Of a DNA stretch of 64,000 nucleotides, positions 1-64,000 are shown piece by piece. The DNA comes from Marvania coccoides (lineage: Eukaryota; Chlorophyta; Trebouxiophyceae; Chlorellales; Chlorellaceae), in contig OY978098.1 of assembly GCA_963854735.1 (NCBI GenBank), forward strand, positions 1,059,501-1,123,500, given 5' to 3'. The notes under the pieces were generated by a model. It searched no databases and had not been told where the DNA came from. It saw only the letters and a program-made list of their open reading frames with translations. Within the stretch, counting starts at the first letter, position 1. Each line of letters opens with the position of its first letter. A program made the position numbers and the translations under genes.

Positions 1-3000
1 AAGCTCCGCCGCTTTAAATGTGGTGGCCATGCTGCCGCCGGTCACCTCCAGCATCCAGGTGGCGGGGTTGTGCCCGGGCTGGATGGGGTCCACGCCTGGG
101 TAGCTCTGCAGGTAGGCAATGAGGTCTGAGGACTCGCAGCCCAGCGGGCCAAAGTATGTCAGGCGTCCGCCCTTTTGCATCAGCACCAGTTGGTCGAAGG
201 CCTCGAAGATCTCCATGCTGGGCTGGTGCACGGTCACCACGACGGTGCGGTTGCTGTTGGCGACGTTGCGCACCGCCCGCATGACAATGGCGGCGGCGCG
301 AGCGTCGAGCCCGCTGGTGGGCTCGTCCTGACGAGAAAAATGAAAAATGAAAGAAACTCATTGAGCACTTGTGATATTGTGATTCATTATCAGTTAAAGA
401 GCGCACGTATTTGTGTTTTGAAGGAAAGCAATGGTGTTCATAAAGCGCCCCTCAGCAAAATTTAAATGTGCCACAGTTAACTCACCATGAACATGACGCT
501 GGGGTTGGCCACCATTTCCACGGCGATGCTGAGCCGCTTGCGCTGCTCGATCGACAGTCCGTCGGCCCCCGGCTCTCCCACAATGCTGCTGGCCTTTCCT
601 CGCAGCTCCACAGTGTCCAGCGTGTGCTCAACGATGGCAGCCACCTGGGAGTCGCTCACCTCGGCTTCGTTCAGCCGCAGCCGGGCGCTGAAGGCCAGGC
701 TCTCCTTGACCGTCAGCCTGGCGGAATGGATGTCCATTTGCTCGACTGCAAGAGAGCGGGGGAAAAAATAATTAAATAAATAAATAATAAAGGATATATA
801 TGAGGGGGGTTGAAACAGCAGTGATGGTTATTCAGTACTGTAGTGTATTGTGTTCGTTTTCTTTCTTACCGTAGCCCACCACCCTGCTCCAGGTCTCCTG
901 AACTTTCGGCCGACCGTTGACCAAAATTTCACCCCTAATCACGCCCTGCGTCTTGCGCCCCGCCACCACGTCCATAAGCGTGGTCTTCCCCGCCCCTGAC
1001 CCACCCATCAGCGCCACCAACTGGCCAGGGCAGGCGTAGAAGTCGATGTGGTTCAGCAGCCGCAGCTTCCCGGCAATTTCCTTATCTTCAGAGTCCTTGA
1101 TGACGTTGGGGGCTGTGCCACCGGAAGGGTCGTTGACGTAGTAGCAGATGTCGCGGCAGGAGAGCGTGATGGGCACAAAGGGCACCACCACGCCCTCTCT
1201 TTTCGCCGTCACCGCCGGCCGAGAAGGAGATGAAGGGGACGGCGGGGTTTCGCCGTCTGCGCGCTCTGCGGTGACTTCCGGACGGCCAGGGACGCGCTCC
1301 ACCGTGATTTGGGGCAGCGGCTCTGCGCCATCGAGGTCTGACTCGGTGTGCAAGGGCCCGGAGGGATCCGCTCCAACGGTGGAGGAAAGGAAGCGCTTGG
1401 ACCTGGCAGCGATGGCCTTGAGCGACTTGGCGGGAGAGAAGGTGCTGGAGGACTCGGTGAGGGAGTCCACGCGCACGCGGCGGATGTAGTTGAACAGCTC
1501 CTTTTGCATTTCTTCCTTCTGTTCCTCCACGGGAACTGCAGATCGCAAGAGAAGAGCAAGCAAGTAAGCGGAAGAGTGGATCAGTACGCAAACATGGTCA
1601 AAGATACTCGTCAGAAAACATAGAAGCGATACATATGTTGCAGGGGCAAAACATTTTTTTTAGCAGAAACACACCCATCGGCAATCAAAAAAATCTTCCC
1701 AATCAATAAATTCAAGGTGAAAGGGGGCTTACCATTGGGCTGGGGGGACGGGGGGTGGGTCCACGTCAGCGCCATCGCGCTCATGATGGTCACAACGAAG
1801 ATGTACCCCCAGTTGAACCCGACTGCGATCCAAATCCACACAGTGTCATCGGGCATGCCAAAGGAGTCCAAGACCACGGGACCAGCGGGGCCCCAGCGCG
1901 GGGCGGTGAGCTCGTTGATGCATAGGGCCCTGATGGAGTAGGCCATGGGGTTGAGTCCCCAGTAGATCCAGATGAGGTAAGCAGGGATGGAGGAGGCAAT
2001 GATGGAGAAACCCTGAGTTTTGATGAAGAGGAAAGAGAAAACAGAAAATAAGGTCTGATGCTCGAGGTGAAGAAGAGAGCGAAGAAATTCTTAGAAACTC
2101 ACGTTGGTGATGGTGAGCATCAGCAGGAAGAGCGCTCCAAAGGCGTTGGCCACCACCTGCAGGTTGAGGAGGAGGGAATCGAGATAGGGAAGTAATGAGG
2201 CATGCAGAGTTCTTATATAGACCAAAATTGATAATATTGATGCTGTGTCTCACCATGTTGGGCATGATGCAGGCCAGGAACCTGAAGAGCGCCCCCATGG
2301 CGTTGGCCGACGACCACAGCACGAGGTAGAAAATGAAAAAGGCAGACGCGGTGCGGGTGAGCCCCGCGATGAAGTACGACACCAGTGCGAACATCAGCGG
2401 CTCCACCGTGGCGGAGGGGAGCTGCGCCAGGAAGAGCGCCACGGAGTAGGACCATGAAGGGAAGAAGCGGTTGTCGCGATGCTTGTAGAACACGCGCTTG
2501 GTCTGCATAACGAAACCTAGGGTGGGCATGGACGACATGGAGAGGTAGAGCGCGCTGATGACCATCATCGCGATGACTTTGCGGCCCTGCGAGAAGATTT
2601 CGCTGGGGTCAGAAGTCGAAGGCGGGCCGACTGAGGCAAACAGGGACGAGATCATGAGGCCCATGATGATGGCCTGCACCACGCGCGCGATGTAGAACGC
2701 CTTGTCCCGCCGCACCAGCAGCAGCTGCCGCTGCAGCGCCAGCAACGCGAGCTTGACGCCAGACCGGGCGTAAGGGGTGCGGGCCAGCGCCCATGGGCCC
2801 CCATAAGCACCTCCAGGCCCCACCGCGCGCTTCTCCGCATCATACGGGTCCATCTCCAGCTGGTGCCGCATCTCCATGCCGCGTGGGGTCTCCCAGAAGG
2901 CCGCCGCCATCTCCTCAACGCTCATGAGCAGCACCTTGGGGGGGTTCTCCAGCAAGTACGCCGGGTCCCGCTCCTCCGCAGGCACGCCGTGGGAGTCCAG

Positions 3001-4632
3001 CATTTCGGGCGCCGCGTAGGACATCTGCCCCATGGGAGTCGTTACTTCTTGGAGGAAAGAACCGGGGTCTTTGCGAGGCGGACAAACGAAGCCTAAGCTG
3101 CTGAAGAAAGACACGGCCTCGGCGATGGGGCCGTGGTAGATGACCTTCCCGTCGGTGAGCAGCAGCAGGTCGTCGAAGAGGCCCATCACCTCTGGCTCTG
3201 GCTGCAGCAGCGAGATGGCGATGGTGCGGCAGGTCGAGTGACATATCTCACGCAGGCTGCGGATCACGGTGAAGGTGGTAGCAGAGTCGAGGCCCGTAGA
3301 GATTTCGTCTGCGTAAAAATTGTTTGGTTCATAGGAAGGAAAATGAAATCAGTTTATCAGCAAAAACGCAACAAGAAAAAATAATTTAAGCATAAAAAGT
3401 GATATTACACAAAAGGAGTAAACTGACCCATAAACAGAGCCCACTGGGGTCCAGTGAGCACCTCCGCAGAGGTCACGCGCTTGCGCTCCCCCCCAGACAC
3501 CCCCCGCAGCGTCTCATTGCCCACAAACGTGTTGGCGGTGTGGGCCAGCCCCAAAAGGTGCATCACGATGTAGGGCCGCGCCCCCTGCAGCACCACCTGC
3601 CGCATGAGGTCCAAAAACTCCGTCTCGGGGTCGGAAGACGCCGAGGAGGGCGAGGCGGTGCTGCTAGCGCCGGCAGTTGTTCCGTCGGCAGTGCTGGTGC
3701 CTTCAGTGCGAGGGGTCACGCTGCCGCCGCCGCCCTCTTCCGCGGCCACCGCAGCCGCCACCTCGGCGTCCATGTCGCGGTGCTTGCGCATCAGGGCCGC
3801 TTCTGCCTTGTCCAGCGCCACCAGCGTGCTCACTTTTTCTTCTTCGGGGATTTGGCAGGCTGCAGCAAACTTCAGGGTCTCCAGCACCGTCAGGTTGGGG
3901 ATGTTGTTGTCATACTGGTCCACCAGCCCCGCCGTGCGCTGCACCACGAAGCTGTCCATCTCCTCACCATTGTACCTGGAATTTTATAGATATATTATTT
4001 TTTTATTCGCGTAGTTAGAAGGAGTTTTAAAACGGCCAAGTAAATACCAAAGCACTAATTACGGCTCACTTGATGGTGCCATCCACGCGGAGGGCCTTGT
4101 GGGCATGCAACCGCCCGCTCAGCAGCTGCATGAGCACCGTCTTTCCAGCACCAGGCGGCCCCAGCACCAGAGTCAGCGTACCCGGCTTGATCACACCGCT
4201 CACGCCGTCCAGGACCTTCACGGGTTTTGTGAGGAGGCTGCTGCCGACCAGTTTTTTTCCCATCGACTTGAAGGCGTTCCACACTGTGGGGTCGCTGGCA
4301 TCGCCCACCAGCGCGTCCGCCTCCACCGTCAGATTGTGGTACTCGATCTCCACGGTGGGAAAGCCCTTTTGCTTGAGGACCTCTGCCATGCGCTCAGCAA
4401 AGTTGGTGTCACCATCGCTGGTGAGAACCTGCATTGCCACCTGTGATTTAGCGATGCGCGCGAGCTTTTTGCGCGGGGCTTTCAGCTGCGCTTTGGCTTC
4501 TCTAATGAGCTCCGCCTCGTCCAGCGCGGCGTAGCTCTCCGCAGAGGACATCCGCAGCATAGGATGCTGGGATGTTTGGAAAGCTGCGGCTGGATCGAAA
4601 GAGGCATCGATGGGGGAGTAGTTATTGCTCAT
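1..4632 (-). CDS. Full-size PDR/ABCG-type ABC transporter (3' end outside window)
   Basis: Eight exons can be read: 4632-4070, 3975-3428, 3308-2254, 2156-2103, 2012-1733, 1535-870, 745-486 and 327-1. All are joined by GT-AG sites with consistent phase and give 1,251 residues before the window edge. The layout is reverse (NBD-TMD)x2, as in pleiotropic drug resistance ABCG proteins. NBD1 has Walker A GPPGAGKT (about residue 160), signature GVSGGERKR and Walker B/D-loop [13 protein letters not shown] first membrane domain follows. NBD2 has GGSGAGKT (about 1010), signature-like GLSIEQRKR and DEPTSGLDA. The PDR-specific string [12 protein letters not shown] lies near the left edge. The second membrane domain is not in the window. 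The start is the first ATG at 4632 (MSNNYSP); further upstream only a TTG is in frame. Family members export hydrophobic compounds across the plasma membrane. The substrate cannot be inferred. Confidence 0.93.
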
Positions 4633-5192
4633 CGTGATGGCGGGCAACCAGTGCCGTACGTGGCGGGTACAAACACGGAATTAATAGCAATCTAAAACAA
4701 CTTGAAATGGTGACCAGCCGCGTTCGTCTATCCGAATCACCCAAATATGCGGTGATATCCCGGAATTGGCGATGTGTATTATTAGAGATAGGGTGCTCGG
4801 TGCTTTCCCCGGTATTTTGTATGTTATCTATTATTATTAAAAAAATAGGTAATATCAAAGAAGAGAGATGGGCGGCTTTGCAGATACTAAAAGTTTTCCG
4901 CCATCATACTGTAGTTTTTTTGAATGAATTGTATGCATCTCTCACATCAGGGCCCTCCTGACAGGGGGGTTTGGTACTTACAAAAGAAACTTGGAAAATT
5001 ATTTTCAAAATATGCAAAAACATTAAAGAATATTTAGATACTTGCGCGAAGGCCAGGCTGTGGCGTGCGATGATTGAGAAGATATTGTCAATCTCGTGGA
5101 GAATAAGAAGAGAGATGGCTCAAGCCAAGATGAGTGAAATGCAGGCATACTAAGAAAAAAACAGTCAGTTTTTTCAGGTACAGCGGCAGCGT
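4633..5192. other. AT-rich spacer upstream of the PDR gene
   Basis: This stretch is AT-rich with stops in all frames. I see no RNA gene or conserved coding signal. It should contain the PDR promoter, but no clear core element stands out. Confidence 0.4.
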
Positions 5193-5457
5193 TTTCCTCA
5201 GGCGAGACAACCCCAGCTGCGCTGATGCGGGGTTTCTTGGTGGGCGACTGCCCTTCCTTGTCGGGGGAGGACACCGCCGGGCGCTTCTGCTTGGGCGACA
5301 AAGTCGATGGCATCGCCTCTTCGCGGTGGGACTTCCCGAATTTTGAGAACGTGGTCGCGGATTTCCTCGTGAGCGGAGCTGCCGGGGCAGCGCCCTCCGG
5401 GGTGGGAACGGGCTCCGCGTATGTGCATGATTTTTGGCACCAGGGTGTCCCTTTCAA
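5193..5457 (-). other. Possible exon of a basic Ser/Pro/Lys-rich protein
   Basis: A GC-rich island of about 260 bp is open on the minus strand. It encodes low-complexity basic sequence with repeated SP dipeptides (LSPKQKRP, SSPDKEG, SPTKKPRI), like a nuclear tail region. The composition resembles the exons of neighbouring genes, but no ATG begins this frame. A second minus frame is open from an ATG to a TGA at 5198. A polypyrimidine tract ending in AG (about 5155-5160 on the minus strand) could be a splice acceptor. No family is recognised. It could be one exon of an unresolved gene or chance coding-like sequence. Confidence 0.2.
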
Positions 5458-5781
5458 CCGATTTTTACCTTCAAGAAGAAAGAAATTGTATTGCCACTAC
5501 ATCGAGGGGAGTCAGAGAATTCCATCCTGGACAGTGTCATCTCAGCACAGAAGAATATGTTGAAAGAGAAGAGACCCGCAGGAAAGGGCCGCCAGGGTTG
5601 GCGACATTCGAAGTGTGCAGCTTTTGTTACAGCTTATTTTTATAGGGCATGAGGCATTTAAAGCGAGCATGAATTATCTAGACATCATCCATGGCATTCT
5701 AACACAAAAAGAGAAGGAAAAAAATAAACTACGTATGCTCTATCCATTTTCCCACCGTCCTTGCCGGGAGCAATCTCCTCG
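5458..5781. other. Spacer, no clear gene
   Basis: A short plus-strand open stretch lies at about 5483-5648, after a possible acceptor (ttcaag), and ends in TAG. It matches nothing I recognise. The remainder is AT-rich 3' flank of the p47 gene. Confidence 0.3.
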
Positions 5782-6992
5782 TCACAGCTTCTGCAGCACC
5801 ACCGAGTTGGCCAGTCCCGCGCCCTGAATGGTGGCGCCGTCGTCTTCTAGCTTCTGCGACGGAAACGCCGTCATCAGCGAGAAAGCAGTCGGCCCACCGG
5901 GGCGGGCTGCGCGAATGAACGCCCGGATGTCCCCCACGGTGTGATCCAGATTGAATTCCGCCACCAGGCGGCTGCTGTCAGCCAGTCGCAGCTGAATGGA
6001 GGTTTTGGGCTTGCCGGGATCCGCGCCAGGCCAGGAAACGCTGCCCGCCACCACCGCCACCGCTTCCGCCAGAGTGGGCCCCCCCGCGGCAGCGGCCGCT
6101 GCGGAGGTGGAGGCGCCGCTGGCGTCGTCCGTAAGCTTGCGCCCAGCCCCTCCGAACGCGGTGAACCTGGGTTGGGCGGGCGGAGTGTAATCTTCGTCCC
6201 GCCTCACCAGGTTGACTGCCACGTGGATGTTGGGGTCCCCTGGGTCAAGCTCAGGGGGTAGCTGGCCGCGGGAGATGGCGGTCATGAACTGCATGTTGGC
6301 GGGGTCGTCCATGCGGCGCGGTTCGCCTGTTATTTGTGCAAAATAAAAACGACGGGAAAATATTGATGTATATTATTGAAAAGGGAGTGGATTAGGTTAG
6401 GAGCATTCACACAAAACGCACCATTGTCCACGGTGAAAATGCCGTTGGCGTAGAAGGCGATGGTGCGGGCCTGCTCCTGCGCCTCTGGGGCCGCCTCGGG
6501 CAGCGGCGGCGAAGATTCCCCGCCCGCCAGCGTCCTGGCGCGCCCCCCAAAGGCCTGGAACCCGCGGGAGTCGGGGTGGAGATCGGCGGGGCGACCTTCA
6601 GTGGCCCCCGCGCGGCGCGCGTTCTCGAAGAGGTCCTCGACGGCATTGCCTTTTTTGTCGTCTTTGGGAGCGCCCTTCACGATCTGGCCGCTCTTCTCGC
6701 CGCCCACGTAGTAGTCGTTGTGGTCGTCCTCTTCGGACTCTTCGTCCTCGTCCTGGTTCAGCTCCGCGAAGCCCCGGACGTTTCCGCGGGAGCCACCTCC
6801 ACCAGCAGGCTTCTTTCCGCCACCGGCGGGGGCAGAGGGGCCCGCTGCCGCGCCCGCGGTGGGCCGCTCGGCGTAGAACTTTTCGATCGCCTGAGGGAGG
6901 TCCCCACCCGTGGCGTCGAGGAAGCGCAGCGCCTGGCCTCGAGACGCTCCGGTGATCGAAACAAACTGGGCCACATCACCCTCCGAGCCCAT
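5782..6992 (-). CDS. NSFL1C: p47/NSFL1C-type UBA-SEP-UBX cofactor of Cdc48/p97
   Basis: Two exons, 6992-6422 and 6326-5782, encode 371 residues. Domain order is diagnostic. An N-terminal UBA domain (about 1-45; GASRGQALRFLDATGGDLPQ) is followed by a Gly-rich and acidic linker. The SEP domain (about 165-240) begins FYANGIFTVDNGEPRRMDDP and contains the conserved RGQLPPEL. A C-terminal UBX domain (about 290-371) carries the TAFSLMTAFPSQ version of the FPR-loop region and ends VVLQKL. The UBX binds the N-domain of Cdc48/p97. UBA binds ubiquitin. Homologues act in membrane fusion and protein degradation in the cytosol and nucleus. The intron splits the SEP domain. Start MGSEGD at 6992 is the first ATG. 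Confidence 0.95.
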
Positions 6993-8522
6993 GGTGACGC
7001 GGGTAGCGGGTAGCGTGCTTTATTATTTAAAAAAATGGAGTCCTCCGGAGGGAGGAGAGAGCAAAAATATGAAGTTGAGCCAAATTTAATTTTTCCGTTT
7101 TCCGATGCATTTATATGCCCCAGCGAGGCGTTCCGCGGCGTTTTTTACGATCTTACATTTATTATTGTATCATTTAAAGCAACGCGGGGCCTTAAAACGC
7201 CTGTTTCAGCGAGTTCTGGTCTCGAGGAATCCGTATATGTGGCAGGCCCTAGGGATGCCTCTTACTGTTTGCCGCTTTATTATAATTATACACGGCGCTG
7301 TAAAGTCCACTTTGGGGCCTGTAGATGGCATTTGAATCTCTATACAGCAACGTTTTAATTATTGTTTTTGAAAACTGATCAGCACCTTGACGTTCCTCGC
7401 TCTGCCAAAGTAAACCATCTGGAATATTAACGATCGTCAATTAAATTAAAGCCAACCATTGCAGCTGACTGCCCTATTAAAATCCTTAAAAACAGGTTTC
7501 CTCCTGTGCCCCGCCCAGAGTAAATGATGATGTCATTGACCTACACGGAGGATAGTTAAGCCCACGATACATAGGGCGTGACACGGCCTAATTGGTCCTT
7601 CAAAGAAGCGCTGGGAAAAACTCCCCCCAAGCCCTAGCGGGACCACAGGCAAGAACAGTTCTTTCAAGCATTTTTTTCATATAAGCTTGCATGATCTCCT
7701 TCCTCTCAGCGCACATCATCCATCCCGCTTGGCTGGACAAAGAGCGCTGCCAGGACGTCTTCTTTGAAGAGGTGGTGGCAATGTGGGCTGCAGAAAGGGA
7801 GCGGCGTTGCATTTTTTCCCAAACAAACTTTCAACTCGTATCACCATAAGAACTTGAACGAAACACAGCGATGAGGTCGCGGTGCCCATTTATGTGGCTG
7901 TAGAGAGAAATGCCCGCACGTAGGGAGTAGGTGGGGAGACTGATGATGTTGGAACTGACCACGTGGCAATCTCTTCACGCGCATATCTCTTCTTTTTCAG
8001 CCAACGAATGCTGCTCTGCTCAGAGATGAGAAGTGCCATTCGCAAAAATGGCGTGCTGTACAATTTAGTTCTATTTAAAAAACAAGTTGTACAGCAAATT
8101 ATGATGATCGTCGATTTTGTAGGGTCCTACACTAATTTGTTTTTTACGCATCTTCTCTTGTGTCCTTACCACCCGCTCTATATTTCTACGTATTAACACC
8201 AGTTTATATTAATTAAAAAAAAACTTTCTCTCGCCAAACGGCCTGCCCTGGCACAGGCCTACTCTACCGTTTTGAAAGAAGTCCGCTCCGTATTTTTTTG
8301 GGAACGGCCATCTCCTTACCAAGCGAAGCAGCAGGTAAATGCTTGTATCGGGAGAAACAGTGGTCGGCATTACAATCGCCAGGATTTTTTTGAATTTTTC
8401 TTGAGATGCACAAGGACCAGGTGACAGTACGGCCGCCGTACACTGCCGGGCTACGTCGTTTTTTCTTCTTCATTTTGTCGTTCATTTCTCGCGCAGAAGC
8501 TTCCTTCCGTCGTCCTCCCACC
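6993..8522. other. 1.5-kb spacer with unassigned coding-like patches
   Basis: Mostly AT-rich. The stretch 7690-7850 is richer in GC and open on both strands: a plus reading contains HIIHPAWLDKERCQDVFF and runs to TAA near 7849; a minus reading runs from an ATG at 7812 to 7600. Neither matches a family I know and they are mutually exclusive, so no gene is called. The last 150 bp, rich in T and C, should carry the promoter and 5' UTR of the multicopper oxidase. Confidence 0.4.
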
Positions 8523-11500
8523 ATGGGAATCTTGACCATCCTGGCATACGCAGCGCTATGCTGCGTGGTCAGCGCTCAAGTACCACCCTCGCCGTATGAC
8601 TCTGCAGACAAAATCTGTGCAGCTGGCAACGGTCCGGCTTTCAACTTTGACGTTGATGGTTTCCCTGGAACTCCCTACATTCTGACTCCCTTTGTCGACG
8701 AGTTTGTAAACCCTCCGGAACTGGCGCACAAGCACGAAGCCTGCCGGTCTGATGATGGCCACTGCTTAACTTCTTATGAGATTGACGTCTATGACAAGCA
8801 GCTGCACCCCTTCAACAACACCATCCCTTCCTGCGCGGCCCTGCCAGGCACCTGGTTCCTGACGTGAGTAGCCAATACAACTATTTGGAGAGTTGGTTTG
8901 TTGGTTATTAAACGCTAATTGTTACAATTTTTGGGTGCTGAGCTTTATTTTTTATTCTTTTTATATTGCAGATATAATGGGGTCGTCCCAGGTCCATCTA
9001 TCATCATCGCCGCTGGCCAAGAAAATCTCGTTCGCTTTAACAATAAGATTGGAAAGGGGCCACTGTTCACCTCAACTGTGCACCCCTGCGACGCTACCGG
9101 GCGCAAAGGCCGCCCTTTCTCCGTCCATCTCCACGGCAGCGCATCGCTGGCTCCCTATGACGGCTGGGCGGAGGACGAGACTTGCGTGGGTGAAACCAAA
9201 GACTACATCTACCCCAACAACCGCCCCGTCACTGGCTGGTAAGGAATTTAATCTAGGTGTTAATCCTCAGAACTTTACCTGCCGCTGCTCGACCTCCCAG
9301 GGGCACTCCCCTGAGAGGTGTTTATTTCTGACGTGCGTGGACAAATTCGTATGTTTCTGAACGTCTCTTTTGCTATTTATAGGTACCACGACCACGCTCT
9401 GCACATCACTTCAGACAACGCGTATTTTGGCTTAGCGGGTGAGTTTAGCTTTGTAAACAATCTGCATAAATAATTTATGTACCGCGTGTACTGCGTCCTA
9501 CCAAATATCCTCTCATATTCTTATTTTTTATTCCAGGCATGTACTTCGTGAGCGCCAAGAAGAAGCACGGTGCCTGCGGCGAGCCCTGGAACCTGGAAGA
9601 CGTTCCTGAGCTGCACATGGTTCTGCAAGACAAGCTGCTCGACGCCACCTGCCAGCTCGCCTTCGACACCGCTGATGCCCACGAAGATAACTTTTACGGT
9701 GATATCAACCTTGTTAGCGGTGAGAAATTATCCTTTTTGTGCTGCTTCAGTATTTCACATGCCCAGTACCCCCGAGAGTAATTATGCTCTTTGTAATGCC
9801 ATTGTCAGTGACACCTTTCCACCGAACCAAACATGTATTTATTTTCTGCGCAGGCATTCCGTTCCCTGTCATGAATCTCGAGCCCAAGCATTACCGCATG
9901 CGGATGCTCAATGCTGCCGTGAGCCGCCCTTTTAAGATCAAGATCAAGAACGCGCAGCTCCAAGACGTGTCCCAGGACATTTGCACAATAATTGCAAGCG
10001 ACGGAGGGTACCGCTTTACGCCTACCGGCTTCCCTGCTGACGGCCTGCTGATTGGGGTGGCCGAGCGCTATGAAGTGAGCATTGTTTTTCCTTCCATTGG
10101 CAATCTAGCCTTCATTTTCTAACCCTCCAAAACTTCGATCCAACAAATTCTGCAGATGGTCTGTGATTTCAGCGCCTTAAAAGGCCAGACGCTGTTCCTG
10201 TACAACGAGGCAGATGACAAGCTCATGCCGGCCGTCCCCTACTTCTGCTTCAGCCACCTGGTTGCAAAGATCGTCGTTGGGGCAAGTGTCACCGGCAGCA
10301 ATGCTAAGTTTGACCCCACCGTCGCAGCCCCCAAGCCCAACCAGCCCCTTGAAAGGGTTATGAGCGGCGCTGACTACGATGCTGCTGTCGCCATGGCCAA
10401 TACTGGAAACTCCCACCGCCAGCTGAAGTTCGGGAAGTCAGGGAGTCAGTGGACCATCAATGGAGAAACGTGGACGACGTTCAAAATTGCCGCGGCAGGT
10501 GAGGTCTTGTATTTTTCTTCTTCTTGTTGTTAAATTGTTTAATCCTATTTTTTTACCTTGATTTTCTTTTTTATTTCTGCAGACGTCGGCCAGAATACCT
10601 GGGAGGTCAGTTAGTTCTCCTGCTAATAATATTCTGGTCGTGTTATTCGAAAAAGAAGAAAGTGGCCAGCTTTGCTTGCTCTCCTTTATTTTATCTCATC
10701 TTCTCTCTTTCTTAATTAATGCGCGTAGGTGTGGGAGCTCAGCAGTGGCGGAGGATGGTGAGATAATCTTTATTTTAAATGAAAAAATAGTTAATATTGC
10801 AAATTGCGACTGCAGTTGGGCAATGGTTGGTAATATCAATACTATAACAGTGATGGCAGTTTAATCTTAATGCTTTAGTTGAACATTTCCCTTTCCTTGT
10901 GTTTTAATTCCAGGTTCCATCCAGTGCATATTCACCTCATCGACTTTTTCATCGTACGCCGTGACGGGGCTAATGGCGTGAGATCTTACGAGCAATTATC
11001 GCCCAAGGTAAATCAAGTATTTCACGATTTGCGACTGAGGAAATTTAATTAGCTGATGCTCTTTTTCTTTCTTTTTATAATAACCCATTAATATATATAT
11101 TTTTTGCTGGTTTTTTTGGGGGGGGTAGGATGTCATGTATTTAGGCAGTTCAAATACCCTGTACGTCATAGCCCGGTTTGGAGCCCACCGCGGAGACTAT
11201 ATGGTAAGTACAGCTTAACTTGATGTAAACATGCTTTCCGTTTGAAATTGACTTTGTCACCAACTCATTGAATTTCCTCCATTCCGTCGTTTCTTTTCGC
11301 AGTTCCATTGCCACAACCTGAGGCATGAGGATAATGGTAGGCGATTTATTCATTAGTTTTTTTTATATCCCAAAACCGCTCTACCTCCAAAAATTCATTT
11401 CATCATCCGTATTGCTCTCTTCCACCTTCCTCGTAGATATGATGAGAGCCTACCGGATACTTGATAGCCAAAATGGCAAGAACGCTGCCTCTGCCACTCA

Positions 11501-12592
11501 ATTCTTGACCGTCAACGGCATCGTCTACAACAACTTTAATTACGCCGATCCCATGGGAGCACACACCGCCGCAACAGCTAATCCGCCCACCCTCGGCAAC
11601 GATTACGTGAAAACATTGCTGGACAGAAATGTGAGCGGAAAACAAAGTTGAATTCAAATACTTGGATTGATGCCACATTTGATGGAATTTAACCAACGAG
11701 TTTTGTCTTTCGCAGGTGTATCGAATCTTCTACCCTGAGAGCAACGACACAATTGTCCTTAATAAAGCCATCAACCCCTGGAAGAGCAAGTGGGCCCCGG
11801 GCCACTGCACTGACGAAAATCTCCCTCTCGCGTCGCCCCCGCCTCCTTCTGAAGCCGCTTCCCCACCGCCCCCCAAGATTGTCTCTCCTCCTCCACCTAC
11901 AGTGTCGCTCTCGCCGCCGCCCCCTGACGCGTCTCCTCCCCCTCCTCCGCTCGAGGCGTCGCCTTCTCCACCGCCACCGGTAGTCGCTGAAATTGCGTCC
12001 CCGCCTCCCCCTCAGGCTGAAAAATCCTCTAGGTACGTACTTATCTTTTCAATTATTCATTTTGTTCTCGAGGGTAACATTTGCATCCGCCATTTATTTA
12101 TTTCCATCCTATTTTTTTCTCTCAGCAGCCCGCCGCCACCCAGCGCCGAAACTGCCAGCCCGCCGCCACCCAGCGCCGAAACTGCCAGCCCGCCGCCACC
12201 CAGCGCCGAAACTGCCAGCCCGCCGCCACCCAGCGCCGCCACCAACACCATGACCTGCACCATGACCACCCTTCTTGGCAAGCGTCTCACGGGCAGATCC
12301 GCGTTCAGGAAGTTCAGTGGTATCAAGCGCTCTGAGTGCCACAACAGGTGCTCCGCCAACCCCAAATGCTTGAGTTACACCTTCCGCACTGGTTCCAAGA
12401 AATTATGCTCGTTCTTTTCGAAGCGTGCTGGCAAGGTGTGTATTTGGAACTGCCCTGCTGCAGACTCATTTCCTCTTTTCCTTGCAAAATATTTCAAAAA
12501 TTCACACGTGACAATTTTGATTTCTTTTGCAGATGATTGTACGGGAGGTGATCGGATACCACAGCGGTTCTGAGGTATGCGTTGTGTCGTAG
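8523..12592 (+). CDS. Secreted multicopper oxidase with Ser-Pro4 linker and Cys-rich tail
   Basis: Fifteen exons splice in perfect phase into 848 residues: 8523-8863, 8972-9238, 9383-9438, 9537-9719, 9854-10074, 10156-10498, 10583-10605, 10729-10757, 10914-11007, 11129-11203, 11303-11336, 11437-11630, 11716-12032, 12126-12435, 12533-12592. A signal peptide (GILTILAYAALCCVVSAQ) starts the protein. All four copper motifs are present: VHLHGS, WYHDHA, HPVHIHLIDF and HCHNLRHEDNDMM. These are the type 1, 2 and 3 copper ligands, as in CotA- or bilirubin-oxidase-like enzymes. After the oxidase fold comes a Pro-rich linker of SPPPP units (about 665-775), then a Cys-rich PAN/apple-like module with the string CHNRCSANPKCLSYTF. 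The linker resembles hydroxyproline-rich extracellular matrix proteins of green algae, so attachment to the wall or matrix is inferred. The substrate (phenolics, tetrapyrroles or metal ions) is unknown. Stop TAG at 12590. Confidence 0.93.
12126..12240 (+). repeat. 30-bp tandem repeat coding SPPPPSAETA
   Basis: Almost four near-identical 30-bp units encode the decapeptide SPPPPSAETA inside exon 14 of the multicopper oxidase. The near-perfect nucleotide identity indicates recent expansion by slippage or unequal exchange. The acceptor before it reads cagcag (12123-12128), a NAGNAG site that could add or drop one residue. Confidence 0.9.
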
Positions 12593-13616
12593 ACTCGGTT
12601 GAGGAGATTTGCATGAATCAAGAGACAAAAATTGCCAATTTAAAAACAGGCAAAAATGGGATAGTTTCCTTAAGTGTTTTATCAGTTACTTTCATCATCA
12701 TTCTTATTACTCAAGTCAGTTCCAACGCCGCCTGCTAGAACCTCTGGTGGCGGGAGGAAACGTTGAATTTTCATAGAATAATCCTGAGAACAGTTCATAA
12801 CACATGTGCCAATAATTTTACCTTCAGATGTTCGTTTTGTTTGCTATGCTTTTCCCTGTTTTTTCTTATTGATTCACTCCCCCATTTTACCTTCCACATA
12901 AATGTTTATGAAAACGCTGCTGCCATGCATAGATGGCAGCCAGCGCTGTATGACGCGTAGACTCTGTTGAAGCTGCTGACCATTTTCTCACAAGTTGTTT
13001 TCGGAAAGAATTTAATTACACGTTCATAAACTTTTCTTAGCAGGCTGTCTACCCTCGGAGTATATCCCAGGATTATTTTGGGCATGTGAATTAGTAGGCT
13101 GAAAGCAGAGCTACCACAACCGGGATTAATTTCCACAATGGCTTGGTTGACAAAGGTGACCCTTAGGCAGCTGAATGCGTATCAAGAGCAAGTAAACCCA
13201 GCTTGAGCTTGCAATGCTTGACGACCAAAACCGGCTTCTCTCTGCCTCTGCCTGGAGGGCAACGCTATCAATGCTGCTGCCGCTGCCAGTTCCTGCATTC
13301 ATCGCAAAATTGGGGGGGGGGGGGGGGGGGTAGAAAGGTGGGGTGAACCTGTGCCCCTCCAGCCCTACAAAATTTTGTTGTATTTATTTCTATGTTTTTT
13401 TTGAATTTATTTACTTTGTTACCATCTCGATGGCCCATTGCAGTGTTTAAATCCAGCCCGCAATCTCAAATACTTCGTTTCTCTCCAGAATTATTCTGAA
13501 AAGAACTGACTGATCTATGAATATAAATTTCATTTTTTGAGGAATTTAATACTCAGATATTGGCGATCGAAGCGCAGTCGGCCCAAATCTTGTATTAATT
13601 ATTTAACGAAAGCCCA
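12593..13616. other. 1-kb spacer with a G19 run
   Basis: AT-rich, no gene recognised. It holds a run of 19 G (13312-13330), a possible G-quadruplex or an assembly-weak site. The stretch near 12940-12975 shares a few short words (cgtagactc, gttga) with the 3' end of the multicopper oxidase, perhaps a decayed duplication; this is weak. Confidence 0.4.
13312..13330 (+). repeat. Homopolymer G19
   Basis: Nineteen consecutive G residues in an otherwise AT-rich spacer. Confidence 0.95.
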
Positions 13617-14791
13617 ATGCACGCCTTCAGCATTTTCGGTGGTCCCGTCATTGCTGCCAGCCCTTCTTCTTCTTTTTCTTCTTCTCACTGCCGTGCTCTG
13701 CCCCCGCGCCATTCCCGTACCAGCACCCCTGTACTACATTATGCGCCTGTCGTCCAAACCCCTTTTTCCGCTGCCACCGCAAGTGTTGTCGCCGCCGCTG
13801 CCGCGGTGCTCCTTGCTGCGCCGCCTGCGTTTAGCGAAAATGTTCGCATCGAAGACGTGCAGTCCCCCACGCTGAAAGCCGGTCTGGAGGCGGCGGTGGG
13901 CGGCCGTCTGGAGGCAGCGGAGCGGTTCTTTCAGACCTACTTGGCTCAGGAGGACGCCAACAGCGCTTCTGCCTACTCCAATCTTGGCAACGTGCACCTG
14001 CAGCAGGGGAAGACGCAGCTGGCGTTGCAAGACTTCACAAAAGCGTTGGAGCTGGCCCCCGATGCGCCCGTCCCGCACCTCAACCGTTCGATAGTTTACG
14101 AGCAGTTGGGGGTAGATGAGATGCAGGCCAGCGGCGACAGAGCTGCAGCGGAAAGGCAGTGGGCGCTGGCGCTGGAAGACACAGCGGCCGCGATCGCCGC
14201 AGACCCTGCTGAGTTTGCAGCTTGGTTTGACCAAGGAAATGTGCAGCTGCGGCTGGAGGACTACCCTGGAGCGATGAAGAGTTTCTCAACTGCAGCGGAC
14301 CTGGCGCCGGGGATCGCTGGATACCGGCTGCGAGCGGCGACGCTGGCGTTTCAGACGGGGGACCCCGCGCTGGCGAAGCGGCAAATGCGAGGTCTAGTCA
14401 GGTGGGAGAGTGATTTTTGAATCGACACTACCTAAAACGTGGCGTCTCCCTTCCTTGGGATTTTTTACATGTGTAATTTGTGCTCTTTAGGAAGTATGGA
14501 AACTACGCGGAGGCGCACGCTGCGCTGGCGGCGGTGCAGTGGGCTGCAGGAGAGCGGGAAGAGGCAGAGGTACGGGACGCATCTCAATCCCTTTCTTTTT
14601 TTGTGCATTTTCTTTCTAATTGCATTCCCACCCCTTCTCTCTTTATCTGTATCCTTCAGAGTCAGTTGATGGCTGCTGTTGACATGGACTGGCGGTGGGA
14701 AAACGAGGCAGCTGTCAGGGAAGCGACGAGGTGGCCTCCAGCGCTGTACGAAGCCTATTCAAACCTGCTGAAGATCGAAATTAAATCTTAA
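13617..14791 (+). CDS. Plastid-targeted TPR protein, thylakoid-lumen-family type
   Basis: Three exons (13617-14401, 14491-14569, 14660-14791) give 331 residues. The first 70 residues look like a bipartite plastid presequence: a Ser/Arg-rich transit region, then a hydrophobic Ala-rich segment (SVVAAAAAVLLAAPPAFSE) ending in an A-x-A-like cleavage context, typical of thylakoid lumen import. Tetratricopeptide repeats follow (SASAYSNLGNVHLQQGKTQL, APVPHLNRSIVYEQL, EFAAWFDQGNVQL, RKYGNYAEAHAALAAV). The C-terminus contains RWPPALYEAYSNLL, resembling plant lumen common-family TPR proteins. It is probably a protein-interaction scaffold in plastids. The partner is unknown. Stop TAA. Confidence 0.8.
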
Positions 14792-15022
14792 TTTATCACT
14801 ACAGTAAAGATTTTTTACTATTACCCTTTTAACCCTTGTTGCCTTTATTGTTTGTTTTTTCGTCCACCTCTTTTCCCGGGCAAACTTTTGCTCGATATCC
14901 GAAAGGTCTTATACCCTTTCTGGATCATTTTAATTCAGCCTCTTTAACTCTCAATTTTACACCCCTTCTTACATCTATACTCTCGCACAAAAAAATAAAT
15001 CTTTGTGCTCCGTTCCTCCATT

Positions 15023-17201
15023 TCAAACCTTGCCCCACCACCGCAGCAATAGGTACACCAGCAGCAAGAAGATGGCCAGCGCCACCGCCTTGTTGGCCTC
15101 CACCCATGCCCTCATGCGCAGGTAGCTATCCAGCAGCGCATTCGCTATCGTGGCCAGCTTGGCAATCCACTCTAGCTGCTTATCGCTCACGTTTCCCATC
15201 GTATCTACCATCTTCTGAGCCTGTTCTGGGGTCATGCGCTTCATGCCAGCGGACTGCATCATCCCAGCAAGCGCCTCGGGGTCCATGCCCCGCAGCATGC
15301 TTTGCATCGAGCGCAGCATGGCCGGGTCGTTCATCGCCTTTCGCATCCCAGCGATCGAGTCCGGGGTGAACCCAGCACCCCCGCTGCCCATGTCGAAGTG
15401 AGGGGCAGCGCCAGGCGCCGTCGCGGGCCCCGCAACAGCCCCAGAAGCGCCGCCGGCGCCTGCCGCTCCGCCTGCAGCACTGCCTGGCATTCCGCCGGCC
15501 CCTGCCATGCCCATATCAGCCGCCATCTTCGTCATCCTCTCCAGATCATCTGCGCTCATGTTCTCCATCATTTTCGCCGCCATTTTCATCTGCTGTGGGT
15601 CGATCTTCATGCCGGCCGGCGCCCCAGGCATCTGCGCCGCCATCGCCTCCAGCTGCTCGGGGCTCATGCTCTCCATCATCTTGGCGGCGTTCTTCAGCGC
15701 GGAGGGGTCCTTGCGCATCATCTCCGCCGCCATGGACGCAGCGGCGGCCGGGTCTTGAGGCGGCATCGCTGGCATCGCTGGGACGCCGCTGGCACCGCCG
15801 CCAGCTGCAGCTGCTCCTGCTGCCGCAGCCATGGGATTGCTTGCTGCCTGGCTCGCCATGTTCCTGCAATTGAAGCGGGTAGAAATTCTATTTAAGCTCA
15901 TATAAACATAAAAAGATGTAATCCCTTTCAATTGGAGCGGTAGAAATCACACACAGCCGCTCAAAATTTACTACTAAAAAAGGTAACCCACCGAATCTGC
16001 TCCGTGGACATCCCTTTCATCATCTGCGCCGCCTGCCTCGCCATCTCAGGCGTGGCCCCAGGCATGCCTCCCGCTGCCGCCAGCTGCGCCGCAATGTCAG
16101 CGTCGCTCATGCTAGCCATCATGTCCGCCGCCTGGCGCACCATGTCAGGGTTGCTATGCATCATCTGCGCAGCCATGGACACCTGAGAGGGGTCCGGCTG
16201 CAGCGGCACGCCACCAGCAGGCGCAGCAGGCGCAGCCGTCCGAGAGGCAGAGGGAGGCTCTGGCAGCACGGTGATGGGCTCCTGCCCCGCGAGACTCGCG
16301 GCAGCACTGGAATTTACCGGCGCCTCATACTCAGCAGATTCAACAACGCCGTCCACGGTCTCTTCCAGGCGCTCCAGCGTCTGGGGCCCACCATCGTCGC
16401 TCTCACCTTCCTCAATTTCCTCCACAGCCACCCCTCTGGCCGCGTGCCGCGCCCGCTGCTCAGCATCCTCCAGCTTCTCTTTGATCAGCGGCTTTTCGTT
16501 GTCTGGAGACATCTCCCAGGCGCTGCGCAGATCGGCGATGGCCTCCCCCGCCCGCCCCACCTCCGCCAGCGCCTGCCCCCGCCGGTACAGCGCCTTGCGG
16601 TTGGCGGGGTCGGAGGACAGCACGGCGTTGCAGGCGGCGACGCAGTCATCCCACCGCCGCAGCTGCAGGTGGCAGCTGGCCAGGTTGCTCTGGCAGCTGA
16701 CCCTCAAGACGGAGGACTGGGGTGCAGTATGGGCTGCCAGGTTGTCGATGGCGCGCTGGTACTTTTCGGCTGCGGCGTCGTACTGCTGGGCGCCGTGCAG
16801 GCGGTTGCCCTCAGCCTTGAGCTGCTCGGATGCGGTGACCTGGTACTGCTGCTGGGCGTTCAGCTGTTGGGTCATTGCCTCAGGGGACATGGAGGCCGTC
16901 TGCTGCTGCATGTGCTGGCGCTGCTCGGCCGACATCCCACTGAACCCCTCCATGGCCTGCCGCGCCATGATGGGGTCCATACTGGCCGCCTGGCGCTGCA
17001 TCGCTGCCAGCTGCGCGGGGTCCATGCTGAGCGCCTGCCGCTGCATTGCCGCAATCTGCGCGAGCCACGAACAACAGCATGGTTTATTTCTTTTCAGTAG
17101 CTCCTAATTGGTGCGGGCATTCTCCGCGTGCGTCTCACCTCGTCAGGACTCATTTTTGACATCATTTCCTGTGCCATCTTCATCATCTCTGGATTCATCA
17201 T
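15023..17201 (-). CDS. OEP61: OEP61/TPR7-like plastid outer-envelope chaperone receptor
   Basis: Three exons (17201-17139, 17055-15992, 15863-15023) encode 655 residues. The N-terminus is Met-rich (MMNPEMMKMAQEMMSKMSPDE), as in plant OEP61. A TPR clamp follows (about 110-230; AEGNRLHGAQQYDAAAEKYQ, SNLASCHLQLRRWDDCV, ALYRRGQALAEVGRAGEA). This domain in the family binds the Hsp70 C-terminus. The middle and C-terminal parts hold repeated Met-rich STI1/DP2-like units (PDMVRQAADMMASMS, PEMARQAAQMMKGMS, SALKNAAKMMESMS, QQMKMAAKMMENMS, PAMLRSMQSMLRGMD). A single tail anchor near the end (AVALAIFLLLVYLLL) precedes RWWGKV. Homologues sit in the plastid outer envelope or ER and receive chaperone-bound preproteins. 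The protein is convergent with the upstream TPR gene, leaving about 230 bp between stops. Confidence 0.9.
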
Positions 17202-17461
17202 CTTGCCGTTCCTTGTTATTTTCAATAACTCGATTGAAAATAAAATGAAGGAAAACTATGCAGACCGCGTGGAGCAGTTATTTCTTGAACTCAATTTCTT
17301 TCAAATTTTGCCACAGAATATTTTTTTCTGCTGGCTGCAGTCGCGACCCGTCTGATGAACTTTATAAACATGTGTAGATTGCCCCATGCCTTCATGCAGC
17401 CTCAGCTTCACAATTATTTTCGAAAGAGCAAAATCTTGTGTGTATCAAACACCCAGAGCGA

Positions 17462-18917
17462 ATGAAGGCGCTGCGCCGGGTGGTCGCCACCTTTGGCAAC
17501 CCAGACTGCGGCCGCCTCGGCTTGGGAAACGTCGAGACCGCCGTCGAATTCCCCCAGGTGGTGAAATTTCTGGCTGGCGTGCAAGCAGCGGCGGTGGCAG
17601 TTGGCGGCGCTCACACCGCAGTTTTGGCGACGGACGGCACCGTGTTCACCCACGGGCTCAACGATCAAGGCCAACTGGGTCACAGCGAGGAAAAAACAGA
17701 GGTGTGGGCCCCCCAAGAGGTCCCCCTTCCGGTGCCGGCCATCGCCATCGCTGCCGGCAATTTCCACACGCTGTGCGTCACGGAGGGCGGCCTGGTGTGG
17801 GCCTGGGGGTCCAACAAAAACTTCCAGCTGGGCCTGGGGACAGACGTGAGCGGCAGCGCCACCCCACGCCTGGTGGCAGCATTGAAGTCCATTCGCATTG
17901 CTTCGATAGCCGCTGGGGCGGAGCACTCGCTGGCTGTGAGCTCCTCGGGTGAGCTGTACAGCTGGGGGTGCGGGGGTTCTGGTCGGCTGGGGCACGGCAG
18001 CCCCAGCGCGCTCAGATTTTGGGCCGCCGAGCGGAACGAGCCCAAGCCTCGATTGGTGCGAGCTCTGGAGACGCAGACCATTCGGCAGGCATCCGCAGGG
18101 CACATGCACTCCGCCTGCGTGTCGTCCGACAACACCGCATTTGTGTTTGGCAGCGGCAGGTTCAAGCAGTTGGGCCGAATGGCCACTGACGCTGATGCCC
18201 CCACCCCGATTGAAGTTAAGGGCCCAGGGGCGTGGATGCAGGTGGCCTGTGGGGGCACGCACACGCTGGGGGTGACGGGGGGAGGGGCAGTGGCGTCGTG
18301 GGGCGCAGATCAGCATGGTTGTTTGGGGAGAGGGCAGTTGAAGGCGGGAGTGTTTGGACGGCCGGAGCCGATACCTGATATCGTCGCAGACCAGGTGGCT
18401 GCAGGTGAGAGAATGAGGAGCGAGAATACTCGTTTTGTTTATATATATCCATTTATTTTTTATTTAGTTTTGTTTGTTGACTCACAATTATTTTTTCTTC
18501 CTTTAATTCATTTTAATAATGATGTGCAGGGTGGAAGCACTCTGCGGCAATTGACCCCCAAGGGAAGCTGTACACGTGGGGCTGGGGAGGAAGCCAAGGT
18601 GAGGGGGACTCGCTGGGAGGAGCACGTTTTCATGCAGGAGTAAGAGAAAAATATTAATTAAAAACTGTACATGTTTTTCTGCAGGGACTGCTTTCTCGGT
18701 CGAGAGCCGAGGGGGAGGGGGGGGGCAGCTGGGCCTGGGCAGCGATTTTGATTACTGGAAGCCTGGCGCTGTGACTCATTTGGCAACTGGACCTGGCGGC
18801 GGTGGTGGGGTGCCGCAAACTGGGTCTGGAGGGCAGCTGTGGCGCGTGATTCAGGTGTCATGCGGCGCCAACCACACTGCAGCCATTTTCGAGCTCGAAA
18901 ATGATGTGCTGTTGTAG
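17462..18917 (+). CDS. RCC1-repeat (beta-propeller) protein
   Basis: Three exons (17462-18404, 18530-18598, 18685-18917) encode 414 residues. The sequence is a series of RCC1 repeats with the usual GxxHtxxl and WGxGxxGqLG signatures: GGAHTAVLATDGTVFTHG, AGNFHTLCVTEGGLVWAWG, AGAEHSLAVSSSGELYSWG, AGHMHSACV, CGGTHTLGV, WKHSAAIDPQGKLYTWG, CGANHTAAIF. About seven blades would make a full propeller. RCC1-family proteins are Ran exchange factors or other regulators such as UVR8. Nothing here separates these; no extra domain is visible. Start is ATG 17462; the longer frame upstream begins only with GTG. Stop TAG. Confidence 0.88.
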
Positions 18918-19407
18918 AATGTAGTACTGTTTGTATTTTTGTACATCACAATTTTCCATTATTTTTTTTTCCTGCCCATGCCGAATGCATGGGCTGCAGG
19001 GGAAGCTCTGTTAGCAAGGTGCTTTGTGACAAACAGCAGTGTGGCACCATTTTCAGATTATAAAGAAAGGGAGAGCGTCAGCCATAGATGATAGACGGCC
19101 AGACAAAAGGGAGACCACAATCGGCACTTACGACTGATCAGATTGCGCAATATAGCAAACCTATTTTATTTTTATTTTTTCCAAACGAGCAATCGACGAA
19201 TAACGAGCTGGGGGCTTTGGACAAAAATCACATTGTCACTGAGCAAAGTAGCTCAAAAACGCACTTTTCAATAGTCAATTTTGCACTTTTAAAATTTTCT
19301 CAAGCTTATTTAACGTATGTGTATCCAGAAACTTGAAATGCGCGGAGTTTATTGACAAATCCATCACTATTAAAATTTGATTCCACCTTTTCCTCGAGCG
19401 AGAAAAA
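18918..19407. other. 490-bp spacer
   Basis: AT-rich, short chance ORFs only. It holds the 3' flank of the RCC1 gene and the promoter side of the ABCB gene. No repeat or RNA gene seen. Confidence 0.4.
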
Positions 19408-22325
19408 ATGCACGCTAGTAGCCGAATATTCGCCGCTGCATCCCTGGCACAACTTGGAGGATGCTACTATTGCGCATTTAAGCCTCTCCGCCTCCACAAG
19501 CCCCTCACCGCCGCGTCGCTTTGGCGCTCCTACTCCCTCGCAGACTCCAACCTCGATGTTCTCGCGCTGGCCATCTTCAACTGCGTCGCGATATGCCTTC
19601 TCCTCTTCGTCGCCGCGCGGCTGCAGGCGCGGCAGGGGTCGGCATTTCGAGACGGCGGCGCTCTGGGCCGCAGCAGAGTTTCTATGGCCATTTACCTGCA
19701 GTGCCTTACATTCCAGCTGCTATTGCTGGCCAAAGCTGTGCTCGTAGCCATTCTGGGCGCTGACGATCTGTGGCCCACCAGGCACCGCTGTGGCCTGGCT
19801 TACCTCTACGCCGGCATTCTCACAGCGCTGCTCGCCTCCTTTGCGCAATCCCCAGCCGCCCGCGCCATCGTCCAGCAGTGGCAGCACGCCGCACATCGCC
19901 GCGCCGCGGTCTCGTTGGCGCAAAACAGCAGCGGCAGCGAGGCAGAGCTGGCGGCGCCTCTGCTGGGCGAAGACAATAAAGGCGCTGCAGCTCCCGTATC
20001 TGCAGAGGCCCGCAGCGCAACCATTGGCACGCTGCTGCGGCTGTCGACCCCTGACACCCCCATTCTGCTGCTGGCGTTCAGCGCAGGCGCTGTGGCTGCG
20101 TTGGGGCAGGCCCTGATTCCTTACTACACCGGGCGGTAAAGACACCTCCACTGATTTATTCTAATTTTACCAACCCAGCAACACTCAAACCCCTTTTCTT
20201 CTCCTTTATTTTCTCGCTCCAGAATCATCGACTATGCCAGCATTGACCCCGATCGTGCCGCCTTCGTGCGCACCACTCAGAAGCTGCTGGGCGTGGCGCT
20301 GGGGTGCGCCATTTTCACCGGCATCAGAGGCGGGCTGTTCACCATCAGCATGACCCGCCTCAACGTCCGCCTCAGGCGCTCGCTGTTCGAGTCTCTGCTC
20401 AGGCAGGACGCCTCCTTCTTCGACACCACCCGCACCGGAGAGATCACCTCCCGGTTGGCAGCAGACACCACCACGGTCTCGGACCAAATCAGCCTCAACC
20501 TGAACGTGATGCTGCGGTCCACCACCCAAGCCGCCATGGTCCTGGCTTTCATGTTCTCTGCCAGCTGGCGGCTAACTGTAGTGACGTTCGTAATGGTGCC
20601 TGTGGTACTAGCCATCTGCAAGGTGTACGGGAGGTATTACCGCAAGATGAGCAAGAAAGTGCAGGCAGAGCTGGCGGCGGCCAACAGCGTGGCAGAGGAG
20701 GCGCTGGGGACGATGCCTACGGTGAAGGCGCACGCTGCGGAGGGGTCGACGAAAGCAGAATACGCGGAGAAACTGGGGAGGTTTTATGCGCTGCAGAAGA
20801 GGGAGGCCATGGCGTACGCGGTAGGGTTTTTGGCAGAGGTTTATTATTTCATTTTTTCCTTGTATTTTCCTTGTATTTCCATATTTCGTATTTTCTTGTT
20901 TCTTGTTCTCTTTCATCAAAACTTAGTTCTTAATAGCTGGTTCTTCTTCATTTTCATTTTCCACGCAGGCATACATGATGACCAACACGTTTCTCTCCGC
21001 AGCGGTCGTTGCCAGCGTTTTATACTACGGCGGCAGCTTGGTCCTGGAGCATACCATGAGCGCTGGAGGTGAGTTGCATATTATCATTAGTCGTAATATA
21101 ATTAATTTAAGTTCCCAACCCCCCTCCCCCCCCCCCGCCGTTTTTTTCTTTTCTATCATTTTGCAGCGCTGGTGAGCTTCATGCTGTACCAGCAGTCCCT
21201 CAGTGGCGCCTTCCAGTCTCTGGGAGACGTTTTCTCTGCGCTGTCGGCCGCTGTGGGCGCAGCAGACAAGGTCATTGAGCTGATGCACCGCCGCCCCGCC
21301 ATCCCGCCTTCAGGCGCCCTCTCGCTGCCCTCCTTCGAAGGCCGCATCGAGCTGAGGGACCTCGCGTTCCGCTACCCCTCCCGCCCCCAAACCACAGTTC
21401 TTTCCAACTTTAACTTGGTAATTAATCCTGGCGAGGTGGTGGCGCTGGTCGGTCCTTCAGGGGGCGGGAAGTCTTCCATAGTGAAGCTTGTTGAGCGGTT
21501 GTACCTGCCGACGGCGGGGGCGGTGCTTGTGGATGGGCGAGACGTGGGGAGTTACGACCCTGGGTGGCTGCGGCGGCGGGTGGCGCTGGTGAGCCAGGAG
21601 CCAGTGCTGTACGCGCGTAGCGTGCGCAGCAACATCACGTACGGGCTGGAGGAGGCGGATGGAGTGCCGTTCGAGGAGCGGCCCACCCAAGAGGACGTGG
21701 AGGCCGCAGCTAGGCTGGCCAATGCCCACGATTTCATCACCGCTTTACCAGAGGTAAATTTAAATAAATAAATATAAAGAAAAAACTTGTTTGAATGCGC
21801 TATTTTCAGCTTTCAGGCATACAAAGCCGGGAATAGTTTAATTTTGAACGCTATACACTAAAGCTTTGTTTCAAATATTGTTTTAAATTGCAGGGGTATG
21901 CCACTGAGTGCGGCGAGCGAGGCGTCACTCTCAGCGGGGGGCAAAAGCAGCGACTGGCCATCGCCCGCGCCCTGGTGCGCCGCCCCGCGGTGCTCCTGCT
22001 GGATGAAGCCACCTCTGCGCTGGACGCTGATAGCGAGGCCACGGTGCAGGAGGCTTTGGATCGCACCATGGCGGGACGCACGGTGCTAGTGATTGCTCAT
22101 AGGCTGAGCACGGTGCAGCACGCGTCCCGCATCGTAGTAATTCAGCACGGGCAGGTGGCAGAGGTGGGCACCCACGACGACCTGCTGGCGGCGGGAGGAG
22201 CGTATGCTTCGCTTGTGCGGCGGCAGCTTGCTCGCCCGGCGTCAGTGGCCAGCCTGGGGCTGGTTGGGTCTGCGTCCAGGGGCGCCCTGAACTCGGCAGC
22301 CAGCGTTGAGAACCCTGATTTTTGA
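19408..22325 (+). CDS. TAP-like ABCB half transporter with extra N-terminal membrane domain
   Basis: Five exons (19408-20135, 20223-20838, 20969-21068, 21167-21753, 21894-22325) encode 820 residues. Residues 1-200 hold several hydrophobic helices before the core, a TMD0-like extension as in TAPL/ABCB9. A six-helix type-1 exporter domain follows ([14 protein letters not shown] onward), with the coupling sequence [19 protein letters not shown]. The single NBD has Walker [10 protein letters not shown]-loop [15 protein letters not shown], signature LSGGQKQR, Walker [13 protein letters not shown] and switch His AHRLS. One NBD means the protein must dimerise. Relatives transport peptides from ER, lysosome or vacuole, or confer aluminium tolerance in plants. 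The donor of intron 2 is the weak GTTTAT; the reading frame requires it. Confidence 0.92.
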
Positions 22326-22582
22326 ATTTAACAAATCCATTTAATTCACATTTCGAATATCCATTCATACATGCTTTTTGCTAGAAAGACTATATGAGCG
22401 TGCCTGCATAACCCCCTTTTCTTATTCTTTTTGGCTCCAATCTACATATTTTTGTTGTGGTGGTAATTATTACCTCTGTCGTAAAAAATCAATAATAAAT
22501 TGCCCCAGCAGCACAATATAAAATCTATCCTCGATCACGTCAATGATCACACGGAGAAAACAGGAAAAGAAAATCTCTTTCT
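22326..22582. other. Convergent spacer between ABCB and COG8
   Basis: 257 bp, AT-rich, containing only the 3' flanks of two converging genes. Confidence 0.4.
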
Positions 22583-24310
22583 TCAACCCTCTTCCTCGCC
22601 CCGAGACAGCATCCTGCCCACAGCCTGGGGGTCCAGCAGGGCAGCCCCACCAGGGTACACTCTGTCAAAGCAGGCGATGATGTAAGGGCAGAGCGTGGCA
22701 GTCAAAGCAGTACACGCAGAGCGGTACACCCCACGCTCCGCCTGCGACAGCGTGCGCGCCGCGGGGACGTTGGCCAGCGCGGCAGCTGCGCCAGTCAGGG
22801 AAGCCTGCAGCGCGGCGGCGGCGGGCGCCCGCACCGACTGAGGAGCGCAGTGGCGCAGCTCGTTCAGCGCCGCCAGCAGGCCGTTGGTGTACACCGCTAG
22901 CGGGGGGTGCTCCACCAGTGACGGCGGGGGCACCCCCAGGTCCTTCACCTTGCCGTTGCCGTCTCCCCCGGCCTCCTCCTTGCCTTCCGCAGAAGCGTCC
23001 GCTGCAGCCTCGCCCTCTTCTGCCTGCCCATTCTCCCCTGCAGCCACCGCAGCGGCGGCAGCCTCCTCCTTCTCCCTGCTCTGCCGCTGCAGCCGCTGCG
23101 CCGCCGCCCGCCCCGCAGCTGTCGGCATGGCCACCCACTTGTGCCCCTCCAGCATGGTGGCCAAAGCATCGCTGGAGGACCGCACCCCGCGGGTGAACAG
23201 CCCTAGCGCAGCTTCCTCGAAAAACGGCGCAACCAGGGGGCGAAAATCCATGCCGACCCGCCCCAGCGATGCTCCGCAGTACATGACGTGATCCAGCACG
23301 CTCGCCAGCCCGCCGCCGTCCCCCACCTGCGGCAGGTGCGTGCGCACCGCCTCCAAGTACGCGCTCACGCGGCGCTGCGCCCAGGAGTGCAGCACGCCGC
23401 CGCCGTCGTCGGCCGCCGCAGCCGAGGCGCTGGAGTCCGCAAAAATGGCGCGGTACTGCATGGCCACATCGAACACGTGCAGGCGGTACACGTCCGTCAG
23501 GCGCTTGAGGAAATCGTACGCGGATCGGTCGTCCAGGTCCGCTGCCATGCTGGAAATCCACGCCTCGCGCCGCTCCAGGAACCGCAGCCTCAGCTGCGTC
23601 TCAGGAAACAGCGCCAGACGGCGCAAGTACCCGATGACGCGCAGGCACTCTGGCAGCTGGATGCTCTCCGCAAGCCGCGCCAGCAGCTGGTCCAGCATGC
23701 TGGCGGCAGCAGCCCCAACATCTTGAACCAGCTGCCGCACTACCGGCAGCTCACCGTGCACCACAGACAGCTTGTTGGCGTAGGCGCGCAGGTCCAGCGC
23801 CTCGTCAAAGTTTCCCGACCGGATGCAGGTGTCCATGAGTGCCGGCACCTCCAGCAGGTCCAGCAGGGCGGGGTGGGCAGCGTAGAGCGTGCGGTTGCCT
23901 TCCCGTCGGGCGTTCACAGCGGCGCTGTCGCGGCGGAAGGCGTCCGCGGCGGCCTGTAGCTTGGGGAGATCCGCGTCCAGGGCGTCCAGGGAGCCAGCCA
24001 CCTCGCCCAGCTGCTGCCGTAGGTCCTCCAGGCAGCGCGCAGTGGTGATGAAAGAGCGGTAGTTTGTGACAGAGGTCTCTTGGATCTGGCGGCCCAGCTG
24101 CTCCTGCTCGGCGCGCAGCAGGTCGGGCTCACGCCCCAGCCGGTCCATGGAATAGCCCAGCAGCTCTGAGAAATAAACGTCCTGCTCATCTGAAGCGTCA
24201 GCTGCGCCACTGGCGTGGTCGCTGCTGCTGTTGCGGAGGCCGGCCAGGGAGGAGACGGATAGATCGGGCAGCGGCATGTCGCTGTCTGCCAGCACCCCTG
24301 ACCCCGGCAT
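22583..24310 (-). CDS. COG8: Conserved oligomeric Golgi complex subunit 8
   Basis: A single exon of 575 residues. The Dor1/COG8 signature lies near the N-terminus: YFSELLGYSMDRLGREP, then LRAEQEQLGRQIQE and NYRSFITTARCLEDLR, followed by the conserved long helical rods (NFDEALDLRAYANKL, CLRVIGYLRRL, RLRFLERREAWISSM, YDFLKRLTDVYRLHVFDV). A low-complexity Ala/Glu insert lies at about residues 415-465. COG8 is in lobe B of the eight-subunit COG tether, which returns Golgi glycosylation enzymes by intra-Golgi vesicles. Start is ATG 24310; the frame extends upstream only to a TTG. Stop TGA. Confidence 0.93.
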   Translation of the reverse strand: MPGSGVLADSDMPLPDLSVSSLAGLRNSSSDHASGAADASDEQDVYFSELLGYSMDRLGREPDLLRAEQEQLGRQIQETSVTNYRSFITTARCLEDLRQQLGEVAGSLDALDADLPKLQAAADAFRRDSAAVNARREGNRTLYAAHPALLDLLEVPALMDTCIRSGNFDEALDLRAYANKLSVVHGELPVVRQLVQDVGAAAASMLDQLLARLAESIQLPECLRVIGYLRRLALFPETQLRLRFLERREAWISSMAADLDDRSAYDFLKRLTDVYRLHVFDVAMQYRAIFADSSASAAAADDGGGVLHSWAQRRVSAYLEAVRTHLPQVGDGGGLASVLDHVMYCGASLGRVGMDFRPLVAPFFEEAALGLFTRGVRSSSDALATMLEGHKWVAMPTAAGRAAAQRLQRQSREKEEAAAAAVAAGENGQAEEGEAAADASAEGKEEAGGDGNGKVKDLGVPPPSLVEHPPLAVYTNGLLAALNELRHCAPQSVRAPAAAALQASLTGAAAALANVPAARTLSQAERGVYRSACTALTATLCPYIIACFDRVYPGGAALLDPQAVGRMLSRGEEEG

Positions 24311-24644
24311 CTCGTTGATGGATGGAGAGAACAAGGGGGGGGGATCAAAATAAATCTGGGAAATTTAGGGGATTGTGGGGGGCTGATCGGGTGACAGCAC
24401 CCTTCCAGCGGCTTTAAAATTCGTGTTTTAATATTGGATCGAATTGCAGAGGGAAGCGCAGCACAGATCGTGTATGCCCCTTGGGAGCAATTTTCTTTTT
24501 CTTCATATTTTTCGTTTTCAGCGGCTGGCTCGCTGCAGACCGCATAAAAACTTTACATAATTTTTAACAATTGAATACCGCCCCCCTGCCAGACCTCTGC
24601 TCTTTTTCGACCCTCATTTGAACAAAATAATTGCACAAGCACCC
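24311..24644. other. Divergent promoter region of COG8 and the MYND gene
   Basis: 334 bp between two divergent starts, AT-rich; no specific element identified. Confidence 0.35.
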
Positions 24645-26512
24645 ATGGCAGCCGCTGCTTCAAGCTCCGCGCTACCTGAATGGCGCAAAAACTTGCTGGA
24701 TATTCCTGAGGACCAACGATGCAAAACGCAGCGCGACTTGGTGCGTTCAATCGAGCTGTATGAAACTTTGATCTAACAACAAGAAATTGTCAGGCGCACT
24801 CCGCCTCTGGCGGACCTGATTCGACAAAACGAGTCCGGCACGGTCATTATAGACAACACGATGCGAATTGTGCTGTCTCTCCTGGAGCTGGAGTCCCTAT
24901 CATTTAGCAACGACTACCTCGCTTTGGTCTCCATAGAGGAATACGAAGCTGCACTGGGACCCTATGCCATTCCTGCCGCCGCAACCGAACTGGGCCGTCT
25001 CGTTGTCCCGTCGGTCGTTACCAAGCGACACTTAACACAAGGTGCCGTCTTATTTTTATGGCCTGCTATTCTGAGTTCAAAAATGCCCAGCAGCCGTAGG
25101 CCTGAGCGCCCAGAGTTTTGGGCAAATGCTTTGGAGAACATTCAGCGAGCCTTGGAGCGGCTGCAGGGCAGCGGCGGTGTTGCCGCTCTTTTTGCGCGTT
25201 GGGGCACGCGCCTGACTGTTAAAGACCTGCTGGCGCTGGTAAAATTCACCCGAATGTTCTTTCTGCTGGAAGCTGACGCCTCGGCGGGGAACTTTGCGCG
25301 TCCTGGCACCCGTGCTGCTGTTCAACGCTTTTATTACAACTTGTCAGACGAATTCGAAGAGCTGTGCTGGTATTATTGGGCAAAAGTGGGGTCTGTTGAG
25401 AAATTAGCATTCCGCACAGATAGCCCTGGCGCTATTAAAGGCTTGCCTGTGCAAACTAGGAGTTTCATGATGCGCAAGGCCATGCTGGCTGCAGAAAATT
25501 TCACAGTGCGTGACCCCTATATCATGGCATGCTGCTTCTCTGACCTGGCGTCTGCCGCAATGACGTCTGGCGAATGGCGTTATTCTGAAGTAGAATCGTT
25601 TATTGACCGTGCTAAACTAGCAGAGGCTGGATGCAAAAAGTGGAGGCCGATGATCTTTCGGAAAGGCGGTTATTACGCTCTTATGAAAGCCGTAGAGGGC
25701 AATTTAGCCCGCGCTCGGTAGCTCAAACCAACGGGTTATAAAAGCGGTGTTTGGAATTCTGCCGACATGGAGTTGGGAGAAATGATTGAGGAGCACGAGC
25801 GCACGGGCATGCAGGACCGCAGGAATTGCGCAACTTGTGGCCGGAACAGCCGAGACTTAAAATGCTGTGCAGGGGTACGTCATGATGTTCATGCTGGGTT
25901 ACTTCAAGTTCTCAATGCAATTTTTTTCAACGTCTTCATTTTACCTCTCCAAATGCAGTGTCAACAAGCTGGTATTGCTCAGTGGCGTGCCAGAAAGCCA
26001 ACCGGAAGACCCACAAAAGAGCCTGTAAGGAAGCTGCAGCAGCTACGGTAAAGCCTGCCTGAGGCGCTCTTCTGCGTGGGCTTGCTCAAATGCTTATAAT
26101 GCGCCTGCGTTTTTCTTTTATCGCATGCGTGTTTTGCGGATCGGAAAACCATCCGAAGCACTTTTCCTTGTAGATTTTAATTCAAGCTTGGTTTTTTTTT
26201 TTTTTTTTTTTTTTTTAAGGAACACAATCCTGAGAGTCTGGCAGAAGCAGTGGTAACATCTCTACTCGTCAATACTTTTGCGAGACTTGGGGGTGCTGAT
26301 GAAAGAGAGGGATGGGTGCTGAGCAGCCGCTTAAACCGTAACGTCACAGTCCCGTCAGGAATATGGCGGTTAAATGCGGACATTTTCATGGTCTCCGCAG
26401 CGCTGGCAAAATACGAAGCTTCCCAGCAGCAGTTCATGGGCCCCTGGCAGGCCTACACGCTCCGTAGAAGACAGCCCAAGCGGTACAACCGAGAGGTACA
26501 AAAAAACGGTTG
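24645..26512 (+). pseudogene. Damaged MYND zinc-finger gene (two in-frame stops, one frameshift)
   Basis: From ATG 24645 one frame runs about 410 codons. It is interrupted by TAA at 24774-24776 and TAG at 25719-25721; protein-like sequence continues in the same frame after each stop (YETLI-stop-QQEIVRR; LARAR-stop-LKPTGYKSG). It then enters a MYND finger: CATCGRNSRDLKCCAG, donor GTACGT at 25875, acceptor at 25958, then a Cys codon. The rest of the finger (WYCSVACQKANRKTHKRAC) is one base out of frame, with 8 instead of 9 nt between that Cys and TGG. A donor at about 26049 and an acceptor after a T25 run (26192-26216) lead to a final exon (EHNPESLAEAVVTSLL to QKNG-stop). MYND fingers mediate protein contacts. 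Family function is unknown. Either this is a decaying copy or some lesions are sequence errors. Confidence 0.7.
26192..26216 (+). repeat. T25 run forming an intron polypyrimidine tract
   Basis: Twenty-five T residues directly followed by the acceptor aag before the last exon of the MYND-gene remnant. Confidence 0.9.
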
Positions 26513-26582
26513 AAAAGTTTTCGGCTGTCCGAAAAACCACAAACAAATTAAGTTATTAATTATAATTTATTTAGCAACAAAT

Positions 26583-29500
26583 ATGGTGCGGCGCAAAGCC
26601 ACCGACCAGGCGCTCACCGTGCCGGTGTTGCTCAATGAAGCGCAGCGAGCCTCTGCCAGCGGGCATCTGCGCTACGCGAAAGTCATGTGGGACCTGGCTG
26701 CCGAGGATGCGGATGACACGCTGCAGCAGCTGGTGTTTGCAATGAAGCTGTTCATGACGGTGCCCGAGGTGCGAAGTGATGTCTAATTTGTTCGCGTTTG
26801 TTGGCCCCGATCTTCGCCTCGCACCCCGCCAAACCACCCCCCAATTCCCCCCAACCGCACAGAAAACAATCTACCAGGACCGCGTGCTGCGGTTCATCGC
26901 CACGTTCGCCAGCGTGGTCAAGTCTCAGGGGCAGCTAGAGTTCATCGAGGCGCTGCTGGCCGCGCTGGTCCCTCTCTCGCTCGCCAAGGACCCCGCGGCG
27001 CGGTGGCGCGTGTGCCAGCTGGTGCACTGCATCATGCAGTCCCTCCCGGGGGAGGCTGACATCTCAGACGAAGCCGCTGACGATGTGCAGGAGGCGATGC
27101 TGGCGAGACTGGAGGACGCCAAGCCCAATGTGCGTGCAGCTGCCGCGCGCGCCCTGGCCCGGCTCCCCCTTCCTGACGACGATGGAGACTTCCGGGACTG
27201 CCCCGTCACCACCGCCCTGCTGCGCCTGTTGTCTTCAGACAGAGTAAAGGAGGTTCGCAAAGCGGTGCTGGCGTCGCTCCCTTCTGCGCCTGCCACGCAC
27301 GCCACGCTGTTGGACCGCACCCGCGACGAGTCGGATGACGTCCGCAAGATGGCCTACCTGGCAGTGGCTGAGAAGGTCAGATTGGAGATGCTGGGGACAG
27401 GGGCGGGCGCCACGCTGCTGCGGCGGGGGCTGTCAGACCGCGCCCCCGCGGTCTCTGAAGCTGCAGGCACCATGGTGGCAGCGTGGTTGGACGTCGCGTG
27501 CGACGGCGAGCCGCTGGCGCTGCTGCGGTGGCTGGAGCCGGAGCGGCACCCCGAGGAAGCGGAGGCTGCGCTGCGGGCGCTCATCGCCTCCGGCCGCCTC
27601 AGCGCGCCCCAGATCGGCAAGCTGGCAGGCGAGGAGAAGCTGGGCCTGCGCGCCGACTTCAGCAAGCCATCGTCGCTCGACGCCGGCCAAGGCGAGGATG
27701 GTCCAGAGGGCGTTGCCTCCAGCGCTTTGATGACTCCAGAGCAGGCGCTGTTCTGGCGGGTGGTGTGCGAGTGCCTGGCCACGGAAGCCACATCTAAGGG
27801 GCTGGCTGCGGCCAACGCGGGCGGCGCCAACGCCAGCATTGAGGCTGCAGCTGCTGCGGACCGCTTGGAGGCGCTGGAGGCCGCCCTGCCTGGGTCAGTG
27901 GAAGAAATGGTGGGGGTGATCGCTGTGCACGCGGCTGGAGGGGTGGACTGCCGGTTCGCCACCGCGCAGCTCATGGCTCTGGCTGCCCGCAGCATGGACT
28001 TCACAGATGCCACGGGGCGGCGGGCGGCAGCGGGGCTGCTGCACCAGCTGCTGGCGTCCCCGCAGGCGTGGGAGGCGGCGGCGGCAGAGGAGGGCGGGGT
28101 GTGGATGGAGGCGGTGGGGCTGCTGGCGAGGAAAGTTCACGCTGCGCCTGCTGAGCTTTCTGACGCTATGTTGGCCACGCTGGGCATGATGAACGCCTCC
28201 CACGCCTTCGCTGGCACGGGCGCCTCCCCCGCTGCTCCCGCAGCGCACCTGCACGCCCTGCGCACCGCGGCGCTGCTGCTGGAGGCGCTGCCGACGGCCC
28301 GCCCTGCGGTGCAGTCGCCTTGCGCCTTCACCCTGGCCGACCTGGTGAACAACGTCATCCTGCCGGGGGTGGAACACCCTACCGATGCCGTGCGCCGGGA
28401 GGCAGTGCGCTGCCTTGGGCTGTACTGCCTTCTCGACGGCATTCCCACCCCGCTGGGCGCCCACCTCCCGGTCCTTCGTGCCTGCCTGGCCTCCCCCGCG
28501 CAGCCCCTGCGCGTGCGCACCGTCGCCGCGCAGGCGCTGGGAGATCTGGCGCTGCAGCGCGGCGCCAAAGCCCTCGACGGGCTGCTGGCTGTGGAGGCTG
28601 CAGCAATAGTCAACGGAAGCAACGCCGCCTCTAGCGAGAGTGCGGGGCCGATCGTGGACCTGCTGCTGAACGCGATGCGGTGGTGGGAGGACGCGTTTGC
28701 GTCCGCCACGGGCCCCCGCAAGGCGCGCCGCGGCCGCGCCGGCCCTGCGGCGGCAGCGGAAGTTGAGGACTTGGCTGCCCTGGGTTCCGCTGTCACCGAG
28801 GCACTGGTGCGCCTGGTGGCGGTCAACGAGTTCCGCCAGGCCACGGATGAGCGGCGCGGAGAGGTGAGCGCGCTGGAGGACGGCGAGGTGCTGCGCCTGC
28901 TGGTGGCGCTGCTGCTGCTCCACTTTGACGTCACCACGCAGCCCGCTGCCCGCGTGCGGCAGTGCCTGGCCGTCTTCTTCGAGCGCTTCGCGGGGCTTTC
29001 CATGACCAGTCAACAGTATCTGGCCACCGCGGTGCTCCCCGCGGCGCGCACCGCGGCAGCGGAGGACATTGCGGCGGGGCGGAAGACCGCTGCTGCCGGC
29101 GCTGTCGCCCCCCAGGTGGTGCGCTTCTGCCTGCAGCTGCTGCAGATCCCGCTGACGGGGGCAGAAGGCAAGTACGAGCCCCTGGGGCACGAGCCCCTGG
29201 CGGAGCTGGTGATGGGAGAGGTGCTGGGGTGCGCCTGTCGGTCGGGAGTGCCCAAGCCCTACCTGGCGGCGCTGTGCAAGCTGCCGCTGGCGTTGCCCAT
29301 GTACGATGCGGGAGAAGACACCAGGGTGAGCCCCCAATTTTAGCCAACATATTTTTGTTGCTTTTAAATGCGTTTTCCCCTCCCCCGCTTCTTTAACCTC
29401 CCAGGCAGAGTTTCAGAACATCACGTGCGCTATTTGCTACAAATATTGAGCCCCTTTTTTAATGTTTTTTTCTTCTTCTTTTTTCGTGCAGGAAACGATG

Positions 29501-30193
29501 GTGCGCATCCAGGTGTACGCCACCCGCGCCGCGGAGGCGCTGACCGACCGCGCCATGCAGAAAGACTTGGCTGCCACTGTGGAGCGGTACTCGGCTGCCT
29601 TGGGCATGGCTTCGCCAGAGCTCAGCGAGGAGCAGGTGACAGCGCTGCTGGCGGGCATCAAGGCCCACGTGGACGCCTTCTGCTCCGGCTTCCCCATGCC
29701 TTTTGGGGAAGGAGAAGAAGAAAGCAGCAGCAAGGCCGCCGGCGGTGGCGGGCGGGCGGCGGTCAAGGCGCGGGGCCGCGGCGGTCGCGCTGCTGCCGCT
29801 CTGGCGTCGTCGTCTTCCTCGGATGAGGACAGCAGCGAGGACGAGGAGGAGGGTGGTGCGACGGCGGCTGGGCGGGGGAGGACGCAGGCCAGGCGAGCAG
29901 CGCCCACCCGAGCTGCCAAGCCTGCGACCTTGGCAGAATCGGACTCTTCTGAAGATGAGGGCAATGTGCCGCAAATGCCGCCCTCCGATAGCACGTCTGA
30001 GGAGGAAAGCAGCAGCAGCGACGAAGAAAGCGAGAATGAGGAGTCGGCAGGCCCCAACGAGACGTGGCAGCAAGGGGAGGCGGATGAAGAGCGGGAGAAC
30101 GCGGTGGCGTCGGCCAGGAAGGCCAGGAGGTCGTCCATCGCCAGCGTGGCGGCGTTGAGAGAAGCGCTGAAAGAGAACGCCCGCATCTCGTAA
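26583..30193 (+). CDS. NCAPG: Condensin complex subunit 3 (CAP-G)
   Basis: Three exons (26583-26768, 26863-29325, 29492-30193) encode 1,116 residues, the usual size for CAP-G. It is an alpha-solenoid of HEAT repeats: YQDRVLRFIATFASVV, RWRVCQLVHCIMQSLP, ARLEDAKPNVRAAAARALARL, SDRVKEVRKAVLASLP, TRDESDDVRKMAYLAVAEKV. The Cnd3 C-terminal region follows (ADLVNNVILPGVEHPTDAVR, VRQCLAVFFERFAGLS). The tail (about residues 960-1116) is low-complexity and acidic, rich in Ser/Glu/Asp with a basic patch, a probable phosphorylated region. CAP-G pairs with CAP-H and CAP-D2 on the SMC2/4 ring and binds DNA during mitotic chromosome compaction. Exon 2 is a single 2.46-kb block. Stop TAA. Confidence 0.9.
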
Positions 30194-30400
30194 TTTGGGA
30201 GGCAGCGCAAGCTTGAACTGCTTAAACTTCTCCTCGTTGTTGTTTGTTTGTATTTTTTGTGACTCTTTGTGTGCAACCCATGACGATTTTTTTTCTTTTT
30301 ATGACATGACTGACGCCGACGAAAAAGTGCGGCTTGATTCCTACTAATTTATTGTTTTTTTAATGCACAAAAAATAAGCAAATAAAATAATACGTATCTA

Positions 30401-31576
30401 TTAACTAGTAGCGCTCTCAGCAGGGGCGGCAATCGTGCCAGGAATGGCTGCCTGGGCCGCTGCTGCTGCCGCCGCCACTGCCCCTGCATCCCTCCCTTCA
30501 AACACTAGTTTCACCCGGTACTGTAGCTGCTCTTCGGGGTGATTCAGATCAAACTGCGTGTTGGGGTAGCTCCCAATGCGCACCTTGGGGAACGCAGCGG
30601 CAATTTCGCCCAGGGGCTGCGCCAGATCGCCCTCCCCGCTGCTTGAAAACAGGCTCACGGTGCTGGCGGCGACGGCCCCCTTGAAGCGGTGCTTGTGCTC
30701 TTCGATCATAGACTGAAATAGGCGCGGGATTCCAGGGAGAATGTGCACGTTGCCGCCAACCACGGCCAGCGGCACCCACAAATTATCGGTCACCAAGACT
30801 TCGCAGGGAGTGGGCAACTTGGCCATGCGCAGCCGCGATTCGTTGAGCTCCAGCCCTCGGGCGTCGTAGTGAGCCTGCATGCGCTCCACCGTGGGCTGGT
30901 GCAGCTCGACGGTGAGCCCCAAAGCAGCCGCGATGCTGTCGTAGCTGCACAGAATGTATAACAGGAAGGGAGGGGGAAAATAAGCATTGGGTGGGCATGA
31001 AGGTACTACAAAAAGACACTTGCGTGATATCGTCATGCGTCGGCCCTGCATGTACGTGAAGAAGAAAATTCGCGTGAGCACTCATGCCGGGAATAACTAT
31101 CTACAGCAGCTGCTCCCTCAACACCAGCCAACCGCACCTATTCCGCCGCTCGTGAACACAAATCCGTTTGGCCCCACGCGTTCCCTGAGCCGCAGCACCG
31201 TGGCGGCGATGTCTTCAGCGTCATCGGGAACCATCTCTACTCGCACCAAATCCACGCCTCTGCTGTGCAGCAGCTTGGCCAGCCACGGGGTGTTGGAGTC
31301 ACTGATGGATCCATTCAAAATTTCGTCGCCAATGACCATGAACGCTGCAGCGGGTGGGGCGACGGAGGCGGCAGCGGCTGCGGACGTGGCGGTGAGCGTT
31401 CGGGACTGCGTTTTGTTGCCGAAAGGGGTGCATTTGGCAAAGGTACTTGAAGTCATAGACAATGGGCTGCCATAAGAGGCTCCTTTGGTTGGTAAAGAGG
31501 CAGGTGAGAAGAGCCTACTCATTGCTGAAGTGGTGGGCAGCAGTGACATTCGAGGCAGTGTTCGCATCCAAGCCAT
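30401..31576 (-). CDS. Molybdopterin-binding-domain protein (CinA/FLAD1 N-domain like)
   Basis: Three exons (31576-31138, 31045-31018, 30944-30401) encode 336 residues. The MoCF_biosynth fold is recognised by GDEILNGSISDSNTPWLAKL, then TSGGIGPTHDDIT, then TPCEVLVTDNLWVPLAVVGGNVHILPGIP. These are the substrate-binding loops in MoaB/MogA, CinA and the N-domain of eukaryotic FAD synthase. The second exon is only 28 nt and carries the GPTHDD motif. Its donor is ambiguous (cGTGT); only the downstream GT keeps frame and inserts QV before YDSIAAALG. No PAPS-reductase (FAD synthase) domain follows, so FAD synthesis is not implied. The first ~60 residues are Ser/Arg-rich and could be an organelle presequence (inference). 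Stop TAA. Confidence 0.78.
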
Positions 31577-31845
31577 CGTATGTGGTGTCACAGTAATAAG
31601 GTATATTGGTTTTTTTTGTTTCAGGGACGCTCGAAGCCACATTTTTCTCGGGGGTTTTCGGGGTTTCGGTTGCCAGCCTTTCCTCAATATTTTCGCATTC
31701 GCAGGTGCTCCAGCGTTTATGTTATTTAATATTGATTTGTGAACAATCAAACACCCCGCAGATCAGTCCCACGTATCAAAATATTTAAACTTTCTGGTTC
31801 ATCAAATTTTGATCAAACAGGCCAGCGGCAGCAGAAGCAGTCATC
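31577..31845. other. Divergent promoter region (MoCF-domain gene and OST48)
   Basis: 269 bp between two ATGs on opposite strands. It has a T-rich patch but no identifiable core motif. Confidence 0.35.
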
Positions 31846-33212
31846 ATGGGGCTTTCCCGGCCAATGGCAAAGCTGTTTGCCATCGGCGTGTGTGTGGCGG
31901 TGATGGGTGCGGGATCGGTGTTTGCAGAGGGCAGCAATGTCTTGGTGCTGCTCGACAGCTTGGACATGCAGCAAACGCACAGCAACTTCCTGCAGAGCAT
32001 AAAATCCAAAGGCTTCAACGTGGAGGTTGCATCGGCGGACACCAAGAGCATCAAGCTCAACGATTGGGACGAATGGTTGTTTGACAAGCTGGTGATCTTT
32101 GGTGGCAAGAGCAGTGAGTTTAATATTTCCTCTTTCACACGCCTTTGCACACCTTCCATCCCATCGACCTCGTATCTCACCCCACACTCCCCATCCCTCA
32201 TTTCCCAGAGCTGGGCCCGGGGGTGAAGCCTTCAACTATCAAAGATTTTTTCAATGCCGGCCACGACGTCTTCCTGGCGCTCAGCGAGGACGCCACCACG
32301 CAGCTGCGCGAGCTGTCCGCAGCTCTGGGAGTGGACGTGTCCCCCGCGGGCACCGCCGTCATCGACCACTTCAGTTTCGACGCCAAACTGGACGGCAAGA
32401 GCGGCAGCCACACCGCCGTCCTTTCCTCCGCCCTCTCCCCCCTCCCTGTGGTGTTTAGCTCCGGCACCCAGGGCCCCGTAGCATTCAAGGGCGTCGGTCT
32501 GTCGGTCTCTCCTGACTCAGAGACCGCTTTCCATGCTGTGACCGGCTCTTCCACCGCCTACGCCGGCCCTCCTGGTAAACCCGCTCCCCCTAAAGCCCCG
32601 CTGGCCGGCAAAGCCCTGGGGCTGGTGACGCTGGTGCAGGGGCGCAATGGCGCGCGCGTGGCGGTGTCTGGCTCCACCGCCATGCTCTCCAACGACTTTT
32701 TTGCCGCCGCCGCCGGCAACGCCAAAGTGGGCGCCGACGTCCTCGCGTGGGCGTTCCGACAGCGCGGGGTGCTGCGCGCGGGGCCGCTGCGCCACCGCAT
32801 CATCGGCGGGGAGGTGTCTCCAGCCATTTATCGCGTCAGCGACGACGTGGAGGTGGCGATAGACGTCAAAGAGTGTGGCACTGGCGGGTGCAAGCCCTAC
32901 CAGGCTGACGACGTGCAGCTGGAGTTCACGATGCTGGACCCCCACATCCGCGTCACGCTGACCCCTCTGGGCAACGGCACGTTTGCTGCGGCGGTTAAAA
33001 TTCCCGACGTGTACGGCGTGTTCAAGTGGGTGCTGGAGTACCGCAGACCGGGGTACTCGTGGCTGAGCGAGGTGCTGACGGTGCCGGTGCGACCGTTCCG
33101 GCACCACGAGTACGAGCGGTTCATCGTGCAGGCCTACCCTTACTATGCCGCCACTGCGTCAATGGCGGCGGGATTTTTCGCGGTGGGCTTCCTGTTCATG
33201 TACTCGAGATGA
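31846..33212 (+). CDS. OST48: Oligosaccharyltransferase 48-kDa subunit (OST48/Wbp1)
   Basis: Two exons (31846-32113, 32209-33212) give 423 residues. An N-terminal signal sequence (KLFAIGVCVAVMGAGSVFA) precedes the luminal Wbp1 domain: NVLVLLDSLDMQQTHSNFLQ, then WLFDKLVIFGGKS, then the GIFT-like region ending with FFAAAAGNAKVGADVLAWAF. The C-terminal part has the conserved DDVQLEFTMLDPHIRVTL and IPDVYGVFKWVLEYRRPGYSWL. A single membrane helix (YYAATASMAAGFFAVGFLFMY) ends close to the C-terminus, SR-stop. The subunit is part of the ER complex that transfers the lipid-linked glycan to Asn in N-glycosylation. Stop TGA. Confidence 0.96.
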
Positions 33213-33492
33213 TGAATCGTGTGGAGCTGAAGAACTGCCGGATGTAGAACTTCTGAGGGGTATTATATATATTTTTTTGGTATTTTTTTTTGAAGATGTA
33301 AGCGTGATGTATTATTCGGATAAACATCCTGAAAAAACGCCCTGAAAAACATTGAATACATCCTGAAAAACATGCAGAAAAACATTGAATTAACGGAAAA
33401 CATTGAAAAACATTCCGACGACGAAATTTGTATATTTTATAAACAAACGTATTAAAATTAATTTTAGCATATTTTCGAATGCTAGATGCACT
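33213..33492. repeat. Spacer with degenerate AACATTGAA minisatellite
   Basis: Between OST48 and the lipase gene, positions about 33325-33415 contain five to six imperfect copies of a CCTGAAAAACATTGAA-like unit of variable spacing. No coding signal. Confidence 0.6.
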
Positions 33493-36035
33493 ATGTTTGC
33501 CCTGTTGAGGGCAGGTGCGAGAGAAAAGCTCGCCAAAAAATATATGATGAAAAATCCTTTGACACAAGTCTTGGCGGGTTTTCTGGTCCTGCTGGGCTGT
33601 CTGAGAGCTTTTTCAAACGCCATAGGAGAATGGGTCTCAACCGGAGTTCTTGGGGCTGCAGAAGAGAGCACAAAGGTGGGTTTGGTTTCGATCAATCAAC
33701 AAGAGGCAAAGCACCGCGTTTATTTCTTCGCAAAAAGAGCGAGCCCTCTTTCCAACCACCTGCCCCTGGCCAACCCGCAGAGCGTCGTACGGGGCTGGTT
33801 TGCCACGGGTGGCAGCTACGTCGACAGTTTCAGCGCCTTTGTCCTGTCGGTGACCCGCCGCGAGCGGTGGGGCCGGGCCCGCCGACGAGAGCGCGCAGCG
33901 CGCAGCGCTGTATGGCAGGAGTGGTGGAACAGCCCCCGCGGAACATTTAACGCTCTGCTGGAGCGAGAAGGCCTCTCAGGAGCAGCAGCGGAAGCGGAGG
34001 AGGAAGCAGGGACCAGCAATGCTGGCAACGGCAGCGCCAGCAGCTCTGACGCAGCAGCGGTGGTGGTAAAGAAAAGGAAATGGGGGGTTTGGCGGCACAC
34101 CGACCTCCCGCCCCCTCCCCAAGGCCGCCCCGCTCTCCAACGGGGCTCTGTGCTGTTCAACTCCACCGCTGCCGCCTCCCCCCTCATGCAGTCGGAAGCT
34201 CGGCGGGGGCTGATCGAGGACGCGCGCTTCGGCGCTGAGCTGGGCATCGACAAGGCGTTTGAGTGGCTGCGGTGGGGCACGCGCAAGGCGTTCTTCCTGG
34301 AGAAGCTGCCGCCCCCGCCGGTGGCACAGCTGGCAGACACCCCGCGCCGTCTGCAGGCGCGGCGCAGGGCGGGCGGCAGGCGCTGGGAGGACCTCCACAT
34401 GTTCACCGCCTCTGACGCAATTCTAAGAGCGGGTTACCCCCTCGAGGAGCACACTGTGAGTTGAACGATTTTCAATTGCTGTATTCATTTGTATTTTGTG
34501 CGTTTTCTCTTTCTTTTTATACGGCTGACAATGTCATTTCATACACACCGTATTTTGAACCGCCTTCTTTCTTTCTTTGCTCCTCTGGTATCATCCAGAT
34601 CACCACCAGCGATGGCTACCTGCTGCAGATGCACCGCATTCCCCGCCGCGGCTGCCGCGAGGTGGCGGTCTTCCAGCACGGCGTGCTCGACACCGCGCTG
34701 GGGTGGGTGGCCGGGGGGATGGGCGGCTCCGCTGCCCTGGGAGCCCACGACGCTGGATTTGACGTGTGGCTGCTCAACACTCGCGCCAACCCTCCCCGGG
34801 TGAATACCCGCTTCGATAAACGGGGCGCGCGGTACTGGCACTACTCTGCAAACGAGCTGGCGCTGTGCGACCTGCCGGCGCAGCTGGACCTCATTCATAG
34901 CATAAAAATGTTGGAGCTGGGGGCGCCGGGGGCGGCGGCAGCGCAGCGGGGCGGTGGCGGGGGGGGAGGTGCGCGGAATGGCATGCGGCACAGCTTTAGC
35001 GCTGCGGGGTTTGCGGCAGCGCCAGCCGCAGCAGCAGCAGGTACGCTAGCAGGGGTGGGCGGGGACGGGGGTCCTATTGCAGAGTCGGAGCTGGTGGGCG
35101 GAGGAGAACGCAAAACTGAGGCGGGGAGCTTCTCAACGACAGCATCAGGAGCTGCGCCGCCGTCACCGCTGCGCCGAGCTCTCAGCGAGAGCCTGGTGGG
35201 CGACGCAGAAGCGCCGCTGCCGTGCGGGGGCACCTTCCCCGAGCTGGACCTGGTGGAGCCGCCGGAGAGCAGCAGCGGCTGCGCTCTGCCGTACCGCATG
35301 CAAGCCGTCGGCCACTCTCTGGGTGCCGCTTGCCTGCTGATGTACGCAGTGGGGCAGCGGCTGCGGGGGCAGCCCCACCGCCTGCAGCGCCTCATCCTGC
35401 TCTCCCCCGCAGGCTTTCACACCCACATCCCGCTGGCAGTGCGCCCCTGCAAGTACATTTTCCCCGTCATTTTGCGCGGCATGGAACTTTTCCGCCCGGG
35501 GGCAGGGATGGGCCTGCGGGTGCCCTCCCCTGCGCTGCGGTGGCTGACGTTCAAGCTGATGGCGGACGTGGGGCGCTCCCCCGCGGTGCTGGAGCTGTTC
35601 AAGTCTGGCCTCCGCCTGGCCACCAGCGGCGACACCTCCCAGTGGCACGCCGCCATGGCGCTGCCGCACTACGCGCCGCAGGCCATGCCTGCGGTGTCGT
35701 TGCACACCGCGGCGCAGTTCGCGCAGTGGTCCCGGGACGGCGCCTTTCGATTTTTCGACTACGGGTCGGCGGCAAAAAACCGTGAGCACTACGGCGCTGA
35801 GCGGCCGCCCAGCGTGGCGGAGCACTACTCTCTGATAGCGGGTCTCCCCGTGGACCTAGCTGCGGGGTCCTCTGATGGGCTGATTACGCCTGAGAATGTG
35901 CAAGAGCACGCGGAGCACTTGCAGGCAGCGGGGGTGCGCGTGACACTGCGTGGGTTTGACTATGGACACCTGGATTTCACGTTTGGTGTGAGGGAGGAGG
36001 TGGTCAACTTCGTCGTGGCGCGGCTGAGGCAGTGA
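33493..36035 (+). CDS. Alpha/beta-hydrolase (acid-lipase family) membrane-associated lipase
   Basis: Two exons (33493-34455, 34599-36035) encode 799 residues. The long N-terminal region has one hydrophobic segment (TQVLAGFLVLLGCLRAF) and the conserved helix RRGLIEDARFGAELGIDKAF of plant lipases such as At1g18460. The catalytic domain begins ITTSDGYLLQMHRIP (AB-hydrolase-associated lipase region), with the oxyanion segment VAVFQHGVLDTALGWV. The nucleophile elbow is GHSLG, the acid is probably the Asp in SSDGLITPENV, and the His lies in FDYGHLDFTF. An approximately 130-residue low-complexity insert (Gly/Ala/Ser) separates the cap entry from the elbow. Relatives hydrolyse triacylglycerols or steryl esters; the substrate here is not known. 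Stop TGA. Confidence 0.88.
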
Positions 36036-36445
36036 AAAAAGAAAACGTATGCGTTTGAATAATTTTGTTTAGAATGAATTTGATTTGCCTGTGTTAATAA
36101 AAAACTCGTCTGTATGTAACAAAGAATTTTGGTGCGGAGGGCTGTGCCGGTGCTGGGAAGAAGCGCTAGACAGTTATGCATAGTTCTATGTTTAATCGGG
36201 AAAAAAAAGGGGCCCCTGGAAAGTGCGAGAACTGGTGGTCAAAGTCAATCCCGCCGGAGATGACCTGACCAGGTCTCAAGTCTGGCCAACCCAACTGCTA
36301 ATATAATTTCCATTTAGAAAAGAAACAAAAACAACGAAGCGTAATGTATATATAAAACTAAACAACAATTAAATTCAACTTGATTCTAAGACTAATTTTA
36401 TTCAAAATCTTATGACCAAACCATGCCATTCGCCCTCGAAATTAC
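36036..36445. other. 410-bp spacer
   Basis: AT-rich, with no gene or repeat recognised. It separates the lipase stop from the Hv1 start. Confidence 0.4.
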
Positions 36446-37479
36446 ATGTCAAAAAGCAGTTCTGCGGGCTCGTCAACCTTGGAACTACTAAGTATGCCGC
36501 TGAACGGCTCTTCCGCTTCTGAGAGCACCACCCGCCCTCCGACCCCGACTGAAGAAGGAGAGGCGTGGCGGTGTCAGTTTTGTGGCGTGGATGGGAATGA
36601 TCTAGAGATCTTAGAGGAGCCCAAGGAACCCCCTTTCTGGTGGACGCCTTTCTTTTCCGCCGCATCGTGGCACTGGCTGGCTGGCAACCTCGAAAGCCAC
36701 CGAGCGCATGTCGTAGTCATCGTCCTCACTATGCTGGACCTGGCGTTCGTGCTCACGGGCCTGTCTCTGTCCACTTTCTACCCCATTGCCGAGCACCAGC
36801 CCCATGCCGTGGAAATGACTGAAGGCGATTGTCGTTATTTGTTTTTGATTCATTGAGACGAGCGGCACTATCCATCTTTGACCGAAAAATGCTCACATTC
36901 TTTGTAATTATTTACTGCAGATGTAATGGCTTGGCTTTCCATTTCCATTCTTTCTATCTTCACTGTCGAGCAGCTGCTCAAGCTGGCGGTGTTTGGGCCG
37001 CACTACTTCGTAAGACCCTGGTGGCACACCCTGGACGCAGTGATCATCGTAACAAGGTGAAGATTTGGGTTTCTGCAAGGAAATGCTTTCAAGTTTCCCA
37101 CGAAATTAAAATTTCTTCTGCTGCTCAGTTTGGTGCTGGAGAGCGTTTTGAGAGGGGCGGCGCGGGAGACGGTATCACTGCTGATTATCTTCAGGCTGTG
37201 GCGGCTGGTGAGGGTGATGCATGGGGTGGCAGAGGGGCTGGAGATGCAGGTAAGGAGGAAGGGAAAAAAACCCGCCCCATTTTAATGAGCTCACGAGCCC
37301 TCTTCATCACGTTTTTTTCACCTTTTTTCTTTTTGAAGAAACATGAGATGCTGGACAAGCACCACCGACTGGAGCGGGAGATGCTTCTGGATCTGCAAAA
37401 TGAGCGGAAGCGGGTGCGGCAGCTGGAAATTGAAATCTTAAAGGCTGCATCTAGTTCAAATGCTGTTGACAGTGTATAA
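36446..37479 (+). CDS. HVCN1: Voltage-gated proton channel Hv1 (HVCN1)
   Basis: Four exons (36446-36830, 36921-37056, 37129-37249, 37339-37479) encode 260 residues. A cytosolic N-terminus is followed by a lone voltage-sensor domain with no pore: S1 HVVVIVLTMLDLAFVLTGLSL has the Asp that sets proton selectivity in Hv1 (human D112 by alignment). S2 is AWLSISILSIFTVEQLLKLA, S3 HTLDAVIIVTSLVLE, S4 LLIIFRLWRLVRVMHG with three gating Arg spaced RxxRxxR. A coiled coil follows (HEMLDKHHRLEREMLLDLQNERKRVRQLEIEI), as in dimeric Hv1. The human RLWRVARIIN motif has Asn after the third Arg; here it is His. The channel extrudes protons on depolarisation. The intron 1 donor GTCGTT is weak but is the only one that keeps frame. 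Stop TAA. Confidence 0.93.
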
Positions 37480-37627
37480 AATGATTGGATGATTGAAGCG
37501 GAAAAACTGAATTCTTTTTTTCGGTTGGATGGAAAAAAGGGGGAAGAGAAGAAAATGACAAAACAACATAAAAGTTTCAGGTCTCCAAGGTCCAAGCACA
37601 AAACGGCAATTTCTAAATAGGTTTACT

Positions 37628-38479
37628 CTAGTTCTGGCCCAGCGCCTTGTGGATCTGCTCCGCCACGTTCTCCTGCGGCCTGTCCGCCTTGATGGTCACC
37701 ACCTTGCTCTTGTAATAGTTAATGACGGGGGCGGTCTGGGCGTGGAACGCGGCCAGGCGCGATTTCAAGGTCTCCGCGTTATCGTCCTTGCGCTTGATGA
37801 GCGGCTCCCCGGTGATGTCGTCCACACCTGCCACCTTGGGCGGTGCAAATTTCTCGTGGTAGCTGCGACCGCTGGCGGGGTGCACCAGCCGCCCCACCAC
37901 GCGCTCCACCAGCAGCGAGTCCGGCACCGCAAAGTTGAGCACGCCGTCGATGGTCTGCCCCCGCTTGGTTAGCATCTCGTCCAGCTTCTCTGCCTGGGTG
38001 ACGGTGCGGGGGAAGCCGTCCAGCACAAAACCGGTGCGGCATTCCGGCTTTTTGATGGCCTCGCCGATGAGGCCGACGACAATGTCGTCGGAGACGAGTC
38101 CTCCAGCGTCCATGGCCTTCTTTGCTTCCATTCCCAGCGGGGTTTTGGCAGCGACGGCGGCGCGCAGCATGTCGCCAGTGGCGAGGTGGCACAGGCAGTT
38201 TTCGTTCTTGATCATCGGGGACTGGGTGCCCTTGCCGCTGCCGGGAGGGCCTGGGAGGGGAGGGGGAGGGATTTGAGGGCGTGTGAGTCAGGTGATGACA
38301 AATAATCTTTGGGAGTTTTGGGAAAAGTGGGAGGGCGATCTGAGGGGATCGCGGCGGTGCAACTGCGTACCGATGAGCACGAGACGTCGCTCAGGCTTGT
38401 TCAGGCATTCCAAGCGTCGCTCAATTTCCTTCACGAGCGACTCTGTGGGCATCTCACTGAGGTCGAGAGCTGCTGCCAT
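37628..38479 (-). CDS. Adenylate kinase, long (LID-containing) form
   Basis: Two exons (38479-38371, 38250-37628) encode 243 residues. The intron splits the P-loop, whose spliced form is GPPGSGKGT. The AMP-binding region [11 protein letters not shown], the [10 protein letters not shown] motif and the long LID ([35 protein letters not shown]) are complete. The LID lacks zinc-binding Cys, as in eukaryotic AK2/ADK-A types. The reaction is 2 ADP to ATP plus AMP. The 35 residues before the P-loop look soluble, so the enzyme is probably cytosolic or in the mitochondrial intermembrane space (inference). Stop TAG. Confidence 0.96.
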
Positions 38480-38808
38480 GGCTGCAGGATTGACTTGTTC
38501 AGGGAGTGGGTTGTGTATTAAGAATAGCGTTGATATAAAATGGCGTCGGATGCCTGCCAGATCCCAAGACGACTTTCATCAGCTGCTGGCTGCAAATTTT
38601 TTCTTAAACATTTATTTTTACTGCTTCATGCAACGTCTAGGCCACCATTTTTTTTTAATTATACGTTGATTTCTACCAGAAGAACCATCCTGTAGCAAGA
38701 AAACCGCTCATCGCTGCTTTTTCCCGCCCATCATATTCCCATCATACTCAAGTGCTGGAGGAGAACGGACAAATTAAACGCCGCATATAAAAACAAAACC
38801 ACGGCAAG
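38480..38808. other. Divergent promoter region (adenylate kinase and SmB)
   Basis: 329 bp between divergent ATGs. A TATAAAAA string at 38786-38793 lies only 16 nt before the SmB ATG, so it is more likely UTR sequence than a TATA box. Confidence 0.35.
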
Positions 38809-39528
38809 ATGTCGGTCTCCAAGACCGGGAAGCTGTTGAAATACATTAATTACCGTGAGTTTATATTTTTAATTCCACAACTTTGTGTTTTTTTCAAACG
38901 TGTGCAGCCCTTCTAATCCTATTGTATCTACACTGCAGGAATGCGGGTGACCGTTACGGATGGCCGGCAAATCGTGGGCCGCTTCATGGCGTTCGACCGC
39001 CACATGAACCTGGTGCTGGGCGACGCCGAGGAGTTCAGAAAGCTGCCGCCCAAAAAGGGCGTCCCCGAGGACGAGCGGGAGCAGCGGCGCGTGCTGGGGC
39101 TGGTGGTGCTGCGCGGCGACGAGGTGGTCGATCTGGCGGTGGAGGGACCCCCCCCAGCGGACGAATCTCGGCTGGCCAAGGCGGCAGCGGTGCCAGGCGG
39201 CCCAGGCATGGGCAGGGCGGCAGGGCGCGGGATGCCGGTCCCAGCCCCCGGCTTCGCGCCCGCAGGACTGGCGGGACCCGCCCCAGGCGTGGGCGGGCCC
39301 TCCCCCGCGATGATGATGCCGCAGGTGCGAGGAGCGCCGGTGATGATGCGGCCGCCGCCAGGAATGCCACCCCCTGGCATGCCGCCGCCGGGCTTCCGCC
39401 CCGGAATGCCGCCCCCTGGGATGCCCCCGCCTGGGTTCAGGCCTGGCATGCCGCCGCCAGGAATGCCGCCGCCTGGATTCCGCCCTGGCATGCCGCCGCC
39501 GGGGATGCCGCCGCCGCCTCAGCAGTGA
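38809..39528 (+). CDS. SNRPB: Small nuclear ribonucleoprotein SmB/B'
   Basis: Two exons (38809-38854, 38939-39528) encode 211 residues. The Sm1 motif ([33 protein letters not shown]) and Sm2 motif ([20 protein letters not shown]) are separated by a charged loop, as in SmB. The C-terminal half is Pro/Gly/Met-rich with repeated [14 protein letters not shown] units, the usual SmB tail for protein contacts. It contains few RG dipeptides. SmB is one of seven subunits of the Sm ring on U1, U2, U4 and U5 snRNA. Stop TGA. Confidence 0.95.
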
Positions 39529-39966
39529 TCAGCCAGTATTAAAGATGCAGCAGCGGTAGCTGTGTGTGTGTGTTTGTGTGACTTCCGTTCTGTGTGCGGC
39601 AGCAGCAGAAAAGCAGCAGCGTGTGTGGAAGGGAGGGGTGTGTTTGAGAGGAAGAAGAACGCGGTGCCCCTTTCTGACCGTAATCGCTCGCTTATTACCC
39701 CTTTGCTTCTTTGTTTTTTTTCGTTTTCATTTCTCTCTATCGTTTCAATTGAAAAGTACAGCTCGGCAGCATTAATCGTATCGTAAATCATAAAAACCAA
39801 CCCAAGTCGGGAATAGCAGGCGGACGCTGTGCTGGCAGAGGTGGATGCAACAGCTCAACAGCTAACGCAACATGCAATAGTCTATAAAGTCGAAACAATA
39901 CGAAAACACGCGTGAGATGAAGACCCTAATGAAGAAACAAGAGCTCGAATCTCAAGAAATAAAAAT
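39529..39966. other. Convergent spacer between SmB and LC1
   Basis: About 440 bp. It contains a short TG microsatellite (39561-39580) and AGC-rich patches that are 3' flank of SmB. No gene recognised. Confidence 0.4.
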
Positions 39967-40560
39967 TCACGCGGAAGCTGGCGCCGCCTCCTGCCTCTCT
40001 GCGTCGGTAATCAGCCTTCCGTCCAGCTTTTTCAGCCGGGGCAGCCGCCGCAGCACACCCGCTCGGTACGCCGCCTCGTCCGCGCCGCACAGCGGGTTTC
40101 CCAGCAGCAGCAGGTCCTCGAGATTCTCCAACGCTGCCAGCCGATCCACCTCCGCCCAGTCCTTGATACGGTTGTTGGAGGCGTACAGCACCCGCATGTG
40201 CGGACACCGCTCCACCCCTGCAAGCTTGTCCACCGCGTTGTAGCTCATCCACAGCTCCTGCAGCGTGCCGGCCACCGCCTCAAGGCCGTCCAGCCGCTTC
40301 AGGCAGTTGCGCCCCACCGACAGCACCTGCAGCCCACCCAGGCCCGCCAAAAAGTTCATTCGGTCGATGTTGTTGGTGGAGAGGGAGAGGTGGCGGCAGG
40401 CTGAGCCGATGGTTTGGCCCAGGCCGGCATCGAGCTTGTCCAGCGGGGGGCAGCACCCAATGAGGGAGACCCTTTCGAGCGTATTGATGGCGTCTATGGA
40501 GACCCCCTGCTGCGCACACCAGCGCTCCTGGGCGGCCCGAACTCCAGTTGCAGCTGCCAT
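39967..40560 (-). CDS. DNAL1: Axonemal outer-arm dynein light chain 1 (LC1)
   Basis: Intron-free ORF of 197 residues made of leucine-rich repeats. It closely follows the LC1 pattern: CRHLSLSTNNIDRM, LQVLSVGRNCLKRLDGL, TLQELWMSYNAVDKLAGV, MRVLYASNNRIKDWAEVDRL, LENLEDLLLLGNPL, RLPRLKKLDG. The short helix and the loss of the terminal LC1 extension make it close to the family length. LC1 binds the gamma heavy-chain motor domain (alpha in some species) and tethers it to the A-tubule, tuning ciliary beating. Its presence indicates that the organism makes, or recently made, motile flagella. Stop TGA. Confidence 0.93.
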   Translation of the reverse strand: MAAATGVRAAQERWCAQQGVSIDAINTLERVSLIGCCPPLDKLDAGLGQTIGSACRHLSLSTNNIDRMNFLAGLGGLQVLSVGRNCLKRLDGLEAVAGTLQELWMSYNAVDKLAGVERCPHMRVLYASNNRIKDWAEVDRLAALENLEDLLLLGNPLCGADEAAYRAGVLRRLPRLKKLDGRLITDAERQEAAPASA

Positions 40561-40869
40561 TATATATCGATTGAAAAAAAATGGGTTTATCGTAATAAAA
40601 TGCGGAGTTGCTCGCGCGTCGAGGGCTGGAAAAGGTGGAAAAATGTTGCACCGTATTTATTGCATGCCTTTAGCTGCAGTTCACGAGGTCTGGGTCTGAA
40701 AAGCACTTGGTCAAACAACTCCCTGAAAAAAACAGGCGCCGCACAGTTGACCACCAGCCTAAAGACCTCAGAAGCCGCTCAGCTGCATGCTGGATCTCCA
40801 GCTGGTTCGCAGCGTCTTATGGGGCATTTTTATATATGCTTTATCTAAAGAAAAATATAAAATCTGAAG
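40561..40869. other. Spacer upstream of LC1
   Basis: 309 bp, AT-rich, no gene recognised; it leads into the repeat zone. Confidence 0.35.
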
Positions 40870-41180
40870 GGAGGAAAGGTTTACAGGTTTTTACAGTGGT
40901 TTCACGTCTCCTACTGAGATGTGCCCCTATAGAGATCCGCAAGGCGACGTGCCACAAACCCCGCCACAGTAAGGCGGAGCCCCCCCTCCTCCGTCGGATC
41001 AATCCCAGTCAATAGGCTCTGGCCCCTGCCCCCGAGTCCCCGACGGCGCGACCGACATAAACAGAGCAGGTGCATGGCAGGCATAGTTGCATGCAGCAAT
41101 GCAAATCATGCAAGACGCTCCGGACGGCGAGATACGCGAACCGTCCAGTCAAGGTACAGCTTGGGCAAGCTGATGGGTTA
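40870..41180 (-). repeat. SINE-like repeat copy 1 (internally deleted)
   Basis: It shares with copies at 41530, 49226 and 52355 the words cgtctcctac, gatccgcaaggcgacgtgcc, ccgccacagtaaggcgga and a tail of ttaatgggttaatgg. The tRNA-like A-box segment found in the full copies is missing. Orientation is given by the full copies (A box before B box). Confidence 0.7.
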
Positions 41181-41192
41181 ATGGGTTAATGG

Positions 41193-41475
41193 AAAAATTA
41201 GCTTCTTCAAAAAGGTAGTTCGACTAAAAATTAGCTTCTTCAAAAAGGTAGAAGGATGTCCAGCGGAATATTAAGGGAAAAAATAAGTTGTATTAAATTC
41301 GAAGGATGAAAGGGACACAACCAACCCACAAAGATGTTAAAAAGATTTTTAAAAAAACTCGAATAAAAATTAGCTTCGAAAAGGTAGAAGGATGTCCAGC
41401 ACGGAATATTAAGGGGGGAAAAATAAGTTGTAAATTAAATTTTGAGGATGAAAGAGTCACCAACCCACGAGATGA
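41193..41475 (+). repeat. Tandem duplication of a ~110-140-bp unit
   Basis: Two long copies (about 41225-41335 and 41364-41475) share aaaaattagcttc, aggtagaaggatgtccagc, ggaatattaag and aaccaacccac-like ends. A partial third copy (aaaaattagcttcttcaaaa) starts near 41193. Function unknown. Confidence 0.75.
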
Positions 41476-41529
41476 AGCGATCTCAAAAAAAGGTTACACC
41501 AATACGTAACCCCACCCGGGTAACGAGTT

Positions 41530-41850
41530 AATGGGTTTACATATCGTTGTAACGTCTACTACCGCGCAATAGAGACCTGCAAGGCGACGTGCCACTCACC
41601 CCGCCACAGTAAGGCGGAGTACCCCCTTCCACCGGTGGGATCGACCCCAGGTACTGTGGACGTACGGATACTGCCACTGCGCCGGCGACCGCACCGTCGC
41701 CCACAATATAAGACTCTGGCCCCTGCCTTCCTGAGTCCCCACCGGCGCGACCGATATGAATAAAAAAATGGGGGGGAAAGCAGGACTCTCCGGACGGCAA
41801 ACGGCCCGTCCGGTTTGGGGTTCGCGCTTGGGCAATGCTGGGGGGGAGAG
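41530..41850 (-). repeat. SINE-like repeat copy 2 (full)
   Basis: Full-length reverse copy. On the minus strand, in order: agcattgcccaagc-like start (written here as gcttgggcaatgct on plus), an A-box-like ggcgcagtggcag, a B-box-like gggtcgatccc, the ggcggggtgagtggcacgtcg segment, and a tail with taaacccattaac. Confidence 0.75.
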
Positions 41851-42670
41851 GAAGGTGACGTTAGAAATGTGTCGGTCTTAGGGACATGGCAAGAGGGTGC
41901 GAAACTGGCGGGAACATGCTACTGTCAACTGGCGGGAACAGGCATACTGGCGACTGGCGAAAACGGGCAACTGGCAACTGGCACACTTTGCGTCACGTAT
42001 TCCCACGATTGGCCTCAGTGTTTGAACTTGCGACTGGCGAAAACTTGCGAAAATGGCGAGAACTGCGTTTCTGGCGCCCCAGGCGGTCATCGGCGCCAGG
42101 GGGTTGGCAGTCCCCTGGCGCTTTTGGCCCCCGCGAGGGCGCGAATGAAACCGTCTGGCACCCGAAGGTGGCCGCTAGGGGTGCCAGGGGTTCATCAGCG
42201 GCCTGGGGTAAGATGAATTGACTCCACTCACTCAGCGAGTTGAGGTTGGGTCGCTGGGAGCGCTGGGGATGCGGGCGGCTGGGACATTGCCGTATATATG
42301 GCTGGATCAGGTGCTATAGGCGGGCACGGCGGCAATATTGCCGGGAGAAATTTCGGTGGCTATATTTGAGAATTCCCACGACCATCCCGCCGCCTTTGCG
42401 CGATCTCCTTAGGGCACTCCCCCTAGGGCAGATCGAATACCAGAATTACTGGCCTGGCGTTGGAACTTTGTGAGTATGGTAGTATATTCGGGTGAGGGTG
42501 ACTAAGTAACCAATAACCTTTTAGAATATAAGTGGTATATTTAGATGAGATTTGGGGTCACCACTTTTTGACACCACATTATTATAATTAAAGTAAAAAC
42601 TCGAAAATATGAAAAAAACTCGGAAAAGATATTTTTGTGTAAATTCTTTTTGTTCTGTCACTATTTATTC
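41851..42670. repeat. Unassigned region with degenerate ACTGGCG repeats
   Basis: At 41900-42070 the words aactggc, actggcgggaac and actggcgaaaac recur about ten times with irregular spacing. The rest (42080-42670) is unique to the window and has no recognisable gene. It may be part of the decayed retroelement whose integrase lies downstream (inference). Confidence 0.45.
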
Positions 42671-43320
42671 CTGAATTTTTATGTTAGTTTATGGCATGGT
42701 TCCGGCTCAAACAGCTACTCTATCTGAGGGAAGGACGACAACCTTTCAAAAAAAAAATGAAAACAAAGTATGGCACCAGCTGCACCCAAAATGTATGAAT
42801 TCGTCATTCAACCTTCATCACAACGCATTCTGCACAATTTCCATCTTCAGCCTCTCCTCCAGCTCTGGCATGCAGCGGTGCAGGCACAGCAGAGTGCTTC
42901 GTATGTGCATCTATGAAGTCGACTTCTTCAGCCTTGAGAACAGGTGCCGCAAGTCCTCAGGGTGCTTTTGCCCAGACAAATGCTGGGCAACGAAATATTG
43001 GCTTGGGATGGTGGGCTTGGGGGGTGTCGCAGCGGCCAATAACTATTACGCAGAGATACGATTTTTTCGCTCGGTTTTACAGCAGCACCAATCAGAAGAG
43101 CCCATGCGGCCGAATGAATACATGCTTGGCAGCACCCATGTTCACGGAGATGGGAGCAGCGCACAGCTGAGACCGAGCGGCGTGTGGGGGCGGCTGTAAG
43201 GGAATGTCAGAGGGCGAAAGAGATTTCCATTCAATTTTGCAATATTGAATATCTTGAGCTGAAACTTTGCCAAAATGTTCCTCTCGCAGCCTGAGAAGGT
43301 CCCCAGGGGTTTAAAAAGGT
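42671..43320. other. Unassigned region with a possible coding remnant
   Basis: Minus-strand sequence at 42835-43000 reads VAQHLSGQKHPEDLRHLF and, after an in-frame TAG, LLCLHRCMPELEERLKMEI, both protein-like and in one frame. A plus-strand frame also stays open at 42913-43170. Neither matches a family I know; a pseudogene exon is possible. Confidence 0.2.
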
Positions 43321-44316
43321 ACGAAGGGCACGCACTACCACTGTGCTAAGGCGGAATGTCGCCGCAGCTGCATTGTTTGTCAGCGCGTCAAAAAGCCCGC
43401 TGCGTTGCCCGCTGGTCTTTTGCAGCCCTTAGAAATACCTGATCGCCGTTGGGAATCCATCTCTATGGATTTCATTGTCCGCTTGCCTGAAACTATGCGT
43501 GGTTTTGATGCTGTGTTGACCATTGTGGACCGCCTGTCAAAAATGGTGTATTTTTTGCCCCTCACTACGAATTCTACCGCCGTTGAAGTCGCTGAATTAG
43601 TCGTAGAAAATGTTGTTTTGCTGCATGGCGTCCCGCGTAGCATTGTGTCTGACCGGGACCCCAAATTTGTTTCACAGTTTTGGCGTTCGCTCTGGGATTT
43701 GTTAGGCACACAGTTGGCGATGTCAACTGCCTACCACCCACAGACGGACGGCCAAAGTGAAGTCATGAACAAGTTTTTGGAGCGCTACTTGCGCTCATTT
43801 TGTGCTGCTGACCCTGTTTCTTGGGACCGTCATTTGAGAAAAGCTGCTTTTGCTTACAACAACTCCACCCAAGTCTCCACTGGTTTTAGCCCCTTTTTCA
43901 TGAACTTTGGACAAGACCCTCGCACGCCAGCCTCTCTTGGCCTGTCACATGCCGTTGCTACAACATCTGACGTTTCTATATTTGCTGGTCGCTTAGACGC
44001 CGTCACTCAGGCCGCCCAGGCCTGCCTGATCGCATCTCAAGCGAGTATGAAAAAGTTTGCTGATCGTCGCCGCCAAGATGTCGACTATTCCGTTGGTACG
44101 GAAGTCATGCTGGATTCTAAAAATGTATCGTTAGCTGGAGATCGCGCCATTGAGCTGCAGCCGAAATATGTTGGGCCTTTCAAAGTTGTTGAACGCATTG
44201 GAAAGTGGGCGTACAGATTGGAAATGCCTGATTTTTTCAGAGGCCACCCTGTATTCCATGTTTCCTTTTTGAAGCTGTACCACGAAGACGATACCCAATT
44301 TGAGAAGAAGGGCTGA
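43321..44316 (+). mobile_element. Ty3/gypsy retrotransposon integrase fragment
   Basis: A continuous reading (no ATG needed) begins before 43350 with a partial zinc finger (CIVCQ gives the CxxC of HHCC). It continues through the integrase core: MDFIVRLPETMRGFDAVLTI (first Asp), SDRDPKFVSQFWRSLWDLLG (second Asp), AYHPQTDGQSEVMNKFLERY (Glu). The C-terminal region contains VGPFKVVERIGKWAYRLEMP and HPVFHVSFLKLYHED, typical of Ty3/gypsy elements. Stop TGA at 44314-44316. Reverse transcriptase, RNase H, protease and gag are not found upstream in the window, and no LTR is visible between the stop and the tRNA 44 bp downstream. The integrase reading itself is uninterrupted for over 300 codons, so decay is recent or the fragment is under selection. 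Confidence 0.88.
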
Positions 44317-44359
44317 ATGAGGATAACCTAAAAATCAAGTGTAAAGTTTTGAATGAAAA

Positions 44360-44437
44360 AACGTGAGGTCATCGGTTCGAACCCGATAGATGGCACGGTG
44401 GGCCGTCTTAGCACAGTGGCAGTGCGTACGTCTCGTA
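44360..44437 (+). tRNA. Circularly permuted tRNA-Thr(CGU) gene
   Basis: The 3' half (44360-44395) precedes the 5' half (44402-44437), separated by six bases, cggtgg. 5' half: acceptor GCCGTCT, TA, D stem GCAC/GTGC with loop AGTGGCA, G26, anticodon stem TACGT, loop CTCGTA. 3' half: A38, ACGTG, variable AGGTC, T stem ATCGG/CCGAT with loop TTCGAAC, acceptor AGATGGC, discriminator A. The seven acceptor pairs (one G-U), four D, five anticodon (one U-G) and five T pairs all form between or within the halves. Invariant positions T8, A14, G15, G18, G19, A21, T33, A37, C48, G53, TTC, A58 and C61 are all present. The anticodon CGT reads ACG (Thr). The break lies at 37/38, the usual tRNA intron site. 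Flanking A-rich leader and T-rich trailer can pair, as needed for a bulge-helix-bulge substrate. CCA is not encoded. Function is inferred from the structure. Confidence 0.88.
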
Positions 44438-44439
44438 GA

Positions 44440-44445
44440 TTTTTT
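44440..44445 (+). terminator. T6 Pol III terminator after the permuted tRNA
   Basis: Six T residues start two bases after the 5' half ends. This is a standard Pol III stop. The same T run could pair with the A run before the 3' half in the precursor. Confidence 0.6.
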
Positions 44446-44717
44446 GCACGCCCCAGCCAGGGTTAATATTAAAGGTGTTGTTCTCATACTTGAAAGATAT
44501 ACTCTCGCTGCTCGTAAATAAATAGACGCCATATTATTTTTTCAACAAAAATAAAAATTGAAGACACTAGGGGGAGGACGCCCTACAGTAGTTCTATATG
44601 CCCGCCAAGCAGATTGTTAAGTCTCAATCTTATTTTTCAACAAAAATATAAATATAGTAGTTGTTGCCAATCTTCCCAACCCCTCCCCTGCAGAGTACCC
44701 CGCCATGGACGCCCCGT
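44446..44717. other. Spacer with a dispersed-repeat fragment
   Basis: At 44598-44650 the words atatgcccg, caagcag, taagtctcaatcttat and tcaacaaaaat resemble 52683-52740, so a second, unnamed repeat family is present. No gene seen. Confidence 0.45.
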
Positions 44718-44948
44718 TTACGCCAACCTGGGCTTTTTGGGCAGGTATGGCTCTTGCACGTCTCGCCGCTGCTTCGTGGCCTCCCTCGCACGCCGCTCGT
44801 CGGACTCTTTACGGCCGAGCTTGGACTGCTGCTTACGCTCCCGCTGCCGGCGCTTGGCGTGGCGGTTTTGTAAAGTTGCTGGGCTGGGGTCTTCCTCCCG
44901 ATCGCTGATCTCAACTTGGCTCTCCTCAACATCTTCTGGACCAGCCAT
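44718..44948 (-). CDS. Small highly charged hypothetical protein
   Basis: ATG 44948 to TAA gives 76 residues: MAGPEDVEESQVEIS, then a long Arg/Lys/Glu-rich helix (NRHAKRRQRERKQQSKLG, DERRAREATKQRRD) ending PKKPRLA. GC content and codon choice look like genuine exons in this window. Nothing identifies a family. It lies among retroelement fragments, so it may belong to one of them. Confidence 0.35.
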   Translation of the reverse strand: MAGPEDVEESQVEISDREEDPSPATLQNRHAKRRQRERKQQSKLGRKESDERRAREATKQRRDVQEPYLPKKPRLA

Positions 44949-45146
44949 ACACTGCTCTGCAGCAAAGAATGGTCCATTAACTACCGACACAACAAAAACT
45001 GATCTCACTGCACTTAATAATTTGCAGCTGCTGGCTCGCCAGCACTCGGAGCGAAAGTCGCTATTTTCTTGCTCCCCTTGACAACTATAAATAGTTAATA
45101 TATGGTGTACACGCCTGCAGACGAATAGAGACGCTACACAGCAGAG

Positions 45147-45365
45147 GTGCTACGTTTCTGGACCCGGCTCCGCGAACTCCAGGAGGACCACCTGGCCCAC
45201 CATGCATTTTTGGCCAGCGAGGAAATGGCGCAGGGCGAGCTGGCGCGGCGGGCCGCAGCGGAGGCGGCAATGGCGGTTGGGCTCCCTTTTAACTGCTTAC
45301 AAGTTCGACCGACAAGTTCCGCCAACACCGGGCACCAACACCGGCCAGCGTTCATCATTACTTAG
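45147..45365 (+). mobile_element. Non-LTR retrotransposon fragment (post-RT region)
   Basis: The plus frame reads VLRFWTRLRELQEDHLAHHAFLASEEMA, like the segment just after the reverse transcriptase in LINE ORFs. It corresponds in position to AKRIYGYWERL in the LINE at 48497-50895 but belongs to a different family. Only about 70 codons remain. Confidence 0.45.
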
Positions 45366-46607
45366 CATCTCTTGCATGGAAATTGTATTGAGCTGCGGCA
45401 TGGCTGCCGACCTTGCTGCCGACCTTGCTACCCAGGATTGGATGGTAGAGCTTTGACGGCGAGGTATACAGTTTACACACTCTTATTTCCCAGCCCTTCT
45501 TATTTTTTTTCTGCCTCCAATTTTGTCGAGTGCTCAGTAGGTGTACCAAATTGAAATTCACAAATTGAAAAAAAAAACTCGTGCACACCAACGACAACAG
45601 CGCTGATACCTAAAAACTGTTTTTTCCCGAGAATTAAGACCCTTTGGCTACTGAAGGTTAGAGAATAACGCCCCTCATCATTCAACTGTGCCCACTATTC
45701 ACCACCACCTCGGCATGAGAGACCCCGGTAAATTTTCTTTCCTCCGGGATTCAGTATTAGACGCCTATTGGTGGGACCACCAATCTGCACATTCTATGAA
45801 ATAGCTGTAGCTGTTTATTTTATTGCATCTTTTGGAGAAATTTTTAACGAAGCTGTTGTGTTACCGACAATTTTTGGCGGGTCCAAGGGCTTGAATAGAT
45901 TTTTTGTTTATATAGTGTTTTTTGCTAAGTGCTTTGGCAGCTGCCTTACCCAGCAGTTCTTTAGCACATTGCAAGCTACTGCCTGCCCCCCAAATGCTTT
46001 CTTACATTGCATGACTGCATGGGGCTCAGGCAGCTTCCCCTGCTGGTGCCCCCCCCACACACAGCACTTGTAACTTTCATATTTAACCATATTTTGTAAC
46101 TTTGTTGCAGGAATGGAAATGTCTGCCTATTGAATATTTTGCCAGATTTTTAAGTCTAAAAATGGTCAAGGTTTAATTTAGTATGGTCAAGGTTTAATTC
46201 AAGGTTTCAAGGTTTTACAGAGGTTTAACGTCTCCTACCGAGGTTGCCCCTCGAGATCCGCAAGGCGACGTGCCACAAACCCCACCACAGTAAGGCAGAG
46301 CTCAAACAGGAAGAAATTGGAATGTTTGACCCCAAAATTTAACTTCTTTGACCCCTGGAATGTTTGACCCCAAAATAGGACCATTGGACGCCGCATTGTT
46401 TTACATGGCGAGCTGCCCATCTTGTCTCTGTCACAATAAGTCGATAAACACAATTTAAAAACCTGCCACCCCCCTGCCAGGTTTTCAGTGGAAGAGCCAA
46501 CTTGCCTCCCCTCCCTGGTCGCTCTCGAATTTTCTTTTGTTGTTGTAGCGTGCGAAGAAATACTGCTAAGGCCGCAGAAAACAAAAAGCGACGCCCACCC
46601 TCCCCCC
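45366..46607. other. 1.2-kb spacer upstream of the metallo-beta-lactamase gene
   Basis: AT-rich, with no gene recognised apart from a repeat fragment at 46205-46300. The last 150 bp, C-rich and ending at the ATG, should hold the promoter and 5' UTR of the downstream gene. Confidence 0.4.
46205..46300 (-). repeat. SINE-like repeat copy 3 (3' end only)
   Basis: It shares cgtctcctac, gagatccgcaaggcgacgtg and ccaccacagtaaggcaga with the other copies; the head and tRNA-like part are absent. Confidence 0.65.
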
Positions 46608-49600
46608 ATGGTAAGCCCTGCGTTCTGCGCAGCTCCTCCCCTCTTCCCATTTTTCTTTTGCCGTTTGCGCCGTTTCCCGCCCGTCACCGGCTCTCAAGTG
46701 CCCCAAATCTTCGCTGTAGGACACAAATGAAACCTCCCCGCCGGCCGCGGGCCCCTCCAAGCCCCCGCAGGGCGCAGGTGAGATGCTGCATCACATTTTT
46801 TTTCTCTTCATGGTTCGTTTAAAATGACTGGCTTTGGGTTACCAATCCCGTGCGGAAGGGGTTAACAGACGCGTAAACAGTCCGCATGGTCGAGCTGGGG
46901 CGTGTTTTCGGCCGTTCTCCCGCATAAATCTAATGTGATCAACATCGTTTTAATTCCGCCCCCTCTCCCTTCCCCTCCCCCACTTTTATGTTGCAGCTGA
47001 TGGTCGTGGTCCTCCACCCCCAGCAACGCGCAAGCGTAGGTTCGTCGTCGAGTCTGACTCAGACTCTGACTCCTCTCCGGCGCCGAGGCCCCCGCCCCTT
47101 GCCCCTCCTTCCAACGCCGAGGCCGACTCCGACACCGAGACAGAATCAGAGCCCTTGCTGGCGCAACTGGGGCATGGCCAGCTGCGAGAACTGGAGCTGC
47201 ACAAGCCCCGGCTCCTCGCGGCTGTAGACGCCTACGATGGCACCGTCGTCGATGGCAAGGTCTTGCAGCGGTGCTTTCCCGCCAAGATCGACTTTTACTC
47301 CATCACCAGTCTGATGTCATACTCCAATGACATCGACAGGCTGATGGACGAGGGAATTAATATACAGCACGTGGCGGCCTACCTGGGGGTCCCCACCAAG
47401 TCGGCGGCCCGCAAAGCTGCTGGGCTGATGACTGGGAACCCAGTCGGGGGCGCCGGCACCAAGGGGGGCACAAACGTCGTCGCCGAGGCACCCAGTCTGC
47501 CGCTTGTGCGCAAATTACGAGCGGAGGTGAAGAAGAAGCTGGCAGCCGGGGGCGTTTCACTGCGCTCAGCGGTGAAGCTAGTCCAAGAAGAGGTGGAAGG
47601 CCTCTCGGAATTCAACCTCAATGCGCTCGTGTACTACGCACAGACACAGAGCGACCCCGTAAGGAGGCTGACAGTGGAGGAGGTGAGCCAATTTCCATTC
47701 TCTTGTATTGGGCGCCCAACATTTTCTTGTAGTCATATTTTCTTGTATTGTAGTGGATGGGGTCTGTGCGATGCTTGAGCACCATAACTGAGATGTGCAC
47801 TTTGCCTTTTTTTACAGGCTGCCACCATCAAGTTCCTGAAGAAACTTTCGGCGTTCCACGGCCCCATGGGCAGCGGAGGCTTCGGCACCATCCTCAAAAG
47901 GTGGATGACCGTAGACCTCGCGGCTGCTGGCGTTGTAGCACCTGTGGACGTGCGCAACGTGCCCCCGAAGACCTTGAACGACCAGGGGGGGCGGCGGAGT
48001 ACAGCGGCGCTGTCAGAGGCGGTGGAGGCGAGGTTACTCGCGCTGGTGGATGAATACCCCCCTGGCTACGCAGAGGGCATGCAGCGGAATATCATAGCGG
48101 AGGAGGAGCGCCTGGAGCGCGAGGACCGAGAGTTTCAGCGCGAGATGGAGGACCTCAAGCCGTTCTGGTGCAACGACAAGAGGAAGGTGATGATTCTCTC
48201 AAACGGGAGAGTCGTCATTCTGGACTGCTGGCACGAACACGCCACGGCGTGGGGCGTGGTCGTGGCCTTCGCCTCGCATGGCCACACCGATCACCTGGCG
48301 CAGGTTTGCAGGACAAACGACTCGAAGGCGGCAGAGGTGCCCATTCTGGTCCACGAGCACACCCTGGCAATGCTGGACCCCGGGCGTGGTAACCTGGCAG
48401 AGGTAAGTACCATTTTAAGTTTGCCTCCTGTTTCCTTCTTCGCCTGAGAGGAAAAAAATAAGGGTTTTCTTTGGTGAGGGCGCAAAATTGTCCTCATACA
48501 TACATACATTACAGGTTTAAAGTCCGCACAAAGAAGCAACTAAGGCAACATAGCAGACTGGCACCGAAGTGCAAGCAGAAATAATAATAATAAATTGATG
48601 AATGAAAATGAGAATAAAGAAAGACCAAAGAAATACCAACCGCTAAAAGAAACAGAGAAAAGAAAACAAAGGAAGAAAAGAAAAGCTTATGTCCAACCAC
48701 GCAGCTTCTCATACTCGCCAGCGTCATGGCTGGCTTTAATGAAAGAAGCAACCTGCTTCGGAGCTTGTTGGGCGGCGCAAGTGCTGTGCCTGATCGACGC
48801 TTTAGGTCTGGAAAGCGGTGTGGCGGAAAGCGGCGTGGTGCCCGCGGGGAGCGACGACCTGGACGACCCTAGGCTGGCAGAGGCGGCCATGCGCCAACGC
48901 TACATGGATTTTTACCGTCAACAATCGGGGACGAAAACTGACTTTTACAAGGCAACAATACGAGGCGGTGATACCACAATGAGTTCTTATATTTTGCAGC
49001 CGTACCTTTCTTCTGTCCTTTCGGTTCCGCGGCGGGTCTCTTTGGCAAGATTCCGCTGCAGCTCTCATCATCTTGGGGTGGAGACGGGGCGCTACATTGG
49101 GCGGCCACATTCGCATCGGACATGCCGCTTGTGTGCTTCTGGTTCTTGCGAGGACGAAGAGCACATGGTTTTTCATTGCACATGCCCTTCTTTGGTAGCA
49201 ATGCGTGCATCCTACCCATCTTTATGGGTACTACATCAAAAACCCTTTAGCCAGGGGTTGAGTGACCGCTGTAGATGGGAGGGGTGCTGGGCGGGCCAGC
49301 ATTGCCCAAGCGTGAACCCCAAACCTGACGGGCCGTTGCCGTCAGGAGACCCCTGCTTTTCCCTTAATTTTAGTCGGTCGCGCCGCTGGGGGACTCCGGA
49401 AGGCGGGGGCCAGAGCCTTAACTGTGGGCGGCGGAGCGGTCACCGGCGTAGTGGCAGTATCCGTACGTCCACCGTACCGGGGGTCGATCCCAGCGGATGG
49501 AAGGGGGTACCCGCCTTACTGTGGCGGGAAGTGGCACGTCGCCTTGCAGGTCTCTATAAGAGCACCTTCTGTAGGAGACGTAACAACCAGATGTAAACCC

Positions 49601-52023
49601 ATTAAACCCATATTCCCTGACGCGCCATCTTCTTCTTCGTCTTCCCCTTCTTCTCCTTCGAATCTTTTTCAGTTTTTGCAGCAAGCTCCGAAGCAGGTTG
49701 CTTCTTTCATTAAAGCCAGCCATGACGCTGGCGAGTACGAGAAGCTGCGTGGTTGGATATAAGCTTTTCTTTTCTTTTCCTTTGTTATTCTTTTCTCTGT
49801 TTCTTTTAGCGGTTGGTTTTTCTTTGGTCTTTCTTTATTCTCATTTTCATTCATCAATTTATTATTATTATTTCTGCTTGCACTTCGGTGCCAGTCTGCT
49901 ATGTTGCCTTAGCTGCTTCTTTGTGCGGACTTTAAACCTGTAATGTATGTATGTATGTATGTTGCTGCAAAAACTGAAAAAGATTCGAAAGAGAAGAAGG
50001 GGAAGAAGAAGATAGTGCGTCAGGGAACAAAGATGGGTAGGATGCACGCATTGCAACCAAATAAGGGCATGTGCAATGAAAAACCATGTGCTCTTCGTCC
50101 TCGCAAGAACCAGAAGCACACAAGCGGCATGTCCGCTGCGAATGCGGCCGCCCAACGTAGCGCCCCATCTCCACCCCAAGATGATGCGAGCTGCAGCGGA
50201 ATCTTGCCAAAGAGACCCGCCGCGGAACCGAAAGGACAGAGGACAGGTACGGCTGCAAAATATAAGAACTCATTGTGGTATCACCGCCTCGAATTGTTGC
50301 CTTGTAAAAGTCAGTTTTCGTCCCCGATTGCTGACGGAAAAAATGCATGTATCGTTGGCGCATGGCCGCCTCTGCCAGCCTGGGGTCATCCAGGTCGTCG
50401 CTCCCTGCGGGCACCACGCCGCTTTCCGCCACGCCGCTTTCCAGACCTAAAGCGGCGATCAGGCCCAGCACTTGCGCCGCCCAACAGCGCTGCGAAGATG
50501 AGTTTTGCAGCGCCAGCGCAAGGTTGTCACGAAATGCTGCCTTGAGCGTCACCCTAGTGTCAGGCAAGGTGTGGAGTCGCTCCCAGTACCCATAAATACG
50601 TTTTGCCCAAGCGCACGCCAAGGGGAAGCGACCAAATTCCCCCAATGTGACCACGTTGGCCGTGCCTTTGCGTACTCCCAACACGCGCCGCAAGAAGGCT
50701 CGGTAGAAAATCTCGCACTTGTCGTTGCCGTCACCGCCCACCGCAGCAGCCACCTGGGCTGGCCCCCAGGTCTCTACTCCGTACCCTAATGTTGGGATCA
50801 CCACCGCATTAAAGAATTCACCAAGAAGTCGTGCCGATGTGATCCCCAGCTGTGCGCACCGCCTCCCTCCTCCTCCTCCTCCTCTGCCCGCTGCGCCTTG
50901 ATTCCTCTTTATTTATCATTTCTTTGGCATGTTATGTATTTCGCCATGCGCACTGCCGCGCCCCAGGCGATTTTTTCTCCTCTTCTTTTATTACCGGCGC
51001 AATTTTTTAGAAAACCACCACCCTTTTTTCTTATTGCATTTTATAATGCGCTGCGCCTGATCCATGTTTTCCACCCTTTCAATTTTATTCCAGGTCTTGG
51101 GCGCTGGCGGCATGCCTTTCAAGCGCTTTCAGGGGCACAAGTACGGCGTAGAGTTCACCGTGCCGCAGCTGGGCGACGACGTCAAGTTCGTGCTCCTCAA
51201 AGCAGATCACTGCCAAGGGGATGCCATGCTGGTCGTGCTGGACCACGGGGGCGAGGTGCCCACGGTGCACGTTTACACCGGGGACGTTTACGCCACCGAC
51301 GCCGTGATCGACTCCCTCCGCGCCCAGGTCGAGGCCTGGGCCAGCTGCTACCCCGAGCTGATGATGGGAGACGTCACTCTGGACGGCACGCGCGCTGGCA
51401 GGCAATGCTTGACCACTCGCGCGTCCGAGCTGCTGCGGATCTGCGATTGCGTGCGGAAAGTGCAAGTGGACGAGGACCTGGGACCTGGTGAGCTGACGGT
51501 GATGGTCAACGGCGTGCCCATGGGCCAGAAACACGAGGTGGCGGTGGCGCTGGCCAACACCCTGGGCACCAAGGTCTGCGTGGACGCCAAGCGGGACACC
51601 TACCAGCAGGTCTTCAACCGCGCTGGTGTGGCTGACTTCTCAGACGAGGATATGGCGATGTACATCCGGGATCCCAAGCTCGCCAACGTGCACTTGCGCG
51701 AGCGCTCCGCCCTGAATGGCATCAAGGCCTGCATCACCACGCTGGGTGACATGGTGGAGACCACCGCCAAGCCGCCCCGCACCAAGCTGTCCGTTGCGGT
51801 CCAGCTGTCTTCCTGGACCCGCCAGGACCAGCGCATCTTCCACCGCAGCGGCAAGGCGCGGCTGGAGCCGACGACGTACAGCGACCACTCGTCACAGACG
51901 CAGCTGCGAGCGTTCTGCACGATGCTGGCTGCGCTGGGCTTCAAGTTCGAGAACTTGCACCTGCTGGGGAAGTACGGCGCCGAGGAGGACAAGCTGAAGA
52001 AGAAGATCTGGCCTAGCAGTTGA
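46608..52023 (+). CDS. SNM1/Artemis-like metallo-beta-lactamase-fold protein, probable DNA-repair nuclease
   Basis: Five exons in phase give 753 residues: 46608-46610 (the ATG alone), 46720-46777, 46997-47682, 47818-48402, 51094-52023. Residues 1-60 are disordered and acidic (VVESDSDSDSSPAP), followed by about 260 residues with no recognised domain. The catalytic part has the metal-binding HxHxDH as ASHGHTDHL, then LLKADHCQGDAMLVV, which parallels the LDANHCPGAVM motif of SNM1, and VHVYTGDVY, the TGD metal-ligand motif. SNM1, Apollo and Artemis are 5' exonucleases or hairpin nucleases in cross-link repair and telomere care. Sequence after TGD is diverged, so assignment rests on three motifs in the right order. 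The last intron (48403-51093) is 2.7 kb and carries nested retroelements. Stop TGA. Confidence 0.72.
48771..49962 (+). mobile_element. LINE copy X, inserted in copy Y and itself split by a SINE
   Basis: Body 48771-49225 and 3' end 49611-49962 (ending in an ATGT repeat tail) are over 90% similar by eye to copy Y on the other strand. It is heavily 5'-truncated: it begins at CWAAQVLCLIDALG. Its insertion separates copy Y after FLQQ. The bases TTG occur on both sides (gagcTTG / TTGctgc), a possible 3-bp target duplication or microhomology. Confidence 0.82.
49226..49610 (+). repeat. SINE-like repeat copy 4 (full), inserted in LINE X
   Basis: Plus-strand full copy. The interrupted LINE reads SYPSL before and FPDAP after it; copy Y (plus 50018-50048) retains the uninterrupted site. 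Inside are an A-box-like ggcgtagtggcagt (49445-49458), a B-box-like gggtcgatccc (49481-49491) and a tail with taaacccattaaacccat. The ends carry atgggt and acccat, a short inverted pair. Confidence 0.8.
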
Positions 52024-52184
52024 GGGGATGGGTGGCTGAAGGGAGAGCGGGGCGTTGGGGGTGTGGAGTACTGCAAGGATGGCCAACGGCAGCGAGGGCT
52101 GCCAGCCAAGAAAGACGTGCATATTTTGATTTCCTTTTTTGTTTTTTTTTGTTTTGTTTTTTCTTGTTGGAGGTGGAGCTGCGG

Positions 52185-52285
52185 CGCGCGCGGCGGGACG
52201 AACATGTGCCTTGCGGATCTCTATAGGGGCGACCTCGGTAGGAGACGTTAAACCACTGTAAAACCTTAAAACCTTAAACCTATAA
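52185..52285 (+). repeat. SINE-like repeat copy 5 (3' end only)
   Basis: Words gtgccttgcggatctctata, gtaggagacgtta and a tail of repeated aaccttaaa identify the 3' end of the same family. Confidence 0.65.
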
Positions 52286-52354
52286 GATTCTTTCTTCCTG
52301 TTGATGCATATGGTTTTTTTCTTTTTTTTTTTCCTGTTGATGCATGAGGTTTGG

Positions 52355-52530
52355 AGGTTTTACATATGGTTGTAACGTCTACTACCAAGATTGGTGCAAG
52401 CCGACGTGCCACTCACCCCGCCACAGTAAGGCGGAGTACCCCTTTCCATCCGTGGGATCAACCTCAGGTACTGGGGGCGTACGGATACAGCATTACGCCG
52501 ATACCGCACCGTCGCCCACAATGAGGATTC
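52355..52530 (-). repeat. SINE-like repeat copy 6 (near full)
   Basis: Reverse copy with the tail (acatatggttgtaacgtcta), gacgtgccactcaccccgcc, a B-box-like segment (gggatcaacctc on plus), and an A-box-like segment (ggatacagcattacgccg on plus) that has diverged. Confidence 0.7.
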
Positions 52531-52743
52531 GTGCTTAACTGGATGAGGGTTCTTGAATTGTAATAAAATAGCCAATCTTGAGCCCGATCAGGTCCCAGAT
52601 CGTTACAGTAGGTGCACAGTTTCTAGTCAAAGATTTCCCATCGTCCTTACTTATTGTGTTTGATTCATATGTGTTTGATTCATATGCCCGATAAGCACCG
52701 AGGATGATTAAGCTCAGTCTTATTTCTCAACAAAAATAAGATT

Positions 52744-52825
52744 TGGGTTTAATGGGTTTAATGGGTTTACATATCGTTGTAACGTCTACTACCGAAGGCG
52801 CTCTTATAGAGACCTTTAAAGAGAC
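52744..52825 (-). repeat. SINE-like repeat copy 7 (tail fragment)
   Basis: Contains repeated ttaatggg, acatatcgttgtaacgtcta and cttatagagacc, the 3' end of the family. Confidence 0.6.
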
Positions 52826-52929
52826 CCCAGGGGTTTGATGTATGCCAGTTAGTTGTTGTTTTTTTAATTGGAAGTGAAGGCCTTGCATGCATACTGAGGA
52901 GCAATTTGCCACTTATGTGATTGCAGTAT

Positions 52930-52992
52930 AAGACCATAAAGACGTTCTAACGTCAAAAGATCATTTATTAAACCCATTAAACCCATATAAAA
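52930..52992 (+). repeat. SINE-like repeat copy 8 (tail fragment)
   Basis: Ends in attaaacccattaaacccat, the same tail as copy 4. The sequence before it is too diverged to align. Confidence 0.45.
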
Positions 52993-53432
52993 ATACGAAC
53001 GGGCGACTGTTCCATCTTTTCAATGCCTCGCATCTTCCGCCTGTGTTAGCTGAGTTTTTCTTTCCTGCTGCATTGCTGTGCCATGCATCGCCTAGAGAAT
53101 TGTTGAAGAAGAGAGGGTTCCTAGTCATTTAAATGACGACAACAAAAAGCAAAATTTTGCCCCATCTCGAGCACCCCAAAAGATTACACACTACACAAAA
53201 ATACTGAGCCTGAACCATGGCATAAAATTATAGAAACATTCAGAATTAGGTGGAAAAAAATAGTAAATGAATAAAAAGAATTCACGCAACATATTTTCAA
53301 ATTAAATTTAAATTGATTATTTAGCTGTGAGAATTTTTTCTTTCGAAAGAGAGGGCCGGAAAAGAAGAGCAGAAATTATTGATCAGGTTTCAACTTTAAA
53401 TTTAAATTGTCACGCTGCTGCTTCCATTTTGC

Positions 53433-55096
53433 TCACTTTAGCGACCCTTCCACGTCCAGCACAAAGCGGTAGCGCACATCCGACTTCTCCAGGCGCTCAA
53501 AGGCCTTGTTGACTGCAGAACATTTTGAAAAGAAGCACGTCATCAACATGGCAATTAAAAAAAAACGTCCGCCCCAAAATTCACTCACTGTAGTCCATGG
53601 GGATTTTTTCGATGTCGCACACCACGTTCTTCTCGGCGCAGAAGTCCAGCATCTCCTGGGTCTCCTTGATGCCGCCGACGAGCGACCCACCCACGGTGAT
53701 GCGCCTACAGGTGAGGATTAAAGAAAAAAAACGAGGTTTAGAGTTCGCACACAGACGGCAACAAAAGCTACACGGCAGAGAGACAAGCTTTGGTCCCAGC
53801 AATGAATCTCGGAGCCTGTCGCCGCACCATGGCAAATACTCAAATTGGGTTCCTAAACCCTTGGCAAAGTATCTCGCCCCCATTGATATTTCCCCACCTG
53901 AACAGCAGCGCAAACGCAGGGACGGAGTAGGGCTCGGGCGGGGCGCCCACGCACACGTACTTGCCGCTGGCCTTGAGCACGGGAAGGTAGTCGGTGAGTT
54001 CGTGCTGGGCGCTCACGGTGTCGATGATGCCGTCCAAGGTGCCGGCAGCGGTAGCCATCTCCTCGGGGTTCTTGGACACGATGAAGGCATCGGCGCCCAG
54101 GCGGATGACGGCCTCGTCCCTCTTGCCGGGGGTGGTGGAGAAGACAGTGCAGTGCATGCCAAAGGCCTTGGCAAACTTCACCACCATGTGGCCTGGTTTT
54201 TTAAGATAGGATAAATGGAAGAAAACACGCGGTTTAGTATGCATGCTATTCGTTAAAAAAGTCGCGATTTATAAAACTATGCTTGCTAGGCGCAAAGAAT
54301 CGGCTATTTAGAAGAAGAAGAAAAAACAGCGCTCACCGAGGCCGCCCAGTCCGACGACGCCGATCTTCATGCCCGGCTTGTCCAGGCCGTAGTACCGCAT
54401 GGGACTGTAGACAGTGATGCCTGCGCACAGCAGCGGCGCTCCGGCGGCCATGGACAGAGTCTCAGGGAATTTGAGACAAAAATGCGCGTCAACGACGACG
54501 TCAGACGAGTACCCGCCAAAAGTGGGCTCCCCGCTGGGCATCTTCGCATTGTAGGTAAAAACCATGCCTGCAATGGTAGAAAAAGCAAAACCGAGTTCAA
54601 AGGAAATGTTTATAGAAACAAAACAATAATTGCAGCTGCTTCTTATCCGCCGAGGGTAATAAATTCAGCAAAGTAGGAACTTGCCCGGGCAAAACTGCTC
54701 CAGATCATGGTGGCAGGAGTCGCACTCGCGGCAGGAGCTGACCAGGCAGCCGACAGCGCCACGGTCCCCCGGTTTGACGTGGGTGACGTCCCCGCCGACC
54801 TCAGTGACGATGCCGACAATCTCGTGGCCCGGCACCATGGGGAACATGGAGTTCGCCCACTCGTTGCGCACCTGGTGCAGATCAGAGTGGCAAACACCGC
54901 AGTAGGCCACCTTGATCTTTACATCGTTGGCGCCAACTGCAGTCGAAAAACAGTTTGATCAGCCCGATCCGCATTGATCTTGAGCTCAATGCACTAAATG
55001 TACCATGGAAACAGCGTTACCTGCGCGTCTGGTGAAGCTCCAGGGCGTTAGAGCGCCGCTGGCATCTTCTGCAGCATAGCCTTTGCACTCGGTCAT
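53433..55096 (-). CDS. CAD-type zinc alcohol dehydrogenase (NADP-dependent)
   Basis: Six exons (55096-55021, 54936-54685, 54567-54337, 54192-53898, 53704-53589, 53512-53433) encode 349 residues. Catalytic zinc ligands are in [10 protein letters not shown] and GHEIVG, with the third in [10 protein letters not shown]. The structural zinc site is CxxCxxCx7C ([17 protein letters not shown]). The Rossmann motif is VVGLGGLGH, followed by [11 protein letters not shown], the NADP-type loop of cinnamyl alcohol dehydrogenases. The product of yeast ADH6-like and plant CAD enzymes is an alcohol from an aromatic or aliphatic aldehyde; algae lack true lignin, so a general aldehyde-detoxifying role is more likely (inference). 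Intron 2 has a GC donor (GGCAAGT at 54684), required by frame. Stop TGA. Confidence 0.94.
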
Positions 55097-55526
55097 CTGG
55101 TCCTCGGCTGGGTCTGTGCTAGTTTAAGTGGGGAAATTAATGGAATTAAAATGAAGCAAGTAAAATTTAGCCATAAATAAGAGGCTTCTACAGCTTCTTC
55201 AGCATCACATAATCTTTATGTTTTTGGCAATGTGGCCAGAGGCGAATTTTTGTTTTATTGGGTGGCAGAGTATGAGCTTGACCGCTGAAACCAAAACTGA
55301 GGCAGAGCCACGTCTCATACGACGCAGGCATGGGGTGGAACTGCTGAAGTAGCTTAATGCATTTTGGCCCGGACGGAAACACAGCGGGGGCGGTGGTTCA
55401 AGGGGCAATATATATATTCTTACAAACATAATATTGATACATTGAAGCGAGGGCATCTACATGGAAACCCGTCTACATAAAAATTATTTTTCTTGCCCAC
55501 CACCAATTTAAGCAGCTCTTGTCTTC
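55097..55526. other. 430-bp spacer upstream of the CAD-type gene
   Basis: AT-rich, with no gene or repeat recognised; it includes the 3' flank of the acyl-activating enzyme gene. Confidence 0.4.
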
Positions 55527-57842
55527 TCACAGCTTGGCGGCTGGCGCTCTGCCTGCCACACCACCGCTGCGCTGCCCAGCCATCAACGCGTCCCTCAGCA
55601 CCCGCCTCATCACTTTATTCGACGCTGTCCTTGGCAGCTCGCCCACCACCTCCAGCCCTCCTACCTTAAACAGAGGATTCAGCCTGGTAGAAATCGCTGC
55701 CTGGCACGCCTTGACCAACTGCCGCTGCCTCTCTCCGCTGCTACCAGTACCTATGCTGTTGTTGGCTTCTTGCGCGTTTTCAAGCACCAAAAACAGCACC
55801 AAGCGATCCGGCCCGCCCTCCGGCGGCGGCACTGCCACCGCTGCCGCCTCCGCCACGCTCTGCACGCCCTCCGTGACCGCTCTTTCCAGCTCCACCGACG
55901 CCACTTTAATGCCGCCCAGATTCATGGTGTCGTCCACCCGCCCGTGCGCCCGCAGCCACCCCCCAGGCAGCAGCGCCATCTCGTCACCGTGCCGCCGCAG
56001 CATCGGCCGAGGCATGCCGGCGTAGTACACCGCACCGTGGTCCGCATTTAACAGCCGCTGTGAAACTCCTAGCTGGGGCACGCGCAGCGCCAGCTCCCCC
56101 GTCACCACCGGCATTGCAGCTGCAGCAGCGGAAGATGAATGGTATGGCGGCACTGGCGTAATCTCCACCTCTTCAGAGCTGCTCAGCAGCAGCACGGGGG
56201 CGGCGCCCACAGTGGGGGTGCTGAATGCGGCCGGCACCTGCGGCTGCAGCATACTTCCGGACAAAAATCCGCCACCAATTTCAGTACCACCGCAGTACTC
56301 GATGACCGGGCAGTACCCTCCCAAGGACGATAGCCACAGGTACTCCTCCGCTGCGGACGCCTCCCCGGTGGAAGAAAAGCACCGCAGGCACCGCCAGTCC
56401 AGCCCCAGCATGCAATTTGTCGCTCTCCACACCCGAGCGATGGAAGGCACCAGCCCCAGCACCGCCACCCGCGCCGCCGCCACAAACTCCCCAAACTCCC
56501 GCCCCAGCGGGCTCCCGCCGAACAGCGCCATGGCGGCGCCATTGAGCAGCGTGGCGTAAACCAACCAAGGCCCCATCATCCACCCCATAGAGGTCGGCCA
56601 GGCCACCGCGTCGCCAGGGCGCACGTCCTGGTGGAAGTACGCGTCTGCGGCGCAGCGAATGGGGGTGGTGTGGGTGAAAGGGATGGCCTTGGGGTCTGCG
56701 GTAGTGCCGGAACTGAACAGCACTGTGGAGACGGCGGCAGCATCCGCTACGTGAGGGGAGAGTGTGATGGGGGGCGGAGCGAGGGCCAGAAACGCGTCCC
56801 AGGACAGATCCCCGACGCGCAGCGGCTCGGAGGGCGCGCCTGCGGTGGAAGAAAGGACCACCGCTCTGGGGGCGCCGGCTCCAACAACTCTAGAGTATAA
56901 CGGCAGGGATTTGCCGCCCCGCCGCAGCGCGTCTTGGGTGAACACCGCTTTGGCGCGGGCGATGCGCAGCCGCGCCTCAATCTCTCGCGGAGCGAAGGAA
57001 TCCGCGATGGACACCGCCACGCAGCCCGCCAGAATTATGCCTAGAAAAGCGACGACTGCTTCAGGCACCATGGGCATGTCGACCCCCACCGCGTCCCCCG
57101 GGCGCAGCCCCCACGCCAGCAGCGCGTCGGCAACGTGCTGCGCTTGCTGCGCCAGCTCCCACCGCGTCACGACGCGCACGCTGCGTGGGGTCCCTTCTTC
57201 CGCCCATAAAATGGCGGGAGCGTCGGGGTCACGCCCCGAAAGTGCGCATTCTGCAATGTTGAGGCGGGCACCAGGCAGCCACCGCACTCTATCTGGGTTT
57301 GGAGGACCATCACCGCTGTTGCCATTGGTAGGAGTTGAGGGTGGCAGGGCTAGCATGCGTGAAGGCAGGGTGTGAAATTTTATACGCAGTGCGCGCAGCA
57401 CCGGCGGCCAAAACACCTCGGGCTCTGCCACCGACAGTCGGTGCAGTGCTGGCCAGTCTTCAACTGGGTCGTCAGAAAAAATATCCGATGGCAACGCGCT
57501 GCTGGTCTTATCGTTGGTTAATGCGGCGATGAAGCGGGCGGCGTTGGTGGCGGCGGCGCCTTCTGGGGTGGGTATCCAGGCGGGGGGAGGGCCTTTAACG
57601 CCGGCATCCCACCCCTGGTAGGTTGCTTTGAAAAGTACCTGGTGGACCTCAAATGGGTGGTCTGGGCGCAGCACAATTTTACTGACGTGGCGCCATAGCA
57701 GCGGGAGGTCGGCTCCTTGGTGTGGCGGCAGGCGGTCCAGCAGGTTGCTGAGGGTTTGGATGACGACGAAGGCGTCCTGGGCGGTGAGCTTGCAGGCCAC
57801 GAGGGAGTCAAAAGAGAGGGCGCGGAGGTGCTGGGGCGCCAT
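55527..57842 (-). CDS. Peroxisomal acyl-activating enzyme, AAE17/18 type
   Basis: An intron-free ORF of 771 residues. The N-terminal 130 residues before the adenylation domain and the ACS-like linker (WPALHRLSVAEPEVFWPPVL) match plant AAE17/AAE18. The AMP-binding P-loop is VLFSSGTTADPKAIPFTH, then SMGWMMGPWL, EYCGGTEIGGGF (A5-like motif) and GWLRAHGRVDDTMNLGGIKV (hinge and A8). The C-terminal catalytic Lys region is LPRTASNKVMRR. The last three residues are AKL, a good PTS1 peroxisomal signal. The reaction is acid plus ATP plus CoA to acyl-CoA; the acid is not identifiable. Stop TGA. Confidence 0.9.
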   Translation of the reverse strand: MAPQHLRALSFDSLVACKLTAQDAFVVIQTLSNLLDRLPPHQGADLPLLWRHVSKIVLRPDHPFEVHQVLFKATYQGWDAGVKGPPPAWIPTPEGAAATNAARFIAALTNDKTSSALPSDIFSDDPVEDWPALHRLSVAEPEVFWPPVLRALRIKFHTLPSRMLALPPSTPTNGNSGDGPPNPDRVRWLPGARLNIAECALSGRDPDAPAILWAEEGTPRSVRVVTRWELAQQAQHVADALLAWGLRPGDAVGVDMPMVPEAVVAFLGIILAGCVAVSIADSFAPREIEARLRIARAKAVFTQDALRRGGKSLPLYSRVVGAGAPRAVVLSSTAGAPSEPLRVGDLSWDAFLALAPPPITLSPHVADAAAVSTVLFSSGTTADPKAIPFTHTTPIRCAADAYFHQDVRPGDAVAWPTSMGWMMGPWLVYATLLNGAAMALFGGSPLGREFGEFVAAARVAVLGLVPSIARVWRATNCMLGLDWRCLRCFSSTGEASAAEEYLWLSSLGGYCPVIEYCGGTEIGGGFLSGSMLQPQVPAAFSTPTVGAAPVLLLSSSEEVEITPVPPYHSSSAAAAAMPVVTGELALRVPQLGVSQRLLNADHGAVYYAGMPRPMLRRHGDEMALLPGGWLRAHGRVDDTMNLGGIKVASVELERAVTEGVQSVAEAAAVAVPPPEGGPDRLVLFLVLENAQEANNSIGTGSSGERQRQLVKACQAAISTRLNPLFKVGGLEVVGELPRTASNKVMRRVLRDALMAGQRSGGVAGRAPAAKL

Positions 57843-58852
57843 TTCTTTGGTTTAAGTAGCGCTCTGCTCGATAAAAAGTGGAAAGAGAAAGGGAAATGAG
57901 ATTGGCAATAGCACCAATTTAGTTTTGCTTATGGCGGAAAGTGGCTTCACTTCAAGACCTTCGATATTGTTTTAGCGCTCAACAGCAGAAATATAAAATT
58001 TATTCCAACATACTTTGAAGATGGTCATGGCTCTCAAACACACCATATTTAAACCCGGAAGAGATTTATGAAGCAGAGAATCATTAATTCCGACGAGGTG
58101 TTCATTCACGGCGACGCACGTCTTGATATAGGCCAAGAGAATTTAATTTCTTTAAATTCCTTTGCTCCTTGTCCTAATCCGTTAGGTTGCTGCATTTTTG
58201 CTCTGGTGCCACCTGGACAGCTATTTTTTTTGTGTGACCGTCATCCGATCATAGCGACTTACTAATTCAATGGAGCAGTTGCAGCATGTCGTCTTTCATT
58301 TCCCCTGAGTTTGGTATCTGGAGTTCGAGCTCTGAAGTTACGCCATTTAGCTATAGCACGTGCGGCCAAGTTTCAGCTAGCAAGCAAGGGCTGCCCAAGC
58401 TTTCTAACAACCCCATTATTATAGCGAAAAAAATAATGTATACTACTCATTGCACCGCCGACTTGAAAGTCTTCTATGCTTCCCCTTGCGCCTGCACCAA
58501 AATTTCAGCACCCAAAATGAAATGATACTATTATGCGTTTCCAAAAGGCAAAATCTATTCTAAAAAACCTCTTAAATTCCTTAATGTAATTTAAACCCTG
58601 CATAGGTGGCTTCAGCCCCTTGCATGTCTCACTCCTTCTCCGCTTTTCAGTCGCCTGCCACCTTTTCTTCAGCATGCAGGATCATTACTTGGTGCTAGCT
58701 CAAAATACAAAAGAACAAGGTAGAAAACAAGAAAAGAAAAGCAGAATACCAAAATCAATCATCCATATGTGCAGTACACTAAACAAATAGAAAGGAAACT
58801 CGAAAAAACAGACTATTAGATAATCTCTCCATATCCATGGTGGATTTCTCAT
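57843..58852. other. 1-kb spacer with only short chance ORFs
   Basis: AT-rich throughout. Two plus-strand ORFs of 65 and 79 codons (58068 and 58286) have no recognisable content and poor exon-like composition. No RNA gene or repeat seen. Confidence 0.45.
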
Positions 58853-60679
58853 TCAAGCCCTGGCCTCTCCATCGCTGAGGTTGCTGAGGTCTAGCGTCCG
58901 CGCCAGGCGGGCAGGCTTGTGCAGCTTCACCGGCTTGGTGTGCAGCACCATCACCGCATTGGGGTCGGCAGCAGCGGCAACGGCAGTCTCCACCTTTTCA
59001 GTAGCCCCTCCCACGGCCTTTGACGACTTGACAACGGGCACCGGCCGCTTGGCGCCCTGCTGCACGGCGGTGACGGTGGCAACGGTGGCAGCTGCGGCAC
59101 GGCCAGCCCTCTGCACGGGCACAGGGCGCAGGGGGCGCTCGGGCGCGGCCTCCAGGTCGGTTCCTGACAGCAGCGCAGCGGCGCCGAAAGAAATGGCGGG
59201 ACCTGCGCTGGCAGGCATGCGCAGTTTCTGCTGCTGCTGCGCCGGCACATCCTCAAACGATCCAGAACCAATGAAAGAGGGCTGTTCCGGAGCCGTACAG
59301 ACAGCCTGCTGCTGCTGAGTCTGCCGAGCTTGCTGTGCTTGGGGGGAGGCAGCGGCGGGGGGCGAGGAAGGCACAGCAGCAGCAGCAGTGTTCCTTGCTT
59401 TGGTTCCCCTTCTGGCGCGCATGTCGTACGCCAGGTGCTGCAGGCGGTCCTCGGCGGAGCCTGGCGCCACCGTGAGCCCCCCTTCTTCGATGAGGTAGTC
59501 CTTCACTCGGTCCAGCACCTGCCGCCCCCCAAAGTAGGTGCCGTGGCGGGAGGCGGAGGCGCTTCCGTCAGTGGGGGAAGACGCAGCGTCCTTGGCACTT
59601 CCGTTGGTTTTGTTGGTAGCTTCGGGGGACAGCACCAGGGGGCGGGGGGCGGGGCGCTGCGCCGCAGAGCTACGGGTGGGGATGCCTCCGCCCACGCCCA
59701 ACGCCGCTTTCCCGCCGCCCTTGAATGGCGCGATGTAGCGCTGCAGCTCGTCGTCGCTGAGGCGCCTCAGGCCAGAGGGGCTGGAAGGTTTAAAGGCGTT
59801 GTCCTCCTCTTCGCCATTTTCCTCCTCTCCTTCGCCATTGAGCACCGCAGCAGCCTCCTCTGCCACGGCTACGGTGTTTAAATCAGAGGAGACCAGCACA
59901 GGGGCCAGCGCGGAGAGAGGCGACGCTCCCTTGGCTTTCTTCGAAGAAACAAAAACAGAACTATTGCCCTTGGCGGAAAACAAGCGCTTCCACAGCGCAA
60001 AGCCAGCCAGGGCGACAGCCATCACCAGTAACACGGCGCCAGAGCCCGCAGAGGTGCTCGTGGAGGCTGCCTGGGCGGCTGTAGAAGCTTCGGCGGTGGG
60101 CACAACTGTCCCCGACTGCAGGTACGCAGCCTGCGCCTGGGTGGCCTCCGCGCGGGCCTCCACGGTGCGGAGGTACGTCCTCTTCGATGCGGCGTCGAAC
60201 GCACCGGAGGCTTGCACGCCGTTGTCCCTCTGCCACGCTTGCAGCGACTCTTTGGTCACCGACCCGAAATACCCGGTGTAGCCTCCGTCGACTGGGCTGT
60301 AGTAAGACTCCTCAGCCAGCCAGTTCTGCAGCTGCAGCACGTCCTCGCCGAAGCACCCCTCGCGCAGTACGCGGCCCCCAAACTCGTAAACCTCGACACC
60401 ACGGGAACGAAGCTTGTCAGCGCGGGCCTCGTACTGGTAGCCCCCCATCACAGCGCTGGGGGCACGCTGAGCAGCGAGGCGCGGGGCGGGCCGCCTGGGG
60501 ACCCGCGGCCGCAGGCCTGCAATGCACATTGAGGTGGTGGTTGAAAAATGACAGTCAATGAAATTGAAAAAATATGGCTGGAAGTGCTGTCGTCTTCAAA
60601 TGATATTGTGATGTGTAGATGGAGGCGACAGCAAGAACTTGCCTTGCAGTGAAGGCCTTGCGCTAGCAAAGCGCAGCAT
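58853..60679 (-). CDS. Plastid-targeted peptidoglycan-binding-domain membrane protein
   Basis: Two exons (60679-60643, 60516-58853) encode 566 residues. The first ~35 residues (MLRFASARPSLQGLRPRVP... rich in Arg/Ala/Ser) are a typical plastid transit peptide. A PG_binding_1 domain follows (about 55-115): FGEDVLQLQNWLAEESYYS, DGGYTGYFGSVTKESLQAWQ, then NGVQASGAFDAASKRTYL. A single transmembrane helix is GAVLLVMAVALAGFALW (about 168-185). The rest is low-complexity, rich in Ala, Pro and Gln. In plants this domain occurs in plastid nucleoid and division-related proteins; whether it binds glycan here is not shown. The intron donor is GC (GGCAAGT at 60642), the second in this window. Stop TGA. Confidence 0.8.
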
Positions 60680-60927
60680 CGTTGTTGGTTTTTTCAGTGA
60701 CTAGTGGTAACTTCTTTGTCACAGCACAGGGCCTGGACTTCAGTTAACAAGTGCCAGCTCTGTTATAGTTCTATAATATTAAAATAAATTAAAATGCCAC
60801 CGAAAATGCGTTTCTGATGACAGCGAATTTGAACGCAAATTTTTCTTCGCGATCGTTAAGACTCGCCAAGGGCTTTTGAGGCCGCATCACATTCTTGGCG
60901 CATTTCGTCGCTTGCAATTTCGCCACC
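60680..60927. other. Divergent promoter region (PGBD protein and allantoinase)
   Basis: 248 bp between divergent ATGs, AT-rich. The sequence directly before the allantoinase start is gccaccATGG, an ideal Kozak context. Confidence 0.45.
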
Positions 60928-62598
60928 ATGGCCTCGGAGGACGCTCCGCCTGCGCCATCTTCGTTTCGGCCTGGGCGATTGATGCAGGCATTTTTCCTTC
61001 AAGCGATCGCGATGGCCGTCATCTACCGCCGGCTACGAGACATGGGCGCGGTGGATGTGGCAGCAGGCTACTTCACCGCCCGAGCGCCCTGGATCCACCC
61101 TTGCGGTGCCCTCCCCCACAAAGAGTTCTTCCTCCTCTCCGACCGCATCGCCACCCGCCACGGCACCTTCCCTGGCGCGGTGCACGTGCGCGGGGGGCGC
61201 ATCGCCGCCATGGCGCTGGGCGACTCTCCCACCGCCGACCGCCGCGCTGTGGCAGCCTCCATGCTGAAATCTGCCCCCGCCGCCGCCCCCATTGTAGACT
61301 ACGGTTCGGCCGTCATCGGGCCAGGGATGATCGATGGGCACGTGCACATGAACGAGCCGGGTCGGGTGGAGTGGGAGGGAATGGAAACGGCCACCAAATC
61401 AGCGGCAGCGGGCGGCATAACCACCGTCATCGACATGCCGCTAAACTCCGACCCCTGCACGACCACTGTGCACGAACTGCGCCGCAAAATCGCGGCAGCG
61501 AATGCGCACCCCAACAAGACGCACGTGGACGTGGCGTTCTGGGCGGGGCTCGTCCCAGAGAACGCGCGAAAGCCGGCGGAGCTGCGGGCGATGATTGCTG
61601 AAGGGGCGGTGGGGTTCAAGTGCTTCATGTCCCCCTCCGGCATCGATGACTTCCCCAATGTGGCGGTGGAGGATATAGTAGCCGCGCTGCCGGTGCTGCG
61701 CGAGCTGGGCGTGCCCCTGCTGGCCCACGCTGAGCTGGTGGACGATGAAGCGGCACAGGCAGTACAAGGCAGGGACCCCAGGGCGTACAGCACTTGGCTG
61801 GACTCTCGCCCCCCGCGGTTCGAGACCAATGCCGTGCAGGCGCTCATCGACGCGGTAGCTGCCCTGGAAAGCGGCATCCATGGGCTGAGGCCGGGCAAAG
61901 CAGGATTCCAAGTACACGTGGTGCACGTGTCGGATTATGGCGCGCTGCAGCTGCTGACCGCCGCCAAGGCGCGCGGGCTGGCGATCACCGCGGAGACCTG
62001 CCCGCATTTCCTGCAGTTCTCGGCTGATGACGCGGCCGCCGGGGACACCCGATTCAAGTGCGCCCCGCCGCTGCGCCCTGGCGCCAACCGGGAGGCGCTC
62101 CTGGCGGCGCTGGCAGCGGGTGAGTTTGACGGACTGGCGTCCGACCATTCCCCTGCTCCCCCCAGCCTAAAGGAGATGGAAAGCGGAGATTTCGTGGCTG
62201 CATGGGGTGGCATTGCAGGGCTGCAGTACTCGCTGCCGGCCAGCTGGGACGCCATGGCGAAGCGCGGCATGGCGCCGCACCAGCTGCACGCCCTGTGGTC
62301 GCGCTTTCCAGCTGCGTTGGCGGGGCTGTCGTCAAGGAAAGGTTCGCTGAGTATTGGAATGGATGCGGACATCGTGGTGTGGGACCCAGAGGCGGAGGCA
62401 GACGTGTCCACGGCGGCGCTGCACCATAAGCACAAGATCACGCCGTACGCTGACCGTAAGATGCGGGGCAGGGTGGTGGCGACGTTTGTGCGGGGCAGCC
62501 AAGTGTTTGCTGCTGCGGGAAATAAGGACGGAGAGAGTAGTGGTGGTGGGGAGCGGGTGGAGGCGTGCGGGAGGGTGCTGCTCCACCGAAAAGACTGA
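60928..62598 (+). CDS. ALN: Allantoinase
   Basis: Intron-free ORF of 556 residues of the cyclic amidohydrolase family. The binuclear metal site is complete: GMIDGHVHMNEPGR (HxH), the Lys for carbamylation in VGFKCFM, His in LLAHAEL and VHVSDYG, and Asp in GLASDHSP. The enzyme hydrolyses allantoin to allantoate in purine (ureide) breakdown. The first ~45 residues have a hydrophobic segment (MQAFFLQAIAMAVIY), consistent with ER or secretory entry as in plant allantoinases. Start is ATG 60928 in a perfect Kozak context (gccaccATGG); the frame continues upstream only to a TTG. Stop TGA. Confidence 0.95.
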   Translation: MASEDAPPAPSSFRPGRLMQAFFLQAIAMAVIYRRLRDMGAVDVAAGYFTARAPWIHPCGALPHKEFFLLSDRIATRHGTFPGAVHVRGGRIAAMALGDSPTADRRAVAASMLKSAPAAAPIVDYGSAVIGPGMIDGHVHMNEPGRVEWEGMETATKSAAAGGITTVIDMPLNSDPCTTTVHELRRKIAAANAHPNKTHVDVAFWAGLVPENARKPAELRAMIAEGAVGFKCFMSPSGIDDFPNVAVEDIVAALPVLRELGVPLLAHAELVDDEAAQAVQGRDPRAYSTWLDSRPPRFETNAVQALIDAVAALESGIHGLRPGKAGFQVHVVHVSDYGALQLLTAAKARGLAITAETCPHFLQFSADDAAAGDTRFKCAPPLRPGANREALLAALAAGEFDGLASDHSPAPPSLKEMESGDFVAAWGGIAGLQYSLPASWDAMAKRGMAPHQLHALWSRFPAALAGLSSRKGSLSIGMDADIVVWDPEAEADVSTAALHHKHKITPYADRKMRGRVVATFVRGSQVFAAAGNKDGESSGGGERVEACGRVLLHRKD

Positions 62599-63137
62599 TT
62601 TTGCTATGGTTGTGGCATTAGGCAACTGCAGTTCAAAACCAGGAAGCACTGAAGGGAAATAAAAACGTGCGTGCAGGTGTGGGGTATATTGTATTATATT
62701 TTTCTTTGAAGCTTTTCCCCCTGTATATTTCATATAATGTTATAATTAAGTTTCATAAGTTCTTGTTGTTTTTTATTAATTTTTAAAAATCGTTCCCGCA
62801 TCATGGTGAGCTGCCTACTCCGCCACCCTGCCCTGCCCCACTGAAGTTGGCTAAGCTGTGCATGCGGATCTTTCAACATCCGCTGACACTTTCTCAATTC
62901 TTTTTTCTATGTTGGTCGGCTTCCTGGCTTCGCAAATAAAACTTCAAAATAAAAATAGTCTTTACTATTGCCTGTTGTCAGCAAAGTAAGCCAACACCAG
63001 AGACGCACAAGTTTCCAAAAAAGAAGGAGAAGAAGAGGAGAAGGAAGCAGAGCAAAATGCAAATCGCATAACTTTTTTTGGTACACTGCTGCAGCCGGGC
63101 CCCTCGCCCCCAAACCAGCACTGCTGTCATCACACAA
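62599..63137. other. 540-bp convergent spacer between ALN and SEC24
   Basis: AT-rich, with no gene or repeat recognised. Confidence 0.4.
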
Positions 63138-64000
63138 TTATTTCGCCATGACTTGCTTCTGCACGCCCATCATCCACTCCAGGTACCCCGGCACCCCACC
63201 CGCGTTCGACATTCTGTCCTCCACAAAGTAAGGCATCACGTGAGCCTCCATCGGAGTGCCCTGCAGCACTACGTGGACCTCCTGGTGCAGCTCCCGCCCG
63301 CGCCGCAGCCGCTCCACCACTGCGCAGATGCGCTCCGACAGCTCCGACCCCGCGCGCGCGGGCTCCGCCTGCAGGGAGGCCGCGTTGTGCGGCGCCGCCC
63401 CCGGGCCAAACGCAGCCTGATAAAATGCGGCGGGGGTGGCGGACCCCAGCCACAGCACCATGATCCGGCTGGCGTCTATCAAGTACGCCCCCGTGGGGTC
63501 GAAATACTCCAGTCCAGCTGGCGTGGTGGGCGGCAACTCCACGTCGCCGGATCCGCCGGTTTTCTTCCCCCACCCGCCCTCCGCCCGGTCCACGCGGTAG
63601 CACCCCGGGTAGCACAACGCCAGCACGTCGGGGATGGGGCCCGAGGTGATCTGGGCGGCCACCGCAGCGCGCTCGTCGGTGTTGACGTCCCGCCCGGTGC
63701 CTCGCAGCGCCGCCGTCTTCACCAGGCCCAGCGCCAGCACCGGCAGGCTCTTCAACCGCTCCGGCAGCACCATGGAAGCGGGCGGGGGCCCCCCGCCGGG
63801 CGCACCCCGCATGTGCAGCATCCTGTACTCCCGCAGCGCCGCCGCCAACCGCTGCCCGACCCCCGTCCGCACCTCGTCGATTTTGGCGGACAGCGAGCGC
63901 TCCACGGAGATCTTAGCGAGCAGCGTCGCGGTGGCCCCCGCGTCGCTGGCCTTGTACAGGTCCAGCATGTCTGAAACCACTGGCATGGCGGCGGTGTGCA
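63138..64000 (-). CDS. SEC24: COPII coat subunit SEC24, C-terminal exon (5' part outside window)
   Basis: The frame is open from the right edge to TAA at 63138, giving 286 residues. It starts in the beta-sandwich/helical region HTAAMPVVSDMLDLYKASDAGA, then RSLSAKIDEVRTGVGQRLAAALREYR, PERLKSLPVLALGLVKTAALRG and DERAAVAAQITSGP. The gelsolin-like domain follows (IDASRIMVLWLG), ending PMEAHVMPYFVEDRMSNAGGVPGYLEWMMGVQKQV, the standard SEC24 C-terminus. SEC24 selects cargo for ER-to-Golgi vesicles together with SEC23. The rest of the gene lies beyond 64000. Confidence 0.94.
   Translation of the reverse strand, partial: HTAAMPVVSDMLDLYKASDAGATATLLAKISVERSLSAKIDEVRTGVGQRLAAALREYRMLHMRGAPGGGPPPASMVLPERLKSLPVLALGLVKTAALRGTGRDVNTDERAAVAAQITSGPIPDVLALCYPGCYRVDRAEGGWGKKTGGSGDVELPPTTPAGLEYFDPTGAYLIDASRIMVLWLGSATPAAFYQAAFGPGAAPHNAASLQAEPARAGSELSERICAVVERLRRGRELHQEVHVVLQGTPMEAHVMPYFVEDRMSNAGGVPGYLEWMMGVQKQVMAK

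Follow-up and report, generated by a model that had tools for sequence, protein, structure and literature searches.

Within the stretch of Marvania coccoides DNA analysed here (the window, 64,000 nucleotides, C2:1059501-1123500 of a 22.46-Mb, 15-contig assembly), positions 44360-44445 raise the question of whether a tRNA-Thr(CGU) whose 3' half is written upstream of its 5' half can be a working gene. The first-pass annotation had claimed a circularly permuted gene of this extent, which our analysis reproduced to the base. We consider it highly probable that this nuclear locus is a type II circularly permuted tRNA-Thr(CGU) gene, broken at 37/38 and present once within the scope of our searches, and that it is transcribed and processed via a circle. 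From its sequence features it is very probably functional, with expression deduced from anatomy. Coordinates of all features are collected in the table below.

Anatomy of the permuted locus

Reading the sequence in the direction of the gene, tRNA positions 38-73 (36 nt) come first, followed by a 6-nt spacer and by positions 1-37 (36 nt), so that the reversed order and six-base spacer described earlier could be read directly, while the ordinary order, with the 5' half upstream of the 3' half, is not found at 44360-44437. The rejoined halves amount to 72 nt, which ARAGORN identifies as tRNA-Thr(cgt). Its 21 stem pairs are complete, namely 7/7 in the acceptor stem (one G-U), 4/4 in the D stem, 5/5 in the anticodon stem (one G-U) and 5/5 in the T stem. 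By eye we additionally found T8, A14, G15, G18G19, T33, G53, T54T55C56, A58 and C61 all in place, and the claim of a complete cloverleaf with a 7-bp acceptor stem and the listed invariant bases is thereby borne out. CCA is not encoded, A73 being followed directly by CGGTGG, in keeping with eukaryotic tRNA genes. The T6 run begins two bases past position 37, and TTTT is absent inside 44360-44437. As is expected for halves in reverse order, the gene was missed both by ARAGORN on the whole window (0 genes, rejoining being needed for the call) and by Rfam at gathering scores (0 matches at the locus).

Table. Coordinates and properties of the tRNA genes, gene parts and neighbouring features (positions in the window unless a contig or locus is named)
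Feature	Position	Strand	Details
A/T-rich leader	44330..44359	+	A or T at 24/30 bases
3' half of tRNA-Thr(CGU): 38, 39-43, variable loop, T arm, 3' acceptor strand, A73	44360..44395	+	AACGTGAGGTCATCGGTTCGAACCCGATAGATGGCA
Intervening sequence CGGTGG	44396..44401	+	removal by RNase P and RNase Z expected after circularisation (mechanism: excerpts of PMC3978253)
5' half of tRNA-Thr(CGU): 5' acceptor strand, D arm, 27-31, loop CTCGTA to 37	44402..44437	+	GCCGTCTTAGCACAGTGGCAGTGCGTACGTCTCGTA
T6 run, likely Pol III terminator	44440..44445	+	sequence after the 5' half: GATTTTTT
Second tRNA-Thr(CGU), 5' half only, degenerate and in opposite orientation to the gene	43320..43355	-	identical at 29/36 bases
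T5 run past the lone 5' half	43313..43317	-	
Truncated Ty3-type (Metaviridae) integrase frame	43405..44316	+	between the tRNA pieces; context only
18-nt motif	43254-43271	-	GGCAAAGTYTCAGCTCAA
18-nt motif	C3:340552-340569	-	
18-nt motif	C5:154769-154786	+	
Permuted Thr(UGU)	L082		spacer 16; R1 56.6 bits
Permuted Asn(GUU)	L080		spacer 51; R1 55.7 bits
Permuted Ser(GCU)	L084		spacer 6; R1 44.4 bits
Permuted Val(AAC)	L068		spacer 10; R1 56.0 bits
Permuted Leu(CAG)	L076 / C2:846662-846785		spacer 7; R1 40.8 bits; then a tandem partial copy with its 3' half short of the anticodon arm
Permuted Leu(AAG)	L078		spacer 6; R1 32.2 bits
Permuted Trp(CCA) with T-loop insert	L032 (C4:11359-14372), 1362-1529 of the locus		spacer 7; R1 only 21.2 bits, 3' half assigned by hand; T loop split after TTCG by 89-nt GTGAGT...CTCTCAG
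Ordinary nuclear tRNAs, no intron noted: Val(UAC), Gln(CUG), Met(CAU), Gly(UCC), Glu(UUC), Asp(GUC)			RF00005
Ordinary nuclear tRNAs with intron: Cys(GCA), Lys(CUU), Thr(AGU)			RF00005; introns of 9, 83 and 36 nt, respectively

The distinctness of the locus was assessed with a covariance model (R1) trained on the genome's nine ordinary nuclear tRNAs after permuting them at 37/38, with the Thr(CGU) gene left out. R1 scored the gene at 68.7 bits (E=4e-23), compared to 12.1 bits for the runner-up in the 64 kb and to partial matches of at most 29.8 bits at the nine ordinary tRNA loci. Likewise, a strict rule-based scan of both strands of the window found this gene alone, and returned nothing from 100 window-sized order-1 Markov sequences. 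Together with the sister genes described below and the ARAGORN call on the rejoined tRNA, the R1 result supports a break at 37/38 and the architecture of the algal genes described so far, both of which the first-pass annotation had assigned.

The gene sequence has one match in the genome, a result which excludes near-identical copies only, since the 81% identical half in the window was missed by the same search. With up to 3 mismatches, the D-arm pattern of the 5' half gave 29 matches compared to 25 for the backward control, so most of the 3-mismatch ones are due to chance; exact matches were restricted to the permuted gene and the lone half. A nuclear site that differs from the pattern at 2 positions, C7:337772, may be part of a further Thr-like gene. 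The search for a normal Thr(CGU) gene elsewhere, which had been suggested beforehand, yielded none among the RF00005 matches (63 of 454 first-look candidates scored, the nuclear ones typed) or from the D-arm pattern; a diverged, intron-split ordinary copy may exist elsewhere.

The leader and trailer had also been claimed to form a bulge-helix-bulge. Pairing is indeed possible: the final bases of the leader can form a 4-bp helix with loop bases 33-36, and its upstream part an 8-bp helix with the trailer, giving a relaxed bulge-helix-bulge with a 4-bp central helix. In constrained folding, however, 23 of 200 shuffled leader/trailer pairs were equally good, so the claim holds for pairing potential and not for distinctness from chance. 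Over six permuted genes the shuffles were equal or better in 23, 29, 66, 22, 155 and 72 of 200 cases, and since no gene stood clearly above them, we do not rest the case for a permuted gene on this motif. Free folding of the linear precursor (leader, gene and trailer) was discarded as a source of evidence, with a z of 0.22 and 120/200 shuffles equally stable; in its best structure the T and acceptor stems are formed and the D and anticodon stems are missing.

An identical order and pairing would arise if the locus were a leftover of a tandem tRNA array, joining the 3' half of one ordinary tRNA to the 5' half of the next, as the first-pass annotation had offered as its alternative, and permuted genes have been proposed to originate, among other ways, by tandem duplication (PMC3978253). 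We nevertheless regard this origin as highly improbable, since the missing outer halves left no visible trace in leader or trailer, where no tRNA-like sequence was seen, both pieces stop precisely at 37/38 with a Pol III-type T run directly after 37, and seven other isoacceptors share the layout, their spacers ranging from 6 to 51 nt.

A probable relic half and a retroelement beside the gene

The surroundings of the gene raise two further explanations. The integrase frame stops 43 bp upstream of the gene, and across it, about 1 kb upstream of the gene, lies the lone 5' half. With half of the gene repeated in inverted orientation on the far side of the integrase, the locus could be part of a mobile element, i.e. 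a tRNA-like end or a tRNA-derived repeat of the Ty3-type element. We give this hardly any credence, since the integrase has 32 genome matches compared to one for the tRNA gene (a search informative on near-identical copies), and the 5'-half pattern, even with up to 3 mismatches allowed, is exact at the gene and the lone half only. The 32 integrase matches include 25 on C3 at ~1.94-2.28 Mb, which is perhaps a centromere or other repeat-rich region.

The same neighbourhood could alternatively point to a silent pseudogene, in which a once-real permuted gene has been unexpressed since the retroelement inserted and the half copy 1 kb away is other debris; a site 43 bp past a shortened retroelement is possibly an unstable place for a gene, and both a degenerate half copy and a truncated integrase adjoin it. 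We judge silencing to be quite unlikely, since the gene retains its 21 stem pairs, the invariant bases examined and its T run, whereas the relic half has drifted, and since no Thr(CGU) gene that could replace the permuted one turned up within the limits of our search.

The lone half stops at position 37, as permuted 5' halves do, and judging by its sequence it is therefore best read as debris of a second permuted gene. As a working partner for the intact 3' half it was rejected, only 5/7 acceptor and 3/5 anticodon-stem pairs being formed. Over the stretch 10-82 nt beyond position 37, its downstream sequence matches that flanking the permuted Asn gene at 84% identity, and the 18-nt motif lies ~49-60 nt past the 5' halves of the relic Thr, Val and Asn. 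At up to 2 mismatches this motif has five genome matches compared to 1 for the backward control, and additional tRNA genes may lie beside the two remaining sites, C1:663242 and C1:2688421. For the likeness of flank and motif we propose, as alternatives, a mobile repeat that inserts directly downstream of these genes or a duplication common to them. The motif was rejected as a general downstream element, since at least 6 mismatches were counted within 260 nt after Thr(CGU), Leu(CAG), Leu(AAG) and Trp; Thr(UGU) and Ser(GCU) offered merely 37 and 46 nt for this test, and the 200 nt downstream of each of the nine ordinary genes held no match under 6 mismatches.

Sister genes and the nuclear tRNA set

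RF00005 detects 61 tRNAs at E<=0.001 genome-wide, nine of them nuclear, and a laxer E-value added one further match only, which is organellar. A nucleus needs many more than nine. Inspection of loci picked up by pattern searches provided seven sister genes, all of type II (37/38), and ARAGORN accepts 8/8 rejoined permuted tRNAs, Thr(CGU) included, with the insert left out in the case of Trp. Among the 17 nuclear tRNA genes that this partial search resolved, eight are thus permuted, which is likely an undercount, since a single T-arm variant was searched.

The strict scan is passed by six of the eight. Asn(GUU) fails with 4/5 anticodon-stem pairs and Trp(CCA) on account of its T-loop insert. 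In 7/7 permuted genes with the trailer read (all but Asn), a run of T4 or longer begins at most 10 nt past position 37, against a background in which 3013 of 31982 20-nt windows contain T4. The spacer of Thr(UGU) contains TTTT, which counts against that gene.

The yield of the individual searches varied. One pattern gave 17 matches compared to 9 in the backward control, where the 11 nuclear ones comprised five tRNAs (relic half, Trp, Met, Cys and Thr-AGU) and six with nothing. Another gave 9 versus 1, with two tRNAs (Val-AAC and Val-UAC) and five with nothing among 7 nuclear matches, while a further one gave 4 versus 0, namely Leu(CAG), its partial copy, Leu(AAG) and a lone half (L079). The T-arm pattern gave 36 versus 27, with 20 nuclear matches including 4 known ones (the Thr(CGU) gene, Glu, Cys and Asp). 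Reading 8 of the 16 remaining nuclear matches revealed three well-formed permuted genes, one weak candidate (L081), two Ser 3' parts and two loci (L083 and L086) with nothing.

Several of these loci depart from the common layout. L081 (C9:367650-367800, minus strand; 27.8 bits) displays a T arm, a 7-bp acceptor stem and a D-arm-like sequence in permuted order, with no assignable anticodon arm. L085 (C4:509446) and L087 (C9:472956) are Ser-type 3' parts in ordinary order with T runs directly after them, outside the RF00005 matches. L079 (C9:405999) is a lone Leu/Ser-like 5' half next to a long T run, with no T arm in the 120 nt upstream. At C6:847123, 847173 and 847234, a T-arm match precedes a pair of D-arm matches, each with 3 mismatches and separated by 61 nt, an arrangement that might represent a further permuted gene whose 5' half is duplicated.

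After removal of the Trp insert in silico, ARAGORN recognises a complete tRNA-Trp, and the borders of the insert look spliceosomal. A bulge-helix-bulge at the insert was not evident by eye, the fold being uninformative, as was a splice-site consensus derived from hexamer counts of the window. As a speculative, rather doubtful extension, permutation might be a main way in which nuclear tRNAs are written here, beyond the 11 of 43 in Cyanidioschyzon, with at least one gene, tRNA-Trp(CCA) at C4 ~12,859, combining the 37/38 permutation with an 89-nt T-loop insert whose borders resemble spliceosomal ones. If true, tRNA-Trp(CCA) would need two kinds of splicing.

Predicted maturation and comparison with known systems

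Transcription and every processing step are deduced from the anatomy of the gene, following the route of Cyanidioschyzon merolae and green algae. Pol III would produce one RNA comprising leader, 3' half, CGGTGG, 5' half and trailer, probably from a promoter in the A/T-rich upstream region, and would halt at the T run. The transcript is expected to adopt a cloverleaf open at the anticodon loop, where tRNA-splicing endonuclease would remove leader and trailer. A ligase would then join 37 to 38, yielding a circle from which RNase P and RNase Z would excise CGGTGG before CCA is added. This circular-intermediate pathway of endonuclease cleavage, ligation, RNase P/RNase Z processing and CCA addition has been shown for C. 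merolae and green algae, as excerpted from PMC3978253. The tRNA-splicing endonuclease domain PF01974 (tRNA_int_endo) has two matches in the present genome, with 63 and 53 bits.

Five long open reading frames of the window, not all of them proven genes, contain 137 Thr codons, and ACG accounts for 31 of these. With ordinary Thr(AGU) and permuted Thr(UGU) and Thr(CGU), every Thr codon can be read. Since the permuted Thr(UGU) might read ACG by wobble, the Thr(CGU) gene need not be essential.

For the protein of one neighbour in the window, the best named among 120 matches listed are Nannochloris sp. 'desiccata' (61%) and Micractinium (59 and 58%), followed by Chlorella vulgaris and Auxenochlorella (55% each), with unnamed sources reaching up to 68%; Nannochloris and Auxenochlorella both belong to the Chlorellales. 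The best solved match for Rubisco, 8q04, is presumably from Chlorella. We take the pieces of C15 (99,873 bp) to be green-algal plastid genes and those of C14 (49,038 bp) to be mitochondrial genes. The host thus looks like a chlorellalean green alga, a lineage outside the carrier groups named in the first-pass annotation. The 99.9- and 49.0-kb contigs compare with a plastid of 84.6 kb and a mitochondrion of 54.0 kb in Auxenochlorella UTEX 250-A, likewise of the Chlorellales, for which excerpts of two papers (PMC12633428, PMC12636532) report permuted tRNAs, a nucleus of ~22 Mb per haplotype and an initial tRNAscan-SE search that was similarly incomplete. The list of carriers in the first-pass annotation (red alga, prasinophytes and nucleomorph) did not include the trebouxiophytes, to which the Auxenochlorella reports now extend it. 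Among the literature searched, mostly titles and the beginnings of abstracts, no carrier in the Chlorellales besides Auxenochlorella was found, and in a Cyanidiophyceae paper of 2026 (PMC13353863) the term permuted stands in the reference list only.

The closest counterpart is the permuted type II Thr(CGT) gene of C. merolae (Table 1 of PMC3978253, in excerpt), which shares isoacceptor, 37/38 break and absence of an extra intron with the gene described here, and differs in belonging to a red alga and in an intervening sequence of 31 bp compared to 6. For C. merolae the same excerpts report T stretches downstream of permuted genes and additional breaks at 20/21, 50/51 and 59/60. Type II genes are described for prasinophytes and nucleomorphs (PMC3978253 and PMC4494063, in part). 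In Ostreococcus, Micromonas and chlorarachniophyte nucleomorphs all but one are of type II, with spacers of 5-64 bp (Maruyama 2010, as tabulated in the excerpted PMC3978253). That table holds at most 6 permuted genes per genome and no Thr among its green entries, in contrast to at least eight here, two of them Thr. The Cys(GCA) gene of O. lucimarinus, which carries a spare 5' half downstream (PMC3978253, in excerpt), recalls the tandem Leu(CAG) half, and the latter bears, together with the relic Thr half, on the origin and decay of permuted genes.

Permuted tRNA genes are rare, the review of 2014 counting 34 of them in seven organisms (PMC3978253). With seemingly at least eight in one genome, and Auxenochlorella as the sole other carrier found in the order, the trait appears to be wider and denser in green algae than in the reviewed cases. 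Since ordinary annotation misses such genes, small algal genomes seemingly short of tRNAs may hold many permuted ones. The kind of gene is already known; what is notable is the number in one chlorellalean genome and the insert in tRNA-Trp.
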